The notes beneath the pieces were generated by a model. That model was given only the letters and a program-made list of their open reading frames with translations, was not told the DNA's origin and ran no database searches. Position numbers and translations under genes: made by a program. From Rhodospirillaceae bacterium (lineage in GTDB: Bacteria; Pseudomonadota; Alphaproteobacteria; MPNO01; UBA2964), in the NCBI GenBank assembly GCA_002709075.1, contig PAPV01000004.1, positions 168,787 through 232,786 of the forward strand: 64,000 nt of DNA, in the 5' to 3' direction. Shown one piece after another: positions 1 to 64,000 of this stretch. Position 1 is the first letter of the stretch. Each line of letters opens with the position of its first letter.

Positions 1-683
1 TCGCCAAATATCCCAGTACCAACTCTTATTTCTGTTGCACCCAGTCTAATTGCAGTCTCATAATCCGAGCTCATGCCCATACTTAATTTTTCGAGATCGT
101 TGCGTCTCGCACACTCTGCTAACAAACCAAAGTGCATTGCTGGTTCTTCATTCAGCGGGGGAATACACATTAATCCAGTTATCGGCAATTCCATGCTTCC
201 TCGGCACTGTGCAATAAAATTATCAATATTTGATGGTAATACCCCAGATTTTTGTGGCTCTTCTCCTGTGTTCACTTGAATAAATAAGTCTGGGCATTTT
301 CCACTTTTATCACGTTCCTTCGCCAAAGCCTTTGCGAGACGAGAGCGATCCAAGGTCTCAATTACATCAAAGATTGCAACTGCCTCTCGTACCTTGTTGG
401 TTTGCAATGAACCAATCATATGAAGAGAAAGGTCGGGAGCCTGGTCAATTATTTTTGGAAATTTAGAAAGGGCTTCCTGCACCTGATTTTCCCCGAATAA
501 TCGATGCCCTGCATCGATCAATACTTTTACTGAAGACCCCGCATGCCGTTTTGACACCGCAAGTAAATTAATATCATTGAAATCCCGTCCCGCATCCAGT
601 GCTGTATCCGCGAGAGTCTTCTTTACGTTAAGAAACCGATTAATTAGCTCGTTTTCCCACAATTTCTCTCTATTGTAGTTCAC
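1..683 (-). CDS. yggS: YggS/PROSC family pyridoxal phosphate-binding protein (C-terminus truncated by window edge)
   Basis: Reverse strand reads GTG-start VNYNREKLWENELINRFLNVKKTLADTALDAGRDFNDINLLAVSK... and ends ...MGMSSDYETAIRLGATEIRVGTGIFG, a YggS C-terminal signature; open to the window edge. Confidence 0.93.
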   Translation of the reverse strand, partial: MNYNREKLWENELINRFLNVKKTLADTALDAGRDFNDINLLAVSKRHAGSSVKVLIDAGHRLFGENQVQEALSKFPKIIDQAPDLSLHMIGSLQTNKVREAVAIFDVIETLDRSRLAKALAKERDKSGKCPDLFIQVNTGEEPQKSGVLPSNIDNFIAQCRGSMELPITGLMCIPPLNEEPAMHFGLLAECARRNDLEKLSMGMSSDYETAIRLGATEIRVGTGIFG

Positions 684-814
684 TTTTTCTCCTAAGTCCG
701 AAGCGTTTTTTGTATATTAGAGTAGATAAAAATACTTGACATTTGGGCCGTTAGTAAGCCTTTACTGTTGTAAACTTTTTTTGAGGAAAATACAATTTAA
801 GAAGCAAGGTTGAA

Positions 815-1732
815 GTGAAGACAATTATAGACAACAAAACAATTATAGACGAATTCTATTCAGCACGCCAAGAGCGGAAGCCTTGGCTGGGAAAAGGTGT
901 TGTTGATAATATTAATACATTTTTTACAATCGAAGAATTTGAGGCGTTAATTAATCAAACAGGTATTTGGTCTCCTGACAAACTTCAAGCAGTTCTCGAT
1001 CATCAACCGATACCGCCTCAAAAACTATTCCAATCACAACAGGCTCCCTCAGGTCCCAAATATGAGATTAATACAGCTGTGCTTCAAGAAGCAATTGCTC
1101 GCGGAAGTTCATTAGTTTTAAATGATATTTGTGGCTTATCTGCCGGCGTAATGGAAATTCGAGAAGGTCTCGCAGATGTAACTGGTGGCAAAATTGATTG
1201 TAACTTGTATTTTTCTCAAAAAGATCATCAAGCGTTCCCTATTCACTATGATGTACACGATGTAATTGCTTTTCAGGTTGAAGGAACAAAGCATTGGCAA
1301 GTCTTTGAACAGGCTATCCAATACCCTATTAATCACCCAGCATTTAAAAATCGCAAGCAAATGAATCCTGAAGCCTCCAGACAATCACCATTACTTGATT
1401 TTGAATTTGAACCAGGTGACCTGGTCTACATTCCTTCAGGATATTTCCATCATGCTACAAGCCGCAAAGGCATTTCAATTCACCTCGCTTATGGTCTAAT
1501 AGAGATGATCGGAATAGATGTAATATCAATGGCTTTTGAAAAAGCTATGTTTGACCAATTTTTCCGAACACCAATAAGTGCTATCCTTAGAGAGAAAGAT
1601 CCGGTTGATTTTTATCTGAGAAAATGGTCCAGAAGACTTAAAGAGTTATCAAATGATAAAGATTTCAAAATACAAGTAGAAAAGAACCTAAATTCGTTTA
1701 GGTATAATGCGGATAAAATATCATTTAAATAA
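815..1732 (+). CDS. JmjC/cupin-4 domain protein (ribosomal-oxygenase-like 2OG-Fe(II) hydroxylase family)
   Basis: ORF 305 aa; HYDVHDVIAFQVEGTKHWQVFE (HxD motif) and FEPGDLVYIPSGYFHHA motifs typical of YcfD/RoxA-like cupin_4 proteins. GTG start. Confidence 0.8.
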   Translation: MKTIIDNKTIIDEFYSARQERKPWLGKGVVDNINTFFTIEEFEALINQTGIWSPDKLQAVLDHQPIPPQKLFQSQQAPSGPKYEINTAVLQEAIARGSSLVLNDICGLSAGVMEIREGLADVTGGKIDCNLYFSQKDHQAFPIHYDVHDVIAFQVEGTKHWQVFEQAIQYPINHPAFKNRKQMNPEASRQSPLLDFEFEPGDLVYIPSGYFHHATSRKGISIHLAYGLIEMIGIDVISMAFEKAMFDQFFRTPISAILREKDPVDFYLRKWSRRLKELSNDKDFKIQVEKNLNSFRYNADKISFK

Positions 1733-1764
1733 CTTATTCATATTATAAATGTAACAATTAAAAA

Positions 1765-1784
1765 GGGGGGGCAGATTGCCCCCC
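1765..1784 (-). terminator. Rho-independent terminator of the porin gene
   Basis: GGGGGGCA-GAT-TGCCCCCC stem-loop; on the minus strand it is followed by CTTTTTAATTG; lies just 3' of the porin stop codon. Confidence 0.8.
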
Positions 1785-1809
1785 TTTCCCTTCTGAAGAA
1801 CTATTGTTC

Positions 1810-2856
1810 TTAGAATTTTACTTTGAGACCAGCTGCTGCGCCGACGTCGTCAACGTTTGTTCCGGTATCATTATTAGTTTCTCTTCTGAAGACTGAAGCT
1901 GAAGCTGAAACACCGCCACCGAGGTTTCGCTCGATGCCGAGTGTAGCAACGTTTTCTTCAAGATCTGCATTGGATGTGCCAGTGTCTCTTTCACCTTTAC
2001 CATAGCCAACACTGACTTTGTGCATTTTGTCCATTTTATAGATAATGCCTGCGCCAATGAAGCTATCCTCTCGAGTTGCTGAAATATCTTCAGCAGCATA
2101 AGCGGTGGTGAATGTTACGGCACCAGAAGAAACTTTCAGACCTACGTTGTAGCCGTCTCGATCTGTTCCGCCACTCTCAACCTGAGAGTAACCTACACCG
2201 ACAGACATTGAAGTACTGCCCATTTTACCACTGTATTTAACAAGCGCGGAAATACCGTCTTGGATGCCAGAAGTTTCTGAGTCATCATAATCACTTGATG
2301 CGCCGTCAGAAGCGTCAGGAGTGTATGATACTGACATTTGCAGACCATTCATTTTTGGCGTCATGTAGGTAATATTCTGGGCGTCTCCCATTCCAAGGTC
2401 ATTGTCAGAATTGTTCAAAGAACCAGTTGCCGCAATCCAGTCACCTGCATCACTTTTGATAATGCCAACCGGGCCAACTACGCTTACACCACCAGCGCTT
2501 GCTGAAGCCACGTCATTGTTGCCCATTTGAATTTTTCCAAAACCACCAGACATGTACAGTGAGGTCTCATCAAATGCGTCAACACCGGAACCTGGATTAC
2601 CGTTACCAGCTTCCATTTCAAGCTTTCCGCCAACGGTAAGACCATTGTTCAGTTTTTGCTTGAAACTGAAATGAATTTCAGCGTCATGTTTAACGTCAAA
2701 GTTACTTACGGGGTTAGCGGTACCATCTGCACCAAAACCAAACCACTGCTCGTAATAACCACCGAGCTTTAATTTTGCGGCCGAAGCCGGAGCTGCTGCC
2801 ATGAGAGCAGCTGCTGAAACGAGCATTGTGCTCGCAAGAAGCTTAGAAGATTTCAT
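1810..2856 (-). CDS. Outer-membrane porin (Gram-negative porin family)
   Basis: Signal peptide MKSSKLLASTMLVSAAALMAAAPASA then KLKLGGYYEQWFGFG... beta-barrel-like repeats and C-terminal F (..AAAGLKVKF). ORF track extends to 2988, but the signal-peptide Met is at 2856. Confidence 0.88.
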   Translation of the reverse strand: MKSSKLLASTMLVSAAALMAAAPASAAKLKLGGYYEQWFGFGADGTANPVSNFDVKHDAEIHFSFKQKLNNGLTVGGKLEMEAGNGNPGSGVDAFDETSLYMSGGFGKIQMGNNDVASASAGGVSVVGPVGIIKSDAGDWIAATGSLNNSDNDLGMGDAQNITYMTPKMNGLQMSVSYTPDASDGASSDYDDSETSGIQDGISALVKYSGKMGSTSMSVGVGYSQVESGGTDRDGYNVGLKVSSGAVTFTTAYAAEDISATREDSFIGAGIIYKMDKMHKVSVGYGKGERDTGTSNADLEENVATLGIERNLGGGVSASASVFRRETNNDTGTNVDDVGAAAGLKVKF

Positions 2857-3101
2857 TGTTTTCCTCTTTTTGTAAACTGTGATGGAAATATCACTTCTTC
2901 TTAATCCCAGAAATCTAATGCTTTTGCAAACATAAAAAGAGGGTATTTGTTTTTTTGTTACACATGTGATCTTTTTGCAACACCTCACAACGTTTTTCGC
3001 GGAAAAAATAATGGGGAAATTGTAAAATTTTTATTAACTAGCCACGATACACCAAACACTATACTTTATAAAAGTATTGTTACAGTTAGGAGACCTTAAA
3101 G

Positions 3102-3650
3102 GTGGGTAGAGAATATAAAATCGGATTAGTGTGGCTTTCTGTGCTAGCTGGCTTAACGGGTTGTGCTGAAGTTAAAATGGAACAGGATTTCCCCATTAGG
3201 GAGCCTGGCAATCCTGGTAACATAATAACAACATCCGAGCTTAAAAAAATTGAAAAACGGGATGGTAAAGCTTTTGGGGATAATCTTGATTTTTTGTTTG
3301 GCGAGGATAAAAAGGCTGACCAAAAGGGTGGGTCATCAGTTGAAGTCAGCGCATATTTGTGGAGGGCCTCCTTAGATACTATTTCATTTATGCCTCTACT
3401 ATCTGCCGACCCATTTGGGGGGGTAATAATTACTGATTGGCATAGTCCACCCGAAACTCCAAACGAGCGTTTTAAATTGACTGTTTACATCCTTAGCCGG
3501 CAGCTTCGTGCCGATGGCATAAGGGTTTCTGTTTTTAGAGAACAGTTTAAAAACGGCACTTGGCATTCTGCAAAAACTACAAAAGGCGTGGGCGCCAAAC
3601 TGGAGAACAAAATTTTGATAAGAGCTCGTGAATTACGAATTAAATCATGA
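3102..3650 (+). CDS. DUF3576-type lipoprotein
   Basis: Lipobox LAGLTGC; SSVEVSAYLWRASLDTISFMPLLSADPFGGVIITDWHSPPETPNERFKLTVYIL is characteristic of DUF3576; located upstream of leuS. Confidence 0.85.
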   Translation: MGREYKIGLVWLSVLAGLTGCAEVKMEQDFPIREPGNPGNIITTSELKKIEKRDGKAFGDNLDFLFGEDKKADQKGGSSVEVSAYLWRASLDTISFMPLLSADPFGGVIITDWHSPPETPNERFKLTVYILSRQLRADGIRVSVFREQFKNGTWHSAKTTKGVGAKLENKILIRARELRIKS

Positions 3651-3698
3651 ACAACGAGATTAATCAGTTTCTTCCAGCCAAATTATAATATTAGATTC

Positions 3699-6278
3699 AT
3701 GACAAAAGATACAGATCAAATTCGCTACGCTCACAAGGATTCTGAGCCGCATTGGCAGCAACAATGGGAAATAAACCGGTGTTTTAAGGCGCAAGAAAAT
3801 ACCTCACATAAAAAATATTATGTTCTTGAAATGTTTCCATATCCATCTGGACGCATTCATATGGGACACGTTCGCAATTATACGATGGGCGATGTCGTCG
3901 CGAGATACAAAAGAGCTCAGGGTTTTAACGTGCTTCATCCAATGGGATGGGATGCATTCGGGATGCCAGCCGAAAATGCTGCGATGGAACAAAAAGTTCA
4001 CCCAGCCGACTGGACGTGGAAAAACATCGATACGATGCGCAAACAGCTCAAGAAAATGGGTTTGTCTATAGACTGGTCGAGAGAGATTGCAACCTGCGAC
4101 CCAAATTATTATAAGCATGAACAAGCAATGTTTTTGGCATTTTTGGAAGAAAACCTAGTCTACAGGCGAAAAAGTTGGGTTAATTGGGATCCAGTGGATA
4201 ATACTGTTCTAGCCAATGAACAAGTTATTGATGGACGTGGATGGCGCTCTGGTGCAAATATTGAAAGAAGGGAACTTTCGCAATGGTTCTTTCGGATTAC
4301 TAATTTCTCTGAAAATTTACTCGCTGGTTTAACCGATTTAAATCGTTGGCCATCTCGAGTGAAAACTATGCAAGAAAATTGGATAGGCCGATCTGAAGGG
4401 CTGAATATTAGATTTGAAATTGTGAATTATGATCAACAACTTGAAGTCTACACAACTAGGCCCGATACAATTTTTGGAGCAAGTTTTTTTGCTATAGCTG
4501 CCAACCATCCTATTGCTACAAAAGTTTCGAAGAACCTGCCCGAGTTAAAATCGTTTATCAAAAAATGCGGAAATTTAGGTACCAGTGAAGCAACGCTAGA
4601 ACAAACAAAAAAAGAAGGGTTTGATACTGGTCTTCTTGTTCGGCACCCATTTATTGAGGGTAAAACACTACCTCTTTATGTTGCAAATTTTGTACTAATG
4701 GACTACGGCACCGGAGCAATATTTGGCTGTCCAGCGCATGACCAAAGAGATCTGGACTTTGCTAAAGAGTATGGACTTGAGATTTTACCAGTCGTTTTGC
4801 CGCCAGGAGAGGATCCATCCAATTTTTCGATTAAGCGAGAGGCATATACAGGTTCTGGTAGTCACATAAACTCCGGGTTTTTAAACGGGCTTGATATTCC
4901 AAATGCAAAATTGGAAGTTACGAAACGCGCTGAAGAAAAGGGTTTTGGACAGCGAAAAGTATTGTATCGTTTGCGCGATTGGGGTATTTCTCGACAACGT
5001 TACTGGGGTTGTCCAATACCTATTGTGCATTGCAAGGACTGTGGAATAGTTCCAGTACCGCTGAATGACTTACCCGTTCGACTTCCAGAGGATGTGTCTT
5101 TTGAAACACAGGGAAACCCACTCGATGTCCATCCAAACTGGAAATATGTTGATTGTCCGGATTGTGGTGAGCCTGCCCATCGTGAAACAGACACAATGGA
5201 CACCTTTGTAAATTCCTCTTGGTATTTTGCACGTTTTTGCTCTCCAAATTCTAATTCGCCGGTAGATCAAATTGCTGCAGACTATTGGATGCCGGTGGAT
5301 CAGTATATTGGTGGAGTAGAGCATGCGATTCTTCATTTACTTTATTCAAGGTTTTTTACCCGCGCAATGAAGCAAGTAGGTTTAGCAAAACAAGATGAGC
5401 CATTTGAGGGACTTTTCACTCAAGGAATGGTTTGCCATGAAACGTATTATGCCGATGAAGGAATTTGGTTGTCCCCTAGCGAGGTTTTAAAATCAGCAGA
5501 TGGAGTAATCACTAGCCTAAAATCTGGAAGCCCTGTATCGATTGGCCGTTCAGAAAAGATGAGCAAATCCAAAAAGAACGTGGTTGATCCGGAAGAGATT
5601 ATAAATGTTTATGGTGCTGATACCGCCCGATGGTTCATGCTGTCTGATAGCCCACCCGATCGTGATCTCGAATGGAGTGAATCTGGAATAATTGGGGCTT
5701 GGCGTTTCATAAATCGCCTTTGGCGTTTGGCAAAAAACATTCCAGAAAACTCATTGACACCTGTAGAATATCCTGAAATCACTGAAACTACGGTTAAATT
5801 TCGCCAAGTTATACACAGAACCATTGATGAAGTCACAAGTGATTTTGACAAATTCCAATTTAACCGAGCCATCGCCAGAATTCATACTCTTGTAAATCAA
5901 CTTGAAAACTTTACTGAGTCCGGCCAATCAGCAAATGCCGCACGAAGTGAGGCTTTGAAATGTCTTATAATTTTGCTAAGTCCAATAACACCTCACCTAG
6001 CAGAAGAAATGTGGAACTTAGCAGGCATGAAGGGACTGGTAGCAAAACAAAAATGGCCAGTAGCTGATCCCACGCTATTAGTAAAAGACAAAATTACGCT
6101 GGCCGTTCAAGTACAAGGGAAGCTCAGAGGGACAATTGAGATTAGAAAGGATGCAGAACAAAAAGAGGTAGAAAGATATGCATTCGAGTTGGCAGCCGTA
6201 AATTCAGCGCTTAAAGATACCACGATCCGAAGAATTATTTACGTTCCAAACAAGGTTTTAAATATTGTACATTCATAA
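3699..6278 (+). CDS. leuS: Leucyl-tRNA synthetase
   Basis: HIGH region [18 protein letters not shown] and [12 protein letters not shown]; full length 859 aa. Confidence 0.98.
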
Positions 6279-6810
6279 AATTAAAACCCGAGATTTTCAT
6301 ACTTTATTTTGTCTATTCTTAACAGTGTCCGCCGGGTGGTTCACTAACGGTTGTGGGTTTGTTCCAATTTATGGTGAGTCCGTTAAAGGCGATGCACGTT
6401 TGTTAAAAGTTGTAGAAATTAATCGCATAGATGATAGGATTGGTCAAAAACTACGAACACGCCTTCGGCATAAGTTCGGACAGTCAGGTCCGCCGAAAAA
6501 ACCACGCTGGGCCTTAACTGTATCACTCACAGAGTCAATTCGAGGACTAGCTGTACAACGGGACGCAACAACTACACGTCGAGAACTGGGAGTTACAGCA
6601 AAATTTACATTGGAGGAACTCACTTCTAAACGTCGAGGCCGCTTTCAAGGTGAAGCTATCTCAATAAATAGTTTTAACGAGATGAAATCTGAATATGCCA
6701 CTTTGAGTGCAGAAAATAATGCACGCACTCGTGCACTTCAGATTTTATCTGACGAAATTCGCTCACGTGTTATGTTGGCAATTCGAAATCCGACCTTTTT
6801 TGATAAATAG
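6265..6810 (+). CDS. lptE: LPS-assembly lipoprotein LptE
   Basis: Lipoprotein-like N-terminus ...[17 protein letters not shown], position between leuS and holA; TTG start overlapping leuS 3' end. Confidence 0.85.
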
Positions 6811-6813
6811 TGA

Positions 6814-7848
6814 ATGAAAATGAAAATTGCAGCCAATCGATCAGAACAATTTATAAAATCAGATAAACTCGATGTTTCTGTTATTCTGGTTTATGGTCCC
6901 GATCAAGGGTTAATTCGTGAGCGTTGCGATAATCTTATAACTTCCTTTGTTGGAACACTAAATGACCCCTTTCAAAACATAGAGCTCACATCGGGTGAGT
7001 TAAAGGATGATGCCTCCAGACTATGTGATGAAGCGCTTGCATTTTCTATGACTGGCAATAAAAGGAGCGTGCATTTACGAAATGTGACCGATTCTCAGCT
7101 TCAAAAAATTAAACCCCTATTGGATCTTACTCTAAATAATACTTTAGTCATTTTAGAAAGTGGAGACCTTGGTCCCCGATCTAAATTACGCAACATGTTG
7201 GAGAGAGCAGATAATGGTGCGGCTCTTCCTTGCTACCAAGATGATCAAAATTCAATTGTATTAGTAATACGTGAAGCGTTAGCAGCAAGAAATATTACCA
7301 CAACACCTGATGCACTGTCATATCTTCAATCCCATTTGGGCGGAGATCGTCTTGTTACCCGTTCCGAACTCGAAAAACTAGCTCTTTTCAAAGGAGACAG
7401 CGGTGAGGTTACACTAACAGAGGCCCAACTTTGTATTGGGGACTCTACAAACGCCACACTGGATAATCTGGTTCAGTCAGCTACATCAGGTAACATTGAG
7501 AAGGCGATACCACTTTTAGATCGAGTGACACATGAGGGAGCCGGGGAGGTCACTATCATCCGAGCCTTTTCACGACACTTAACAAGGCTTCACCTTGTAA
7601 AGGGCCATGTGATTACAGGTGTAAGTATGGATAAAGCAATGAAGCTTCTTCGGCCTCCAGTCTTCTATAAGCAAACAAAAGGCTTTGAACAGCAAATAAA
7701 GCACTGGTCAGTAAAAATGTTGAATAAATGTCTAAGTTTTCTTTTGGAAGCAGAAATTCAGTGCAAATCAAGTGGAAAACCTTCTAGGTTAATTTGCCAA
7801 CAGACTGTTTTAAAAGTATGCGCGATAGGAGGAGCCTTTAAAAAATAG
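6814..7848 (+). CDS. holA: DNA polymerase III subunit delta
   Basis: VILVYGPDQGLIRERCDNL... HolA N-terminus; leuS-lptE-holA synteny. Confidence 0.92.
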   Translation: MKMKIAANRSEQFIKSDKLDVSVILVYGPDQGLIRERCDNLITSFVGTLNDPFQNIELTSGELKDDASRLCDEALAFSMTGNKRSVHLRNVTDSQLQKIKPLLDLTLNNTLVILESGDLGPRSKLRNMLERADNGAALPCYQDDQNSIVLVIREALAARNITTTPDALSYLQSHLGGDRLVTRSELEKLALFKGDSGEVTLTEAQLCIGDSTNATLDNLVQSATSGNIEKAIPLLDRVTHEGAGEVTIIRAFSRHLTRLHLVKGHVITGVSMDKAMKLLRPPVFYKQTKGFEQQIKHWSVKMLNKCLSFLLEAEIQCKSSGKPSRLICQQTVLKVCAIGGAFKK

Positions 7849-7860
7849 GCCATAAATCCA

Positions 7861-8733
7861 TTAACGAAGACGTTCGATAACCTCATCAAGTTGTTCTAAC
7901 GTATCATACTCGATCGTTATATCACTCGTTTTGTTTCTAAAATTTATCTTAACCTTTAATCCAAGACTGTCACTTAGACTTTTTTCTAAAGCAATTGTAT
8001 CGAGGGATTTTTCGTTATTTTGTTTTTCTTTGTGGCTTGAGCGTTTTGGCCGTTTATCCGCAGCTAACGCTTCGGCTTGTCTTACAGATAAACCCTTGCG
8101 GATTATTTCTGTTGCCAGTTCTACCGCATTTTTATGCCCGACTAATGGTCTTGCATGCCCGGATGTTAATTTACCTTTTTCTATGAAAATTTTTACTTCC
8201 GCCGGCAGCGTCTCCAACCGCATGATGTTGCTAATGTAGGGTCGACTTTTTCCTATAACTTGAGCAAGTGTCTCCTGTGTATAGGAAAATTCCATTATAA
8301 GCCGCCTGTAACCAGAAGCCTCCTCTAAGGGATCAAGATCAGCCCGTTGGATATTTTCGACCAAAGCAGCCTCTAAGACCTCCTTGTCACTAAGATTTTT
8401 TACTAAAACCGGAACCTCATGCAAAAGAGCAATTTGCGCAGCACGCCATCTTCTCTCACCAGCGATTATTTCATAGGAATTTATTCCTTTAGTTCGGACC
8501 AGAATAGGTTGCAAAATTCCATGTTGAGAAATAGATTCGGAAAGAGACGCAATCTCACCTGGGTCAAAATGCTGCCGCGGCTGAAATTCGCCGGGAGACA
8601 GATACTCAATAGGAACAGTACTTATTTCACTAGCAGCTGGGTTAATATTACTGTTGGTCGAGATTGGATCTCCAAGAAGCGAGGACAATCCTCTACCCAA
8701 CTTCTTTGGTTTTGAATGCGCTGATTTCTTCAA
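7861..8733 (-). CDS. parB: Chromosome-partitioning protein ParB
   Basis: LGRGLSSLLGD, FQPRQHFDPGEIASLSESISQHGILQPILVR, YEIIAGERRWRAAQ, HTH and C-terminal dimer domain. Confidence 0.98.
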   Translation of the reverse strand: MKKSAHSKPKKLGRGLSSLLGDPISTNSNINPAASEISTVPIEYLSPGEFQPRQHFDPGEIASLSESISQHGILQPILVRTKGINSYEIIAGERRWRAAQIALLHEVPVLVKNLSDKEVLEAALVENIQRADLDPLEEASGYRRLIMEFSYTQETLAQVIGKSRPYISNIMRLETLPAEVKIFIEKGKLTSGHARPLVGHKNAVELATEIIRKGLSVRQAEALAADKRPKRSSHKEKQNNEKSLDTIALEKSLSDSLGLKVKINFRNKTSDITIEYDTLEQLDEVIERLR

Positions 8734-9518
8734 TCCAATTCCTCTTCTCTACGTAGTACTTCAGCTGCCAAATGAACGTAAGCTTGTGAACCCGGACAGT
8801 TAAAATCATATAATAAAACAGGCCTTCCGTGTGATGGGGCTTCCGACACTTTTACATTTCTCGGTATAACGGCCTTATAAACTGTTCGACCAAAATATTC
8901 TCGCACATCCTCTGATACAAGCGCACTGAGATTATTTCTTGAATCAAACATCGTAAGAACAATGCCCTGTAATTTTAAATTCGGATTAAATGTTTTCTTT
9001 ACTCGCTCAGCTGTTTTTACCAACTGGCTCAAGCCCTCAAGAGCTAAATACTCACACTGAAGAGGTACTAATATGCCTTGTGCAACCGTCAATGCATTAA
9101 GCGTGAGCAAACCAAGCGCTGGGGGACAATCTATTAATATGTAATCAAATTTGCATTTAGATTCTGCGAACGCTCTTTTTAAGCAATATTCGCGCCGCTT
9201 TGCACCAACCAGTTCTAATTCCGCACCCGACAAATCTGACGAAGCCGGCACTATAGAGAGATGCGGAATCTCGGTTTTCACGACCGCCGAGTGAAGGGAC
9301 TCATCACCAATCAATACTTCATAGCTACCAGCAGAAATATTTTTTCTCTCAATTCCCAACCCCGTAGAAGCATTGCCCTGCGGGTCTAAATCAAAAATTA
9401 ACACCTCACGACCTACAGCAGCCATTGCAGTAGATAAATTAATCGCCGTAGTTGTTTTGCCAACCCCACCTTTTTGATTGGCGACTGCTATAATCCGAGA
9501 ACACCTAGTTTTAGGCAT
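8730..9518 (-). CDS. parA: Chromosome-partitioning ATPase ParA/Soj
   Basis: Deviant Walker A VANQKGGVGKTTTAINLSTA; FDLDPQGNASTGLG; overlaps parB start. Confidence 0.98.
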   Translation of the reverse strand: MPKTRCSRIIAVANQKGGVGKTTTAINLSTAMAAVGREVLIFDLDPQGNASTGLGIERKNISAGSYEVLIGDESLHSAVVKTEIPHLSIVPASSDLSGAELELVGAKRREYCLKRAFAESKCKFDYILIDCPPALGLLTLNALTVAQGILVPLQCEYLALEGLSQLVKTAERVKKTFNPNLKLQGIVLTMFDSRNNLSALVSEDVREYFGRTVYKAVIPRNVKVSEAPSHGRPVLLYDFNCPGSQAYVHLAAEVLRREEELD

Positions 9519-9521
9519 ATG

Positions 9522-10193
9522 CTATTTAGCCAATTTCTTATCAAATCTGTAACGTGAGAAATTTTTTATATACACGATAATTCCTGTCTCATCGCTACGG
9601 CTTTTTATAAACGAAAAATCTATCTTCCAGCTTTTTAGCGCTTGCGTCAATTCTTCGTTTGCTCGACGTCCCTTTAAACAAAGAATTGACGGCTTATTAT
9701 CACCAGAGCAGTTACCAAAGCAATCGGCATATTCCAGTAATTTATCCAGCGACCCCAAGGCACGAACAGTAATCAAATCAGTCTTCCACGGTGATATATT
9801 TTCAATTCGACCCTGGTGAACCTTCACATGAGTTCCTGTCTGACGCGCAACTTCCCTGAGAAATTGTGTTTTTTTTTCAGATGACTCGATCAAATGAACT
9901 TTTGCTTTTGTCATGATTGCAAGAACCAACCCGGGAAATCCTGCACCGCTTCCAAAATCTGTAATAATTGGCGTTTTATTCGGAAATAGGGATATTAACT
10001 GTGCCGAATCATGAATGTGACGCCGCCAAACACTTGTTAAAGTTTTAGGACCAATTAAGTTAATAGCGCCCTGCCAACGTGTTAAAACTTCTACATATTT
10101 TTCTAGCCGATCCATTGTTTCACGTGAAACACTATAACACTTTTTAAATTCTTTCTTGTCCAAGTTAAATCCCCACCTAAATCTAACGAACAA
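9522..10193 (-). CDS. rsmG: 16S rRNA (guanine527-N7)-methyltransferase RsmG
   Basis: [47 protein letters not shown]. Confidence 0.97.
10116..10131. promoter_or_regulatory. parS: parS centromere site (ParB binding)
   Basis: TGTTTCACGTGAAACA, exact match to the canonical 16-bp parS palindrome; inside rsmG, encoding the VSRET motif. Confidence 0.95.
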
Positions 10194-12042
10194 AATGGTC
10201 TGGCTTTTTTACATATCGCAACAGAGCAGTGAGAGCAGCAGGAGTAATGCCAGAAACCCGAGCAGCAGCCCCCAAAGTTTCGGGCTTACTGGTAGATAAT
10301 TTTTCTCGGATCTCGTTTGAAAGCCCACCCACGCTATCAAAATTGATGTCTGATGGAATTATTAGGGACTCGTCACGTCGAAAGGCGCCGATATCCGCTT
10401 CTTGACGTTCCAAATATGCAGCATACCGACCCTCAATTTCGATTTGGCCAGCAATTTCAGGTGCAACCGAACGCAACTCAGGCCAAACTTCCGTAAGACG
10501 AGCAACCGTAACATCTGGATAAGATAAAAGACGCATTGCACTTCTTCGCACGCCATCTTGAGTGATTTGTAACCCAACCCGGCTCAGATCAGTGGGAGTA
10601 GCCTTTAAATTGGACAACAAATTTCTTGCGGAATCTAGCGCGATGATTTTCTCCTCGTAATGTTTTTTTCTCTCACTCTCAACGCACCCAGCCTTAAGCC
10701 CCAACGGTGTCAGACGTTGGTCTGCATTATCAGCCCGAAGGAGCAGCCGATACTCTGCTCGTGAAGTAAATAATCTGTATGGTTCTGTTACACCCTGAGA
10801 AACAAGATCATCAATCATAACCCCTATGTAGCCATCGGCACGATCTAGTGTGAATTTTTGATCGCAAGAGCATTTATGCGCTGCATTAATGCCCGCGATA
10901 ATTCCCTGTCCGGCCGCCTCTTCATAACCTGTGGTACCGTTAATTTGCCCCGCCAAAAAAAGACCGTTGATTTTTTTTGTTTCTAATGTGCGAGACAATT
11001 CCTGCGGATTAACGTAGTCATACTCAATTGCGTACCCCGGCCTGAGCATTTTTACCTGTTCTAGACCAGGAATTGTTTTCAGTAGGTCTAACTGTACTTC
11101 TTCTGGGAGACTGGTTGATATGCCATTAGGATATACAGTGTCATCATTTAAACCCTCAGGTTCCAGAAAAATCTGATGACTATTTCTTTCCGCAAAACGA
11201 ACAACCTTGTCCTCTATTGATGGACAATAGCGTGGTCCGTTAGATTCTATCTGCCCAGAAAAAATTGGCGCCCTATGTAAATTATTTTTTATGAGTTCGT
11301 GACTTTTCTCGACAGTTCTGGTAATAAAACAAGATATTTGTGGCACAGTTATCTTTTTTGTGAGAAAAGAAAAAGGTTGGGGGGGGACGTCTCCTTTTTG
11401 CTCACTTAAACTGCTCCAATTAATCGTTTTACCATCCAATCTTGGTGGTGTGCCAGTTTTCAGCCGGCCAAGAGAAAATCGAAAACTTTCTAAGATTTTT
11501 GATAACCCTTGGGTAGCACTTTCTCCAAATCTACCAGCTGAGTAACTTCGATCACCAACGTGAATTACGCCCCTCAAAAAGGTTCCAGTTGTAAGAATGA
11601 CAGATTGGCAACTTATTTCTTCACCGGAATGTGTTATCACTCCTGTAATTTGGTTGTTTTCTACTGAAAGATCACTAACAGCCACACCTCTTAAAGTTAA
11701 ATTTTTTTGCTCCTGCAACAACTTCTGCACTGCTAAGCGATATAAAAATCGGTCAGCTTGCGAACGAGGTCCTCTAACAGCAGGCCCTTTGCTTGCATTT
11801 AAAACCCGAAACTGAATACCAGATAGATCCGCTGCTTTTGCCATTATCCCGTCTAGTGCGTCTATTTCGCGGACGATATGACCCTTTGCCAATCCACCGA
11901 TAGCAGGGTTACATGACATTTCGCCGATTGTGTTTAAATTATGTGTGAGCAGAAGCGTTTGAGCGCCTATTCGAGCGGAGGCAGCCGCGGCTTCACAGCC
12001 AGCGTGCCCTCCTCCAATTACTATGACATCAAAGTGCTTCAT
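10183..12042 (-). CDS. mnmG: tRNA uridine 5-carboxymethylaminomethyl modification enzyme MnmG (GidA)
   Basis: [56 protein letters not shown]. Confidence 0.98.
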
Positions 12043-12090
12043 TCTCTTTTGTTTATACTAATTGTGAGAAATCCTAAAGTTAAAAATTTC

Positions 12091-12106
12091 TGTTTCACGT
12101 GAAACT
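12091..12106. promoter_or_regulatory. parS: parS centromere site (ParB binding)
   Basis: TGTTTCACGTGAAACT, 15/16 match to canonical parS; at the mnmE 3' end / mnmG-mnmE intergenic. Confidence 0.92.
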
Positions 12107-13421
12107 ATTTTCCTATACAAAATTCACCAAATATTCGGTCTAATATATCCTCAACATCAAACCGCCCATTTATTCGCCCAAGAGCATTTGCGCTTTGCCG
12201 AAGGTCTTCCGCGACAAGCTCTATTTCTGAAACGACCGCAGCTCGTTTTAACGCCTTTGAACATTGTTCCAGAGCTTCGCGGTGCCGTTCACGGGTCAAA
12301 ATCACCGATGCGCTGTTTGGTATAAGTTTCTTGACCCAAGACTCTAAAGCCTCGAAAAATATATCCATGTTCTCGCCAGTCTTCAACGATATTGCAACAT
12401 CGATATTTTTTTGGATCTTATCTTGATCAATTTTATTCTGAATGAACAAAAAATCTCCACGCGGCTTTCCGGACAAGGATATTGTTTTTTCTCGGTCAAT
12501 CTGTTGACAATCTTGAGCTTCTAAAAATATACACAAGTCAGATTTTTCCGAGAGCGCAATTGCCCGGCGCACTCCCTCCTCTTCAATTGCGTCAGCTGTT
12601 TCTCTCAAACCTGCACTATCAGCAAACGTGACGGGTAAACCTCCTATGTCGCATCTGACCTCAATAATATCTCTAGTTGTTCCGGCCTGTTCTGAGACAA
12701 TAGCAGCCTGTCTTCCAGCAAGAAGGTTTAGTAGAGAGGATTTACCAACATTCGGTGCACCCAAAATTGATACTGTAAGACCTTCACGCACCCTTTCCCC
12801 GGAGTTATTTCTATCCAAATATTGCTCGAGTTCTGTATAACATTTTTCAATATTTTGTCGTGTTTCGCAAAACAAATTAGGTGGAAGCTCTTCATCGGGG
12901 AAATCTATCCAAGCTTCTATTCGAGCCGAAATTTTTAACAACTCCTCACGCAATTCGTCGCAAACAGATCCAAAAGAGCCTTCCAATAGTCGGAGTGCTT
13001 GCTTTCTCTGCAAATCAGTTTCGGCCGATATTAAATCTGAGAGTGCTTCAACCTCAGTGAGGTCAAGTTTTCCATTATCAAATGCCCGTCGCGTAAATTC
13101 CCCCGGATAGGCAAGTCTGACGCCATCAAAATTTCTTAGCATATCAAAAATGGCTGATATGCATGCAACTCCCCCGTGGATATGTAACTCAACAACATCC
13201 TCACCGGTAAAAGAAGCGGGGGCGGGAAACCAGATTGATAATCCATCATCTAGTTTATCGCCATCGAAATTACGAAAAATCGATCGAACTGCGTAGCGCG
13301 GCTTGTGTTTATTGTGCCCAGTCAATGCTGACAAGATTTTATATGATACGGGACCAGATACCCTTACTACAGCAATACCTGCAACTCCAGATCCGGAAGC
13401 TAATGCATAAATGGTTTCCAA
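12105..13421 (-). CDS. mnmE: tRNA modification GTPase MnmE (TrmE)
   Basis: LGAPNVGKSSLLNLLAGRQAAIVSEQAGTTRDIIE; C-terminal FCIGK. Confidence 0.98.
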   Translation of the reverse strand: METIYALASGSGVAGIAVVRVSGPVSYKILSALTGHNKHKPRYAVRSIFRNFDGDKLDDGLSIWFPAPASFTGEDVVELHIHGGVACISAIFDMLRNFDGVRLAYPGEFTRRAFDNGKLDLTEVEALSDLISAETDLQRKQALRLLEGSFGSVCDELREELLKISARIEAWIDFPDEELPPNLFCETRQNIEKCYTELEQYLDRNNSGERVREGLTVSILGAPNVGKSSLLNLLAGRQAAIVSEQAGTTRDIIEVRCDIGGLPVTFADSAGLRETADAIEEEGVRRAIALSEKSDLCIFLEAQDCQQIDREKTISLSGKPRGDFLFIQNKIDQDKIQKNIDVAISLKTGENMDIFFEALESWVKKLIPNSASVILTRERHREALEQCSKALKRAAVVSEIELVAEDLRQSANALGRINGRFDVEDILDRIFGEFCIGK

Positions 13422-13583
13422 TATTTTTCACCCCTTTTTTCGATATATTAAATGCCCATCTGCACCAGATAATTTGTATTTAATCAAGGGATGAATCAGA
13501 CTAACCAATTTTAGAAACATGTTACCGTTTATAAATATTTTTTTTCTTTACAGCTTAAAGCTTGCAGTATGTCATAACACCCC

Positions 13584-13721
13584 ATGACTCAATTCACTCG
13601 ACCAGGATATCCATGGAAGAATTTAAAATCGCGAAATTCAACTACACGCCACACGATAGGGTTTTATTCCTATGCATTCGGTGTAGCTTTTGTATATACC
13701 CTTTTTAAAAATTATTATTAA
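13584..13721 (+). CDS. Possible 45-aa small membrane protein
   Basis: Manual ORF MTQFTRPGYPWKNLKSRNSTTRHTIGFYSYAFGVAFVYTLFKNYY; basic N-terminal half and one hydrophobic segment; no clear Shine-Dalgarno; in an otherwise empty intergenic region. Confidence 0.3.
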   Translation: MTQFTRPGYPWKNLKSRNSTTRHTIGFYSYAFGVAFVYTLFKNYY

Positions 13722-13814
13722 CAGCATGAAAATATTTTTTCATTAAATTGGATAACAGAAATAATACATGTTGTAATAAAACTTCTAAACAGAATTTAAA
13801 TTTCGTGCTCTAAA

Positions 13815-14264
13815 ATGTTATGTATTTCATTAGAAACTCCAATAGGAAAGATTTCACTAACTGAGAAAACTGGAAACATAAAGTCACTGAGATGGGAAAG
13901 CTGCCATCTAAATATAAAAACAACGCTTCTTTCAACCGCAGCGAGACAACTGCATAATTATTTTCAGGGAAAAGTTACATGCTTTAGTTTGCCTATTTCA
14001 CCAGAGGGCACAATCTTTCAAAAAGCTGTCTGGAAAGTGTTATTGGAAATACCTTATGGAAAACAAATTACCTATAAGCAACTTTCCAATATTGTTGGAA
14101 CTTCTCCGCGTTCAGTTGGACAAGCCTGCAAACAGAATCCAATTCCTATAATAATTCCTTGTCACAGAGTAACTTTATCTAGCGGAAAACCAGGGAAGTA
14201 CTCTAGCGGCGAAGGTGAAGTTACAAAAAGATTTTTGCTAGATTTAGAGCAAAACCTACCCTAA
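13815..14264 (+). CDS. ogt: Methylated-DNA--[protein]-cysteine S-methyltransferase
   Basis: VGQACKQNPIPIIIPCHRVTLSSGKPGKYSSGEGEVTKRFLLDLE; active-site PCHRV. Confidence 0.92.
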   Translation: MLCISLETPIGKISLTEKTGNIKSLRWESCHLNIKTTLLSTAARQLHNYFQGKVTCFSLPISPEGTIFQKAVWKVLLEIPYGKQITYKQLSNIVGTSPRSVGQACKQNPIPIIIPCHRVTLSSGKPGKYSSGEGEVTKRFLLDLEQNLP

Positions 14265-14336
14265 GCTCATGACATCATAACCGAAATTATTTATTGTTTA
14301 AAAAATATTTCCCTTACCAATATAAGGAGTGAAAAA

Positions 14337-15035
14337 ATGCCCAACGCAAGTGTTCCCGGCGCTGACGGAAAATTCAATGCTTATGTCGCGAAACCAAACC
14401 ATAGCAATGGCGCAGGCTTAGTCGTGATACAAGAAATATTCGGTGTAAACAAAGTAATGAGGGATCTTTGTGACCACTATGCTGAACAAGGATTTGTTGC
14501 AGTGTGTCCAGACCTTTTCTGGAGGATAGAGCCCAATGTACAATTAACGGATCAAAGTGAAGATGATTGGGCACAAGCATTTAAACTTATGGAAGCTTTC
14601 ATGCCAGATTTTGACAAAGGGTTAGAAGACTTACAGACTACTCTAGTTTATATTCGTCAGATGAGCGAATGCGAAAATAGAATCGGCTGTGTGGGATACT
14701 GCCTTGGTGGAAGCCTAGCTTATTCTATGGCGTGCCAGTCTGATGTAGATGCTTCAGTGGGTTATTATCCCGTGCAAATTGAAGACTCGCTTGACCGCGC
14801 ACAGAATATAACGAAACCAGCCATGTTTCATGTGGCGGAATTAGATGGTTTTTGCCCGCCCGAATCCCAGGAAAAAATTACTCGCGCTTTTGCAAGCAAT
14901 AAAAATATCACACACCATTTATACACTGGTGTAGACCATGCCTTTGCTCGAAACGGAGGCACAAATTATAATGCAGTGGCTGCAGCACTAGCGGATGACA
15001 GAACTGCAGAATTTTTCAAAATGCACCTTCTTTAA
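14337..15035 (+). CDS. Dienelactone hydrolase family protein
   Basis: GAGLVVIQEIFGVNKVMRDLCDHYAEQGFVAVCPDLFWR; IGCVGYCLGGSLAY nucleophile elbow with Cys; DHAFAR. Confidence 0.92.
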   Translation: MPNASVPGADGKFNAYVAKPNHSNGAGLVVIQEIFGVNKVMRDLCDHYAEQGFVAVCPDLFWRIEPNVQLTDQSEDDWAQAFKLMEAFMPDFDKGLEDLQTTLVYIRQMSECENRIGCVGYCLGGSLAYSMACQSDVDASVGYYPVQIEDSLDRAQNITKPAMFHVAELDGFCPPESQEKITRAFASNKNITHHLYTGVDHAFARNGGTNYNAVAAALADDRTAEFFKMHLL

Positions 15036-15067
15036 ATAATAGTAAACTTGGGACTACTTAGTTCGCC

Positions 15068-16042
15068 ATGCCTCACGCAATAATTGTTAAAAACTTTGGT
15101 GGACCGGAGGAACTGAAATGGGCGGAAATAGATCGTCCATCGCCCGACAAAAATGAAGTGCTTATTAAAACCTCAGTAGTAGGATTAAATTTTATAGACA
15201 TCTATCACAGACAGGGCCTTTATCCTTTGCCATTACCATTTACTCCTGGAGTTGAGAGTGCAGGGGTTATAACCGAGGTCGGCCAAAATGTTTCAACTTT
15301 TAAGCCTGGCGACAGAGTCGCCTGTGTTTCAGAACCAATCGGCGCCTACACCACTGAGCGTGTTTTTCCTTCAACCAAACTTATTAAATTACCGCGCTCT
15401 ATTTCTGACCAAACCGCAGCGGCGATTATGTTGAAGGGATTAACAGCAGCAATGCTTTTACGACGCGTTCACAAAATAATTGCTGGAGAAACAGTTCTAA
15501 TCCATGCAGCGGCTGGGGGAGTGGGACTGATATTAACCCAATGGGCTACTGCTCTAGGAGCCATTGTTATTGGAACAGTAGGATCGAAAAAAAAAGCGAA
15601 CCTAATAAAACGCTTCGGCGCGCGACATGCGATTATTTATCAAAACCAAAATTTCGTAGAGTCAGTATCAAAGATAACGAAAGAGCAGGGTGTTTCTGTT
15701 GTTTATGACACAGTTGGTTTAGCTACTTTTCCAAAATCACTTGGCTGCTTAAAACCGCGGGGTTTATGGGTTACCTTTGGAAATACATCCGGACCCGTGC
15801 CACCAATTTTGCCCTTGGATTTGATGAAAAATGGCTCTCTGTTTATGACGCGACCAATACTAAACCATTATATTCAAACCGATATCGAACGTCAGGAATT
15901 AGCATTAGAATTGTTTTCTGCTATCCGCAAACAACACATTCAAGTGCAAATAAATGAGATGTTTGAACTGAACGAAGCCTCAAAAGCTCACACTCTTCTT
16001 CAATCTAGAAAAACAGTAGGATCTACCGTTTTATTGCCCTAA
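15068..16042 (+). CDS. NADPH:quinone oxidoreductase (zinc-independent MDR superfamily)
   Basis: PFTPGVESAGVITEVGQNVSTFKPGDRVA; AAAGGVGLILTQWA nucleotide-binding motif. Confidence 0.92.
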   Translation: MPHAIIVKNFGGPEELKWAEIDRPSPDKNEVLIKTSVVGLNFIDIYHRQGLYPLPLPFTPGVESAGVITEVGQNVSTFKPGDRVACVSEPIGAYTTERVFPSTKLIKLPRSISDQTAAAIMLKGLTAAMLLRRVHKIIAGETVLIHAAAGGVGLILTQWATALGAIVIGTVGSKKKANLIKRFGARHAIIYQNQNFVESVSKITKEQGVSVVYDTVGLATFPKSLGCLKPRGLWVTFGNTSGPVPPILPLDLMKNGSLFMTRPILNHYIQTDIERQELALELFSAIRKQHIQVQINEMFELNEASKAHTLLQSRKTVGSTVLLP

Positions 16043-16054
16043 AAAATTTTCCAC

Positions 16055-17311
16055 TTATTGATTCATCGAGTCGAAAAAGTCTGCGTTATTTTTTGTCGTT
16101 TTTAATTTATCAATCAAGAAGTCCATAGCATCTCCAGTTCCCATCGGGGCTAAAATGCGTCTTAATACCCACATCTTTGATAACGTAGCTTTATCAACGA
16201 GTAATTCTTCTTTCCGGGTCCCAGATTTTGTAATATCCATCGCAGGAAAAGTCCTCTTGTCAGCAAGTTTTCGGTCGAGAACAATCTCCGAATTGCCTGT
16301 TCCCTTAAATTCTTCAAATATTACTTCATCCATCCGTGATCCCGTGTCTATCAAAGCAGTTGCGACAATGGTCATAGAACCGCCCTCCTCGATATTTCTA
16401 GCTGCCCCAAAAAACCTTTTGGGTCTTTGAAGTGCGTTTGAGTCAACGCCACCAGTAAGCACTTTTCCGGAACTTGGAACGACTGTGTTATATGCTCGTG
16501 CTAATCTAGTAATAGAATCAAGAAGGATCACAACATCGCGACCGTGTTCTACTAACCGTTTAGCTTTTTCTATAACCATTTCGGCCACTTGCACATGTCT
16601 CACAGCTGGTTCATCAAACGTTGAGCTTACAACCTCACCATTTACAGAACGTTGCATATCCGTAACCTCCTCGGGTCGCTCATCGATCAATAGAACTATA
16701 AGATAAACTTCAGGATTATTTTCAGTGATTGAATGCGCAATTGTTTGTAACATCATAGTTTTACCGGTGCGAGGTGGGGCAACTATTAATGATCTTTGCC
16801 CTTTACCAACAGGTGATACTATGTCGACGACACGTGGTGTTAAATCTTTCACCTTTGGGTTATCAGCATCCAAAATGAATTTTGCCTCGGGATACAAAGG
16901 TGTTAGATTATCAAAATTAATTCGATGTCTAAGTTTCTCCGGGTTATCAAAATTTATTTGATTAACCTTAAGCAAAGCAAAATACCGTTCGCCATTTTTT
17001 GGCGATCGTATTTCCCCCTCAACTGTATCACCGGTACGAAGACCAAACCGCCGGATTTGACTCGGTGAAACATATATATCGTCAGGACCAGGTAGATAGT
17101 TTGCTTCAGGTGCACGAAGGAAGCCAAACCCGTCTTGCAAAATTTCTAATACGCCATCTCCATGAATGGCAACTTCATTTTCTGCTAATTGCTTGAGAAT
17201 TGCGAACATCATCTCCTGTTTTCGTAAGGAAGAGGCATTCTCAACCTCAAGTTCCTCAGCATAAGCCAATAGATCGGATGGAGTCTTTTTTTTAAGTTCT
17301 TGTAAATGCAT
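16055..17311 (-). CDS. rho: Transcription termination factor Rho
   Basis: [70 protein letters not shown]. Confidence 0.98.
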
Positions 17312-17437
17312 TACCTATACTCATGTCTGATAGATTCATCGTTAAGATTAATGAAGAACGTCTATCGAGGTTTTGAAAATGTTTTCTATCTATTTTTCTG
17401 GGAAATTGTGCCGCGCGAATTGGCAGCGGAGATTTGG

Positions 17438-17466
17438 TTTATACAGACAACAACTATTCAAGTCAA
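17438..17466 (-). promoter_or_regulatory. Putative sigma70-type promoter of rho
   Basis: Minus strand TTGACT-N17-TATAAA, about 125 nt upstream of the rho start codon. Confidence 0.6.
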
Positions 17467-17563
17467 CTCGTTATTACAATCTATAAGTCCGAAAACTAAT
17501 TTTTGTAAACACACCATTTCCACATTACATAACCATCAACTACAGAGAAATAGTTTCTTCTTT

Positions 17564-18625
17564 TTACTGCTCGCGAACAAGCTTGCACAGCGTTACAACA
17601 TTTTCAACTGGCGTGTCTTTTATAACGCCATGTCCTAAATTGAATACAAACCCTTTATTTTGATTAAGAATGCTACAAATGCGTTGAGCCTCTTTAACCA
17701 TTTTATCACCCCCCGACAAAAGAAGGACTGGATCTAAATTTCCTTGAATTGCAACTTTATCCTGTAAATTTTTTGCAGCCCACTCACAAGGTATTGTTTG
17801 ATCAATACTAAGTGCATCAATATATTTGCTTTTGGAAAATTGCGTGTATCTGGTGCCAGCTAGTCTCGGAAAAACGATTATTGGTATCTCAGGGTACATG
17901 CTTTTCACTTTTTTACATATGCGGTGAATTGGATCAAAGGAGAGATGTTTAAAGCTTCCATCCGCTAACACTCCAGCCCAACTATCAAATATTTGTACAG
18001 CATTTGCTCCTGCAGAAATTTGAGCAATCAAATGGCTAGCTAAACACCCTTCAAGTTTTTTTAAAAGAAGTTCAAGTGTTCTTGGTTCCTCCACCGCGAG
18101 TTTTCGGATTTTTAAGAAGTCTCTACTGGTACCTCCTTCAATCATATAGCTCGCTATGGTCCATGGCGCACCACAGAACCCTATAAGAGCTTTTTCTTTA
18201 CTAAGCGCAACCCGTGTTTTTTTTATTGCCTCATAAATTGGAGAAAGCCGTCCTGTTAAATTCTCAAAATCTAATTTATTAATTTCTTCTGCAGTGCGTA
18301 TTTGGGAGAGGATAGGACCCTTTTCAGGTGAAAATTTTACTTTGCATCCGGCTGCGTCGGGAACAACCAAAATATCAGAAAAAATAATTGCTGCGTCTAG
18401 ATCAAATCTCTGAATCGGCTGCATGGTTACTTCCATGGCCAAATTTGAATCATAACACAAATTTAGAAAACTACCTGATCGTGATCGTAGCTCTCTATAT
18501 TCCGGCAAATAACGACCAGCTTGTCTCATTAACCAAACGGGGACTCTGCCAACAGATTTCCCTTTCAGAGCGAGAACAAGATCGGTTTCTAAATTTTCAG
18601 TCTCAATCATATACCTGTCCGACAT
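17564..18625 (-). CDS. hemE: Uroporphyrinogen decarboxylase
   Basis: VPVWLMRQAGRYLPEYRELR; GFCGAPWTIASYMIEGG; FDSWAG. Confidence 0.98.
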   Translation of the reverse strand: MSDRYMIETENLETDLVLALKGKSVGRVPVWLMRQAGRYLPEYRELRSRSGSFLNLCYDSNLAMEVTMQPIQRFDLDAAIIFSDILVVPDAAGCKVKFSPEKGPILSQIRTAEEINKLDFENLTGRLSPIYEAIKKTRVALSKEKALIGFCGAPWTIASYMIEGGTSRDFLKIRKLAVEEPRTLELLLKKLEGCLASHLIAQISAGANAVQIFDSWAGVLADGSFKHLSFDPIHRICKKVKSMYPEIPIIVFPRLAGTRYTQFSKSKYIDALSIDQTIPCEWAAKNLQDKVAIQGNLDPVLLLSGGDKMVKEAQRICSILNQNKGFVFNLGHGVIKDTPVENVVTLCKLVREQ

Positions 18626-18946
18626 ATAATTTAACTACTATAATAATATATTAATACTTGTAGAATGTAGTAGTTCGGTTAGTAACGGGGATTAACAGAG
18701 AAAAAAACAATCAACATGAAATTTTATCGCCAAACATTTGTGTACATATTGGGGAGAAAAACAAATATTATTAAATTTCATACATTTATACATTATAACA
18801 CATTAATAAAATAATATTGAAACAAGAGGAAAAAAAGTTTTACTCATATTGAGAAAATTATACACATCTTGGTTTTCTCTAAATTAAATCAGGAACACCG
18901 GGGATAACTAAAAAGACATCTTCATTTCTCGGTAGTTGTCCACATC
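18626..18946. other. oriC: Candidate chromosomal replication origin (oriC), hemE-ppsR intergenic
   Basis: AT-rich stretch (about 18770-18825), perfect TTATNCACA match TTATACACA at 18858-18866, one-mismatch TTGTCCACA at 18936-18944; hemE-adjacent location as in Caulobacter/Rickettsia; parAB/parS nearby. Confidence 0.65.
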
Positions 18947-19816
18947 TTGCAAAGAAAGATTAACATTATGGACGGCGGATACCACATCCATTTGGTTTCG
19001 GACTCTACTGGGGAAACAACCTATAATTTGGCGCGCGCCTGTTTGGTGCAGTTCGAGAATTTACATGTGCAGACACACACACACGCTCAAATCAGGGATA
19101 AAGATAAGCTGGCGACAGTACTTTTGCATATTCGCGAAGCTGGAGATGTAGTCCTATACACTTTGGTCGACCCAGCACTTAATCGCCAGCTCGCAGCTGA
19201 ATGTGCAAAATTATCAATCCCATGTATCGATATTTTAGGTGGAGTATTATCGCATTTAGAGAAATTTTTTGGCCAAAACACGCAACGGCAACCTGGACGC
19301 CAACACATTATGGATGCAGGATATTTTGATAGAATCGAGGCGATGCATTACACAATGGAAAACGATGATGGTCAGAGATTAGACCGAATCGAAGAAGCAA
19401 ACATAGTCTTAATTGGTGTATCCAGAACCTCTAAAACCCCAACAGCTATATATCTGGCGAATCATCGTGGCCTGAAGGTTGCGAACATACCATTTGTTCC
19501 AGGGTCCGATCTTCCTATGAAAAAATTGAAAATAAATAGGACATTTGTAGCCGGCCTTACAACTTCTGCGGATAGACTTCTCAATATCAGAAAACAAAGA
19601 TTGCGGTTGATGGGGGAGAAGACTCTCACGGACTACGTAACACTTGAAAAGATAATGGATGAATTGCGGAGCGCGAAGCAGTTATGTAATCAAATGAGTT
19701 GGCCTGTTATTGATGTAACTAAAAGATCAATAGAAGAGACCGCGTCCGAAATAATTTCTTTGTATGATGAATGGATTGAGTCGACGGTGGAGTATCGGCC
19801 CGGGAGCACTCAATAA
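18947..19816 (+). CDS. ppsR: Pyruvate, phosphate dikinase / PEP synthase regulatory protein (DUF299)
   Basis: YHIHLVSDSTGETTYNLARACLVQF; LIGVSRTSKTPTAIYLANHRGLKVANIPFVP. Confidence 0.95.
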   Translation: MQRKINIMDGGYHIHLVSDSTGETTYNLARACLVQFENLHVQTHTHAQIRDKDKLATVLLHIREAGDVVLYTLVDPALNRQLAAECAKLSIPCIDILGGVLSHLEKFFGQNTQRQPGRQHIMDAGYFDRIEAMHYTMENDDGQRLDRIEEANIVLIGVSRTSKTPTAIYLANHRGLKVANIPFVPGSDLPMKKLKINRTFVAGLTTSADRLLNIRKQRLRLMGEKTLTDYVTLEKIMDELRSAKQLCNQMSWPVIDVTKRSIEETASEIISLYDEWIESTVEYRPGSTQ

Positions 19817-20408
19817 TGTTTAATCATAAAAACAAATCATTGATGCTTACGGTAACTTCCAATAAAGCAACACACGGAATTAAATGGAAGGCTGGAAGAG
19901 ATTTTCATCCGCTTCGTTAGTAACCGATGAGAAAAAATCACGGCCAAATTTATTATGACGGGGACTAGTGGAGCCTTGATAACGTCATCTAGCAAGCTGA
20001 GAAACCGGTTTCGCTTGTTTCTAATATTTGCTAACGTCAGTACTTGGTAAGGTCAAATAGCTAAATTGAGAGTGTCAGTGCTTAAAATCCGTGACAGTAA
20101 TTAAATTGCATATATGCAATTTAAAAACGTCTACGATAACTGACACTGCCCTATCAACAACGAGTGGCACATGTCAAATCTTAGAGTATACATTAACGGT
20201 GACTTAAAAGCGCCAATTATCTCAAAAATATTAATGAAAAATATTTTAACGGCGGCACAGAATAAAATCCTTCAATTCTGCGGTAGTTATCGATTTAAGA
20301 CTCTTAAGGGGCAAATGTTCGATTTAGGGAAGAACGACCAGATAGTGATTTTTGGATTTTTCCTATTACCCTTCCTGTACTACCAGAAGTTCGAAAGTTT
20401 ATAAAGCC
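19816..20408 (+). pseudogene. maf: Decayed Maf/nucleoside-triphosphate pyrophosphatase gene
   Basis: ATG overlaps ppsR stop (TAATG). Same frame reads NHKNKSLMLTVTSNKATHGIKWKAGRDFHPL (cf. Maf LILASASxRRxxLLxxAGxDF), then QAEKPVSL.. and IC*RQYLV (cf. IGADQxLV) with several stops; C-terminal-like WIFPITLPVLPEVRKFI just before aroE; length about 590 bp fits maf; ppsR-maf-aroE synteny. Confidence 0.65.
20101..20124. repeat. 24-bp perfect palindrome
   Basis: TTAAATTGCATA|TATGCAATTTAA, each half the exact reverse complement of the other; enclosed by inverted repeats AGTGTCAGT (20071-20079) / ACTGACACT (20139-20147). Confidence 0.85.
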
Positions 20409-21266
20409 ATGCATATCTCTGGAAAGACTATGGTTGTTGGAATTATTGGTTGTCCTGTGGAACACTCATTGTCCCCGGCAATACATAATTATTTAATGAA
20501 CAAACATTCAATAGATGGAGTTTATGTTCCTTTACCTGTGAGTCATGATAAGTTAGACAGTGCTCTTGCGGGCTTGTCGTCGCTAGGACTCAGTGGTGCA
20601 AATCTCACTGTTCCTTACAAGTCTACCGTATTACCGTTCCTGGATCGTATTGATACAACAGCAAAAAAGATTGGTGCAGTTAATACTGTTCGGGTAAATG
20701 CTAATAAAAAGCTTGAAGGAACAAACACTGATAGCAGTGGGTTTTTAACTGCTGTAGTGAGACACTCTCCTGAAGGGTGGGATTTGTACCATAAGCCGTG
20801 CGTAGTGATAGGTGCAGGCGGTGCGGCAAGAGCAGTAGTTTACGCATTAAAAAAATTGCATCCATCAGAGATTCGTATTGTCAATCGCTCTTTTAATCGT
20901 GCTACCGAGCTGGCAAGCGATTTTGGCACGCCCTGCCGACCATATAATTGGAAAAAACGAAACATCGTTCTTAACAATGCAGCGCTGTTAGTTAATACTA
21001 CAAAATGTGGGATGGTAGGAGAACCGGAACTGAAAATCAATTTAAGTGCACTGCCAACTAATGCCGTTGTTAATGATATCGTATATAATCCCTTAAAAAC
21101 AACCCTGTTGCGAAACGCGGAAAGCAGAGGTAATGCTATTATTGACGGAACCGAAATGCTTCTTAACCAAGCTGGACATGCATTTAAGTATTGGTTTGGA
21201 ATAGACCCCGAAATGACAGACGATTGGAAAAAAAGGATAAAATCTATGTTAACAGCTGGACAATAA
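20409..21266 (+). CDS. aroE: Shikimate dehydrogenase
   Basis: GIIGCPVEHSLSPAIHNYLMNKHSIDGVYVPLPV; GANLTVPYK; GAGGAARAVVYAL. ORF track opens at 20352 (TTG); likelier ATG at 20409. Confidence 0.95.
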   Translation: MHISGKTMVVGIIGCPVEHSLSPAIHNYLMNKHSIDGVYVPLPVSHDKLDSALAGLSSLGLSGANLTVPYKSTVLPFLDRIDTTAKKIGAVNTVRVNANKKLEGTNTDSSGFLTAVVRHSPEGWDLYHKPCVVIGAGGAARAVVYALKKLHPSEIRIVNRSFNRATELASDFGTPCRPYNWKKRNIVLNNAALLVNTTKCGMVGEPELKINLSALPTNAVVNDIVYNPLKTTLLRNAESRGNAIIDGTEMLLNQAGHAFKYWFGIDPEMTDDWKKRIKSMLTAGQ

Positions 21267-21268
21267 CG

Positions 21269-21886
21269 ATGCTTATTGTCGGGTTGACTGGTTCAATAGG
21301 CATGGGAAAAACTAAGGCAGCAAATATGTTTCGTACCATGGGTTTGCCGGTTTTTGATTCAGATGCATTTGTTCATGAGTTGATGGAAACCAACACAAAA
21401 GTTATCTCTCTCATCCGACGAGTGTTTCCAGGGGCAGTAAACTCTGTTGGGATTAATAGGCGGGTGTTAGGACAAATTGTTTTCAAAAACAGGGATGCCT
21501 TACAAAATTTAGAGGCTATATTACATCCATTAGTAAGAATGCGCCAAGCGAAGTTTTTACGAAGTGCCAAGTTGAGATTTAGCAAAATAGCAGTGCTCGA
21601 TGTTCCCTTGCTGTATGAAAGCAGGACTGATGAGAAATGCGATATTGTTATAGTTATGACTGCTCCACGTTTCATCCAGAAGCAAAGAGTTATGGCTCGA
21701 TCAGGAATGACCGAGGAACGATTTTGTAGCATTCTTATGAATCAGTTAAGTGATCAAGAAAAAAGGAAAAGAGCTGATTATGTGGTACAAACAGGAGGGT
21801 GTATTCACAACACACATACTGCACTCAAACAAATTATTTATGAGATCAAATATTTACCCTCAAAAAAATGGTGTCCGGGTTGGTAG
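21269..21886 (+). CDS. coaE: Dephospho-CoA kinase
   Basis: MLIVGLTGSIGMGKTKAANMFRTMGLPVFDSDAFVHEL; ATG at 21269 just after aroE stop. Confidence 0.95.
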   Translation: MLIVGLTGSIGMGKTKAANMFRTMGLPVFDSDAFVHELMETNTKVISLIRRVFPGAVNSVGINRRVLGQIVFKNRDALQNLEAILHPLVRMRQAKFLRSAKLRFSKIAVLDVPLLYESRTDEKCDIVIVMTAPRFIQKQRVMARSGMTEERFCSILMNQLSDQEKRKRADYVVQTGGCIHNTHTALKQIIYEIKYLPSKKWCPGW

Positions 21887-21908
21887 AACGAGATTTGTAT
21901 TTTAGGTA

Positions 21909-22583
21909 ATGCGTGAAGTTGCACTAGATACAGAGACAACCGGTCTTTCTTACGATAAGGGAGATAAATTGGTCGAAATTGGCTGTTTAGAACTCGTTAA
22001 TCACATTCCAACAGGAAAGAGCTATCATACGTATATTAATCCACAACGTACCGTGTCAGCAGCAGCGGTAGCTGTTCACGGACTGTCCGATAATTTTCTC
22101 GCAGAAAAACCAGCTTTTAATGAAATAGTTTCTGAATTTTTAGAATTTATATCCGACTCACCTCTCATCATCCACAATGCGGCTTTCGATTTGGGTTTCA
22201 TTAACAAGGAATTAACGGAGACTGGTCTCAAACCCATTCCGCATGAACAGGCAATTGATACCGTTTTGCTCGCTAGGCGCAAATTTCCGGGTGCACCAGC
22301 AAGTTTAGACTCTTTATGCCGTCGATTTGGAATTAATAACGAACATCGAGTTCTTCATGGTGCACTATTAGATGCTGAACTATTAGCTGAAGTTTACTTG
22401 GAATTGAAAGGGGGCAGGCAACCTGGGTTAGTTTTGCAAGAAGTTCATTCACAAAAAACAATGAGGCCCACTCAACAACGCGACATACCTAGAGCAGCCC
22501 GACCGCACACTCCTTCCCCAAAAGAAATGGTTGCCCATAAACGTTTCGTTGAATCTATTGACGATCCAATTTGGAAAAAATAA
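21909..22583 (+). CDS. dnaQ: DNA polymerase III subunit epsilon
   Basis: REVALDTETTGLSYDKGDKLVEIGCLEL; exonuclease motifs IIHNAAFDLGFINKEL. Confidence 0.96.
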   Translation: MREVALDTETTGLSYDKGDKLVEIGCLELVNHIPTGKSYHTYINPQRTVSAAAVAVHGLSDNFLAEKPAFNEIVSEFLEFISDSPLIIHNAAFDLGFINKELTETGLKPIPHEQAIDTVLLARRKFPGAPASLDSLCRRFGINNEHRVLHGALLDAELLAEVYLELKGGRQPGLVLQEVHSQKTMRPTQQRDIPRAARPHTPSPKEMVAHKRFVESIDDPIWKK

Positions 22584-22597
22584 GTACTGTAATTATA

Positions 22598-23086
22598 TTA
22601 CTGTAGGTGTTGATTCTGATAGAGTTCCATAAAGTCTATTGGCTGCAAAAATAATGGAGGAAAACCCCCGTCACGGGTGGTATCGGCGATTATATTGCGT
22701 GCGAAAGGAAAAATTAAACGGGATCCTTCTATTAATAAGACGGTATTTTTGGTTTCCTCTGGAACACCCGTAATTCGTATTACTGCTCCGTATGTTAACT
22801 CAAGCAGAAAAACGGTTGATCTGTCTAGAGTTGCTTCTACCCGAAATTGTAGCGTGAGTTCAAAACTACCATCTTTCAATGGACGGCCGCCAGTGTTGAT
22901 ATCTATATTTATTTCTGGCTCTTGATCCAAGTTCGTTTGAAAACTTGGCCCAATTGGATTCTCAAAGGATAAGTCCTTTATATACTGAGCATCAATGTTG
23001 ATTTTGGGAGAGAATTCTTTACTCGCATCGGTTTCGTTTAGTGAATTGATACTATCGCTATTTTTCTCGGGATCTTGTTTTATCAT
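22598..23086 (-). CDS. secB: Protein-export chaperone SecB
   Basis: INAQYIKDLSFENP-type motif; LLIEGSRLIFPFARNIIADTTRDGGFPPLFLQPIDFMELY. Confidence 0.96.
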   Translation of the reverse strand: MIKQDPEKNSDSINSLNETDASKEFSPKINIDAQYIKDLSFENPIGPSFQTNLDQEPEINIDINTGGRPLKDGSFELTLQFRVEATLDRSTVFLLELTYGAVIRITGVPEETKNTVLLIEGSRLIFPFARNIIADTTRDGGFPPLFLQPIDFMELYQNQHLQ

Positions 23087-23183
23087 CTAGGTCCTTTCCC
23101 GGGTGGATCTTTATGTTGTGTTTAGAGAATTGTATGTGAAGAAACATATAGATTAACATAAAAGAAGGGTTTTTGCTCAGTAT

Positions 23184-23684
23184 TTAATTCTCATCATTTG
23201 GATTGGGATCGGCTTTGTTAGAAATATCTGAATAAACCCCATCAATTGTAGATGTATTTTCTGATTGGTTATTGTTTCCCATAAAAACTTCTCCATCCGT
23301 GTTCATTTTAGGTGCATTTGTCTTGGAGAATTTTTTTATGCTTCTCCATAGTATTGACCCTAAGAAATATCGTGTGCGATTCGAGAACAATAATAATCCT
23401 ATGAAATCTGTAAGAAACCCGGGTGTTATTAATAGAATACCAGCGACAATCAAAACGAACCCATTCATTACTTCGTTTGTCGGAAATTTGTTTTGAGCTA
23501 TGCTATTTTGTATGCGTCGTAATATTTGCAAACCTTGTTTGCGTAACAAAATAGCTCCCACTGCAGCTGAAAAAATGATCATTCCAACTGTTAACCAAGC
23601 ACCAATAAAACCGCCAATTTGGATTAAAATGGCAATTTCAATTATTGGGATAATTGCCAGGGAAAGAAAAAGTATTTTTGCCAT
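23184..23684 (-). CDS. fxsA: FxsA family membrane protein
   Basis: EIAILIQIGGFIGAWLTVGMIIFSAAVGAILLRKQG; VAGILLITPGFLTDFIGLLLF. Confidence 0.93.
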   Translation of the reverse strand: MAKILFLSLAIIPIIEIAILIQIGGFIGAWLTVGMIIFSAAVGAILLRKQGLQILRRIQNSIAQNKFPTNEVMNGFVLIVAGILLITPGFLTDFIGLLLFSNRTRYFLGSILWRSIKKFSKTNAPKMNTDGEVFMGNNNQSENTSTIDGVYSDISNKADPNPNDEN

Positions 23685-23813
23685 GCTTGAGATTTAGGTT
23701 TTGAAACCTTACCTTATATTGTATTACTCAATGAAAGTCGTCTTGATAAGTTACCCCTCGTAAGGCTAGAAAGGTAATTGTCTGTCGACATGTAAATATT
23801 TTCAAGGTGAAAA

Positions 23814-24503
23814 ATGGGTGAAGGAATTCAAACGCTAGACATTATATTGTTTGCAATGATAGCGGCTTTCTTGGTCCTGCGATTGCGTAGTGTGCTTGGG
23901 AAGAAAACCGGGCATCAGCGTCCACCTATCGATGAAAATCCAAATGGGAGTAAGGATGCAACTCCCAAGAGTGAGAAGGCGGTTGACCTTAACAATGTCT
24001 CCAACAGAGAAAAAGATGTGAACTTTGATCAAACACAAGACCCCATTCTGTCTTCTGCTTTGAATGAGATAAAAGTCGCCGACAATAGTTTCAACCCAAA
24101 TGAATTTTTGGTTGGAGCTCGTTCCGCTTTTGAAATGATTGTTAAGGCTTTCGCGGATGGCGATTTGGATTCACTCAGGGCATTATTAAACGATGAGGTT
24201 TTGGAAGACTTTTCAATAGCGATTAAAGATAGAGAAGATGCTGGTCAAACCTTAGATTTCACTCTTATTGGTGTTAAGGAAGCACGAATTAAGGATGCTC
24301 GCATGGATGGCCGCACCGCTTTTGTCACAATTCAATTTGATACTGAACAAATAAACATCACTCGGGATAAGGATGCTAATATTGTTTCAGGAGATCCCAA
24401 TCGCACCGAGGAAGTAAGTGATATATGGACTTTTGCACGAAACACGCATGCACGTGATCCTAATTGGATACTCGTTGAAACTCGGACATTGGGCGAAGAC
24501 TAG
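23814..24503 (+). CDS. Tim44/TimA-like domain protein
   Basis: IQTLDIILFAMIAAFLVLRLRSVLGKKTG N-terminal anchor; ARSAFEMIVKAFADGDLDSLRALLNDEV...; next to secB/fxsA/mltA as in many alphaproteobacteria. Confidence 0.92.
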   Translation: MGEGIQTLDIILFAMIAAFLVLRLRSVLGKKTGHQRPPIDENPNGSKDATPKSEKAVDLNNVSNREKDVNFDQTQDPILSSALNEIKVADNSFNPNEFLVGARSAFEMIVKAFADGDLDSLRALLNDEVLEDFSIAIKDREDAGQTLDFTLIGVKEARIKDARMDGRTAFVTIQFDTEQINITRDKDANIVSGDPNRTEEVSDIWTFARNTHARDPNWILVETRTLGED

Positions 24504-25683
24504 TCTTCTAAAAGCATGCCTTGGGATTATTGCCCTTGCGATGCTTTTGATGAGTTTAGGATGTTCAGATTTCAAGAAAAGACAAACTATAAATGCCCTG
24601 CCGTTAAATTCACCAAAGAATTTACCTGGCTGGAGAAAGGCGGGGTTGTTTGAGGCCTATAATGCTTTTAAATTGAGTTGCCCGTTTATGACGAGCAAAC
24701 TCCCAAAAAGTTTACAAAGAAATCTGTTACAAGATCAAGGGTCAATACATTGGGATCAAGTTTGCCAGCTCGCCCTCCGCGCAAATGTTATTTCCGACTC
24801 CTCGGCAAAGGCTTTTTTTAACGAATTTTTCACATTCTGGAAAATTGAAGATGATATCAATGGTGGTCTTTACACCGGTTATTACGAAGCCGATATTAGG
24901 GGGTCTGAGAAAAGAACTTCACGGTACAAATATCCTATTTATAGTCGACCAACAGATTTGGTTTCAACTCATTATTTGAAATCGCGATATTCCAAATCGA
25001 AGAAAGTTATGTGGGGTCGAAGAAAAAATGGTGTAATTGTCCCGTATTACACTCGCGCAGAGATTACCGACGGCGCTGTGGCGCAAAATGCAAGCATTAT
25101 TGCTTGGGGAGATAGTTTGATCGATATATTCTTTCTTCAAATACAAGGCTCGGGTCGGATTCAACTTCCAAATGGTAGGATAATTCGAGTTGGTTATGCA
25201 GCTAGCAATGGGCATCCATATACCTCGGTAGGTAAAATTTTGTCTGATGCTGGAGAACTATTTCCGGAAGAAATTTCCATGCAAACCATCCGTGCTTGGC
25301 TTGCAAAAAATCCAACCAAAGTAAAGCAAATTTTAAATTCCAACGCGCGGTTTATTTTTTTTAAAAAGCTCAAAACACTTGGACCGGTTGGTGCAATGGG
25401 TGTTACTTTGATCCCGGGCCGAAGCATTGCTGTGGATCCTAGAATTATACCGATGGGAGCGCCAATTTGGATTGATACCAGCTACCCAGCATCAAACAAG
25501 CCAATGCAAAAACTAATGGTTGCTCAAGATGTCGGTATCGCAATCAAGGGTGGGGCTCGGGGGGATATTTTTTTTGGTTACGGTAAAAAAGCGGCGGCAG
25601 ACGCTGGTTTAATGAAACAGCGGGGAAACATGTTCGTTTTACTTCCGAAACGATTACGAAGTTGGAAGTACATTAATGAATGA
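24475..25683 (+). CDS. mltA: Membrane-bound lytic murein transglycosylase A (MltA)
   Basis: Lipobox LLMSLGC; GGLYTGYYEADIRGS; FLQIQGSGRIQLPNG; C-terminal 3D domain VAQDVGIAIKGGARGDIFFGYG. Start uncertain (TTG 24475 or GTG 24418). Confidence 0.93.
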   Translation: MKLGHWAKTSLLKACLGIIALAMLLMSLGCSDFKKRQTINALPLNSPKNLPGWRKAGLFEAYNAFKLSCPFMTSKLPKSLQRNLLQDQGSIHWDQVCQLALRANVISDSSAKAFFNEFFTFWKIEDDINGGLYTGYYEADIRGSEKRTSRYKYPIYSRPTDLVSTHYLKSRYSKSKKVMWGRRKNGVIVPYYTRAEITDGAVAQNASIIAWGDSLIDIFFLQIQGSGRIQLPNGRIIRVGYAASNGHPYTSVGKILSDAGELFPEEISMQTIRAWLAKNPTKVKQILNSNARFIFFKKLKTLGPVGAMGVTLIPGRSIAVDPRIIPMGAPIWIDTSYPASNKPMQKLMVAQDVGIAIKGGARGDIFFGYGKKAAADAGLMKQRGNMFVLLPKRLRSWKYINE

Positions 25684-26233
25684 TAAAATAAAAGACTCAG
25701 CCAAATTAAAGGCTCTATCGGCAACAGATGAGGAGCTTTTTAACGAGGCGATGCGCGGCGTCAAAATATCAATGAAAAGAGAAGTTAATCTAAAAGATAC
25801 AAACCAAAAAACTACGTATTTGTCTAATAGAAAACGTGATGCTTTCCCAACTACAATTAGAAAGAAAACAAATCAAGAATTTTCTTTTTTAGTGGCTGGG
25901 AAATCTGGAGATATAGATCATAAGACAATGAGCAAATTGAAGCGAGGTCAAATTATTCCGGACACTAGACTAGATTTACACGGAATGACACTAAAACAGG
26001 CACACTCAGCAGTTTTCAGTTTTATTCTTGGCGCAGCAGAGAAGCGTGTGCGTTGTTTATTAATCATTACTGGCAAGGGTCGAATTAGCGAGGGAGGAGG
26101 CGTTTTGCGTAATCAGTTCCCTCAATGGCTAAACCATCCCAATATACGACTTCATGTAATTGGTTTTTGCGAAGCCCAGCCCCGAGATGGTGGAGGGGGA
26201 GCATTTTATGTGCTATTGCGGCGGAAGCGATAG
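25676..26233 (+). CDS. Smr domain protein
   Basis: RLDLHGMTLKQAHSAVFSFI; LLIITGKGR; Smr signature. Confidence 0.93.
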   Translation: MNDKIKDSAKLKALSATDEELFNEAMRGVKISMKREVNLKDTNQKTTYLSNRKRDAFPTTIRKKTNQEFSFLVAGKSGDIDHKTMSKLKRGQIIPDTRLDLHGMTLKQAHSAVFSFILGAAEKRVRCLLIITGKGRISEGGGVLRNQFPQWLNHPNIRLHVIGFCEAQPRDGGGGAFYVLLRRKR

Positions 26234-26234
26234 G

Positions 26235-27551
26235 TTAAAGGATAAATTTGCTTAAATCTGCGTCCCTTGCCAAATCACCGACCTTTTCCCGAACATTTTG
26301 AGGGGTAATGGTGATTTCTTCTCCACCCCTGTCTGTCGCGGTAAAACTAATTTCTTCCAAAAGGCGTTCTAGTACGGTCTGCAACCGGCGAGCACCAATG
26401 TTTTCTACTGACTGATTTACTTCCGCAGCCACTTTTGCAATTTCAGCAATTGCTTCCTCGGGAAATTCTAAAGACACATTTTCAGTTTTCATCAGCGCTT
26501 TGTACTGTCTGATTAAACTTGCTTCTGGTTCAGTAAGTATAGCTTTTAGATCTTCTATTCCTAATGCTTTTAGTTCTACCCGGATTGGCAAACGTCCTTG
26601 TAATTCTGGTAGTAAATCGGATGGTTTTGCTATGTGAAACGCGCCCGATGCAATAAAGAGAATATGATCGGTTTTTACCGGTCCGTATTTGGTGGAAACG
26701 GTCGTTCCCTCTATCAACGGAAGTAGATCTCTTTGTACACCCTCACGACTCACATCAGCCCCGTGCCGATCAGATCGAGCACAAATTTTATCAATCTCAT
26801 CAAGGAAAACTATTCCATTTTGCTCTACAGCTTCAATAGAGGCGCGCACTATAGCGTCTTCTTCCAATAGTTTATCGCTTTCTTCCGCAATAAGTGTTTC
26901 GTAAGAATTCTCCACTGAAATTTTTCTTTTGGATGTTTTGCCGCCGAATGCTTTACCGAGCATGTCATTGAGGTCCAACATCCCCATTTGAGCCCCAGGC
27001 ATCCCAGGTATATCGAATGTAGGTAACGCTCCACCTGATGAGTCTGGGAGTTCCAGTTCAATTTCTCGATCGGCTAATGACCCCTCACGAAGCATTTTAC
27101 GAAATTTTTGTCGCGTTTCCTGACTTGCATTCTCACCGACTAGTGCGGTAATCACTCTTTCTTCGGCGGCTAATTCAGCTTTTGCATGAACATCTTTTCT
27201 TTGTCTTTCACGAATTTCATGAATTGCAATTTCTAATAAATCTCGAACAATTTGTTCTACGTCGCGACCAACATAACCTACTTCTGTGAACTTTGTCGCC
27301 TCAACCTTAATAAATGGTGCTTGAGCTAAACGCGCAAGTCGTCTAGCAATTTCTGTTTTCCCGACCCCGGTTGGTCCAATCATGAGAATATTTTTCGGAA
27401 GCACTTCATCCCGAAGATCATCCTCTAACTGTTGGCGCCTCCAACGGTTTCTCAATGCAACTGCAACTGCTCGTTTAGCATCGTTTTGACCAACAATATA
27501 ACGATCGAGCTCAGAAACAATCTCTCTTGGGCTAAAACTAGTCACTGACAT
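26235..27551 (-). CDS. hslU: HslUV protease ATPase subunit
   Basis: [40 protein letters not shown]. Confidence 0.98.
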
Positions 27552-28101
27552 CTAAACTTTCAATTGTGAGGTTGGAATTAGTATATACACAGATATCTGC
27601 AGCGATAGACATAGATTTCCTCGCTATATCTTCCGCATTCAAACCTTCGACGGATATTAACGCCCGAGCGGCTGCGAGTGCGTAGGATCCACCAGATCCT
27701 ATCCCTATTATTCCATCGTCTGGTTCTAATACATCGCCAGTACCAGTGAGAACTAGAGACTCATTTTTGTCCACAACGGCCATCATTGCTTCGAGCTTCC
27801 TAAGGTACCTGTCGGTACGCCAATCTTTAGCAAGTTCCACGCAAGCGCGTCTGAGTTGGCCTGGGTGCTCTTCAAGTCGTCCTTCAAGACGTTCAAACAA
27901 AGTAAACGCGTCAGCGGTTGCACCAGCAAATCCCACAATAACAGATCCGTCTGCAATCGATCTAACCTTGCGTGCAGAACCTTTAATAACGGTAGAGCCC
28001 AACGTAACCTGCCCATCGCCAGCCACAACAACTCTTTGATGTTTTCGAATTGCTAAAATAGTGGTCCCGTACCATTTTGATGTAGAACTATGTTGGTTCA
28101 A
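27538..28101 (-). CDS. hslV: HslUV protease peptidase subunit
   Basis: [37 protein letters not shown]. Confidence 0.98.
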
Positions 28102-28137
28102 GTTTTATCTCACGAATATAATTAGTCTTCTTTATAA

Positions 28138-28166
28138 AATGTGGGCGCTAAATCAACTTGTTCAAG
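28138..28166 (-). promoter_or_regulatory. Putative RpoH (sigma32) heat-shock promoter of hslVU
   Basis: Minus strand CTTGAA-N15-CCCACATT, close to CTTGAA/CCCCAT consensus; -10 lies about 37 bp upstream of hslV start. Confidence 0.55.
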
Positions 28167-28572
28167 TGTTGCAACAGAAACAGATAAATTTGATTACCCT
28201 GCTGTTATATTTTAAATTATATGATCATTAAGTAAAAAGATATACTTAGTGTAAAGTTACGAAGGCACCGGATATAGATTTTTTTATTAAATGTAAGTAT
28301 TATTGAGGACACGAGTAATTTAAGATTTTAAAGGTAGTAGGGCACTCCAGCATTTTTATTGATACGAAACCATCTTTTCGGAAGAGATAAGTACATATTT
28401 CAGCACTTACCTCAGTTATATATTATGAGTAAAAAAATTATAAAATTGTGAAGTATTGAAAAACACTTTTTGTGATATAGGACACAAGGATTAGGAAGCC
28501 AACTTAACCCAACTACTATTCAAAATCAGCTTACTACAATTTGTATTTATAAACATAATTAGAGGATTTGGA

Positions 28573-29172
28573 ATGCGCGAAGCCTCGATCATTCGCGAGA
28601 CTCGAGAAACGAGTATCGAAGCACGAGTAAATCTTGATGGGAAAGGAATATATGATGTAAAAACCGGGATAGGGTTTTTGGACCATATGTTGGAACAATT
28701 GTCTAGGCACAGCTTGATTGATTTATACGTTCGAGCAGAGGGCGATCTTCATATTGATTATCATCACACCACTGAGGACTCGGGTATAGTTATAGGTCAA
28801 GCAGTTTTAAAAGCGTTAGGTGAATTGCGCGGCATTAACCGATACGGGTCGGCATTCATTCCAATGGATGAGACGCTCAGCCGGGTTGCTCTAGATATTT
28901 CCGGGCGTCCCTACATTGTTTGGAAAGTAGAGTTTACCCGGCCTAAGATAGGGGAAATGGATACTGAGCTTTTTAAAGAGTGGTTTCAAGCCTTTGCACA
29001 GGCGTCTGGGATCACCCTTCACATAGAGAATTTATACGGGCAAAACAATCATCACGTCATTGAATCCTGTTTTAAAGGATTAGCACGTGCTTTGCGCTCC
29101 GCAATCGCTATTGACAATCGTAGTGGTGATCGGATCCCGTCAACCAAAGGTGCATTAGGCGATAATTTTTGA
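28573..29172 (+). CDS. hisB: Imidazoleglycerol-phosphate dehydratase
   Basis: [39 protein letters not shown]. Confidence 0.98.
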
Positions 29173-29185
29173 TAAGGGATTTGTT

Positions 29186-29611
29186 TTGCGGATCTTCACC
29201 GTTTATATCAATTTGCACAGTAAATCTAAGGAGAAGCAACCCATATTTGTAGAAGAGGGCTTCTCCTTTTGGGCATTTGTGTTTGGTTTTATTTGTGCTC
29301 TGTATCATCGATGTTGGTTTCTTGGAGCAGCATTATTTACGGTAGAAGTTGTACTTCATGGTCTGTTACGGGTTCTGGAATCAGACTTTTTAACTGTGGC
29401 GATTTGCCAGATTGGATTATCAATTTTAATAGGGTTTCAATTCAACGATTGGCGTCGGGCCGCGCTAAGTCGGGCGGATTGGATTGTAGATTCTTTGGTA
29501 GCCGCAGTAGATTCTGATACAGCCTTTTTGAGGTGGATGGAAAGTAAAACACCCAGTTTTGTGCGTGGACAATTGCCTTCTGCTGTTGAACATAGTGGCA
29601 ATGAGCTATGA
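29186..29611 (+). CDS. DUF2628 domain membrane protein
   Basis: FVEEGFSFWAFVFGFICALYHRCWFLGAALF; located between hisB and hisH; TTG start. Confidence 0.85.
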   Translation: MRIFTVYINLHSKSKEKQPIFVEEGFSFWAFVFGFICALYHRCWFLGAALFTVEVVLHGLLRVLESDFLTVAICQIGLSILIGFQFNDWRRAALSRADWIVDSLVAAVDSDTAFLRWMESKTPSFVRGQLPSAVEHSGNEL

Positions 29612-30249
29612 ACGTAGTAGTAATTGATTATGGATCCGGGAACTTGCGCTCTGCTGCTAAGGCATTGGAAGTTGCAGCTGGAATAGCAGGAAAGAGTGTT
29701 TCAGTAATTATTAGTTCAAATCCTGATGTGTTGAGGAAAGCGGATAAGGTTGTTCTTCCGGGACAAGGTGCATTTGGTGATAGCATGAGGGGCTTGACAG
29801 ATCGTTCAGGTTTGTTGGACTCATTGAACGATGCCATTCATAACCGCGCTGTGCCATTCTTAGGAATATGCGTAGGGATGCAACTTATGTCCGTAGGAGG
29901 ATTGGAACACGGATACCATAAAGGTCTGGGTTGGTTTAGTGGGACAGTGCGGCGCATGTGTCCCAAAGACCAAAAGTTCAAAATACCGCATATGGGCTGG
30001 AATGACATTTTTATTAATAAACCTCACCCGATTTTAAGCGGAGTTAAATCAGGAACAGACTGTTATTTTGTTCATTCTTTTGCGTACGAAACCGCAAATA
30101 GTGATGAGGTAATTGCCTGTACTGACTATGGAGGAACCATTACGGCGGCAATCGCAAAAGAAAATATGGCTGGAATGCAATTTCACCCTGATAAGAGTCA
30201 AGCGGTTGGCATACAGATTTTAGCAAACTTTATCGTTTGGAAACCATAA
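29608..30249 (+). CDS. hisH: Imidazole glycerol phosphate synthase subunit HisH
   Basis: VVIDYGSGNLRSAAKALE; FLGICVGMQLM; MQFHPDKSQ. Confidence 0.97.
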   Translation: MNVVVIDYGSGNLRSAAKALEVAAGIAGKSVSVIISSNPDVLRKADKVVLPGQGAFGDSMRGLTDRSGLLDSLNDAIHNRAVPFLGICVGMQLMSVGGLEHGYHKGLGWFSGTVRRMCPKDQKFKIPHMGWNDIFINKPHPILSGVKSGTDCYFVHSFAYETANSDEVIACTDYGGTITAAIAKENMAGMQFHPDKSQAVGIQILANFIVWKP

Positions 30250-30302
30250 CTTTTTATTTAGTAATAACCATTAAAGTCCAAGCGAAAAAATAAAGGTAAA
30301 AA

Positions 30303-31034
30303 ATGATTTTGTTCCCCGCAATAGATCTTAAAGACGGATGCTGTGTCAGACTTTTAAGAGGTGATTTAAACCGCGCAACGATATTTAATGTCAAGCCTGA
30401 AGAACAAGCACGAGACTTTGCGAACCAGGGATTTGAATGGCTTCATTTGGTTGATCTCAATGGGGCAGTTGAAGGGGCCTCTGTAAACAGTGAAGCGGTT
30501 TCTGCTGTTTTAAAAGCAACTGATTTGCCAGTACAGCTTGGGGGTGGAATTCGCACTCGAGCTGCGTTAGATCGTTGGATGGACTCTGGAGTTCAGCGTG
30601 TTGTGATTGGCACTGCAGCTTTGGCCGATCCGGACTTCGCACTAAAAGCCTGTGAGGAGTACCCTGGTCGTATAGTGATTGCTATTGATTCGAGAAACGG
30701 TCACGTTTCAGTGGAAGGATGGACAAAAGATTCTCATGTCCGGGCGCTTGATCTCGCATTAAAATTTGAACACAGTGGAGCGGCATCAATTTTGTACACA
30801 GATATAAATCGTGATGGAGCTATGGTCGGAGTAAACGTTGAAGCAACTGTTGATTTGGCATTTGCTGTTACAACACCGGTTATTGCTTCTGGAGGCGTTT
30901 CAAGTATTCAAGATCTCATTGAATTGAAATCGAACGAAAAAGTTGGGCTGGAAGGAGTTATTTGTGGTCGTGCCCTTTATGATGGGCGGATTGATCCGGA
31001 AAAAGCATTGGGAATCTTCAAGGATGAAACTTAA
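30303..31034 (+). CDS. hisA: Phosphoribosylformimino-AICAR isomerase
   Basis: [37 protein letters not shown]. Confidence 0.98.
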
Positions 31035-31804
31035 TGTTAAAAATGCGTATTATACCTTGTCTTGATGTTAAGAACGGTAGAACAGTAAAAGGTGTTAATT
31101 TTGTTGATTTGATAGATGCCGGTAATCCAGTTGAACAAGCTCAAATTTATGATAAAGCCGGCGCAGATGAACTTTGTTTTTTGGATATTACAGCTTCTTC
31201 CGAAAACCGTGAAACACTCTTCGATGCTGTAAGCAAAACAGCAGAACAATGTTTTATGCCTCTTACTGTTGGTGGAGGCGTCCGTTCGTTAGCAGATATA
31301 AGGAAACTCCTTCTCGCAGGCGCAGATAAGGTATCCATAAACACTGCTGCAGTTCGCGATCCAAATTTTGTTGGTGAAGCAGCTAATAAATTTGGTTCTC
31401 AATGTACTGTGGTGGCAATTGATGCAAAACAAGTAAGCTCCGGTAAATGGGAAATCTATACTCACGGCGGTCGTGAGGCTACAGGAATAGATGCAGTTGC
31501 TTGGGCATGTGAAATGGAAAAACTTGGGGCGGGGGAAATACTTCTCACCTCAATGGACCGTGATGGGACGCGTTCTGGATTTGATCTAGAGCTAACTCGA
31601 TCCGTTTCAGATAGTGTTGGTGTTCCAGTAATTGCGTCTGGTGGAGTGGGTACATTAGAACACTTGGTTGACGGTATAAAGATAGGCCATGCAACAGCGG
31701 TTTTGGCGGCTTCAATATTTCATTTTGGTGAATATTCGATCGAAGAAGCAAAAGCATATTTTGCGAAATGTGGAATTGCGGTACGACCGATATTAGAAAA
31801 GTAA
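31034..31804 (+). CDS. hisF: Imidazole glycerol phosphate synthase subunit HisF
   Basis: [32 protein letters not shown]. Confidence 0.98.
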
Positions 31805-31839
31805 TACAGTCCCGTGTTTCCTATTTCTGAACTTAGGGT

Positions 31840-32184
31840 ATGAAAATGAATCACAAATTAGAAACTTCAGAAGATGTTTTAGATAAACTTTTTACCGTAA
31901 TTTGCTCTCGACGGGAAAATGAGACAAAAGGATCATACACCAGTACCTTGTTTGAGGGGGGGCAGCAACTCATCGCAAGAAAAGTTGGTGAGGAGGCAAT
32001 TGAATGCGTGGTAGCCGGCCTTTCGGGTACAAAAAAAGAAATTATCTCAGAAAGTTCTGATCTATTATTTCATTTAATGGTCTTATGGTCAAATTCTGGA
32101 ATTTTGCCAAAGGATGTTTGGGAAGAACTTACTCGGCGGCAGGGAATATCGGGACTGGTTGAAAAAAAATCACGCAGTAGTTAG
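31840..32184 (+). CDS. hisE: Phosphoribosyl-ATP pyrophosphatase
   Basis: SYTSTLFEGGQQLIARKVGEEAIECVVAGL; ESSDLLFHLMVLW. Confidence 0.95.
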   Translation: MKMNHKLETSEDVLDKLFTVICSRRENETKGSYTSTLFEGGQQLIARKVGEEAIECVVAGLSGTKKEIISESSDLLFHLMVLWSNSGILPKDVWEELTRRQGISGLVEKKSRSS

Positions 32185-32196
32185 GGGGTAGAGGTA

Positions 32197-32580
32197 ATGA
32201 AGTCTTATGACAGCAAAAATATCTTTGCAAAAATTTTAAGCAATGAAATTGCTTGCAAAAAAGTTCTTGAGACGGAGTATGCTTTAGCATTCCAAGATAT
32301 AAAACCACAAGCTCCAATTCATGTTTTGGTAATTCCGAAAGGGTCATATGTTTCTATAGATGATTTTTTACAATGTGCGACTTCTGAGGAAATACAAGAT
32401 TTCTGGCATGCTGTAGGTGAGGTTGCTCGCAAGCTTAAGCTAACAGAGTCTGGATACAGAGTATTAACAAACAGTGGCCCCAATGCACATCAAGAGGTGA
32501 TGCATTTTCATGTTCACATCCTTGGAGGTCGTCCATTGGGTCCAATGCTTGAGGGTGGTGATACGCCGCTTATTTCATAA
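32197..32580 (+). CDS. HIT family protein (histidine triad nucleotide-binding)
   Basis: YALAFQDIKPQAPIHVLVIPKGSYVSIDDF; MHFHVHILGGRPLG. Confidence 0.95.
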   Translation: MKSYDSKNIFAKILSNEIACKKVLETEYALAFQDIKPQAPIHVLVIPKGSYVSIDDFLQCATSEEIQDFWHAVGEVARKLKLTESGYRVLTNSGPNAHQEVMHFHVHILGGRPLGPMLEGGDTPLIS

Positions 32581-32602
32581 TAATCTTTAAGATTGAAGAA
32601 TA

Positions 32603-33778
32603 ATGATTTTAAATCATGTAACTGTTCTATCTATTATCCTTTTTTTATCTAATTTTAGTTTCGCACAGACTTACGTATTTACTGAACAAGGGTTGGCGTT
32701 AGAAATGTCGGGTGGGGCCGTTTTAGTCTATGACATACCACCCAAATATAACGTTGAGCCAACATACCCGGTTCTTTTTCCAAAACAGAGTTCAAACGTT
32801 CGGGCATTATCTGAAGAAAGCAAGGGACAGAAGAAGTCATTAAGAGGTGTCGTGGGATTAGACAGCCAATCTCACATAAAAAATGAAACGAAAATAAGCA
32901 CGCCTAAATATTTAGACCCTGTTGATAGAAATCCTATCGAAAATAATATTTTTATCAGAGAAAAAAATAATTTTCGAGAGAGAACGATGAAAAATAAATT
33001 TGATCAACAATATATTGACGGTATCTATCTTTTTAATAAAACATATATCTCAAGTTGGCCTGTCAACATTCAAAAATTTGTTACAGCCCCGTCCAGATGG
33101 GATAGGAATGATTGGTTACTTTCTGCGTCTGTTGCCGGGTCTCTTGGAATTTTGATGGTCTTGGATAAAAGAATAAAGAATTTCTGGCAGACAGATCTAC
33201 GGCATTCAGATATTGACAGCTTTCTAGGTTATGCAGAACCTTTTGGTGATACGAATCTGATATTAGCAGGATCATTGGGAACTTATATGGTTTCTGAGTT
33301 GTTAAACGCTAAACGTGAAAAGAGTGCATCGCTTATGTTATTTCAAGCGGTTACGCTTGGTTCTGCACTGGGAGAGGGTTTAAAGCGGGTGTCTGGTCGC
33401 ACTCGCCCTTCAGGCACAAATTCCAATCCACACCCTAATAGTACAGATTTTAACGGATTTGATAGTGGTAATAACGATGCATTTCCATCAGGTCATTCAA
33501 TCGTTAGTTTCGCTACGGCGACTGTAGTTTCAGAAACTTATAAAGACGATTATGCATGGGTACCATGGTTGGCGTATCCATCAGCGTCTTTGGTTGCTGC
33601 TCATCGTATAAATGACAACAGACATTGGGCATCTGACGTCGTATTTGGTGCAATATTAGGGCATTTGATTGCAAAGTTAGTAGTAAAAAATAACGTATTT
33701 TGGTCTAATAAAAATCTGAGTTTATACCCAATGAATTTGCAAAATGGTGGAGGGGTTGGGGTAAGTTTTCGCTACTGA
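32603..33778 (+). CDS. PAP2 superfamily phosphatase with signal peptide and N-terminal extension
   Basis: KRVSGRTRPSGTNSNPHPN; DAFPSGHSIVSFATATV; HRINDNRHWASDVVFGAILG - the three PAP2 phosphatase motifs. Confidence 0.88.
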   Translation: MILNHVTVLSIILFLSNFSFAQTYVFTEQGLALEMSGGAVLVYDIPPKYNVEPTYPVLFPKQSSNVRALSEESKGQKKSLRGVVGLDSQSHIKNETKISTPKYLDPVDRNPIENNIFIREKNNFRERTMKNKFDQQYIDGIYLFNKTYISSWPVNIQKFVTAPSRWDRNDWLLSASVAGSLGILMVLDKRIKNFWQTDLRHSDIDSFLGYAEPFGDTNLILAGSLGTYMVSELLNAKREKSASLMLFQAVTLGSALGEGLKRVSGRTRPSGTNSNPHPNSTDFNGFDSGNNDAFPSGHSIVSFATATVVSETYKDDYAWVPWLAYPSASLVAAHRINDNRHWASDVVFGAILGHLIAKLVVKNNVFWSNKNLSLYPMNLQNGGGVGVSFRY

Positions 33779-33848
33779 TATAAAATTTGATGTTGAGATA
33801 TGGGGTTCTATATTTCTTTCTTTGTAAGTAAATTTACGTTAATAAACT

Positions 33849-34817
33849 TCATTTCAATTGTTTCCCTGCTTTAATTTCACCAATTCTCAACTCGACAGAG
33901 TTCCAAAACATTTTTTCGATGTTTATTCCATTTAATCGATTAATTTCTTGAATTCCAGTGGGACTAGTTACGTTGATTTCAGTTAGATAATCACCAATCA
34001 CGTCTATACCTACAAAAAACAGTCCGCGTTCAGATAAATCTGGGCCAATAGCTTCGCATATTTTTCTTTCCCTTTGAGTTAGACTTGTCTTTTGTGCCTC
34101 ACCTCCTGTATGAAAGTTTGCACGGATTTCTCCTTCCGACGGAACTCGCAAAACACCGCCGACTGGTTTTCCGTCAATTAAAATTATTCGTTTATCGCCT
34201 TTTCGAACATCAGGAATGTATAACTGCGTGATTATCGGTTCTCTGTATTTCTCGGCAAACATCTCCAGCAATGCGGTCAGATTTTCATCTTGCGGTTTGA
34301 TGTGAAATATCTCTTTTCCACCGTTTCCGTAAAGTGGCTTAATAACTATGTCTTGATATTTCTTAACAAATTCACGAATTGATTGTCTATCTGAAGATAT
34401 CAATGTTGGTGGAATAAAATCTTTAAACTGAGTAACCAAAATTTTCTCTGGCGCATTTCTTACGTGTGCCGGATCATTTATTACGAGCGTTCTGGGATGA
34501 ACTTTTTCGAGAAAATGAGTGGCGGTTATATAAGCCATATCAAATGGAGGATCTTGACGCATCAGAACGACATCTAATTCCGCAAGATTTATCTTTTCTT
34601 CTTCTCCAAGCGTAAAATGATTGTCTTTGACAAAACGAACCTCTAAAGGTCTTGCCCGCGCAACAATTTCTCCATCAAGAAAGCTCAATCGATCTGGAGT
34701 GTAGTAAAATAACTTATGACCTCTAGACTGCGCCTCAACCGCCAGGATAAAACTGCTATCTGCGTATATGTCAATGCACTCAATTGGGTCCATTTGGATA
34801 GCTATAGTTAAGGGCAT
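33849..34817 (-). CDS. gshB: Glutathione synthetase
   Basis: IAIQMDPIECIDIYADSSFILAVEAQSRGHKLFYY; VIKPLYGNGGKEIFHI; ATP-grasp. Confidence 0.97.
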   Translation of the reverse strand: MPLTIAIQMDPIECIDIYADSSFILAVEAQSRGHKLFYYTPDRLSFLDGEIVARARPLEVRFVKDNHFTLGEEEKINLAELDVVLMRQDPPFDMAYITATHFLEKVHPRTLVINDPAHVRNAPEKILVTQFKDFIPPTLISSDRQSIREFVKKYQDIVIKPLYGNGGKEIFHIKPQDENLTALLEMFAEKYREPIITQLYIPDVRKGDKRIILIDGKPVGGVLRVPSEGEIRANFHTGGEAQKTSLTQRERKICEAIGPDLSERGLFFVGIDVIGDYLTEINVTSPTGIQEINRLNGINIEKMFWNSVELRIGEIKAGKQLK

Positions 34818-34895
34818 GAATAAATCTCAATCGAGTTTAAAAAAAATACTGTTTACAATCTGTTTGGTCCCATAGTTCAATTTGTCAGTTTCTGC

Positions 34896-35160
34896 TTAAT
34901 TGGTGAATTTCTCAAGGGCTTCTTTTTCTCGTATTAAGTTTCCCCGCTGAATATAACAGATACCAGTTCTTTGAAGAAACGTGGTTTTAATTATTGAAAC
35001 CGTAAGAATGCTTTTTAGGATTTCTTCCGCGCAATTGAGATTTCACTCCGATATTGCTCTAAGCTTGATGTTGTTTATAAGTCGAATTATAATATAACTA
35101 TTAGCTCCACTTGAAAAATAAGTCAGCAATCAAATTACATCGCCTTGTGATACCGTTATT
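34896..35160 (-). pseudogene. yraN: Probable decayed yraN (UPF0102) gene
   Basis: Minus-strand frames read ITRRCNLIADLFFKWS (cf. GRRAEWLAALFLRLKGY), ANSYIIIRLINN, SEISIARKKS (cf. GEIDLIARKG), SILTVSIIKTTF (cf. TLVFVEVKTR) in correct order but split by frameshifts/stops; between rsmI and gshB where yraN is expected. Confidence 0.5.
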
Positions 35161-35333
35161 ATAAGGATTATGCTCAACCGTGACTATCTGATGATTATCG
35201 AAAAAGAAAATGACTCGGAAAATTTATACCTTCCGCCAACCAACCTATACATGTAGTTGCGTGTAGATAAATTATGGCAAGAGTCACATGAAGCAGTTCT
35301 GTTTGTCGGTGACAAACATCAAGTTTACATTTT

Positions 35334-35585
35334 TCATATCATCGTATTTGATATAGCACCTTGATACTGATATTGGTTTACAACAATTGCCAGAAGTGCT
35401 TTCGCACAGTCTTCAACGATATTTTCTTGTAAGGTGATTGTAAAACGGTGGACGCTGGAGTTAATATCCTTGGGGGTGTACGATACAACCCAATTCGTGT
35501 GGCTGTAATTTAACGTGGCGGATATTAATGCTGCCTCTGAAAGATCAATGTCTAAATCAGGCTGAGCATAATTTATAAAGATCAT
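35334..35585 (-). CDS. Hypothetical 83-aa protein
   Basis: Open frame without recognisable domain; may be spurious or a remnant. Confidence 0.25.
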   Translation of the reverse strand: MIFINYAQPDLDIDLSEAALISATLNYSHTNWVVSYTPKDINSSVHRFTITLQENIVEDCAKALLAIVVNQYQYQGAISNTMI

Positions 35586-35609
35586 TTAAAAGATTTTTAT
35601 CATTACTCA

Positions 35610-36233
35610 TTACTTAGAAGCCGGTATCAGCTTTCTCATACGCATGGGATCAGTTTTCAGAATTATGTGATTAACAATTTGGCGCACAGATTTTATATTT
35701 CTTGCATGCCCCACTACGCGGTCTATTTCCGATTGGCTTTGTGCAATTCCTATTAAATAGATAATGCCATCAACGGTATTTGTAGCGAAATTAATCGAAA
35801 GAATGGAGCTATCTAAAACTAATTTATTCGCTAAGCTTAGATTAATAAAGTTGTCCTGAAGTACATTACGCTTAATTTTTGTTACTCGTAATTCATTCAA
35901 AATTTTTCTGACGCCTGCACTCCGCCTCACCGTATTTTCTATCATATTGCGTTCCATCTCAGAGGAAACAGAGCCAGTTATCAAAACTCGTCCCTCATAG
36001 ACTATTGTATTTATATTTGGAAAAAGATATTTGTGTTTTTTTAGAAAAAGTGCTGTTATATTTGCTTTTGTTCCTAGATCACTGGCAACAACCTCAAACC
36101 CGCGCTCTTCTTGCATAGCGGTGGTAGCAGCTGCGCCCAATCCAATAATCGGACTGGTGCATCCGGATATAATGCATTGGCAGCATAGAACTAACAAGAT
36201 GTGTAATACGATCAAACGTCTGTGATTATGCAT
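35610..36233 (-). CDS. BON-domain lipoprotein
   Basis: Lipobox CIISGC; two BON-like repeats (INTIVYEGRVLITGSVSSEMERNMIENTVRRSAGVRKILNEL; VDGIIYLIGIAQSQSEIDRVVGHARNIKSVRQIVNHI). Confidence 0.9.
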   Translation of the reverse strand: MHNHRRLIVLHILLVLCCQCIISGCTSPIIGLGAAATTAMQEERGFEVVASDLGTKANITALFLKKHKYLFPNINTIVYEGRVLITGSVSSEMERNMIENTVRRSAGVRKILNELRVTKIKRNVLQDNFINLSLANKLVLDSSILSINFATNTVDGIIYLIGIAQSQSEIDRVVGHARNIKSVRQIVNHIILKTDPMRMRKLIPASK

Positions 36234-36358
36234 GTTTGAACAATTATATGATTTTATCGTAATGTTAAAAAGTTAAATTATACCTTCTATAGTCTGATCA
36301 TTCTGTTTCTTGTTTTCCGGTTAAGATCAAAATAATGACTTTAAGATAAACTTTGAGA

Positions 36359-37291
36359 TTAATTAGTTTTTAAGGTGCTGACATCAACTTTGCTCTTTAG
36401 TGTTAGGGCTCGAGCATAAATTGTCTTACGTTTTATGCCCGTTTTTAATGCAACTGCTGCGGTTGCGTCACGCACGCTCATATTTTTAAGTTCTTTCTTT
36501 AACATGATGTCAATTTCTTCTAGGCTGTGTTTGATTGGTGATCTGGAAGGTCCAACCATAACAACAATTTCGCCTCTAATTCGTGGGCCGTCAGCTATCT
36601 CTTTGGCCAGCACTCCAAGCTCGCCGCGTCTAATTTCTTCAAATCGCTTGGTTAGCTCGCGAGATATAACTGCTTGCCTGGTCTCATATATGTCAACCAT
36701 ATCAGCAAGACTTGATGCGAGCCGATTTGCTGTCTCATAGAAGACAAGAGTTGATGGAACGTATCTTATCGCAGATAGTACCTTTCGACGTGCGATAGGT
36801 TTAGCAGGTAAAAAACCTGCGAAAAAGAATTGGTTTGTTGGAAGACCCGAGCTGGCGAGGGCTGTCAACACAGCGCTTGCACCGGGCACTGCGATGATTG
36901 GTATATTGCATTCTTGGGCGGCTTTGATCAGCCTATATCCGGGATCTGATATGGTAGGTGTTCCAGCATCTGATACGAGCGCTACAATTTTTCCATTTTC
37001 TAAATTCGTAATGATATTTGGAAGAACCTTTCTGGAGTTGTAATCGTGATAAGCTTCGGTCGACGTTTCTATAGAAAAAACTTTTTTCAATTTAGCCGTT
37101 ACTCGGGTATCTTCGCACAGGATAATATCAGCAGACCTCAAAGTTACTAGAGCTCTTAGGCTTATATCAGCTAAATTCCCGATCGGTGTCGCAACAATAT
37201 GAAGACCTTGCTCAACCTTTGTGCGCTCAAGTATACTCACCATCGTCTCAGAAACAGACTTTTTCCAAATTTCATTAAAAGAAGCACTCAA
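36359..37291 (-). CDS. rsmI: 16S rRNA (cytidine1402-2'-O)-methyltransferase
   Basis: GLHIVATPIGNLADISLRALVTLRSADIILCEDTR; VSDAGTPTISDPGYRLI. Confidence 0.96.
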   Translation of the reverse strand: MSASFNEIWKKSVSETMVSILERTKVEQGLHIVATPIGNLADISLRALVTLRSADIILCEDTRVTAKLKKVFSIETSTEAYHDYNSRKVLPNIITNLENGKIVALVSDAGTPTISDPGYRLIKAAQECNIPIIAVPGASAVLTALASSGLPTNQFFFAGFLPAKPIARRKVLSAIRYVPSTLVFYETANRLASSLADMVDIYETRQAVISRELTKRFEEIRRGELGVLAKEIADGPRIRGEIVVMVGPSRSPIKHSLEEIDIMLKKELKNMSVRDATAAVALKTGIKRKTIYARALTLKSKVDVSTLKTN

Positions 37292-38703
37292 TGCGCAAAA
37301 ACCCCCTTAATAAAATCATACAATCTTTCAGGCCAGCTGTCTTCATGGCATTGAGTCTAACACTTCTGTTGTTTGGTTGCATGACTTATGCGCCACGAGT
37401 ATCACAAATTTCAACATCTACTGGAGAAATAGTCTTCAAAGAGACAAAATCACGCTCTACTATCTTGAAAAAGGGAGGACCAAAATCAATCCTACCTGTA
37501 GAAAAGCCACCAATCACCAAAAGAATCCCAGAAGAAAAAATTATGTTAGTGCCTCCGGCGTATTCAAAAACCTTTGTAGGTGTTTTGCTTCCATTAACTG
37601 GAAAATTTGCACCTTTGGGACGATCTTTGCTCGATGCCATTCAACTTGCATTATTTGAGGTTGCAGAAGAAAATGTAGTGTTGTTGCCGCGTGATACAAA
37701 GGGCACGGTTGAAGGCGCTGTTTCTGCGGCACAATCTGCAATCGATGCTGGCGCTCAATTTTTAATTGGACCAGTTTTTTCTTCAGCCGCCCGAGCGGTG
37801 GCGGATCTAAAGAAAGAAAGCGGTTTGATATCAATTGCTTTCACAAATGATCGTATTGCGGCGGGTCAGAGTGCGTATATCATTGGATTAATTCCCCGTC
37901 AGCGTATTAAACGCATTGTTGGGTTTGCGATGTCTAGAGGAGTGGAGAGATTTGCAGCGCTTCTTCCTTCTAGTCCATATGGGGACTTAATTCTTGAATA
38001 TTATAAAGAAATAGTAATCCAATCTGGTGGGGTGTTTACTCGTGTCGGGCGGTATTTGCCTGGTCAACAGAAGTCAATTGTTCAGTCTGTCAAACGCCTA
38101 GGAAATTATGATGAACGAAAAATAGCTCTGGAAAATCGAAGGAAGGTATTAGAAAGTCAAATTGATGCAATATCTCAGCGCCAATTACGTAGGTTGGAGG
38201 ATTTAGAAACTTTGGGTGATGTCGACTTCGAAGCGGTATTATTAGTTGAAGATGGTCAGGCATTGACGGCGCTGGCTCCATTACTTCCATACTATGAAAT
38301 TGATACAAGAAAAGTTAGAATTCTTGGTATTTCGGATTGGGGTGCGCGGGCACTTCATCGTGAGCCAGCATTGCAAGGTGCGTGGTACGCGGCACCCTCC
38401 CGATCTCCACTAATTAAATTTTACTCAAGGTATAGAAAAATTTATGGGAGGCCTCCACATCCACTGGCATCTCTTGCTTATGATGCTGGCGCTTTGGCAT
38501 CGGTGCTCGGCGTTCAAAAACCACCAGCGTTTTCTGAAAAAGTTTTGACTAACCCACGCGGGTTTTCGGGTAGTATTGGACTATTTAGGTTTCGAAAAAA
38601 TGGTCTCGTTGAACACAATTTTTCAGTGCTTGAGGTGCGTCCGGACGGCCCCGTTGAAATAAGTAGGTCAGCCAAAAGTTTTGTGAAAGTTAGAAACAAT
38701 TAA
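37291..38703 (+). CDS. Penicillin-binding protein activator (LpoA/LppC-like periplasmic-binding lipoprotein)
   Basis: Lipobox LLLFGC; VGVLLPLTGKFAPLGRSLLDAIQLALFE; divergent from rsmI. Confidence 0.92.
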   Translation: MRKNPLNKIIQSFRPAVFMALSLTLLLFGCMTYAPRVSQISTSTGEIVFKETKSRSTILKKGGPKSILPVEKPPITKRIPEEKIMLVPPAYSKTFVGVLLPLTGKFAPLGRSLLDAIQLALFEVAEENVVLLPRDTKGTVEGAVSAAQSAIDAGAQFLIGPVFSSAARAVADLKKESGLISIAFTNDRIAAGQSAYIIGLIPRQRIKRIVGFAMSRGVERFAALLPSSPYGDLILEYYKEIVIQSGGVFTRVGRYLPGQQKSIVQSVKRLGNYDERKIALENRRKVLESQIDAISQRQLRRLEDLETLGDVDFEAVLLVEDGQALTALAPLLPYYEIDTRKVRILGISDWGARALHREPALQGAWYAAPSRSPLIKFYSRYRKIYGRPPHPLASLAYDAGALASVLGVQKPPAFSEKVLTNPRGFSGSIGLFRFRKNGLVEHNFSVLEVRPDGPVEISRSAKSFVKVRNN

Positions 38704-39857
38704 GTTAGTAAACTGGCGATTACGGTATTAAGCTTAAGCTGTCCCTCTTTGGTTGCTCGCATACCCATCTCATCCAACTCTAATAGACTGTTATCCAATA
38801 ATATTTTTAAGGTACGGGGATTAAAAATTTGTTCTAATTCACATCGAGTTTGTGCTTCAAAACGGCTCCGTTCTAATCCTTTTGTGAGCCGTAGCCCAGT
38901 CATTATTATTTCCTCGGTTCTGTCGTGGTGTGGAATAGGTTTGTAACGTCGAGTGCCATGACCGTTTTTTTTAACCGAATTTAGCCAGTTTTCCGGACTA
39001 CTTATTTGCTCAGTTTCGTAGCAGGTTTTATCAATTGTAATGCGTCCGTGTGCTCCTGGTCCAATTCCTACATAATCTGCACCTTGCCAACAATTTAAGT
39101 TGTGTCTCGACTCTGCTCCCTCTCTTGCATGGTTGGAAATTTCGTATGCTTTTAATCCTTCCTTGCTACAAATCTCATCTGTAATTTGGAACAGCTGTAT
39201 AGATTTTTCCTCATCAGGTAAGCAAAAATCACCGTCTCGAAAAGACGCAAAGAAAGATGTTCCGCGTTCTATGGTAAGCTGGTAAAGCGATACGTGTTCT
39301 GTTCCGATTGATAATGCTCTTTCTAGTTCTGTTGTCCAGGCATTTGTAGTTTGCTGAGGTCGGCCATAAATAAGATCAAATGATACCCTTTTAACAGCCT
39401 TCTGGGCGGTTTCCACCGCCGTCAATGCTTCCTTGGGGGTGTGCTTTCGTCCGAGAAAATTTAAGTCTGAACTGTTTAACGCCTGAACCCCAACAGAAAT
39501 TCTATTAATTCCAGCTTGTGCTAATTTGTTAAAGTTTTTTGTTTCAAGCCCTGTGGGATTTGCTTCTAGCGTTACTTCACAATCTATTTCTATCCCCCAT
39601 CGTAAATCGATACGGGAAATCAATTCTCCTACCAGTTCAGGAGGCATCAAAGAGGGGGTGCCGCCTCCAAAAAATATCGACGAAATATTTTTTCCAGAAG
39701 TTCGAGAAGCGTAATAATCTATTTCCATGAGGAGAGCATCTTTCCATTCACTGACATTTATATTTCTACGAACATGCGAGTTAAAATCACAGTAAGGGCA
39801 TTTGCTTTCACAAAAGGGCCAGTGAATATAGATGGCTAAGCAGTCAATGTTTGGCAC
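38700..39857 (-). CDS. hemW: Radical SAM heme chaperone HemW
   Basis: IYIHWPFCESKCPYCDFNSHVR; FFGGGTPSLMPPELV. Confidence 0.96.
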   Translation of the reverse strand: MPNIDCLAIYIHWPFCESKCPYCDFNSHVRRNINVSEWKDALLMEIDYYASRTSGKNISSIFFGGGTPSLMPPELVGELISRIDLRWGIEIDCEVTLEANPTGLETKNFNKLAQAGINRISVGVQALNSSDLNFLGRKHTPKEALTAVETAQKAVKRVSFDLIYGRPQQTTNAWTTELERALSIGTEHVSLYQLTIERGTSFFASFRDGDFCLPDEEKSIQLFQITDEICSKEGLKAYEISNHAREGAESRHNLNCWQGADYVGIGPGAHGRITIDKTCYETEQISSPENWLNSVKKNGHGTRRYKPIPHHDRTEEIIMTGLRLTKGLERSRFEAQTRCELEQIFNPRTLKILLDNSLLELDEMGMRATKEGQLKLNTVIASLLT

Positions 39858-39864
39858 TTGGATT

Positions 39865-40476
39865 TTACTGTTTACTTAAGGAAAAGCATGACTTGGAAAG
39901 CTGTTTAAACGCATCAGCTCGATGACTAATTGCATGTTTTGCTTCTGGTTCAATTTCAGCAAAAGTTTTGTCCATTCCGTCAGCCATGAAAATTGCATCG
40001 TATCCAAATCCATTTTCGCCTTTAGGGGGCCAACAAATTGTTCCCATAACACGCCCCTCGAATGTTGCAACATATCCGTCCGGCCAGACAAGCGAAAGAG
40101 CGCAGACGAATGCAGCACTTTTATCCGCTTTCCCAACAAGAGAAGCATTTACACGCTGCATAGCTGTTTTAAAATCTCGTCTTGGTCCGGCCCATCGGGC
40201 GGAATAAATACCTGGTGCTCCACCAAGTGCTTTTATAACCAACCCGGAATCGTCTGCAAGCGCCGGCAGGCCGGTTGCAGCGGAAGTTACCTTTGCTTTT
40301 AGTTCAGCATTCTCCCTAAATGTTACCCCGGTTTCATCTGGTTCTTCTAAATAAAAATCTGCCGCTGAGAAAATAGTGATTGGTAGTGTCGATAGAAGAT
40401 CAGTAATTTCTCTTACTTTCCCATTATTGTGACTGGCAATGACTAATTTTTTTTCATAAAATAAACGAGTTACCAT
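39865..40476 (-). CDS. rdgB: XTP/dITP diphosphatase (RdgB/HAM1)
   Basis: LVIASHNNGKVREITDLL; LADDSGLVIKALGGAPGIYSARWAG. Confidence 0.96.
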   Translation of the reverse strand: MVTRLFYEKKLVIASHNNGKVREITDLLSTLPITIFSAADFYLEEPDETGVTFRENAELKAKVTSAATGLPALADDSGLVIKALGGAPGIYSARWAGPRRDFKTAMQRVNASLVGKADKSAAFVCALSLVWPDGYVATFEGRVMGTICWPPKGENGFGYDAIFMADGMDKTFAEIEPEAKHAISHRADAFKQLSKSCFSLSKQ

Positions 40477-40482
40477 TTAAAA

Positions 40483-41208
40483 CTAATCCTCCGCCCTAGC
40501 CACAGATTGCATTAAAGTTAGTTCACTGCAGCCTTTAAAAGCTAGTTCTAGAAGTTCGGAAAAGTGATTTTTACTAAATGGATTCCCTTCAGCGGTTCCC
40601 TGTATCTCGACAATTTTTCCATTGTTCGAAATTACAAAATTACTGTCTGCATCCGCGTTGGAGTCCTCCGCGTAATCAAGGTCTAAAATGCACATATCTT
40701 GGAAAATTCCACAAGAAACTGCAGCGACCGAACCAATTAACGGTGACTGTGTAAGTAATCCATTTTTAAACAGTGTATCAATAGCACCTTTCAGAGCTAC
40801 CCATCCTCCGGTTATTGAGGCTGTTCTTGTGCCGCCATCAGCTTGGAGTACATCGCAGTCAATGCGAATTTGCCGTTCACCCAGAAGTTCCATGTCTACT
40901 ACCGAGCGCAGAGACCGCCCAATTAGACGTTGTATTTCTTGGGTGCGGCCGCTTTGTCTTCCAGTTGCTGCTTCTCTTCGTGTTCTTGTATGCGTTGAGC
41001 GCGGCAGCATTCCATATTCTGCGGTTATCCAACCCTTTCCGCTATTTCGCATCCAGGGCGGAACATTTTCTTCGATGGTGGCGCAGCATAATACGTGAGT
41101 ATTGCCTTGTTTTATTAGACAGCTTCCTTCGGCATAAGGACTGAAGTTAGCTTGAAGAGACACTTCCCGCATTTGATTAGCGGCACGTCCGGACGGGCGG
41201 CCTGTCAT
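40483..41208 (-). CDS. rph: Ribonuclease PH
   Basis: [67 protein letters not shown]. Confidence 0.97.
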
Positions 41209-41357
41209 AATACACTCCTATTGTAACGTGATCTTTAGCAAAACTTACGCTACAAGCTACAAGCGGATGATGTTTCAGTCTACCACATAACTAATTAATG
41301 GGTATTTATTGACCTTGCAGAAAAGCGATACTAAATTGTTTTTGTTTAGGAAAGTAA

Positions 41358-42425
41358 ATGAAATCCGCGCGTAATAGTCTTGTAATGGAGTTAAATAACC
41401 GATCGCGTTCGGTATTTACCACTATAGTAAATTCGTACTTGGAAACAGGTGAGCCTATGGGATCACGTTTGCTTGCAAGGCAACTCGAAGAAGGCATATC
41501 CCCGGCTTCAGTCAGAAATGTAATGGCGGATCTTGAAGATATGGGATTGTTATATTCACGCCACACCTCTGGTGGTCGCCTTCCGACAGATCTCGGGCTG
41601 CGTCTTTTTGTCGATGGGTTAATGGAGGTTGGAAGCTTATCAGACGATGAGCGTGCAAGCATAGAGGATAAATGTAGCGCTGCTGGAAAATCTGTAAAAG
41701 AAGCATTGGAAGAAGCAACTAGTGCAATATCTGGTCTAGCCCAATGCACGGGATTGGTGATCGCTCCTAAAAGCGACGTTGCTTTAAAACACATTGAGTT
41801 CGTTGGTTTAGGAGATGGGAGAGCATTAGTTGTAATGGTGGCTGAAGACGGGTTAGTAGAAAACAGATTAATTGATTTGCCAGCAGGAACTCCCCCTTCT
41901 ACATTGGTGCAAGCCGCAAACTATCTAAATGCCCGACTTACCGGTCGAACACTTGATGAAGCGAAAAATTTTATTCAGCGAGAGATCATCGAGCATAGAG
42001 CTGAAATTGATGTTCTCACCAGGAAACTTGTGGAGGCCGGGCTTGCGACGTGGGGTGGCGAAAGTGGAAATGCTGGACAAGGAGGTTCGCTATTTATTAA
42101 GGGTCACGCCCGTCTGTTAGATAATGTCAATGCTGTAACTGAATTAGAACAAGTACGCGCTTTGTTTGATGCGCTAGATAGAGAAGAGCTGCTTGAGCGG
42201 TTACTAGACCTAACTAAAGCTGGTGATGGAGTCCAAATTTTTATTGGCGCTGAAAATGAGTTATTTAATTTGTCGGGTTGCGCGATTGTTACAGCACCAT
42301 TTAATGGGTCCAATGGAGACATAATGGGCGCGATTGGCGTAATAGGTCCGACACGGATAAACTATTCTAGAATCATTCCAATAGTGGATTATACAGCGCA
42401 GGTTATTGGCAGAGTTATTGGGTAG
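41358..42425 (+). CDS. hrcA: Heat-inducible transcription repressor HrcA
   Basis: VNSYLETGEPMGSRLLARQLEEGISPASVRNVMADLEDMGLLYSRHTSGGRLPTDLGLRLFVD. Confidence 0.96.
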   Translation: MKSARNSLVMELNNRSRSVFTTIVNSYLETGEPMGSRLLARQLEEGISPASVRNVMADLEDMGLLYSRHTSGGRLPTDLGLRLFVDGLMEVGSLSDDERASIEDKCSAAGKSVKEALEEATSAISGLAQCTGLVIAPKSDVALKHIEFVGLGDGRALVVMVAEDGLVENRLIDLPAGTPPSTLVQAANYLNARLTGRTLDEAKNFIQREIIEHRAEIDVLTRKLVEAGLATWGGESGNAGQGGSLFIKGHARLLDNVNAVTELEQVRALFDALDREELLERLLDLTKAGDGVQIFIGAENELFNLSGCAIVTAPFNGSNGDIMGAIGVIGPTRINYSRIIPIVDYTAQVIGRVIG

Positions 42426-42431
42426 AGGATT

Positions 42432-43064
42432 ATGGAAGATAAGGAAAAGATTAAAAAAGAAGATGTAGAACTGTCTCAAACTGAGGAAAGTATAGAAGAA
42501 TTTGACGAGCCAAATGATGCAGGGGTTGAATCAAAAAAGAATGACTCTTCGGCTGAAGACATTGAGACAGCGACATTAGAGGAAGAGACGAAGCAATTGA
42601 AAGACCGGCTTTTGCGTGCACTTGCTGAAAATGAAAACCTCGTTAGACGTTCACGAAAGGAACGGGAAGATGCCATGAAATATGCCGCCGCTAATTTTGC
42701 AAGAGATATAATTTCTGTGGCGGACAATTTGACCAGGGCAATAAATTCTGCACCTGAGCCACAAGCTTCGGAAGGCAGTTCAGTTGATGGATTGCTTGAA
42801 GGAGTAAAGCTGACTGAGAGGGAGCTATCTGGAGCATTAGAGCGTCACGGAGTTGTTAAAATTGCTTCAGAGGGTGAAAAATTTAATCACGATCTCCACG
42901 AGGCACTTTTCGAAGTGCCGACGGAGGATGTCGAAGCAGGCACTATTACGCAAGTAATTGAAGACGGTTATATGATACATGATAGGTTGCTGCGTGCTGC
43001 TCGGGTAGGGGTAGCAAAGGAACCAGAAACACCCATTGATAATGAGACCAAAACTACGGAATAG
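42432..43064 (+). CDS. grpE: Nucleotide exchange factor GrpE
   Basis: LKDRLLRALAENENLVRRSRKEREDAMKYAAANFARDIISVADNLTRA. Confidence 0.97.
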   Translation: MEDKEKIKKEDVELSQTEESIEEFDEPNDAGVESKKNDSSAEDIETATLEEETKQLKDRLLRALAENENLVRRSRKEREDAMKYAAANFARDIISVADNLTRAINSAPEPQASEGSSVDGLLEGVKLTERELSGALERHGVVKIASEGEKFNHDLHEALFEVPTEDVEAGTITQVIEDGYMIHDRLLRAARVGVAKEPETPIDNETKTTE

Positions 43065-43176
43065 GGTAAAACGCACCTAACATTAAACTTACGTTAATAG
43101 AGCCATGGAATTAGAAATATACAGTTGAAAATCCTTAATGGTTATACGAAATTTTCAGTTTAAATCACATTGAAAC

Positions 43177-43205
43177 ATTGCGGTTGTGAATTTGCACCCC
43201 ATATA
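43177..43205 (+). promoter_or_regulatory. Possible RpoH-type promoter upstream of dnaK
   Basis: CCCCATATA matches the sigma32 -10 consensus; -35 (ATTGCGG, 13-nt spacer) is weak. Confidence 0.35.
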
Positions 43206-43328
43206 CACTAATTATTAAATTAAATGGTCACATGTTTACCAACATGTAAAATATTGATCTTTATCGCTGACGGGAGACTGTAAAAGCCTACAAATAGATA
43301 GAGAGAAGTAATTTGGAGAGAGGACGTT

Positions 43329-45245
43329 ATGAGTAGGGTTATTGGCATTGATCTTGGCACAACAAATTCGTGCATAGCTATAATGGAGGGCAGTGAACCT
43401 CGCGTCGTAGAGAATTCAGAGGGAGCCCGGACAACCCCATCTATGGTGGCTTTCTCTGAAGATGGGGAAAGATTAGTGGGGCAGTCAGCAAAACGCCAAG
43501 CTGTCACAAATCCGGAAAATACACTTTTCGCGGTCAAACGGCTTATTGGCCGCACATTTGATGACCCAATGACAAAAAAAGATGTTGACTTAGTCCCTTA
43601 CTCTATTGTTAAGGCTGATAACGGCGATGCTTGGATTGGATCAAGGGACAAGAAATACAGTCCTAGTGAAATTTCGGCTTTCATTTTAATGAAGATGAAA
43701 GAAACCGCAGAATCACATTTAGGTGAAGAAGTATCTCAAGCAGTTATTACTGTTCCAGCTTATTTTAACGATTCGCAAAGACAAGCTACTAAGGATGCAG
43801 GAAAAATTGCTGGACTTGAAGTGTTGCGCATTATTAATGAGCCCACTGCCGCTTCCCTAGCTTATGGGCTTGATAAAAAAAATAGTGGAACAATCGCTGT
43901 ATATGACCTTGGTGGGGGTACGTTTGATATATCGGTGCTTGAGATAGGAGATGGTGTTTTTGAGGTAAAGTCGACAAATGGGGACACTTTCTTAGGGGGA
44001 GAGGACTTCGACAGTCGTCTTATAGATTACTTAGCTGACGAATTTAATAAGGATCAGGGTATTGATCTCCGATCAGATAAGCTAGCTCTTCAACGCCTTA
44101 AAGAGGGTGCAGAAAAAGCGAAGATAGAGCTCTCTAGTTCGATGCAGACTGAAGTCAATTTGCCCTTTATTACGGCTGATGCATCTGGTCCAAAGCACTT
44201 AAACATTAAGCTCACTCGCTCAAAACTTGAAGCTCTTGTTGACGAACTTATCTCTCGAACCATCGAACCATGTAAGGCCGCACTAAAAGATGCTGGGCTT
44301 TCTGCAGGGGAAATCGATGAAGTAATCTTGGTCGGAGGAATGACGCGAATGCCTAAAGTTATAGAGGCAGTTCAATCATTTTTTGGCCGAGAGCCGCATA
44401 GAGGGGTAAATCCGGACGAAGTGGTTGCTCTAGGTGCTGCAATCCAGGCTGGAGTACTCACTGGTGATGTGAAAGATGTGTTACTATTGGATGTGACACC
44501 TCTCTCTTTAGGTATCGAGACAATGGGTGGAGTCTTTACCCGTCTAATTGACCGCAACACAACCATACCCACCAAAAAAGCACAAGTTTTTTCAACCGCA
44601 GAAGATAACCAGTCTGCTGTTACCATTCGCGTTTTCCAGGGAGAACGAGAAATGGCTGCAGACAATAAATTGCTTGGTCAATTTGATTTAGTTGGTATTC
44701 CAGGCGCCCCACGCGGGGTTCCACAAATTGAGGTCGCTTTTGATATTGACGCAAATGGAATTGTTAACGTGAGCGCGAAAGACAAGGCAACAGGTAAGGA
44801 GCAACAGATTCGCATCCAAGCTTCCAGTGGTCTGGATGAGACTGAAATAGAAAAAATGGTTCAAGAAGCTGAAAGTCACGCTGAGGAAGATCGTAAGCGC
44901 AAAGAACAGGTTGAAATTCGCAACCAGGCTGATGGACTTATTTATGCAACTGAGAAAAGTCTGAATGACGGAGCAGCAAAAATTGACGACGCAGATAAAA
45001 GCAAAATTGAGGGGGACATAAGTGCTTTGAAAGAGGCTCTGGCTGGCGACTCCTCTGATGAAATCAAAACTAAAATTGAGGCATTGACACAGTCTGCAAT
45101 GAAAATTGGTGAGGCTTTATATTCTCAGCCAGAGGAAAATCCTGATGCAACTCAAGGAACCGATGCTTCGGCTGAACAAGGAGTAGTGGACGCGGACTTT
45201 GAAGAAGTTGAAGAAGAAGAAAAAAAAGAAAAACCGAAGAGCTAA
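43329..45245 (+). CDS. dnaK: Chaperone DnaK (Hsp70)
   Basis: [37 protein letters not shown]. Confidence 0.99.
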
Positions 45246-45293
45246 TTTAAAGGGCAATTCTTCTGATTGCAGTGCAGATGCGGGACCGACGAG

Positions 45294-46433
45294 ATGGCAA
45301 AAAAAGATTTTTATGAAGTCCTCGGAGTGCAGAAGAATGCCGATGGTGGCGGAATTAAACGGGCGTATCGGAAACTTGCTATGAAGTATCACCCTGATAG
45401 AAATTCAGGGGATAGCTCCGCAGAACAAAAATTCAAAGAAATTAATGAAGCATATGATGTTTTAAAAGACGAACAAAAACGTTCTGCTTACGATCAATTC
45501 GGCCACGCGGCTTTCGATGGAACGGCGGGTCAAAGTGCTGGTGGATTTGATGGCGGTGGATTCGCAGATATTTTTGAGGAGATGTTTGGTGATTTCGGGG
45601 GTCGTCGCGGAAGAAAAGGTCCAGCACCCGGAAACGATCTTCGGTACAATCTTGAAATTACTTTAGAAGATGCATTTAGAGGGAAAGAAACCCGGGTTCG
45701 GGTCCCTACAGCAGTGAAGTGCGAAACTTGTGATGGAATAGGTGCGGCATCAGGTTCAAAACCAACTAATTGTGCGACCTGTAACGGGCAAGGCAAAGTT
45801 CGTGCGAGCCAAGGTTTTTTTACAGTCGAACGAACTTGTCCAGCCTGTCAGGGGCAGGGGCAAACGATCACAGATCCCTGCAAAAAATGCAAAGGCACCG
45901 GAGCTGTCCGCAAAGAAAAAACGTTATCAGTTAATATTCCGTCAGGTGTTGAGGATGGAATGCGCATTAGGTTGACAGGCGAAGGAGAGGCGGGCATGCG
46001 TGGCGCTCCTCCAGGTGATCTTTATATCCACGTTGATATTGCGCGGCACGCGCTTTTTCAACGCGAAGGTGGAAATACCTATTGCACTGTACCAATACCA
46101 ATGACAACGGCTGCTTTGGGCGGGAACGTAGAAGTTCCGTCTATTGACGGGGGTAGAGCAAAGGTTTCAATCCCGATCGGCACGCAATCTGGTCATAGAC
46201 TTAGGCTGCGGGGCAAAGGAATGTCAGTTCTTAATGATAAAAGGCGCGGGGACATGTATATTGAGTTACAGGTTGAAACACCTGTTAATTTAAATCGAAA
46301 TCAAAAAGAAAAACTAAAAGCGTTTGAGGAGTCCGTTTCGGGGAGGGCAACCGGAAGCGATAAGCCTACTAGCCCCCAATCGGAAGGTTTTTTCGCTCGT
46401 GCACGCGAACTTTGGGAAGATTTAACAGATTAA
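45294..46433 (+). CDS. dnaJ: Chaperone DnaJ
   Basis: KKDFYEVLGVQKNADGGGIKRAYRKLAMKYHPDRN; CxxCxGxG zinc-finger repeats. Likely ATG at 45294 rather than ORF start 45267. Confidence 0.98.
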   Translation: MAKKDFYEVLGVQKNADGGGIKRAYRKLAMKYHPDRNSGDSSAEQKFKEINEAYDVLKDEQKRSAYDQFGHAAFDGTAGQSAGGFDGGGFADIFEEMFGDFGGRRGRKGPAPGNDLRYNLEITLEDAFRGKETRVRVPTAVKCETCDGIGAASGSKPTNCATCNGQGKVRASQGFFTVERTCPACQGQGQTITDPCKKCKGTGAVRKEKTLSVNIPSGVEDGMRIRLTGEGEAGMRGAPPGDLYIHVDIARHALFQREGGNTYCTVPIPMTTAALGGNVEVPSIDGGRAKVSIPIGTQSGHRLRLRGKGMSVLNDKRRGDMYIELQVETPVNLNRNQKEKLKAFEESVSGRATGSDKPTSPQSEGFFARARELWEDLTD

Positions 46434-46522
46434 GTTAAACTTTTGCCTTCATAAGTAGGTTGGTTTCCAACCCCATAATTAAAGGTATCACCGTCAAATA
46501 CATGTCGATAGGGAGATAAGCT

Positions 46523-47338
46523 GTGGCAGATATGAAGATAGGTATAATCGGCGCTGGTGGCAGAATGGGAGCAGCTGTTATCCGGCAAGTACTTCTCAGT
46601 GACGGTTGTTCCGTTCATGCAGCTTGTGATCAGCGAGGGTCGTCTGTAATTGGACAGGATGTTGGAAATATTATTGGTGTTGAAGCGTTAGGAATTAAAA
46701 TATCTGACAATCCAATCGAAATATTTGAGTCAGCAGATGCAGTCATAGAATTTTCAAGCCCAGATGCGACTGTCACGAACGCAAAATTGGCCACTACTTT
46801 TGGATGTATTCATGTGATTGGTACGACGGGATTAACTGTTGATCAAGAAATCGCATTAAAAAACGCTAGCAAGTTTATCACTATCGTTTATGCCCCTAAT
46901 ATGAGCCAGGCGGTAAATATATTATTCTATCTCACGAAACAAGTCGCTGCCAAGTTAGATGAAGAATTTGATATAGAGATTATTGAAATGCATCACAGAA
47001 ACAAAGTTGATGCGCCCAGTGGAACAGCCTTAGGGCTCGGTAAAGCGGCAGCTTCCGGAAGAAATATAGATTTTAAAAGTAGGGCTGTCTTGTCCCGTGA
47101 GGGCCAGACGGGAGAAAGAAAGAAGGGTGATATCGGTTTTTCTACTCTCAGGGGTGGTGATGTCACCGGAGATCATAAAGTAATTTTTGCAGCGGATGGC
47201 GAACGGCTTGAGCTTGGACATAAAGCTTCAAGCAGGAAAATATTCGCGCGTGGCGCTGTTCGAAGTGCTCTCTGGGCCCAAGATAAGAAACCTGGATTAT
47301 ATACAATGTCAGATGTGCTCGGGCTACCTATACCCTAA
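46523..47338 (+). CDS. dapB: 4-hydroxy-tetrahydrodipicolinate reductase
   Basis: KIGIIGAGGRMGAAVIRQV; IEMHHRNKVDAPSGTALGLG. GTG start. Confidence 0.97.
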   Translation: MADMKIGIIGAGGRMGAAVIRQVLLSDGCSVHAACDQRGSSVIGQDVGNIIGVEALGIKISDNPIEIFESADAVIEFSSPDATVTNAKLATTFGCIHVIGTTGLTVDQEIALKNASKFITIVYAPNMSQAVNILFYLTKQVAAKLDEEFDIEIIEMHHRNKVDAPSGTALGLGKAAASGRNIDFKSRAVLSREGQTGERKKGDIGFSTLRGGDVTGDHKVIFAADGERLELGHKASSRKIFARGAVRSALWAQDKKPGLYTMSDVLGLPIP

Positions 47339-47485
47339 TATCAATATTTTTTTCCGTTTGAATTGTTGTTTCACGGTGCGCATAACAGGATAGATATGAA
47401 TCTAAATTCATTAGCGAGTAATCAAGGTATTTTCCTAATGATTTACTTACTTACCTCTATTTCTTTATATTCAAGTCGAGATTAT

Positions 47486-47992
47486 CTAGCTCTCGTTAAG
47501 TCTGACTCGACGCAATTCCGTTTGCAATGTGTTTGCTAGTTGCAATTTTTCTTCAGGTCCTAGGAATTTGCCAATTTCGATTGATTTCCCGTGCGATTTT
47601 AACGTAAGAGTCCTTTGCCTACCGGGTTTTTCACAAAGTTCCACACGAATCCAATAGGTCTGGAACTCATATTTTTGTATCTTTTTATCTCTATATATTT
47701 TCTCTACACCTAAAGTGCTTTTTGTGAGCCAGAGCTTCTCAGTTTTTGTGGCATCTCGATAATTACGCTTAAAAGCTAAATATATAAGTAAAACATCAAG
47801 GCCCAAGAAACCAAAGACAGGCCAAGCCCCAACAATAATAAACATTATGCCCGCTATGAAACTTACAAGTCCAAATATCGAGATTAAAAGCAAAAATGCA
47901 ACCGGAGAAAGGCTTGTATTGGGCTTTAAAATAACATCAAACTCAATCAGTTCGTATTCTTTTCTCTGAGGTTGGTTTATAATGGGTGTCAT
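47486..47992 (-). CDS. DUF2244 domain membrane protein
   Basis: FDVILKPNTSLSPVAFLLLISIFGLVSFIAGIMFIIVGAWPVFGFLGLDVLLIYLAFKRNYR typical of DUF2244. Confidence 0.9.
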   Translation of the reverse strand: MTPIINQPQRKEYELIEFDVILKPNTSLSPVAFLLLISIFGLVSFIAGIMFIIVGAWPVFGFLGLDVLLIYLAFKRNYRDATKTEKLWLTKSTLGVEKIYRDKKIQKYEFQTYWIRVELCEKPGRQRTLTLKSHGKSIEIGKFLGPEEKLQLANTLQTELRRVRLNES

Positions 47993-48074
47993 CCGATTGT
48001 GAATAATTGTTTACTTATTTATGCAAGAAGGAAATTTGTTTAACTTAAATGGAAAGCAAATGTGTTAAAACTAT

Positions 48075-48719
48075 ATGGCTATGAGTCTTAAAAGTGTAGA
48101 GTTATTTTACAAAAGGTTGGCGGAAAACAATCCACAACCAAAAGGCGAACTAAATTACACTAATCATTACACAATGCTTGTGGCGGTGGTTCTATCGGCA
48201 CAGTCGACAGACTCCGGGGTAAATAAAGCCACCTCGGAACTTTTTACTCTAGTTGACACGCCGGAAAAAATGTTATCGGTTGGTGAGGTAGATTTAATTA
48301 AATATATCAAAACGGTAGGTTTATATCGAAATAAAGCAAAAAATATCATTGCTTTAAGTAGGAAGTTAATTGATGAACATAATGGGTTAGTGCCAGACAA
48401 TTTAGAATCATTAGTTCAATTGCCCGGTGTGGGGCGGAAGACGGCAAACGTGGTTTTGAATATGGCGTTTGGTTATCCAACTATGGCTGTCGATACCCAT
48501 ATTTTTAGAATTTCCAACCGCACAGGGTTGGCTCCCGGCAAAAATGTCAATGTTGTAGAAAAATCGCTTCTGCGTCGCACCCCGGATAAATACATGTTGA
48601 ACGCACATCAATGGTTAATATTATTCGGACGTTATGTTTGCAAGGCCCGAAAACCTGAATGTTTGGTTTGTGTAAATTCAGATATTTGCCAGTACAAAGA
48701 AAAAGTAGTTGTCGCTTGA
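48075..48719 (+). CDS. nth: Endonuclease III
   Basis: LLVAVVLSAQSTDSGVNKAT; LPGVGRKTANVVLNMAFG; Fe-S cysteines CKARKPECLVCVNSDIC. (start may be the second Met). Confidence 0.97.
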   Translation: MAMSLKSVELFYKRLAENNPQPKGELNYTNHYTMLVAVVLSAQSTDSGVNKATSELFTLVDTPEKMLSVGEVDLIKYIKTVGLYRNKAKNIIALSRKLIDEHNGLVPDNLESLVQLPGVGRKTANVVLNMAFGYPTMAVDTHIFRISNRTGLAPGKNVNVVEKSLLRRTPDKYMLNAHQWLILFGRYVCKARKPECLVCVNSDICQYKEKVVVA

Positions 48720-48720
48720 A

Positions 48721-49218
48721 CTAACTTTGCGACTCACTCCTCTCTTCTTTTGTCCAAAATAATTGTGAAACACATGCTTGGATTGATAATTTTCCTCCTT
48801 TCTTGTTTCTTGCCTCTAAGTGAGTTACTAAAAATTTACTTCTATTTTCAATAGGATAAAAAATAATATCCAACACGCAATTTTGAATGCGATATTGCCA
48901 TAAAGCAACTCCTAAATCATTCCGTTTAAAACTTGGATTACCGAATATACTAAGGATTTGAGACTTATCTTTACCTATCAAAATGGTTGCTTTGGGATAA
49001 AGTTTTTTACCAGAAAATTTTTCATATGTTTCTTCAATTTTAAACTTGGGTTTTGAATTGGCATGTGCCTTAGTGTTTTGTGGAGTATCAATTGGATGAT
49101 TTAGTTCTGCGGGCACGCATCCAATTAAAAAAATTAATAGCGCAATCGGGAAACAAATTTTTTTGATTAAACTTCTCCTGATCCAGCAATGAGATCGCCT
49201 TTTATTACACCACCACAT
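48721..49218 (-). CDS. Conserved hypothetical lipoprotein
   Basis: KKICFPIALLIFLIGC lipobox; ILIGKDKSQILSIFGNPSFKRNDLGVALWQYRIQNCVLDIIFY conserved-hypothetical pattern. Start uncertain. Confidence 0.7.
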   Translation of the reverse strand: MWWCNKRRSHCWIRRSLIKKICFPIALLIFLIGCVPAELNHPIDTPQNTKAHANSKPKFKIEETYEKFSGKKLYPKATILIGKDKSQILSIFGNPSFKRNDLGVALWQYRIQNCVLDIIFYPIENRSKFLVTHLEARNKKGGKLSIQACVSQLFWTKEERSESQS

Positions 49219-49682
49219 TCAACCTCTAGCCTTCCGTAGGTGATCGTTCCGGTTATTCGACCGGTTGATCGTAAAATTAGCAGGTCAGTGGATGTAATAA
49301 TTCCAGAGAATTCCCCGGCAATATCAGCAACTTCTACTTTAGCCTCACCCCTAAACAATCCGCCCTCAGAAACTACAAGTTCGCGGCAATCCATAATATT
49401 TGCTTCTACTGTCCCCTCAACCACCAATTTTTCGCAAGACTTGATTTCTCCGCTAAGGCAAATATCTTCTCCGATAAGAAGTTTTTTGCCTTTTTCATTA
49501 TCAACATTGAGAAATTTGGGGCTAGAGCTTACATCATAACCAGACCCACCAGAAGGTATTTTTGGAGGTTGGCGGTTAGGCATAGCAGGTGGAATATCTT
49601 TTGGAGTGCCGGATTGTAATGAAAGGGTTGTTCCTTTCTTGTTTGGGTTATCTTCGTTGTCTGCTTGTCTACTAAATTTCAT
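49167..49682 (-). CDS. Bactofilin family polymer-forming cytoskeletal protein
   Basis: LLIGEDICLSGEIKSCEKLVVEGTVEANIMDCRELVVSEGGLFRGEAKVEVADIAGEFSGIITSTDLLILRSTGRITGTITYGRLEVECGGVIKGDL. Confidence 0.94.
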   Translation of the reverse strand: MKFSRQADNEDNPNKKGTTLSLQSGTPKDIPPAMPNRQPPKIPSGGSGYDVSSSPKFLNVDNEKGKKLLIGEDICLSGEIKSCEKLVVEGTVEANIMDCRELVVSEGGLFRGEAKVEVADIAGEFSGIITSTDLLILRSTGRITGTITYGRLEVECGGVIKGDLIAGSGEV

Positions 49683-49687
49683 TTTTT

Positions 49688-50389
49688 TTAATCCTTGTTA
49701 GAGCTAATCTGCAGATTCCTAGTACTTCGAATGCTCTCAAAAATATGTAACATGTACGCAGCTGCAATTACAGGCATGCACCAGTTAATAAATGGGATAC
49801 TTAAAAGGCCAGCTATAATACTTCCAGCTATAAATAATTTACCACGATTTCTTTTCCAAAGCATGCGTGTTTCTTTGGGTGTCAGCCGGCGAAGTGATAC
49901 CAGTTCAAAATATTCACGTCCCATTAGGTATCCATTTACAATTATGAAAACTAAAATGTTTAACGGTGGTAAAAAAGACAATACTAAATAAATGGGGAGT
50001 GCTATAAGATTTAACAGGATCGCACACAACGTGAGCCGAGATCCCGTAGCTGCTAACTCTAATAGGGTTTGATGACGGGGTGCCGGTAGTTCTTCATAAT
50101 GTTTATCCTCTACCGATATAGCAATTTCTTCCAATAGAAAGGTAATTACTGTCAACACAATGCTTGGAAATAATATTATTGATATAATTAACACAACAAA
50201 CCAACCTAATGTGTCCAAAGCAGCCTCTATCAATTCTATTCCAGAAAAATTTATAGAGGACAAAAGATGCCAAACAATGGCCATTAGTAAAATAAAAACA
50301 AGTATACTCCAAGCAAGCCCTTTAATTATGACTTTTCTAAAAGTAGGGTCATTTATTTGCCCTAACGTTTTTGTTAATTGAGACAGCAT
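49688..50389 (-). CDS. EI24/CysZ-like membrane protein
   Basis: Multi-TM; ILVFIIVNGYLMGREYFELVSLRRLTPKETRMLWKRNRGKLFIAGSIIAGLLSIPFINWCMPVIAAAYMLHIFE, EI24 domain pattern. Confidence 0.9.
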   Translation of the reverse strand: MLSQLTKTLGQINDPTFRKVIIKGLAWSILVFILLMAIVWHLLSSINFSGIELIEAALDTLGWFVVLIISIILFPSIVLTVITFLLEEIAISVEDKHYEELPAPRHQTLLELAATGSRLTLCAILLNLIALPIYLVLSFLPPLNILVFIIVNGYLMGREYFELVSLRRLTPKETRMLWKRNRGKLFIAGSIIAGLLSIPFINWCMPVIAAAYMLHIFESIRSTRNLQISSNKD

Positions 50390-50514
50390 TCTTTCGAGTT
50401 CCTCAGATTCTTTTTTAAAGCGGCTTTTGATCTTTGCCTCTAATAAACAGAGGTAGTATTATAATTGTTTTTAAAGCAAAAAGTTATTTTAAAACATATG
50501 TTGAAGGAGTTTAT

Positions 50515-51510
50515 ATGTCATCTGCGACCTTGGATGTTGTTGGTATTGGTAACGCTATTGTTGATGTTATATCGAGCCAGAGTGATGATTTTTTACAAGC
50601 ACAGGATTTGCCAAAAGGTATGATGACATTAATTGATGCGAATCGTGCCCAGACTTTATACGAAACCATGGGATCTAATTTGAAAGTTTCCGGTGGATCG
50701 GCTGCGAATACACTTGCTGGGATTGCTTGTCTTGGGGGGAAGGGGGCTTACATCGGTAAGGTCGGGAATGATTCGTTAGGTGACGCGTTTCGAAAAGACA
50801 TTCTGGCGGTCGGCGTTGACTATCATACGCTACCTTTAATTGATGGTGGCACCACTGCGCGTTGTTTGATAATTGTTACGCCAGATGCACAACGGACTAT
50901 GTCAACGTATCTTGGGGCATCTGTATCTTTAGGCCCAAAGGATATTGATGTGCAGCTAATTGGTTCTTCCAAGATCACTTATCTTGAAGGCTACCTTTTC
51001 GACCCGCCTGAAGCAAAAAAAGCCTTTAAATATGCCGCCGAGGTTTCGCACAAAGCTGGTCGCATGGTTTCTCTTTCCCTCTCTGATGGTTTTTGCGTAG
51101 ACCGCCATAGAATGGAATTTTTAAAATTTGTACGTGACCATGTTGATATATTGTTTGCTAATGAGGTTGAAATTAAATCCTTGTTCGAGGTTGATAATTT
51201 TGAATCTGCGCTTCAAAAGCTGCGTGGCAAATGCAAAATCGCGGCGCTTACGCGGGGGGAAGCTGGTGCTGTAATATTAACAGACTCAGATACTATACCT
51301 GTTGGAGTTGACCCGGTTGAACATATTATTGATACAACAGGAGCTGGGGATTTGTTTGCTGCAGGTTTCCTATTTGGGATTACCCACAATTACAGTTTGG
51401 AAAATTGTGGCCGACTTGGAGCGATGTGTGCGGCAGAAATTATCAGTCATTACGGAGCTCGTCCTGAAGTATCTTTAAAAGAATTACTTTTTAAGAAAGG
51501 ATTTAAATAA
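50515..51510 (+). CDS. Adenosine kinase (PfkB family)
   Basis: DVVGIGNAIVDVISSQSDDFL; SGGSAANTLAGIACLGGKGAYIGKVGNDSLGDAF; DTTGAGDLFAAGFLFG. ORF track opens at 50434; ATG at 50515 likelier. Confidence 0.93.
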   Translation: MSSATLDVVGIGNAIVDVISSQSDDFLQAQDLPKGMMTLIDANRAQTLYETMGSNLKVSGGSAANTLAGIACLGGKGAYIGKVGNDSLGDAFRKDILAVGVDYHTLPLIDGGTTARCLIIVTPDAQRTMSTYLGASVSLGPKDIDVQLIGSSKITYLEGYLFDPPEAKKAFKYAAEVSHKAGRMVSLSLSDGFCVDRHRMEFLKFVRDHVDILFANEVEIKSLFEVDNFESALQKLRGKCKIAALTRGEAGAVILTDSDTIPVGVDPVEHIIDTTGAGDLFAAGFLFGITHNYSLENCGRLGAMCAAEIISHYGARPEVSLKELLFKKGFK

Positions 51511-51608
51511 TCAAACGGGCGAATTAAAGAAAATATCAACATTCTTCAACAATCAGCTCAATCCATGGATAAAGGTATAAAAATCTTGATATTTTTTTGG
51601 CAATTTAA

Positions 51609-52907
51609 ATGTTCGTAAATCTCTTGAATTTAACTGGGTTAAAAAAGGCGATGATTGTATACGCAGATCGCCGCCAAGTTGTAATTTTGCTAATGGGATT
51701 TTCGAGCGGTTTGCCTCTGCTGCTTGGGTTCTCGACCCTTTCATTTTGGCTCTCCCGCGAAGGGATTTCGCTTTCTGCTATCGGTGGGTTGGTAGCAGTC
51801 TCTATTCCTTATTCCCTGAAGTTTTTATGGGCTCCTGTTCTTGATGGCCTTCAATTACCGATTCTAACAAAATTTTTTGGTCGGCGTCGCGGTTGGATTC
51901 TTCTAACTCAAGTTTTGCTCATTATTGCAATTATATCTTTAGGTGCTAGTGATCCTCGTCAGGGGTTGGTTTACATGGCGATCATGGCTTTTGTATTAGC
52001 TTTTATATCGGCTAGTCAAGATATAGTGGTTGATGCTTATAGAATTGAAATCTTATCTGAAGTGGAACAAGGGGCTGGTGCAGCTTCAACGCAAATCGGC
52101 TATCGTGCTGGGCTTTTAGTAGCAGGTGCTGGATCGATTGCTCTCTCATCAATTTTAAGCTGGTTCTGGATTTACACTATAATGGGTGCAATGGTCACTG
52201 TGGGAATACTAGCTGTTCTTTTGGCGAAAGAGCCCAAATTACTGCCGGAATATAAGAGTAAAAATAAAAAAAAAGAAAATTTGCATTTGAGGCAGACGTT
52301 AAAGAACACTTTCTTGGAGCCATTAGCTGATCTGGCGCAGCGGCCTGGAATTGTTTTTGTTCTGATGTTTATATTGCTTTATAAATACGGCGATGCGATT
52401 GCTGGAGCAATGGCTAATCCATTTTTTGATCGAATCGGATTTACAGCACTAGAGATTGCAAGCGTTACGAAGGTTTTTGGGGTTTTAGCAACAATCACTG
52501 GTGTAATTCTTGGGGGTGTATTGGTGGCCTGGTTAGGGATCTGGCTTTCCCTGTTAGTAGGGGGTATATTTCAGGCCTTAACGAATATTCTTTTTTCATT
52601 TTTAGCATATGTTGGACCAGATATTTATGTACTCGGAATGGCGATTGGTTTTGACAATTTTGCCGGGGGTTTGGGTTCAACAGCTTTAGTTGCATATCTT
52701 TCTGCATTGTGTAGTAAGTCTTTTACAGGCACCCAATTTGCGCTACTGACATCACTGGTAGCCTTTGGCAGAACATTGATGGCTATGCTCTCCGGGTGGC
52801 TGGTAGATTCCCTTGGCTGGGTCTGGTTTTTCCTTGGTACTAGCTTTCTAGCAATACCTGGTTTGCTACTTCTGTTATGGATAAAACAGTATAAGACCTC
52901 CATGTAA
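51609..52907 (+). CDS. AmpG-like muropeptide MFS permease
   Basis: LLMGFSSGLPLLLGFSTLSFWLSREGISLSAIGGLVAVSIPYSLKFLWAPVLDGL; FISASQDIVVDAYRIEIL. Confidence 0.92.
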   Translation: MFVNLLNLTGLKKAMIVYADRRQVVILLMGFSSGLPLLLGFSTLSFWLSREGISLSAIGGLVAVSIPYSLKFLWAPVLDGLQLPILTKFFGRRRGWILLTQVLLIIAIISLGASDPRQGLVYMAIMAFVLAFISASQDIVVDAYRIEILSEVEQGAGAASTQIGYRAGLLVAGAGSIALSSILSWFWIYTIMGAMVTVGILAVLLAKEPKLLPEYKSKNKKKENLHLRQTLKNTFLEPLADLAQRPGIVFVLMFILLYKYGDAIAGAMANPFFDRIGFTALEIASVTKVFGVLATITGVILGGVLVAWLGIWLSLLVGGIFQALTNILFSFLAYVGPDIYVLGMAIGFDNFAGGLGSTALVAYLSALCSKSFTGTQFALLTSLVAFGRTLMAMLSGWLVDSLGWVWFFLGTSFLAIPGLLLLLWIKQYKTSM

Positions 52908-52942
52908 AATCATTATGATATAGCGTTTTTATTTTCATCAAA

Positions 52943-53638
52943 TTAACCTTCCGCTAAATCAAGCGAGTATCCTACAGATCTTACAGTACGTATAAGATTA
53001 TTTTGTTGACCATCAAAATTCATACCCTTTCTAAGTCTGCGTATATGGACGTCAATTGTTCTCTCATCGATGTAAATATCCTGACCCCAAACAAAATCAA
53101 TAAGTTGTTGGCGAGAATACACACGACCAGGATTTTCCATAAAATGTTTCAACAGATTGAATTCTATTGGGCCAAGTTTTAGCTGAACTGAGTTGCGCAC
53201 TACTTTATGAGTAGTAATATCCATTTCGACATCCTGAAAACTAAGTAATTTGTCCATTGAAATGGTCTGGACTCGCCGCAATAAAGCATTTATTCGCGCT
53301 ACTAGTTCAGAGTATGAAAACGGTTTTGATAGATAATCATCTGCTCCAGAATTCAAACCGTGCACTTTGTCAGCTTCCTCAGATCTGGCCGTAAGCATTA
53401 TTATGGGAATATCTTTTTTTGCAGAATGGCGTCTAATTTTCCGACAGATTTCAATTCCGGAGATATCTGGAAGCATCCAATCAAGAAGTATTAAGTTTAT
53501 TTGGTGCTTTGTTAAAGCAAGTAGACATTCTTTACCATCCAAAGCCGAGAGCACATTAAATCCTTCATGTTCGAGATTATAGCGAAGTAAACTTATCAGG
53601 GCAGTTTCATCTTCAACTGCTAAAATCGTTGGTTTCAT
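52943..53638 (-). CDS. phoB: Phosphate regulon response regulator PhoB
   Basis: OmpR-type RR; LLDWMLPDISGIEICRKIRR; winged helix YIDERTIDVHIRRLRKGMN; linked to phoU/pst. Confidence 0.96.
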   Translation of the reverse strand: MKPTILAVEDETALISLLRYNLEHEGFNVLSALDGKECLLALTKHQINLILLDWMLPDISGIEICRKIRRHSAKKDIPIIMLTARSEEADKVHGLNSGADDYLSKPFSYSELVARINALLRRVQTISMDKLLSFQDVEMDITTHKVVRNSVQLKLGPIEFNLLKHFMENPGRVYSRQQLIDFVWGQDIYIDERTIDVHIRRLRKGMNFDGQQNNLIRTVRSVGYSLDLAEG

Positions 53639-54354
53639 TTTTCAGTGATGCTGTCGGTTAGAAGACGATCTGATTTTGTCTGACGAATGCGCTGTTGTTG
53701 CATGCGTTCGCCTTCTACCATGTAATAAATTGTCTCACATATATTAGTTACATGGTCTCCAATTCTTTCAATATTTTTTGCAATAAAGAGTACATGAGAG
53801 CATGCACTTATGTGGTGAGCATCTTCCATCATGTAGGTTAGTAACTCACGAAATAAACTCACGTACATTTCATCTACTTCTTTATCGGCATTCCATACGC
53901 GTTCTGCTTTTTCAGAATTCTGTTCAATATATGCGTCAATACAGTTTTTCATCATAGTCATAGTCAATTTTCCCATTCGTGGTATGACATGAATGGGCTG
54001 AATTGGTTTGTCCTCGGATAGAGGTATAGAACGTCTTGCGATGCCTGTTGCGTGATCTCCAATTCGCTCTAGATCCGAAGATAATTTAAAGGTAGCCACT
54101 ATATTTCTAAGATCTTGCGCCATTGGTTGGCGAAGTGCTAGGAGTCTTACAGCTTGATTATCTATTTCATAATTTAAATCGTCTATTTTATCATCATCAT
54201 CGATGGTCTTATAGGCAAGATTAGTATCCCTCTCGACGATTGCTTTAATGGCGCGTTCAACTTGCTCTTCAACTAAACCGCCTAATTCTATGATAGAATT
54301 ATTAAGCTTTTTAATCTCTTCATCATAAGATTTCACAATATGGTTTCTGGACAT
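53635..54354 (-). CDS. phoU: Phosphate signalling protein PhoU
   Basis: LRQPMAQDLRNIVATFKLSSDLERIGDHATGIARR; ERIGDHVTNICETIYYMVEGE. Confidence 0.97.
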   Translation of the reverse strand: MSRNHIVKSYDEEIKKLNNSIIELGGLVEEQVERAIKAIVERDTNLAYKTIDDDDKIDDLNYEIDNQAVRLLALRQPMAQDLRNIVATFKLSSDLERIGDHATGIARRSIPLSEDKPIQPIHVIPRMGKLTMTMMKNCIDAYIEQNSEKAERVWNADKEVDEMYVSLFRELLTYMMEDAHHISACSHVLFIAKNIERIGDHVTNICETIYYMVEGERMQQQRIRQTKSDRLLTDSITEK

Positions 54355-54389
54355 TAAAATCCTCCTACAAAGAGTCTAAATAATCAGTA

Positions 54390-55169
54390 TTATCCAAACC
54401 GACCAGTGATATAACCTTGGGTTCTTTCGTCCTGTGGGCTAGTAAATATTGTTTCAGTAGCTCCATACTCTACCAAATTTCCAAGATGAAAAAATGCTGT
54501 GTTTTGCGATACACGGGCCGCCTGCTGCATATTATGTGTGACTATTACAATGGTGAAATTATCTCGCAATTCATCGATTAACTCTTCAACATGTGCCGTT
54601 GCTATTGGATCTAGTGCTGAACAAGGTTCGTCCATAAGAATAACTTCTGGGCTTACTGCTATTGCACGCGCAATGCACAAACGTTGTTGTTGGCCACCAG
54701 ATAGCCCAGTTCCAGGCTCTTGCAATCGATCTTTTACCTCTTTTAAAAGCCCAGCTTTTTCAAGCGATGTATGCACAATCTCTTCTAACTCACTTTTGTC
54801 CTTTGCTAATCCATGTATTTGAGGTCCATAGGCAATGTTATCGTAAATTGATTTAGGAAAAGGGTTGGGTTTTTGAAATACCATACCGATGCGGGCACGC
54901 AACTCAACAACATCGAGTTTTGGATCATATATATCTTTCCCATCAATTCGAACACTGCCATGAAAAATACATCCCTCTATGTAATCATTCATCCTGTTCA
55001 AACAACGGAGAAAGGTTGATTTGCCGCAACCGGATGGACCGATCAGGGCTGTAACGCTTTGATGAAGAATATCAAGATCCACATTGAATAACGCTTGTTT
55101 TCCACTGTAGGAGACACAGACTTTGCGAGCCGACATCTTTATTTGATTATCGTTTTTTGTCGCGACCAT
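54390..55169 (-). CDS. pstB: Phosphate ABC transporter ATP-binding protein PstB
   Basis: [57 protein letters not shown]. Confidence 0.98.
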
Positions 55170-55229
55170 AATTATTTCTCGTAAATGATAAAATCATTTG
55201 TGTAAACTCGAATTACTATAACAAAGTAA

Positions 55230-56534
55230 CTACCATCTTCTTTCAAATTTTTTTCTTAATAAAACTGCGCCCAAATTCATAATTATTAAAACAGTAAGAA
55301 GCACAAGGGTTGCCGCTGCAGTTTTTTCTACGAAAGCCCGTTCTGGGCTGTCAGCCCAGAGAAATATCTGAACAGGAAGAGCTGTTGCCGAGTCATTGAT
55401 CCCCTGGGGTATGTCTACTATAAAGGCAACCATCCCGATCATTAAAAGTGGTGCTGTTTCACCTAATGCTCTAGCAGCACCTATGATGGTCCCTGTAAGA
55501 ATTCCTGGAATTGCTAGAGGTAGAACGTGATGCAGAACAACTTGCATCGGCGATGCTCCAATTCCTGTCGCAGCCTCACGAATTGAGGGAGGGACAGATC
55601 CTAATGCGGCTCTGCTGGCTATTATAACAGTTGGCAATGTCATTAGGGCTAACACAACACCGCCGACTAAAGGGGCGGAGCGATGCATTCCGAAAAAGCC
55701 TAGGAAAACAGCCAGACCAAGAAGACCAAACACTATAGAAGGAACTGCCGCTAGATTGCTAATATTTACTTCAACTAGATCTGTCCATCGATTCTTAGGC
55801 GCAAATTCCTCTAAGTAAATTGCTGCTGCAACTCCAAGAGGAAAAGCTAAGGCTAGAGCAACAAGCATAGTTAGCAAAGACCCAATTGTGGCTCCTAAAA
55901 TCCCAGCTAATTCTGGTTCGCGTGAGTCGCCATTCGTAAAAAATTTCAAATTAAATTTTTGATTGATAACTCCATCATCGACCAATTTGTCTATCCACTT
56001 AGACTGCTTGATCGTGATTCTACCCTGATTATTAGCGGTGATATTTCCTTTTATATATTGATCTACATCATCGGATGCGATCGCTAAAGTAGTGATAGTT
56101 TTTCCTAGTAGTTTAGGATTCTCAAAGACAGCATCCTGTAAGTCAAACGTAGCGCCGCTACTAATTAACTTATAAAGCAACCGTTTATCTCTACGAGATT
56201 TAATTTCTGGAAATTTTTTTAAAAGCGCCCTTTTAAGAAAACTTTTGAAATTCAATTCGGAAATTACATTTGGACTAATCTGTTTTTCATTAGGGAATTT
56301 GTTTTCGGGTAGAGAGATGGAGAGTTCTAGATACGTTTGTTTGAAAGCAGAAAAACCCTTGTTGATCATATTCCCAATGAGAAGAAAGAGTGTAGAAATA
56401 GCAACTAAAATCGAGAGTATTCCAAGAATCTTGAATCTTTTTTCTGCAGCATAACGGCGCTCTCTTCTTTTGGAAATTGTCTCAGTTCGTTCCCCCTCTT
56501 TTATTGGGAAACCTTTTAATAGAGTGTTAGTCAT
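55230..56534 (-). CDS. pstA: Phosphate ABC transporter permease PstA
   Basis: NLAAVPSIVFGLLGLAVFLGFF; ALGETAPLLMIGMVAFI; ATG at 56534 (MTNTLLKGF). Confidence 0.96.
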   Translation of the reverse strand: MTNTLLKGFPIKEGERTETISKRRERRYAAEKRFKILGILSILVAISTLFLLIGNMINKGFSAFKQTYLELSISLPENKFPNEKQISPNVISELNFKSFLKRALLKKFPEIKSRRDKRLLYKLISSGATFDLQDAVFENPKLLGKTITTLAIASDDVDQYIKGNITANNQGRITIKQSKWIDKLVDDGVINQKFNLKFFTNGDSREPELAGILGATIGSLLTMLVALALAFPLGVAAAIYLEEFAPKNRWTDLVEVNISNLAAVPSIVFGLLGLAVFLGFFGMHRSAPLVGGVVLALMTLPTVIIASRAALGSVPPSIREAATGIGASPMQVVLHHVLPLAIPGILTGTIIGAARALGETAPLLMIGMVAFIVDIPQGINDSATALPVQIFLWADSPERAFVEKTAAATLVLLTVLIIMNLGAVLLRKKFERRW

Positions 56535-57909
56535 ATTTCTCTCTATATTTTCTAACAATATGTAAAGCAATTACATTCAATACTAACGTTATCATAAATA
56601 ATGTTAGGCCCAATGCGAATGCAGATAGGGTCTTCGCACTATCAAACTCCTGGTCCCCCACAAGAAGAGTAACAATCTGCACGGTGACGGTTGTAACGGC
56701 CTCAAGTGGGTTTGCAGTTAAATTTGCGGCCATCCCCGCTGCCATAACAACGATCATGGTTTCGCCGATTGCTCGGCTCACCGCTAAAAGCACACCTCCA
56801 ATAATCCCTGGAAACGCAGCTGGAACAACCACTTTTCTTATTGTCTCATATTGTGTTGCTCCCAACGCATAAGAGCCATCCCTTAATGTTTGCGGCACCG
56901 CATTTATAATGTCATCTGACAAGGAAGAAACGAATGGAATAATCATGATTCCCATTACTAATCCAGCAGCTAATGCGCTTTCCGAAGCAATTTCAATTCC
57001 GATATAATTTCCGACTTCCCTTATGAATGGAGCAACAGTAAGGGCTGCAAAAAAACCATAAACAACGGTAGGGACACCAGCTAATATTTCTAATCCAGGT
57101 TTAAGAATGTCACGTAATTTTCTTGGAGCATATTCAGACAGGTAGATCGCGGACATTAATCCAATTGGTGCAGCTACAGCCATCGCAATTAACGTGACAA
57201 GCAGTGTGCCTATGAATATTGGAACAGCGCCGAAAGATCCCTCGCTTGCCACTTGGTCGCCCCTGAGTGCAGTTTGAGGGCTCCATTCTAGTCCGAATAA
57301 AAAATCATTTACTGGTATTTTTTCAAAGAATCTAATCGTCTCGAAAACTAACGATAGTACAATTCCAAATGTTGTAAAAATAGCAACAAGCGAAGCGCCC
57401 ATAAAAAATAACTGAATAACTTTCTCCACGTAGTTTCTAGCTTGAAATTTTGATTTTATGTGGGTGTAAGACCAGAAACCTAATATTACAGAAATCGTGA
57501 TAACAGATGACAGTAACGCCGCATCTCCTAATTCTCGCCAATTCACTAATCTCTCAGCTAAAATTTTTGTGGTGGGATCATGATATTCATTGACAAAACC
57601 ATTATTAGCCATGTTCAAGATCTTACTAACTAATAGTTCTACGGTTTGCGGGTCTATGTCTCTTTGCGAATCAGGCAGCGACGTTGTTATCAGCGTTTCT
57701 AAAAAGACAGGCTGTAAAATACTCCACATTGCAAATAGAAAGATAGCTGGCAGTCCAGTCCATATAGCTAGGTAAAGGCCATAGTGTTGAGGAAGAGACT
57801 TCAACAAGTTCACTTTTCCATCTACAACAGATATGGCACGCCGCCGACCAGCTATAAAACTGATAAGTATCAGGAGAACTATAACACTGATGATAAATCC
57901 GTTGATCAT
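56527..57909 (-). CDS. pstC: Phosphate ABC transporter permease PstC
   Basis: EILAGVPTVVYGFFAALTVAPFIR; AVSRAIGETMIVVMAAGM. Confidence 0.96.
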   Translation of the reverse strand: MINGFIISVIVLLILISFIAGRRRAISVVDGKVNLLKSLPQHYGLYLAIWTGLPAIFLFAMWSILQPVFLETLITTSLPDSQRDIDPQTVELLVSKILNMANNGFVNEYHDPTTKILAERLVNWRELGDAALLSSVITISVILGFWSYTHIKSKFQARNYVEKVIQLFFMGASLVAIFTTFGIVLSLVFETIRFFEKIPVNDFLFGLEWSPQTALRGDQVASEGSFGAVPIFIGTLLVTLIAMAVAAPIGLMSAIYLSEYAPRKLRDILKPGLEILAGVPTVVYGFFAALTVAPFIREVGNYIGIEIASESALAAGLVMGIMIIPFVSSLSDDIINAVPQTLRDGSYALGATQYETIRKVVVPAAFPGIIGGVLLAVSRAIGETMIVVMAAGMAANLTANPLEAVTTVTVQIVTLLVGDQEFDSAKTLSAFALGLTLFMITLVLNVIALHIVRKYREKYD

Positions 57910-57928
57910 TATTTTTTTGCTTTACAAA

Positions 57929-57971
57929 AATAACCATGCGGTCAAGATTTGCCCTCAACCGCATGGTTATT
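57929..57971 (-). terminator. Strong stem-loop between pstS and pstC (intrinsic terminator/attenuator-like)
   Basis: AATAACCATGCGGT / ACCGCATGGTTATT, 14-bp perfect stem, 15-nt loop; minus strand continues into TTATTTTTG. Confidence 0.75.
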
Positions 57972-59028
57972 AGCTACCTTGTGTTTGTTCTTGCATTGAG
58001 AGTTCTTTCAATGTTTCAATGGTTGAACGCGCTTTTTCGCGCTTTTCTTTAGAAAGTGGAATCAAACCTTTATCCACTAGATACCCCTCGTCACCAAAAC
58101 TTTTTTCACTAGTAAACTCTTTAACGAAATCTCTCAACCCGGGAATAACGCCTATATGTGCTTTCTTGATATAAAAATACAAGGATCGAGAAATTTTGTA
58201 TTTTCCAGAGGTTATATTTTCAAAGGTTGGTGCAATCCCATTAATAGAAGCTCCTTTTACACTGTCTGAATTTTGATCCAGAAAACTGAACCCGAAAATT
58301 CCAAATGCATTTGGGTTGGCATTAAGTTTTTGCACTATGAGATTATCATTTTCTCCTGCATCGATGAAAACCCCATCTTCGCGAATTCCGTGACATAGTG
58401 CTTTATATTTTTTTTTGTTCCTTTTTTTCATAGCTTTTATTGTCTTGAAAGTTTTACAACCACCCTCCATGGCGAGTTCAACAAACGCGTCACGGGTACC
58501 AGAAGTCGGAGGTGGGCCAAGAACTTCAATTTTAATATTTGGAAGAGATGGATCTATATCGCTCCACCTTTTATGTGGATTTGATACCAGTTTCTTTCCC
58601 TCGGCATCAATCGGCACTTTTTTCGCTAGCGCAAGAAATACATGGCGCATGTCAAGATCTATTTTTCCCCCTGACTTTGTATTTGCTATGACAATTCCAT
58701 CGAAACCAAATTGTATCTCAATTATTTTTGAAATACCATTTTTTGCGCAGCGGTTTATCTCGGATCGTTTTATACGGCGTGATGCATTAGTTATATCTGG
58801 ATGCCTTGTTCCTAGTCCCGAGCAAAATAGTTTTGCTCCACCCCCAGTGCCAGTTGATTCGATTACTGGTGTCTTAAATTTTGTTATTCGTCCGAAATTT
58901 TCTGCGACTGCGGTGGAAAATGGAAACACTGTCGATGAACCTACAACTCTGATTTGATCACGCGCGCTTGCAGCGGTTATCATCACACAAAAAACTGCAA
59001 ATAAAATAGGAATTGTTTTATAAGTCAT
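57970..59028 (-). CDS. pstS: Phosphate ABC transporter substrate-binding protein PstS
   Basis: IRVVGSSTVFPFSTAVAENFGR; ESTGTGGGAKLFCSG; first gene of pst cluster. Confidence 0.96.
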   Translation of the reverse strand: MTYKTIPILFAVFCVMITAASARDQIRVVGSSTVFPFSTAVAENFGRITKFKTPVIESTGTGGGAKLFCSGLGTRHPDITNASRRIKRSEINRCAKNGISKIIEIQFGFDGIVIANTKSGGKIDLDMRHVFLALAKKVPIDAEGKKLVSNPHKRWSDIDPSLPNIKIEVLGPPPTSGTRDAFVELAMEGGCKTFKTIKAMKKRNKKKYKALCHGIREDGVFIDAGENDNLIVQKLNANPNAFGIFGFSFLDQNSDSVKGASINGIAPTFENITSGKYKISRSLYFYIKKAHIGVIPGLRDFVKEFTSEKSFGDEGYLVDKGLIPLSKEKREKARSTIETLKELSMQEQTQGS

Positions 59029-59112
59029 TGTTGTCCTCTCAAAACTGTTTTGATTTAATCCCGATTATCCAGTGTTTAGGGAAACTAACTTTAACGATTG
59101 CAATATAGACAT

Positions 59113-59156
59113 GATCTATTAAGTTTTTATTACAGTTTTATTAAAGTTTTATTACA
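59113..59156 (-). promoter_or_regulatory. Pho-box-like array of four 11-bp units upstream of pstS
   Basis: Minus strand TGTAATAAAAC-TTTAATAAAAC-TGTAATAAAAA-CTTAATAGATC; 11-bp periodicity (7+4) as in PhoB Pho boxes. Confidence 0.7.
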
Positions 59157-59233
59157 TTAAGCTTAAGAATAACCTCGTCTAAGGGGTTGTGGTGTTTGAC
59201 AGGGTTTACATGAATAGAGCTTATCAACTGCAA

Positions 59234-60622
59234 TTAAGAAGGTACATTTTCCTGTTCTAAGGGCAGGTATATTGTGAATATGCTTCCAGTCCCTTGCATA
59301 CTTTTGATATCTAAAAATCCACGATGTCTATTTATGGCATGTTTGACTATCGCTAGTCCGAGCCCTGTACCTCCGCGCTGAAGGGAATCCTTTGCGTCTA
59401 TTCGGTAAAATCTCTCTGTTAGTCGAGGAATGTGTTCTGGGTCAATTCCAATTCCAAAGTCTTGAATTGATATAGCAGCGTAGTCCATCTTGCGGTCTGA
59501 TAAAAAAGGCAAATCCCTGCCATTAATTTTTGTTGCTGTAATTACAATTTCTGAGTTTTCTTGACTGTATTTTATGGCATTGTCTAATAGGTTTTGAAAC
59601 GCCATTAACAGATCGTTTCTGTCCCCCGGAATATCTTTGAACTTTCCTAGGTTTGTCATTTTTATGTTTATAGATTTATGCTCCGCAGCGAGAGAGAGCG
59701 TGTTAATGATTTCATTTATGATTTCATTTATATCTATTATTTGGTTAGGTGCTGCATGTTCATTCATTTCGATTCGTGAGAGTGACAGCAAATCATCCAC
59801 TAAATGAGACATCTTTTTTGCTTGATGTTCCATAAGTTCGAAAAATTTTTCTTGCGCCGATGTATCTCCGCGAGCATGGCCCCGCAACGTGTGGAGACTT
59901 CCTAATAACACTGAAATTGGAGTCCGCAACTCGTGGCTTATATTTGCAATAAAATCAGATCGCATTGACTCCATGCGTTTAATTTCAGTGATATCATATA
60001 GGGAGATAATTGCACAAAATTTGTTATTGTTTTCCGAATTTATAGCTGAAATTCGTGCACCCAAGTTACGCTTAACGGGTATTGTAAAATCAAACTCAAT
60101 TTCAGCGGTTGTTCGACTTCCTGCTAGAACATCATCGACGGCTAGAAGTACATTTGGGTTGCGTATTACAGCCGCGAGATCCCGTTCTACAAGTGAGCTA
60201 CCAAGCATATCATGTGCAGCCAAGTTGGCATGAATGATTAGCCGCGTGTTATCTAAAATCAATAAAGGATTTGGCAGTCGATCTAATTCTAATGGCGAAA
60301 CTAAACCTGGGTTTGCATTTTTCTTGTCCAAGGCAGTCACGTTGTCAATCGTCTTGCGAATACTGTTAAATAAAGGAGAAAATACTTTGCGAAAAGTAAT
60401 TATGGGACGAGGAGTATTTGGGTTACTTTGTAAATTTTCAACAAATAATTTCAGTTCGATGATATCTTTTGTAAAACAGTAAATAAGAAATCCTGTTGTT
60501 AATATTGTCGCAAGGGTTATGGCAAGAAATATAAAACTGATTGATTCAACAAAAATTAGAAGAACTATAAGGGCCATTAGAAAAATAACCAAAAGTGTGG
60601 TTTGCACAGGAGTTAGATGCAT
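59234..60622 (-). CDS. phoR: Phosphate regulon sensor histidine kinase PhoR
   Basis: MRSDFIANISHELRTPISVLLGSLHTLRG; GIGIDPEHIPRLTERFYRIDAKDSLQRGGTGLGLAIVKH; PAS region; linked to pst-phoB. Confidence 0.95.
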   Translation of the reverse strand: MHLTPVQTTLLVIFLMALIVLLIFVESISFIFLAITLATILTTGFLIYCFTKDIIELKLFVENLQSNPNTPRPIITFRKVFSPLFNSIRKTIDNVTALDKKNANPGLVSPLELDRLPNPLLILDNTRLIIHANLAAHDMLGSSLVERDLAAVIRNPNVLLAVDDVLAGSRTTAEIEFDFTIPVKRNLGARISAINSENNNKFCAIISLYDITEIKRMESMRSDFIANISHELRTPISVLLGSLHTLRGHARGDTSAQEKFFELMEHQAKKMSHLVDDLLSLSRIEMNEHAAPNQIIDINEIINEIINTLSLAAEHKSINIKMTNLGKFKDIPGDRNDLLMAFQNLLDNAIKYSQENSEIVITATKINGRDLPFLSDRKMDYAAISIQDFGIGIDPEHIPRLTERFYRIDAKDSLQRGGTGLGLAIVKHAINRHRGFLDIKSMQGTGSIFTIYLPLEQENVPS

Positions 60623-60667
60623 TAATGAACCATTACTTTAATAAAATAGGATTACTATGTTGATATT

Positions 60668-63040
60668 TTAGTTTAAAGAGTCATATGCAGCTAGCACAGC
60701 GTTGGTTACGATATCTGAAACCCCAGCGTCTAAGCGGGCTATTTGAACTGGTTTATCCAGACCAACCAACATAGGACCTATCACATTAGCCCCTGCAAGT
60801 TTTTGAAGAATGCGGGATGAAATTGAAGCTGAAAAAAGATCGGGCATAATTAATACGTTAGCAGGACTTTTTAAGCGATTAAAAGGGTAAACATCATTCA
60901 TTGACGGGTCCAGAGCTGTGTTTACGGATATTTCACCTTCGTAGCTAAAGCTTACTTTCTTACGGTCTAATATATTTACTGCCGCGCGAATAACATCAAT
61001 TCGTTCACTCTCTCTTCCACCAAAACTGGAGTGTGAGACCAGTGCAACTCGTGGATCATGTCCCATTGCTCGAGCCCGTTCTGCTGCCTGGGCCGCAATT
61101 TCTGCAAGTTGTTGGGCTGAAGGCGTTTCGTTTACAATCGTATCGGCTATAAATACGGTACGATCTCTAACTGTGACAATCGATAAACCAAAAAGTGCTT
61201 TGCCTTTTTTTATATCAATAGCGCGAAGTACATCGTTCCAACTTTTTGGTGCATTTCGCGTAAGACCTGTAACCATGCCGTCTGCATCGCCATTTGCAAT
61301 CATACATGCTGCGAAAATATTCCTATCTGTTACCACCATTCTTTGGCAGTCGCGCCGAAGATGTCCCCGTCTTTGTAGTCGGGTGTAAAGGTAGTTTGTA
61401 TATCTTGCATTGTTTTTTGATAACTTTGCATTGTGGATCTCTAATTTGTCAGCGCCTGGTAGGCCGAGTGTTTTTATTTTTTCTTTAATGAGATCTTCGC
61501 GTCCAATTAGGATTGGTGTTCCATATCCAGCGTTACGAAAGGTAAGCGCTGCCCTGATCACCGGCTGTTCTTCTCCCTCAGCAAAAACAATCCTTCGAGG
61601 GTTACGTTTTACCGCCTCGAAAATAGTGTGCAGTCGACCCACCGTTGGATCCATGCGCTCAGCTAGTGATAGGCGATAAATTTCTGCGTCAGGTATTTTT
61701 ATTCTGGAGACACCAGTTGCTGTAGCGGCTTCGGCTACTGCTGGTGGCACGGCAGTTATCAAACGAGGATCGAACGGGGTTGGAATAATATAATCTGGCC
61801 CAAAGGTTAGTCTTTGTCCTGAATATGCTTCCGCAACTTCATCCGGTACATCTTCACGTGCGAGTTTTGCAAGCGCTTGTGCTGCCGCAATCTTCATTTC
61901 ATTATTTATTCTCCTCGCCCGTACATCAAGCGCACCGCGAAATATATATGGAAAACCGAGAACATTGTTTATTTGATTAGCATAATCCGAGCGGCCTGTA
62001 GCGATAATGGCATCATCGCGCACTGATCTTGCATCTTCCGGAGTTATTTCAGGGTTAGGGTTAGCTAGTGCAAAAATTATAGGCGCGTTGGCCATGGATT
62101 GAATCATTTTTTTTGTGACCGCATTTCCTACAGATACACCGAAGAATATGTCTGCACCCATCATAGCCTCCTCCAAGGAGCGAGCTTTAGTAGTTGCTGC
62201 ATATGCAGACTTCCACTGGTTCATCCCCTCTTCTCGACCTTGATAAACAACACCATTTGAGTCACACAAAATTATATTATCGCGTGGAAGTCCCATCGCC
62301 AAAAAGAGATCAAGGGATGCAATTGCTGCTGCCCCGGCTCCATTCACTACAACTTTTGGCGTAGTGAGTTTTCGACCTGTTATTTCTAAGGCATTGATTA
62401 ATCCAGCAGCAGCTATTACTGCAGTTCCATGCTGATCGTCATGAAAAATTGGGATGTCCATGAGCTCACGCAATCGTTCCTCTATTACGAAGCAGGCGGG
62501 AGCTGCAATATCCTCGAGGTTTATGCCACCAAACCCGGGTCCGAGATAGCGAACGCAATTAACAAATTGATCGATGTTTGATGTGTCAACTTCTAAATCT
62601 ACCGCATCGATATCGGCGAATCGTTTAAACAAGACACATTTGCCTTCCATCACAGGCTTTGCCCCTAAGGCTCCTAGATCACCTAGTCCTAATACTGCAG
62701 TTCCGTTAGAGATCACTGCAACCATGTTGCCTTTGTTGGTATAATCAAATGCGCTGTCTTCATTTTTTGCAATTTTTAGGCAAGGGGCTGCTACCCCGGG
62801 AGAATATGCGAGGGATAAATCCCGTTGAGTGGTTATGGATTTCAGTGGTTGGATTGATAATTTTCCGGGTGGTGGCCCGGCGTGAAGAGCTAAAGCTTCT
62901 CGCTCGAGGTTCGATATCGAAGCTTTATTCGTAGTCAATTTTTCAGCCACTGGTGCTTTTTCTTTCTTTCTATCCATGACGAGTTTTTCCTCTTCGACCT
63001 TTATAACTTGCACTGTGATGGTAATGCTGCTTCGGCGCAA
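60668..63040 (-). CDS. maeB: NADP-dependent malic enzyme with C-terminal phosphotransacetylase-like domain
   Basis: [35 protein letters not shown]-terminal PTA domain ([19 protein letters not shown]..). True start is probably within the first about 20 codons of the ORF ([10 protein letters not shown]). Confidence 0.95.
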
Positions 63041-63139
63041 GCGTTTGACTGACTGACTGCAGATGTCCCATTATCAATGGGTCAAGGTAGCATCGGTAAA
63101 CATATCTCAGTAATTAATGAGGACAGATCTAAAAACAGA

Positions 63140-64000
63140 ATGAAAAAACACAAAAAAAATTCGAATAAAGATTTGGAACCAACACCAATGATGGCACAAT
63201 ATTTAACGATAAAAAGTGCCCACCCTGATAGTTTATTATTTTATCGCATGGGTGATTTCTACGAGCTTTTTTTCGATGATGCAGTTAATGCATCGATTGC
63301 ATTAGATATAACACTTACTAAGCGTGGAAAGCACAGAGGTGCCGATATACCAATGTGCGGTGTTCCCGTTCATACTGCTGAAACTTATCTTGCGCGTTTG
63401 ATTAGGAAAGGTTTTCGTGTTGCGGTTTGTGAACAAACCGAAAATCCGGATGAAGCTAAAAAGCGCGGCTCGAAGTCAGTAGTGCAAAGGGAAGTTGTTC
63501 GAATTGTTACGTCTGGAACTTTAACCGAAGAAGCTCTTTTAGAGTCAGGAAAACATAATTTTATTGCCGCTCTCGGGGAAGTGCAGAGTGTTTTTGGCCT
63601 CTCTTGGCTCGACATATCAACGGGTAGCTTCTTTGTACAGGAAGTAACAGCAGGTTCGTTAACATCTGTTATAGCAAGAATCGAACCGAATGAATTGCTG
63701 ATACCGGAAAATCTAGAAGCGAATTCGGTCTTATTAAAATCTCTAGAGGATGCCTGCGCTAGGGTGGTGCCGATATCCTCTGTACGATTTGATAGTCAGA
63801 ATGGGCGCCGCCAGCTAGAAGTAGCTTATAAGGTTGCCTCGTTGGAGGCTTTTGGTTTGTTTACCCGAGCAGAAATTTCGGCAGCAGGTGCTCTTCTGGA
63901 TTATATAAAACTCACCCAAAAAGGGCGATTGCCGAGGCTAAATCCTCTTCAGCAATTGCGTGCAGGCGAAGTCATGGAGGTTGATGCTGCAACAAGGCGT
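63140..64000 (+). CDS. mutS: DNA mismatch repair protein MutS (3' truncated by window edge)
   Basis: ATG 63140: [88 protein letters not shown]. Confidence 0.97.

Follow-up and report, generated by a model that had tools for sequence, protein, structure and literature searches.

A probable hemE-type chromosomal origin with a diverged unwinding module in an uncultured alphaproteobacterium

Introduction

The boundary genes of the Caulobacter crescentus origin, Cori, are hemE and CC0001, a member of COG1806/DUF299 (PMC1914354). Rickettsia prowazekii and other hemE-type origins have the same hemE–COG1806 boundary around an A/T-rich spacer of a few hundred base pairs (PMC1914354). Caulobacter and possibly Rickettsia are the only Alphaproteobacteria in whose origins CtrA sites have been seen (PMC4468827). 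That most bacteria have a conserved unwinding module has already been published as a general idea, and the strict rule for this module, termed BUS, asks for three or more NAN trios and, no more than 16 bp from them, a DnaA box with at most two mismatches (PMC8287927). In Bacillus subtilis, the BUS consists of DnaA-boxes #6/#7 and DnaA-trios.

The DNA analysed here, referred to as the window, is a stretch of 64,000 nucleotides corresponding to bases 168,787–232,786 of contig C4 (408,183 bp) in an alphaproteobacterial assembly of 2.52 Mb and 26 contigs. An earlier note on this DNA proposed a chromosomal origin between hemE and a gene named ppsR. Coordinates below are those of the window unless a contig is named.

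Results

The spacer has the boundary genes of a hemE-type origin

The candidate oriC spacer (18626–18967; 187,412–187,753 of contig C4) comprises 342 bp between two divergent genes. The left flank is hemE on the minus strand (17564–18625), which encodes uroporphyrinogen decarboxylase (PF01208, E = 8.5e-113), and the right flank is PPSR on the plus strand (18968–19816), which encodes a kinase/pyrophosphorylase of COG1806/DUF299 (PF03618, E = 1.6e-90). Because alignments with relatives begin near residue 8 of the TTG-started frame, the PPSR start is assigned to the ATG at 18968; this corrects the spacer limits given earlier, 18626–18946, to 18626–18967. The name ppsR stands for a regulator of PEP synthase/PPDK (pyruvate dikinase) with PF03618 and not for the photosynthesis repressor PpsR. 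The gene order at the locus is parA, gidA, trmE, rho, hemE, spacer, PPSR, and aroE. Of 80 named relatives, 77 have the divergent hemE/PPSR pair, and in the remaining three, the locus is cut by a contig start upstream of PPSR. The spacer is indeed A/T-rich, as had been noted, with 74% A+T versus ca. 61% locally, and across the 408-kb contig no 100-bp window is less stable than its central A/T island (18763–18862).

The locus resembles Cori in its boundary genes, A/T richness, DnaA boxes, and nearby parABS, but its boxes include a consensus R-type box and not only G- and W-boxes. It shares with the origins of R. prowazekii and other hemE-type members the boundary and the short A/T-rich spacer, and differs from them in that the lineage of the window keeps PPSR and has no adjacent maf, while its congener lost PPSR instead. 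Between PPSR and aroE is a 535-bp gap without a convincing gene (19817–20351), where congener G001 has maf. A tblastn search of this gap with the congener’s Maf gave no significant match, and the only Maf of the genome is encoded on another contig (C1:48702–49247). The boundary genes published for Caulobacter and Rickettsia bear out the comparison drawn in the earlier note (PMC1914354). The spacer is almost certainly another hemE-type alphaproteobacterial oriC, to which its boundary genes, A+T content, DnaA boxes, and skew switch (see below) all fit; it is an expected feature, since its address is the same as that of the Caulobacter origin.

The note had suggested looking for CtrA and IHF sites; in the spacer, CtrA sites are not above chance and IHF-like sites are near chance. 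No perfect CtrA site (TTAA-N7-TTAA) was found there, and one site with one mismatch compares with 1.6 expected; two IHF-like sites with one mismatch compare with 1.4 expected. CtrA control of the spacer was rejected on this ground, in agreement with the published statement on CtrA sites in alphaproteobacterial origins (PMC4468827).

The parABS neighbourhood is on the hemE side. The parA gene (8730–9518, minus strand) was assigned from AAA_31/CbiA/ParA Pfam matches. A motif scan identified a perfect parS (10116–10131) and a second parS with one mismatch to the 16-mer (12091–12106). No other site in the whole assembly comes within one mismatch of the 14-bp parS core, and the two are 6.5 and 8.5 kb away from the spacer, which confirms the two nearby parS sites reported before.

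DnaA boxes are conserved in position, but their number is near chance

A sequence scan recovered both plus-strand DnaA boxes of the earlier note, the perfect box TTATACACA (18858–18866) and the PPSR-proximal box TTGTCCACA with one mismatch (18936–18944), together with their common context CACATCTTG at 18863 and 18941. A third, reverse candidate near 18740 does exist as a weak site, but it has two mismatches, for which we rejected it, and was not found conserved. The spacer has two boxes with at most one mismatch versus 0.82 expected from dinucleotide shuffles (P = 0.19), and the same kind of shuffles gives P = 0.033 for one perfect box. Across the contig, 7 of 18 perfect boxes have a second near-match within 100 bp. 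Since the count at one mismatch is not above chance, box counting was rejected as proof of an origin, and the case for an origin had to rest on independent evidence, i.e. conservation and skew. The near-chance count speaks for an alternative, in which the conserved sequence is a mere divergent promoter region of hemE and PPSR and the DnaA boxes occur by chance or for transcriptional control. The divergence of the two genes favours it as well, for their promoters must sit in the spacer.

The boxes were then compared with those of relatives, as the note had proposed, and both the boxes and the unwinding core described below are kept in position. The sequence ATATGCACA of family relatives aligns with the box at 18858. 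On the PPSR side, a box with no more than one mismatch occurs in the last 95 bp of 55 out of 101 spacers, versus 3.4% of shuffles. The distance from box to PPSR start is 32 bp in the window and 34 bp in close family relatives (TTATCCCCA, plus strand). The CACATCTTG repeat was rejected as a conserved extended box: the spacer of the congener contains only TTATGCACATCTGG, and other family relatives read differently. The heptamer ACATCTT occurs in three direct copies within 85 bp (18864, 18916, and 18942), two of them after DnaA boxes. Such 7-mer triples within 80 bp number only 11 on the contig, and the triple in the spacer is not conserved in the family.

Strand-corrected GC skew switches at the spacer

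Within the window, the cumulative GC skew is lowest at 18657, a position inside the spacer. Over the whole contig, the raw skew reaches its minimum at 119,232, stays on a plateau to ca. 190 kb, and then rises. This flat raw skew left of the origin (C4:111000–190000, ca. 80 kb; loci L031–L048) is due to blocks of plus-strand genes, and could mislead origin calls based on skew only. When gene strand entered the model of the per-kb skew as a covariate, the single step that fitted best was at 188 kb, i.e. at the spacer, for all positions as well as for third codon positions. By comparison, a step at 119 kb was worse by 77 (all positions) and 64 (third codon positions) units of n ln(RSS ratio). The GC-skew check put forward with the original proposal thus returned a sign switch at the spacer, and an origin at the raw minimum was rejected. 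In G005, the nearest complete relative, the skew has a local minimum at 2,777,743, inside hemE and less than 200 bp from the hemE start; in 20-kb samples of this chromosome, the skew is negative between 420 kb and 2.54 Mb and mostly positive beyond.

These data bear on a second alternative, namely that the origin is elsewhere on the contig, e.g. near 119 kb, where the raw skew is lowest, or close to dnaA (279.8 kb). The raw minimum itself points that way, as do the location of dnaA, 92 kb rightward of the spacer on this contig, and the sparse intergenic-only skew, whose minimum is at 161 kb. However, the 119-kb position is strongly disfavoured once gene strand is corrected for, the origin profile (see below) has no comparable match elsewhere in the genome, and the conserved origin gene cluster, like both parS sites, is found at hemE. 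We regard an origin elsewhere on the contig as very improbable.

A BUS-like module is located beside hemE

The earlier note missed a BUS-like module at the hemE end of the spacer, which combines an easily melted A/T stretch with TAG repeats (DnaA-trios) and a tandem pair of weak boxes. In the spacers of relatives, the module consensus reads A/T block, TTGTAGTnGTAGTTG, about three bases, CTGTGGATA, and CGGGGATTA. Read on the minus strand from the right, the consensus starts with two weak DnaA boxes in tandem, followed by a short spacer and then CTA repeats; hence, the plus-strand 3'-GAT-5' repeats run away from the boxes. Many of the repeats in relatives have TTG or TGG in place of TAG. The order and orientation of the relatives’ module equal those of the B. 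subtilis BUS, with tandem weak boxes, short spacer, 3'-GAT-5' repeats, and A/T block as the shared parts (PMC8287927).

The corresponding sequence of the window (18661–18694) is TAGAATGTAGTAGTTCGGTTAGTAACGGGGATTA. To its left is a probable DNA-unwinding element beside hemE (18626–18660). The 40-bp duplex from 18626 onward is the weakest of the spacer and is matched in weakness by only 0.007% of contig windows, and the A/T block is kept beside the trios in relatives. The adjoining degenerate DnaA-trio array, TAG AAT g TAG TAG (18661–18673, plus strand), was assigned by direct reading, alignment with the GTAGTAGTAG arrays of relatives, and profile matches, and is likewise read 3'-GAT-5' away from the boxes. 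The two putative weak boxes are on the minus strand. The trio-proximal one, TTACTAACC (18677–18685), is diverged from the relatives’ consensus nTATCCACA and, having three mismatches here, is assigned from its position in the alignment only. The second one, TAATCCCCG (18686–18694; plus strand CGGGGATTA), is conserved, and its GGGGA core is invariant in all 40 aligned relatives. Different from the BUS, the two adjacent boxes of the window have three mismatches each, and no more than two of the trios keep register; no box with two mismatches or fewer was found in that stretch, which leaves the module below the strict BUS rule. The putative trios of the window are among the poorest of the family and are identifiable by homology only.

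The putative opening core aligns across much of the class

A position matrix was trained on the sites of 94 relatives with the window left out. It scores 21.1 at the spacer, which is the best place of the contig, and 15.0 at the next-best place. None of 20.4 million shuffled positions reached 21.1, the best shuffle scoring 20.8, while one complemented-sequence control gave 20.5, near the 21.1 of the true site. A sequence profile (R1) built from 40 relatives has its best match in the whole genome at the spacer (21.1 bits, E = 7.6e-4), and its next match has 15.8 bits. This rank of a relative-trained profile identifies the predicted module of the window as a homologue of the relatives’ BUS-like module.

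Searched over 115 alphaproteobacterial genomes, R1 matches 85 at E <= 0.1. Among the best 30 matches, 27 are directly upstream of hemE and one is beside PPSR; the other two are between maf and rho (G057) and on a contig fragment (L217). By these alignments, the putative strand-opening core is alignable across much of the class. In G057, which has a 1.2-Mb genome, the core (L212; G057:C39:124016–124075) is between maf and rho in a 3-kb stretch that contains neither hemE nor PPSR. In G001 of the same genus (L049) and G011 of the same family (L056), the origin core is retained upstream of hemE, and PPSR is not detectable in these assemblies, which are 86% and 71% complete, respectively. The next gene beyond the core upstream of hemE in G001 is maf.

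As the core is kept without PPSR, and at the maf–rho place without hemE there, the module is not merely the hemE/PPSR promoter region. Also against the promoter explanation, the skew switch occurs both at the spacer and at the orthologous place in G005, and the conserved motif is a module of trios and weak boxes instead of a -35/-10 pair. We consider a mere promoter region highly unlikely. Instead, the skew switch, the parS sites, the conserved module, and the Caulobacter-type flanking genes support the earlier placement of oriC between hemE and ppsR, neither of the two checks that the note had set out as refuting went against it, and the spacer (18626–18967) is almost certainly the chromosomal origin.

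Discussion

The location, anatomy, conservation, and strand asymmetry of this origin can be read directly from the genomes compared, and from them we infer DnaA binding, opening, and origin firing at the spacer. DnaA would bind the plus-strand boxes at 18858 and 18936 and, cooperatively, the weak boxes at 18677–18694. A DnaA filament would grow leftward from there onto the plus-strand TAG trios (18661–18673) and would open the adjoining A/T block (18626–18660), leading to helicase loading. Through the parS pair, 6.5–8.5 kb away, the freshly copied origin would be segregated by ParABS.

With the unwinding module already published as a general idea, novelty here may be confined to two points: beside hemE, the module can be aligned across the class, and it survives the loss of flanking genes. 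In the open-access literature, we found no description of the hemE-side core as an alignable motif in Alphaproteobacteria.

The middle adenine is thought to be necessary in DnaA-trios. Tentatively, and with somewhat more doubt than confidence, we suggest that an ancestral, alignable opening core upstream of hemE, consisting of an A/T block, T[A/T/G]G repeats, and tandem weak boxes ending in CGGGGATTA, may be common to Alphaproteobacteria and may outlive the loss of either flanking gene. Many of its repeats would be without the middle adenine, and in the genus of the window the core would have decayed below the published BUS rule and yet still be an origin. Whether trios without the middle adenine work is a testable question raised by this suggestion. 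With the class-wide profile, origins could be located in fragmented assemblies of Alphaproteobacteria, also where hemE or PPSR has been lost. For this uncultured alphaproteobacterium, a fixed origin allows coverage-based estimates of growth rate and correct genome numbering.
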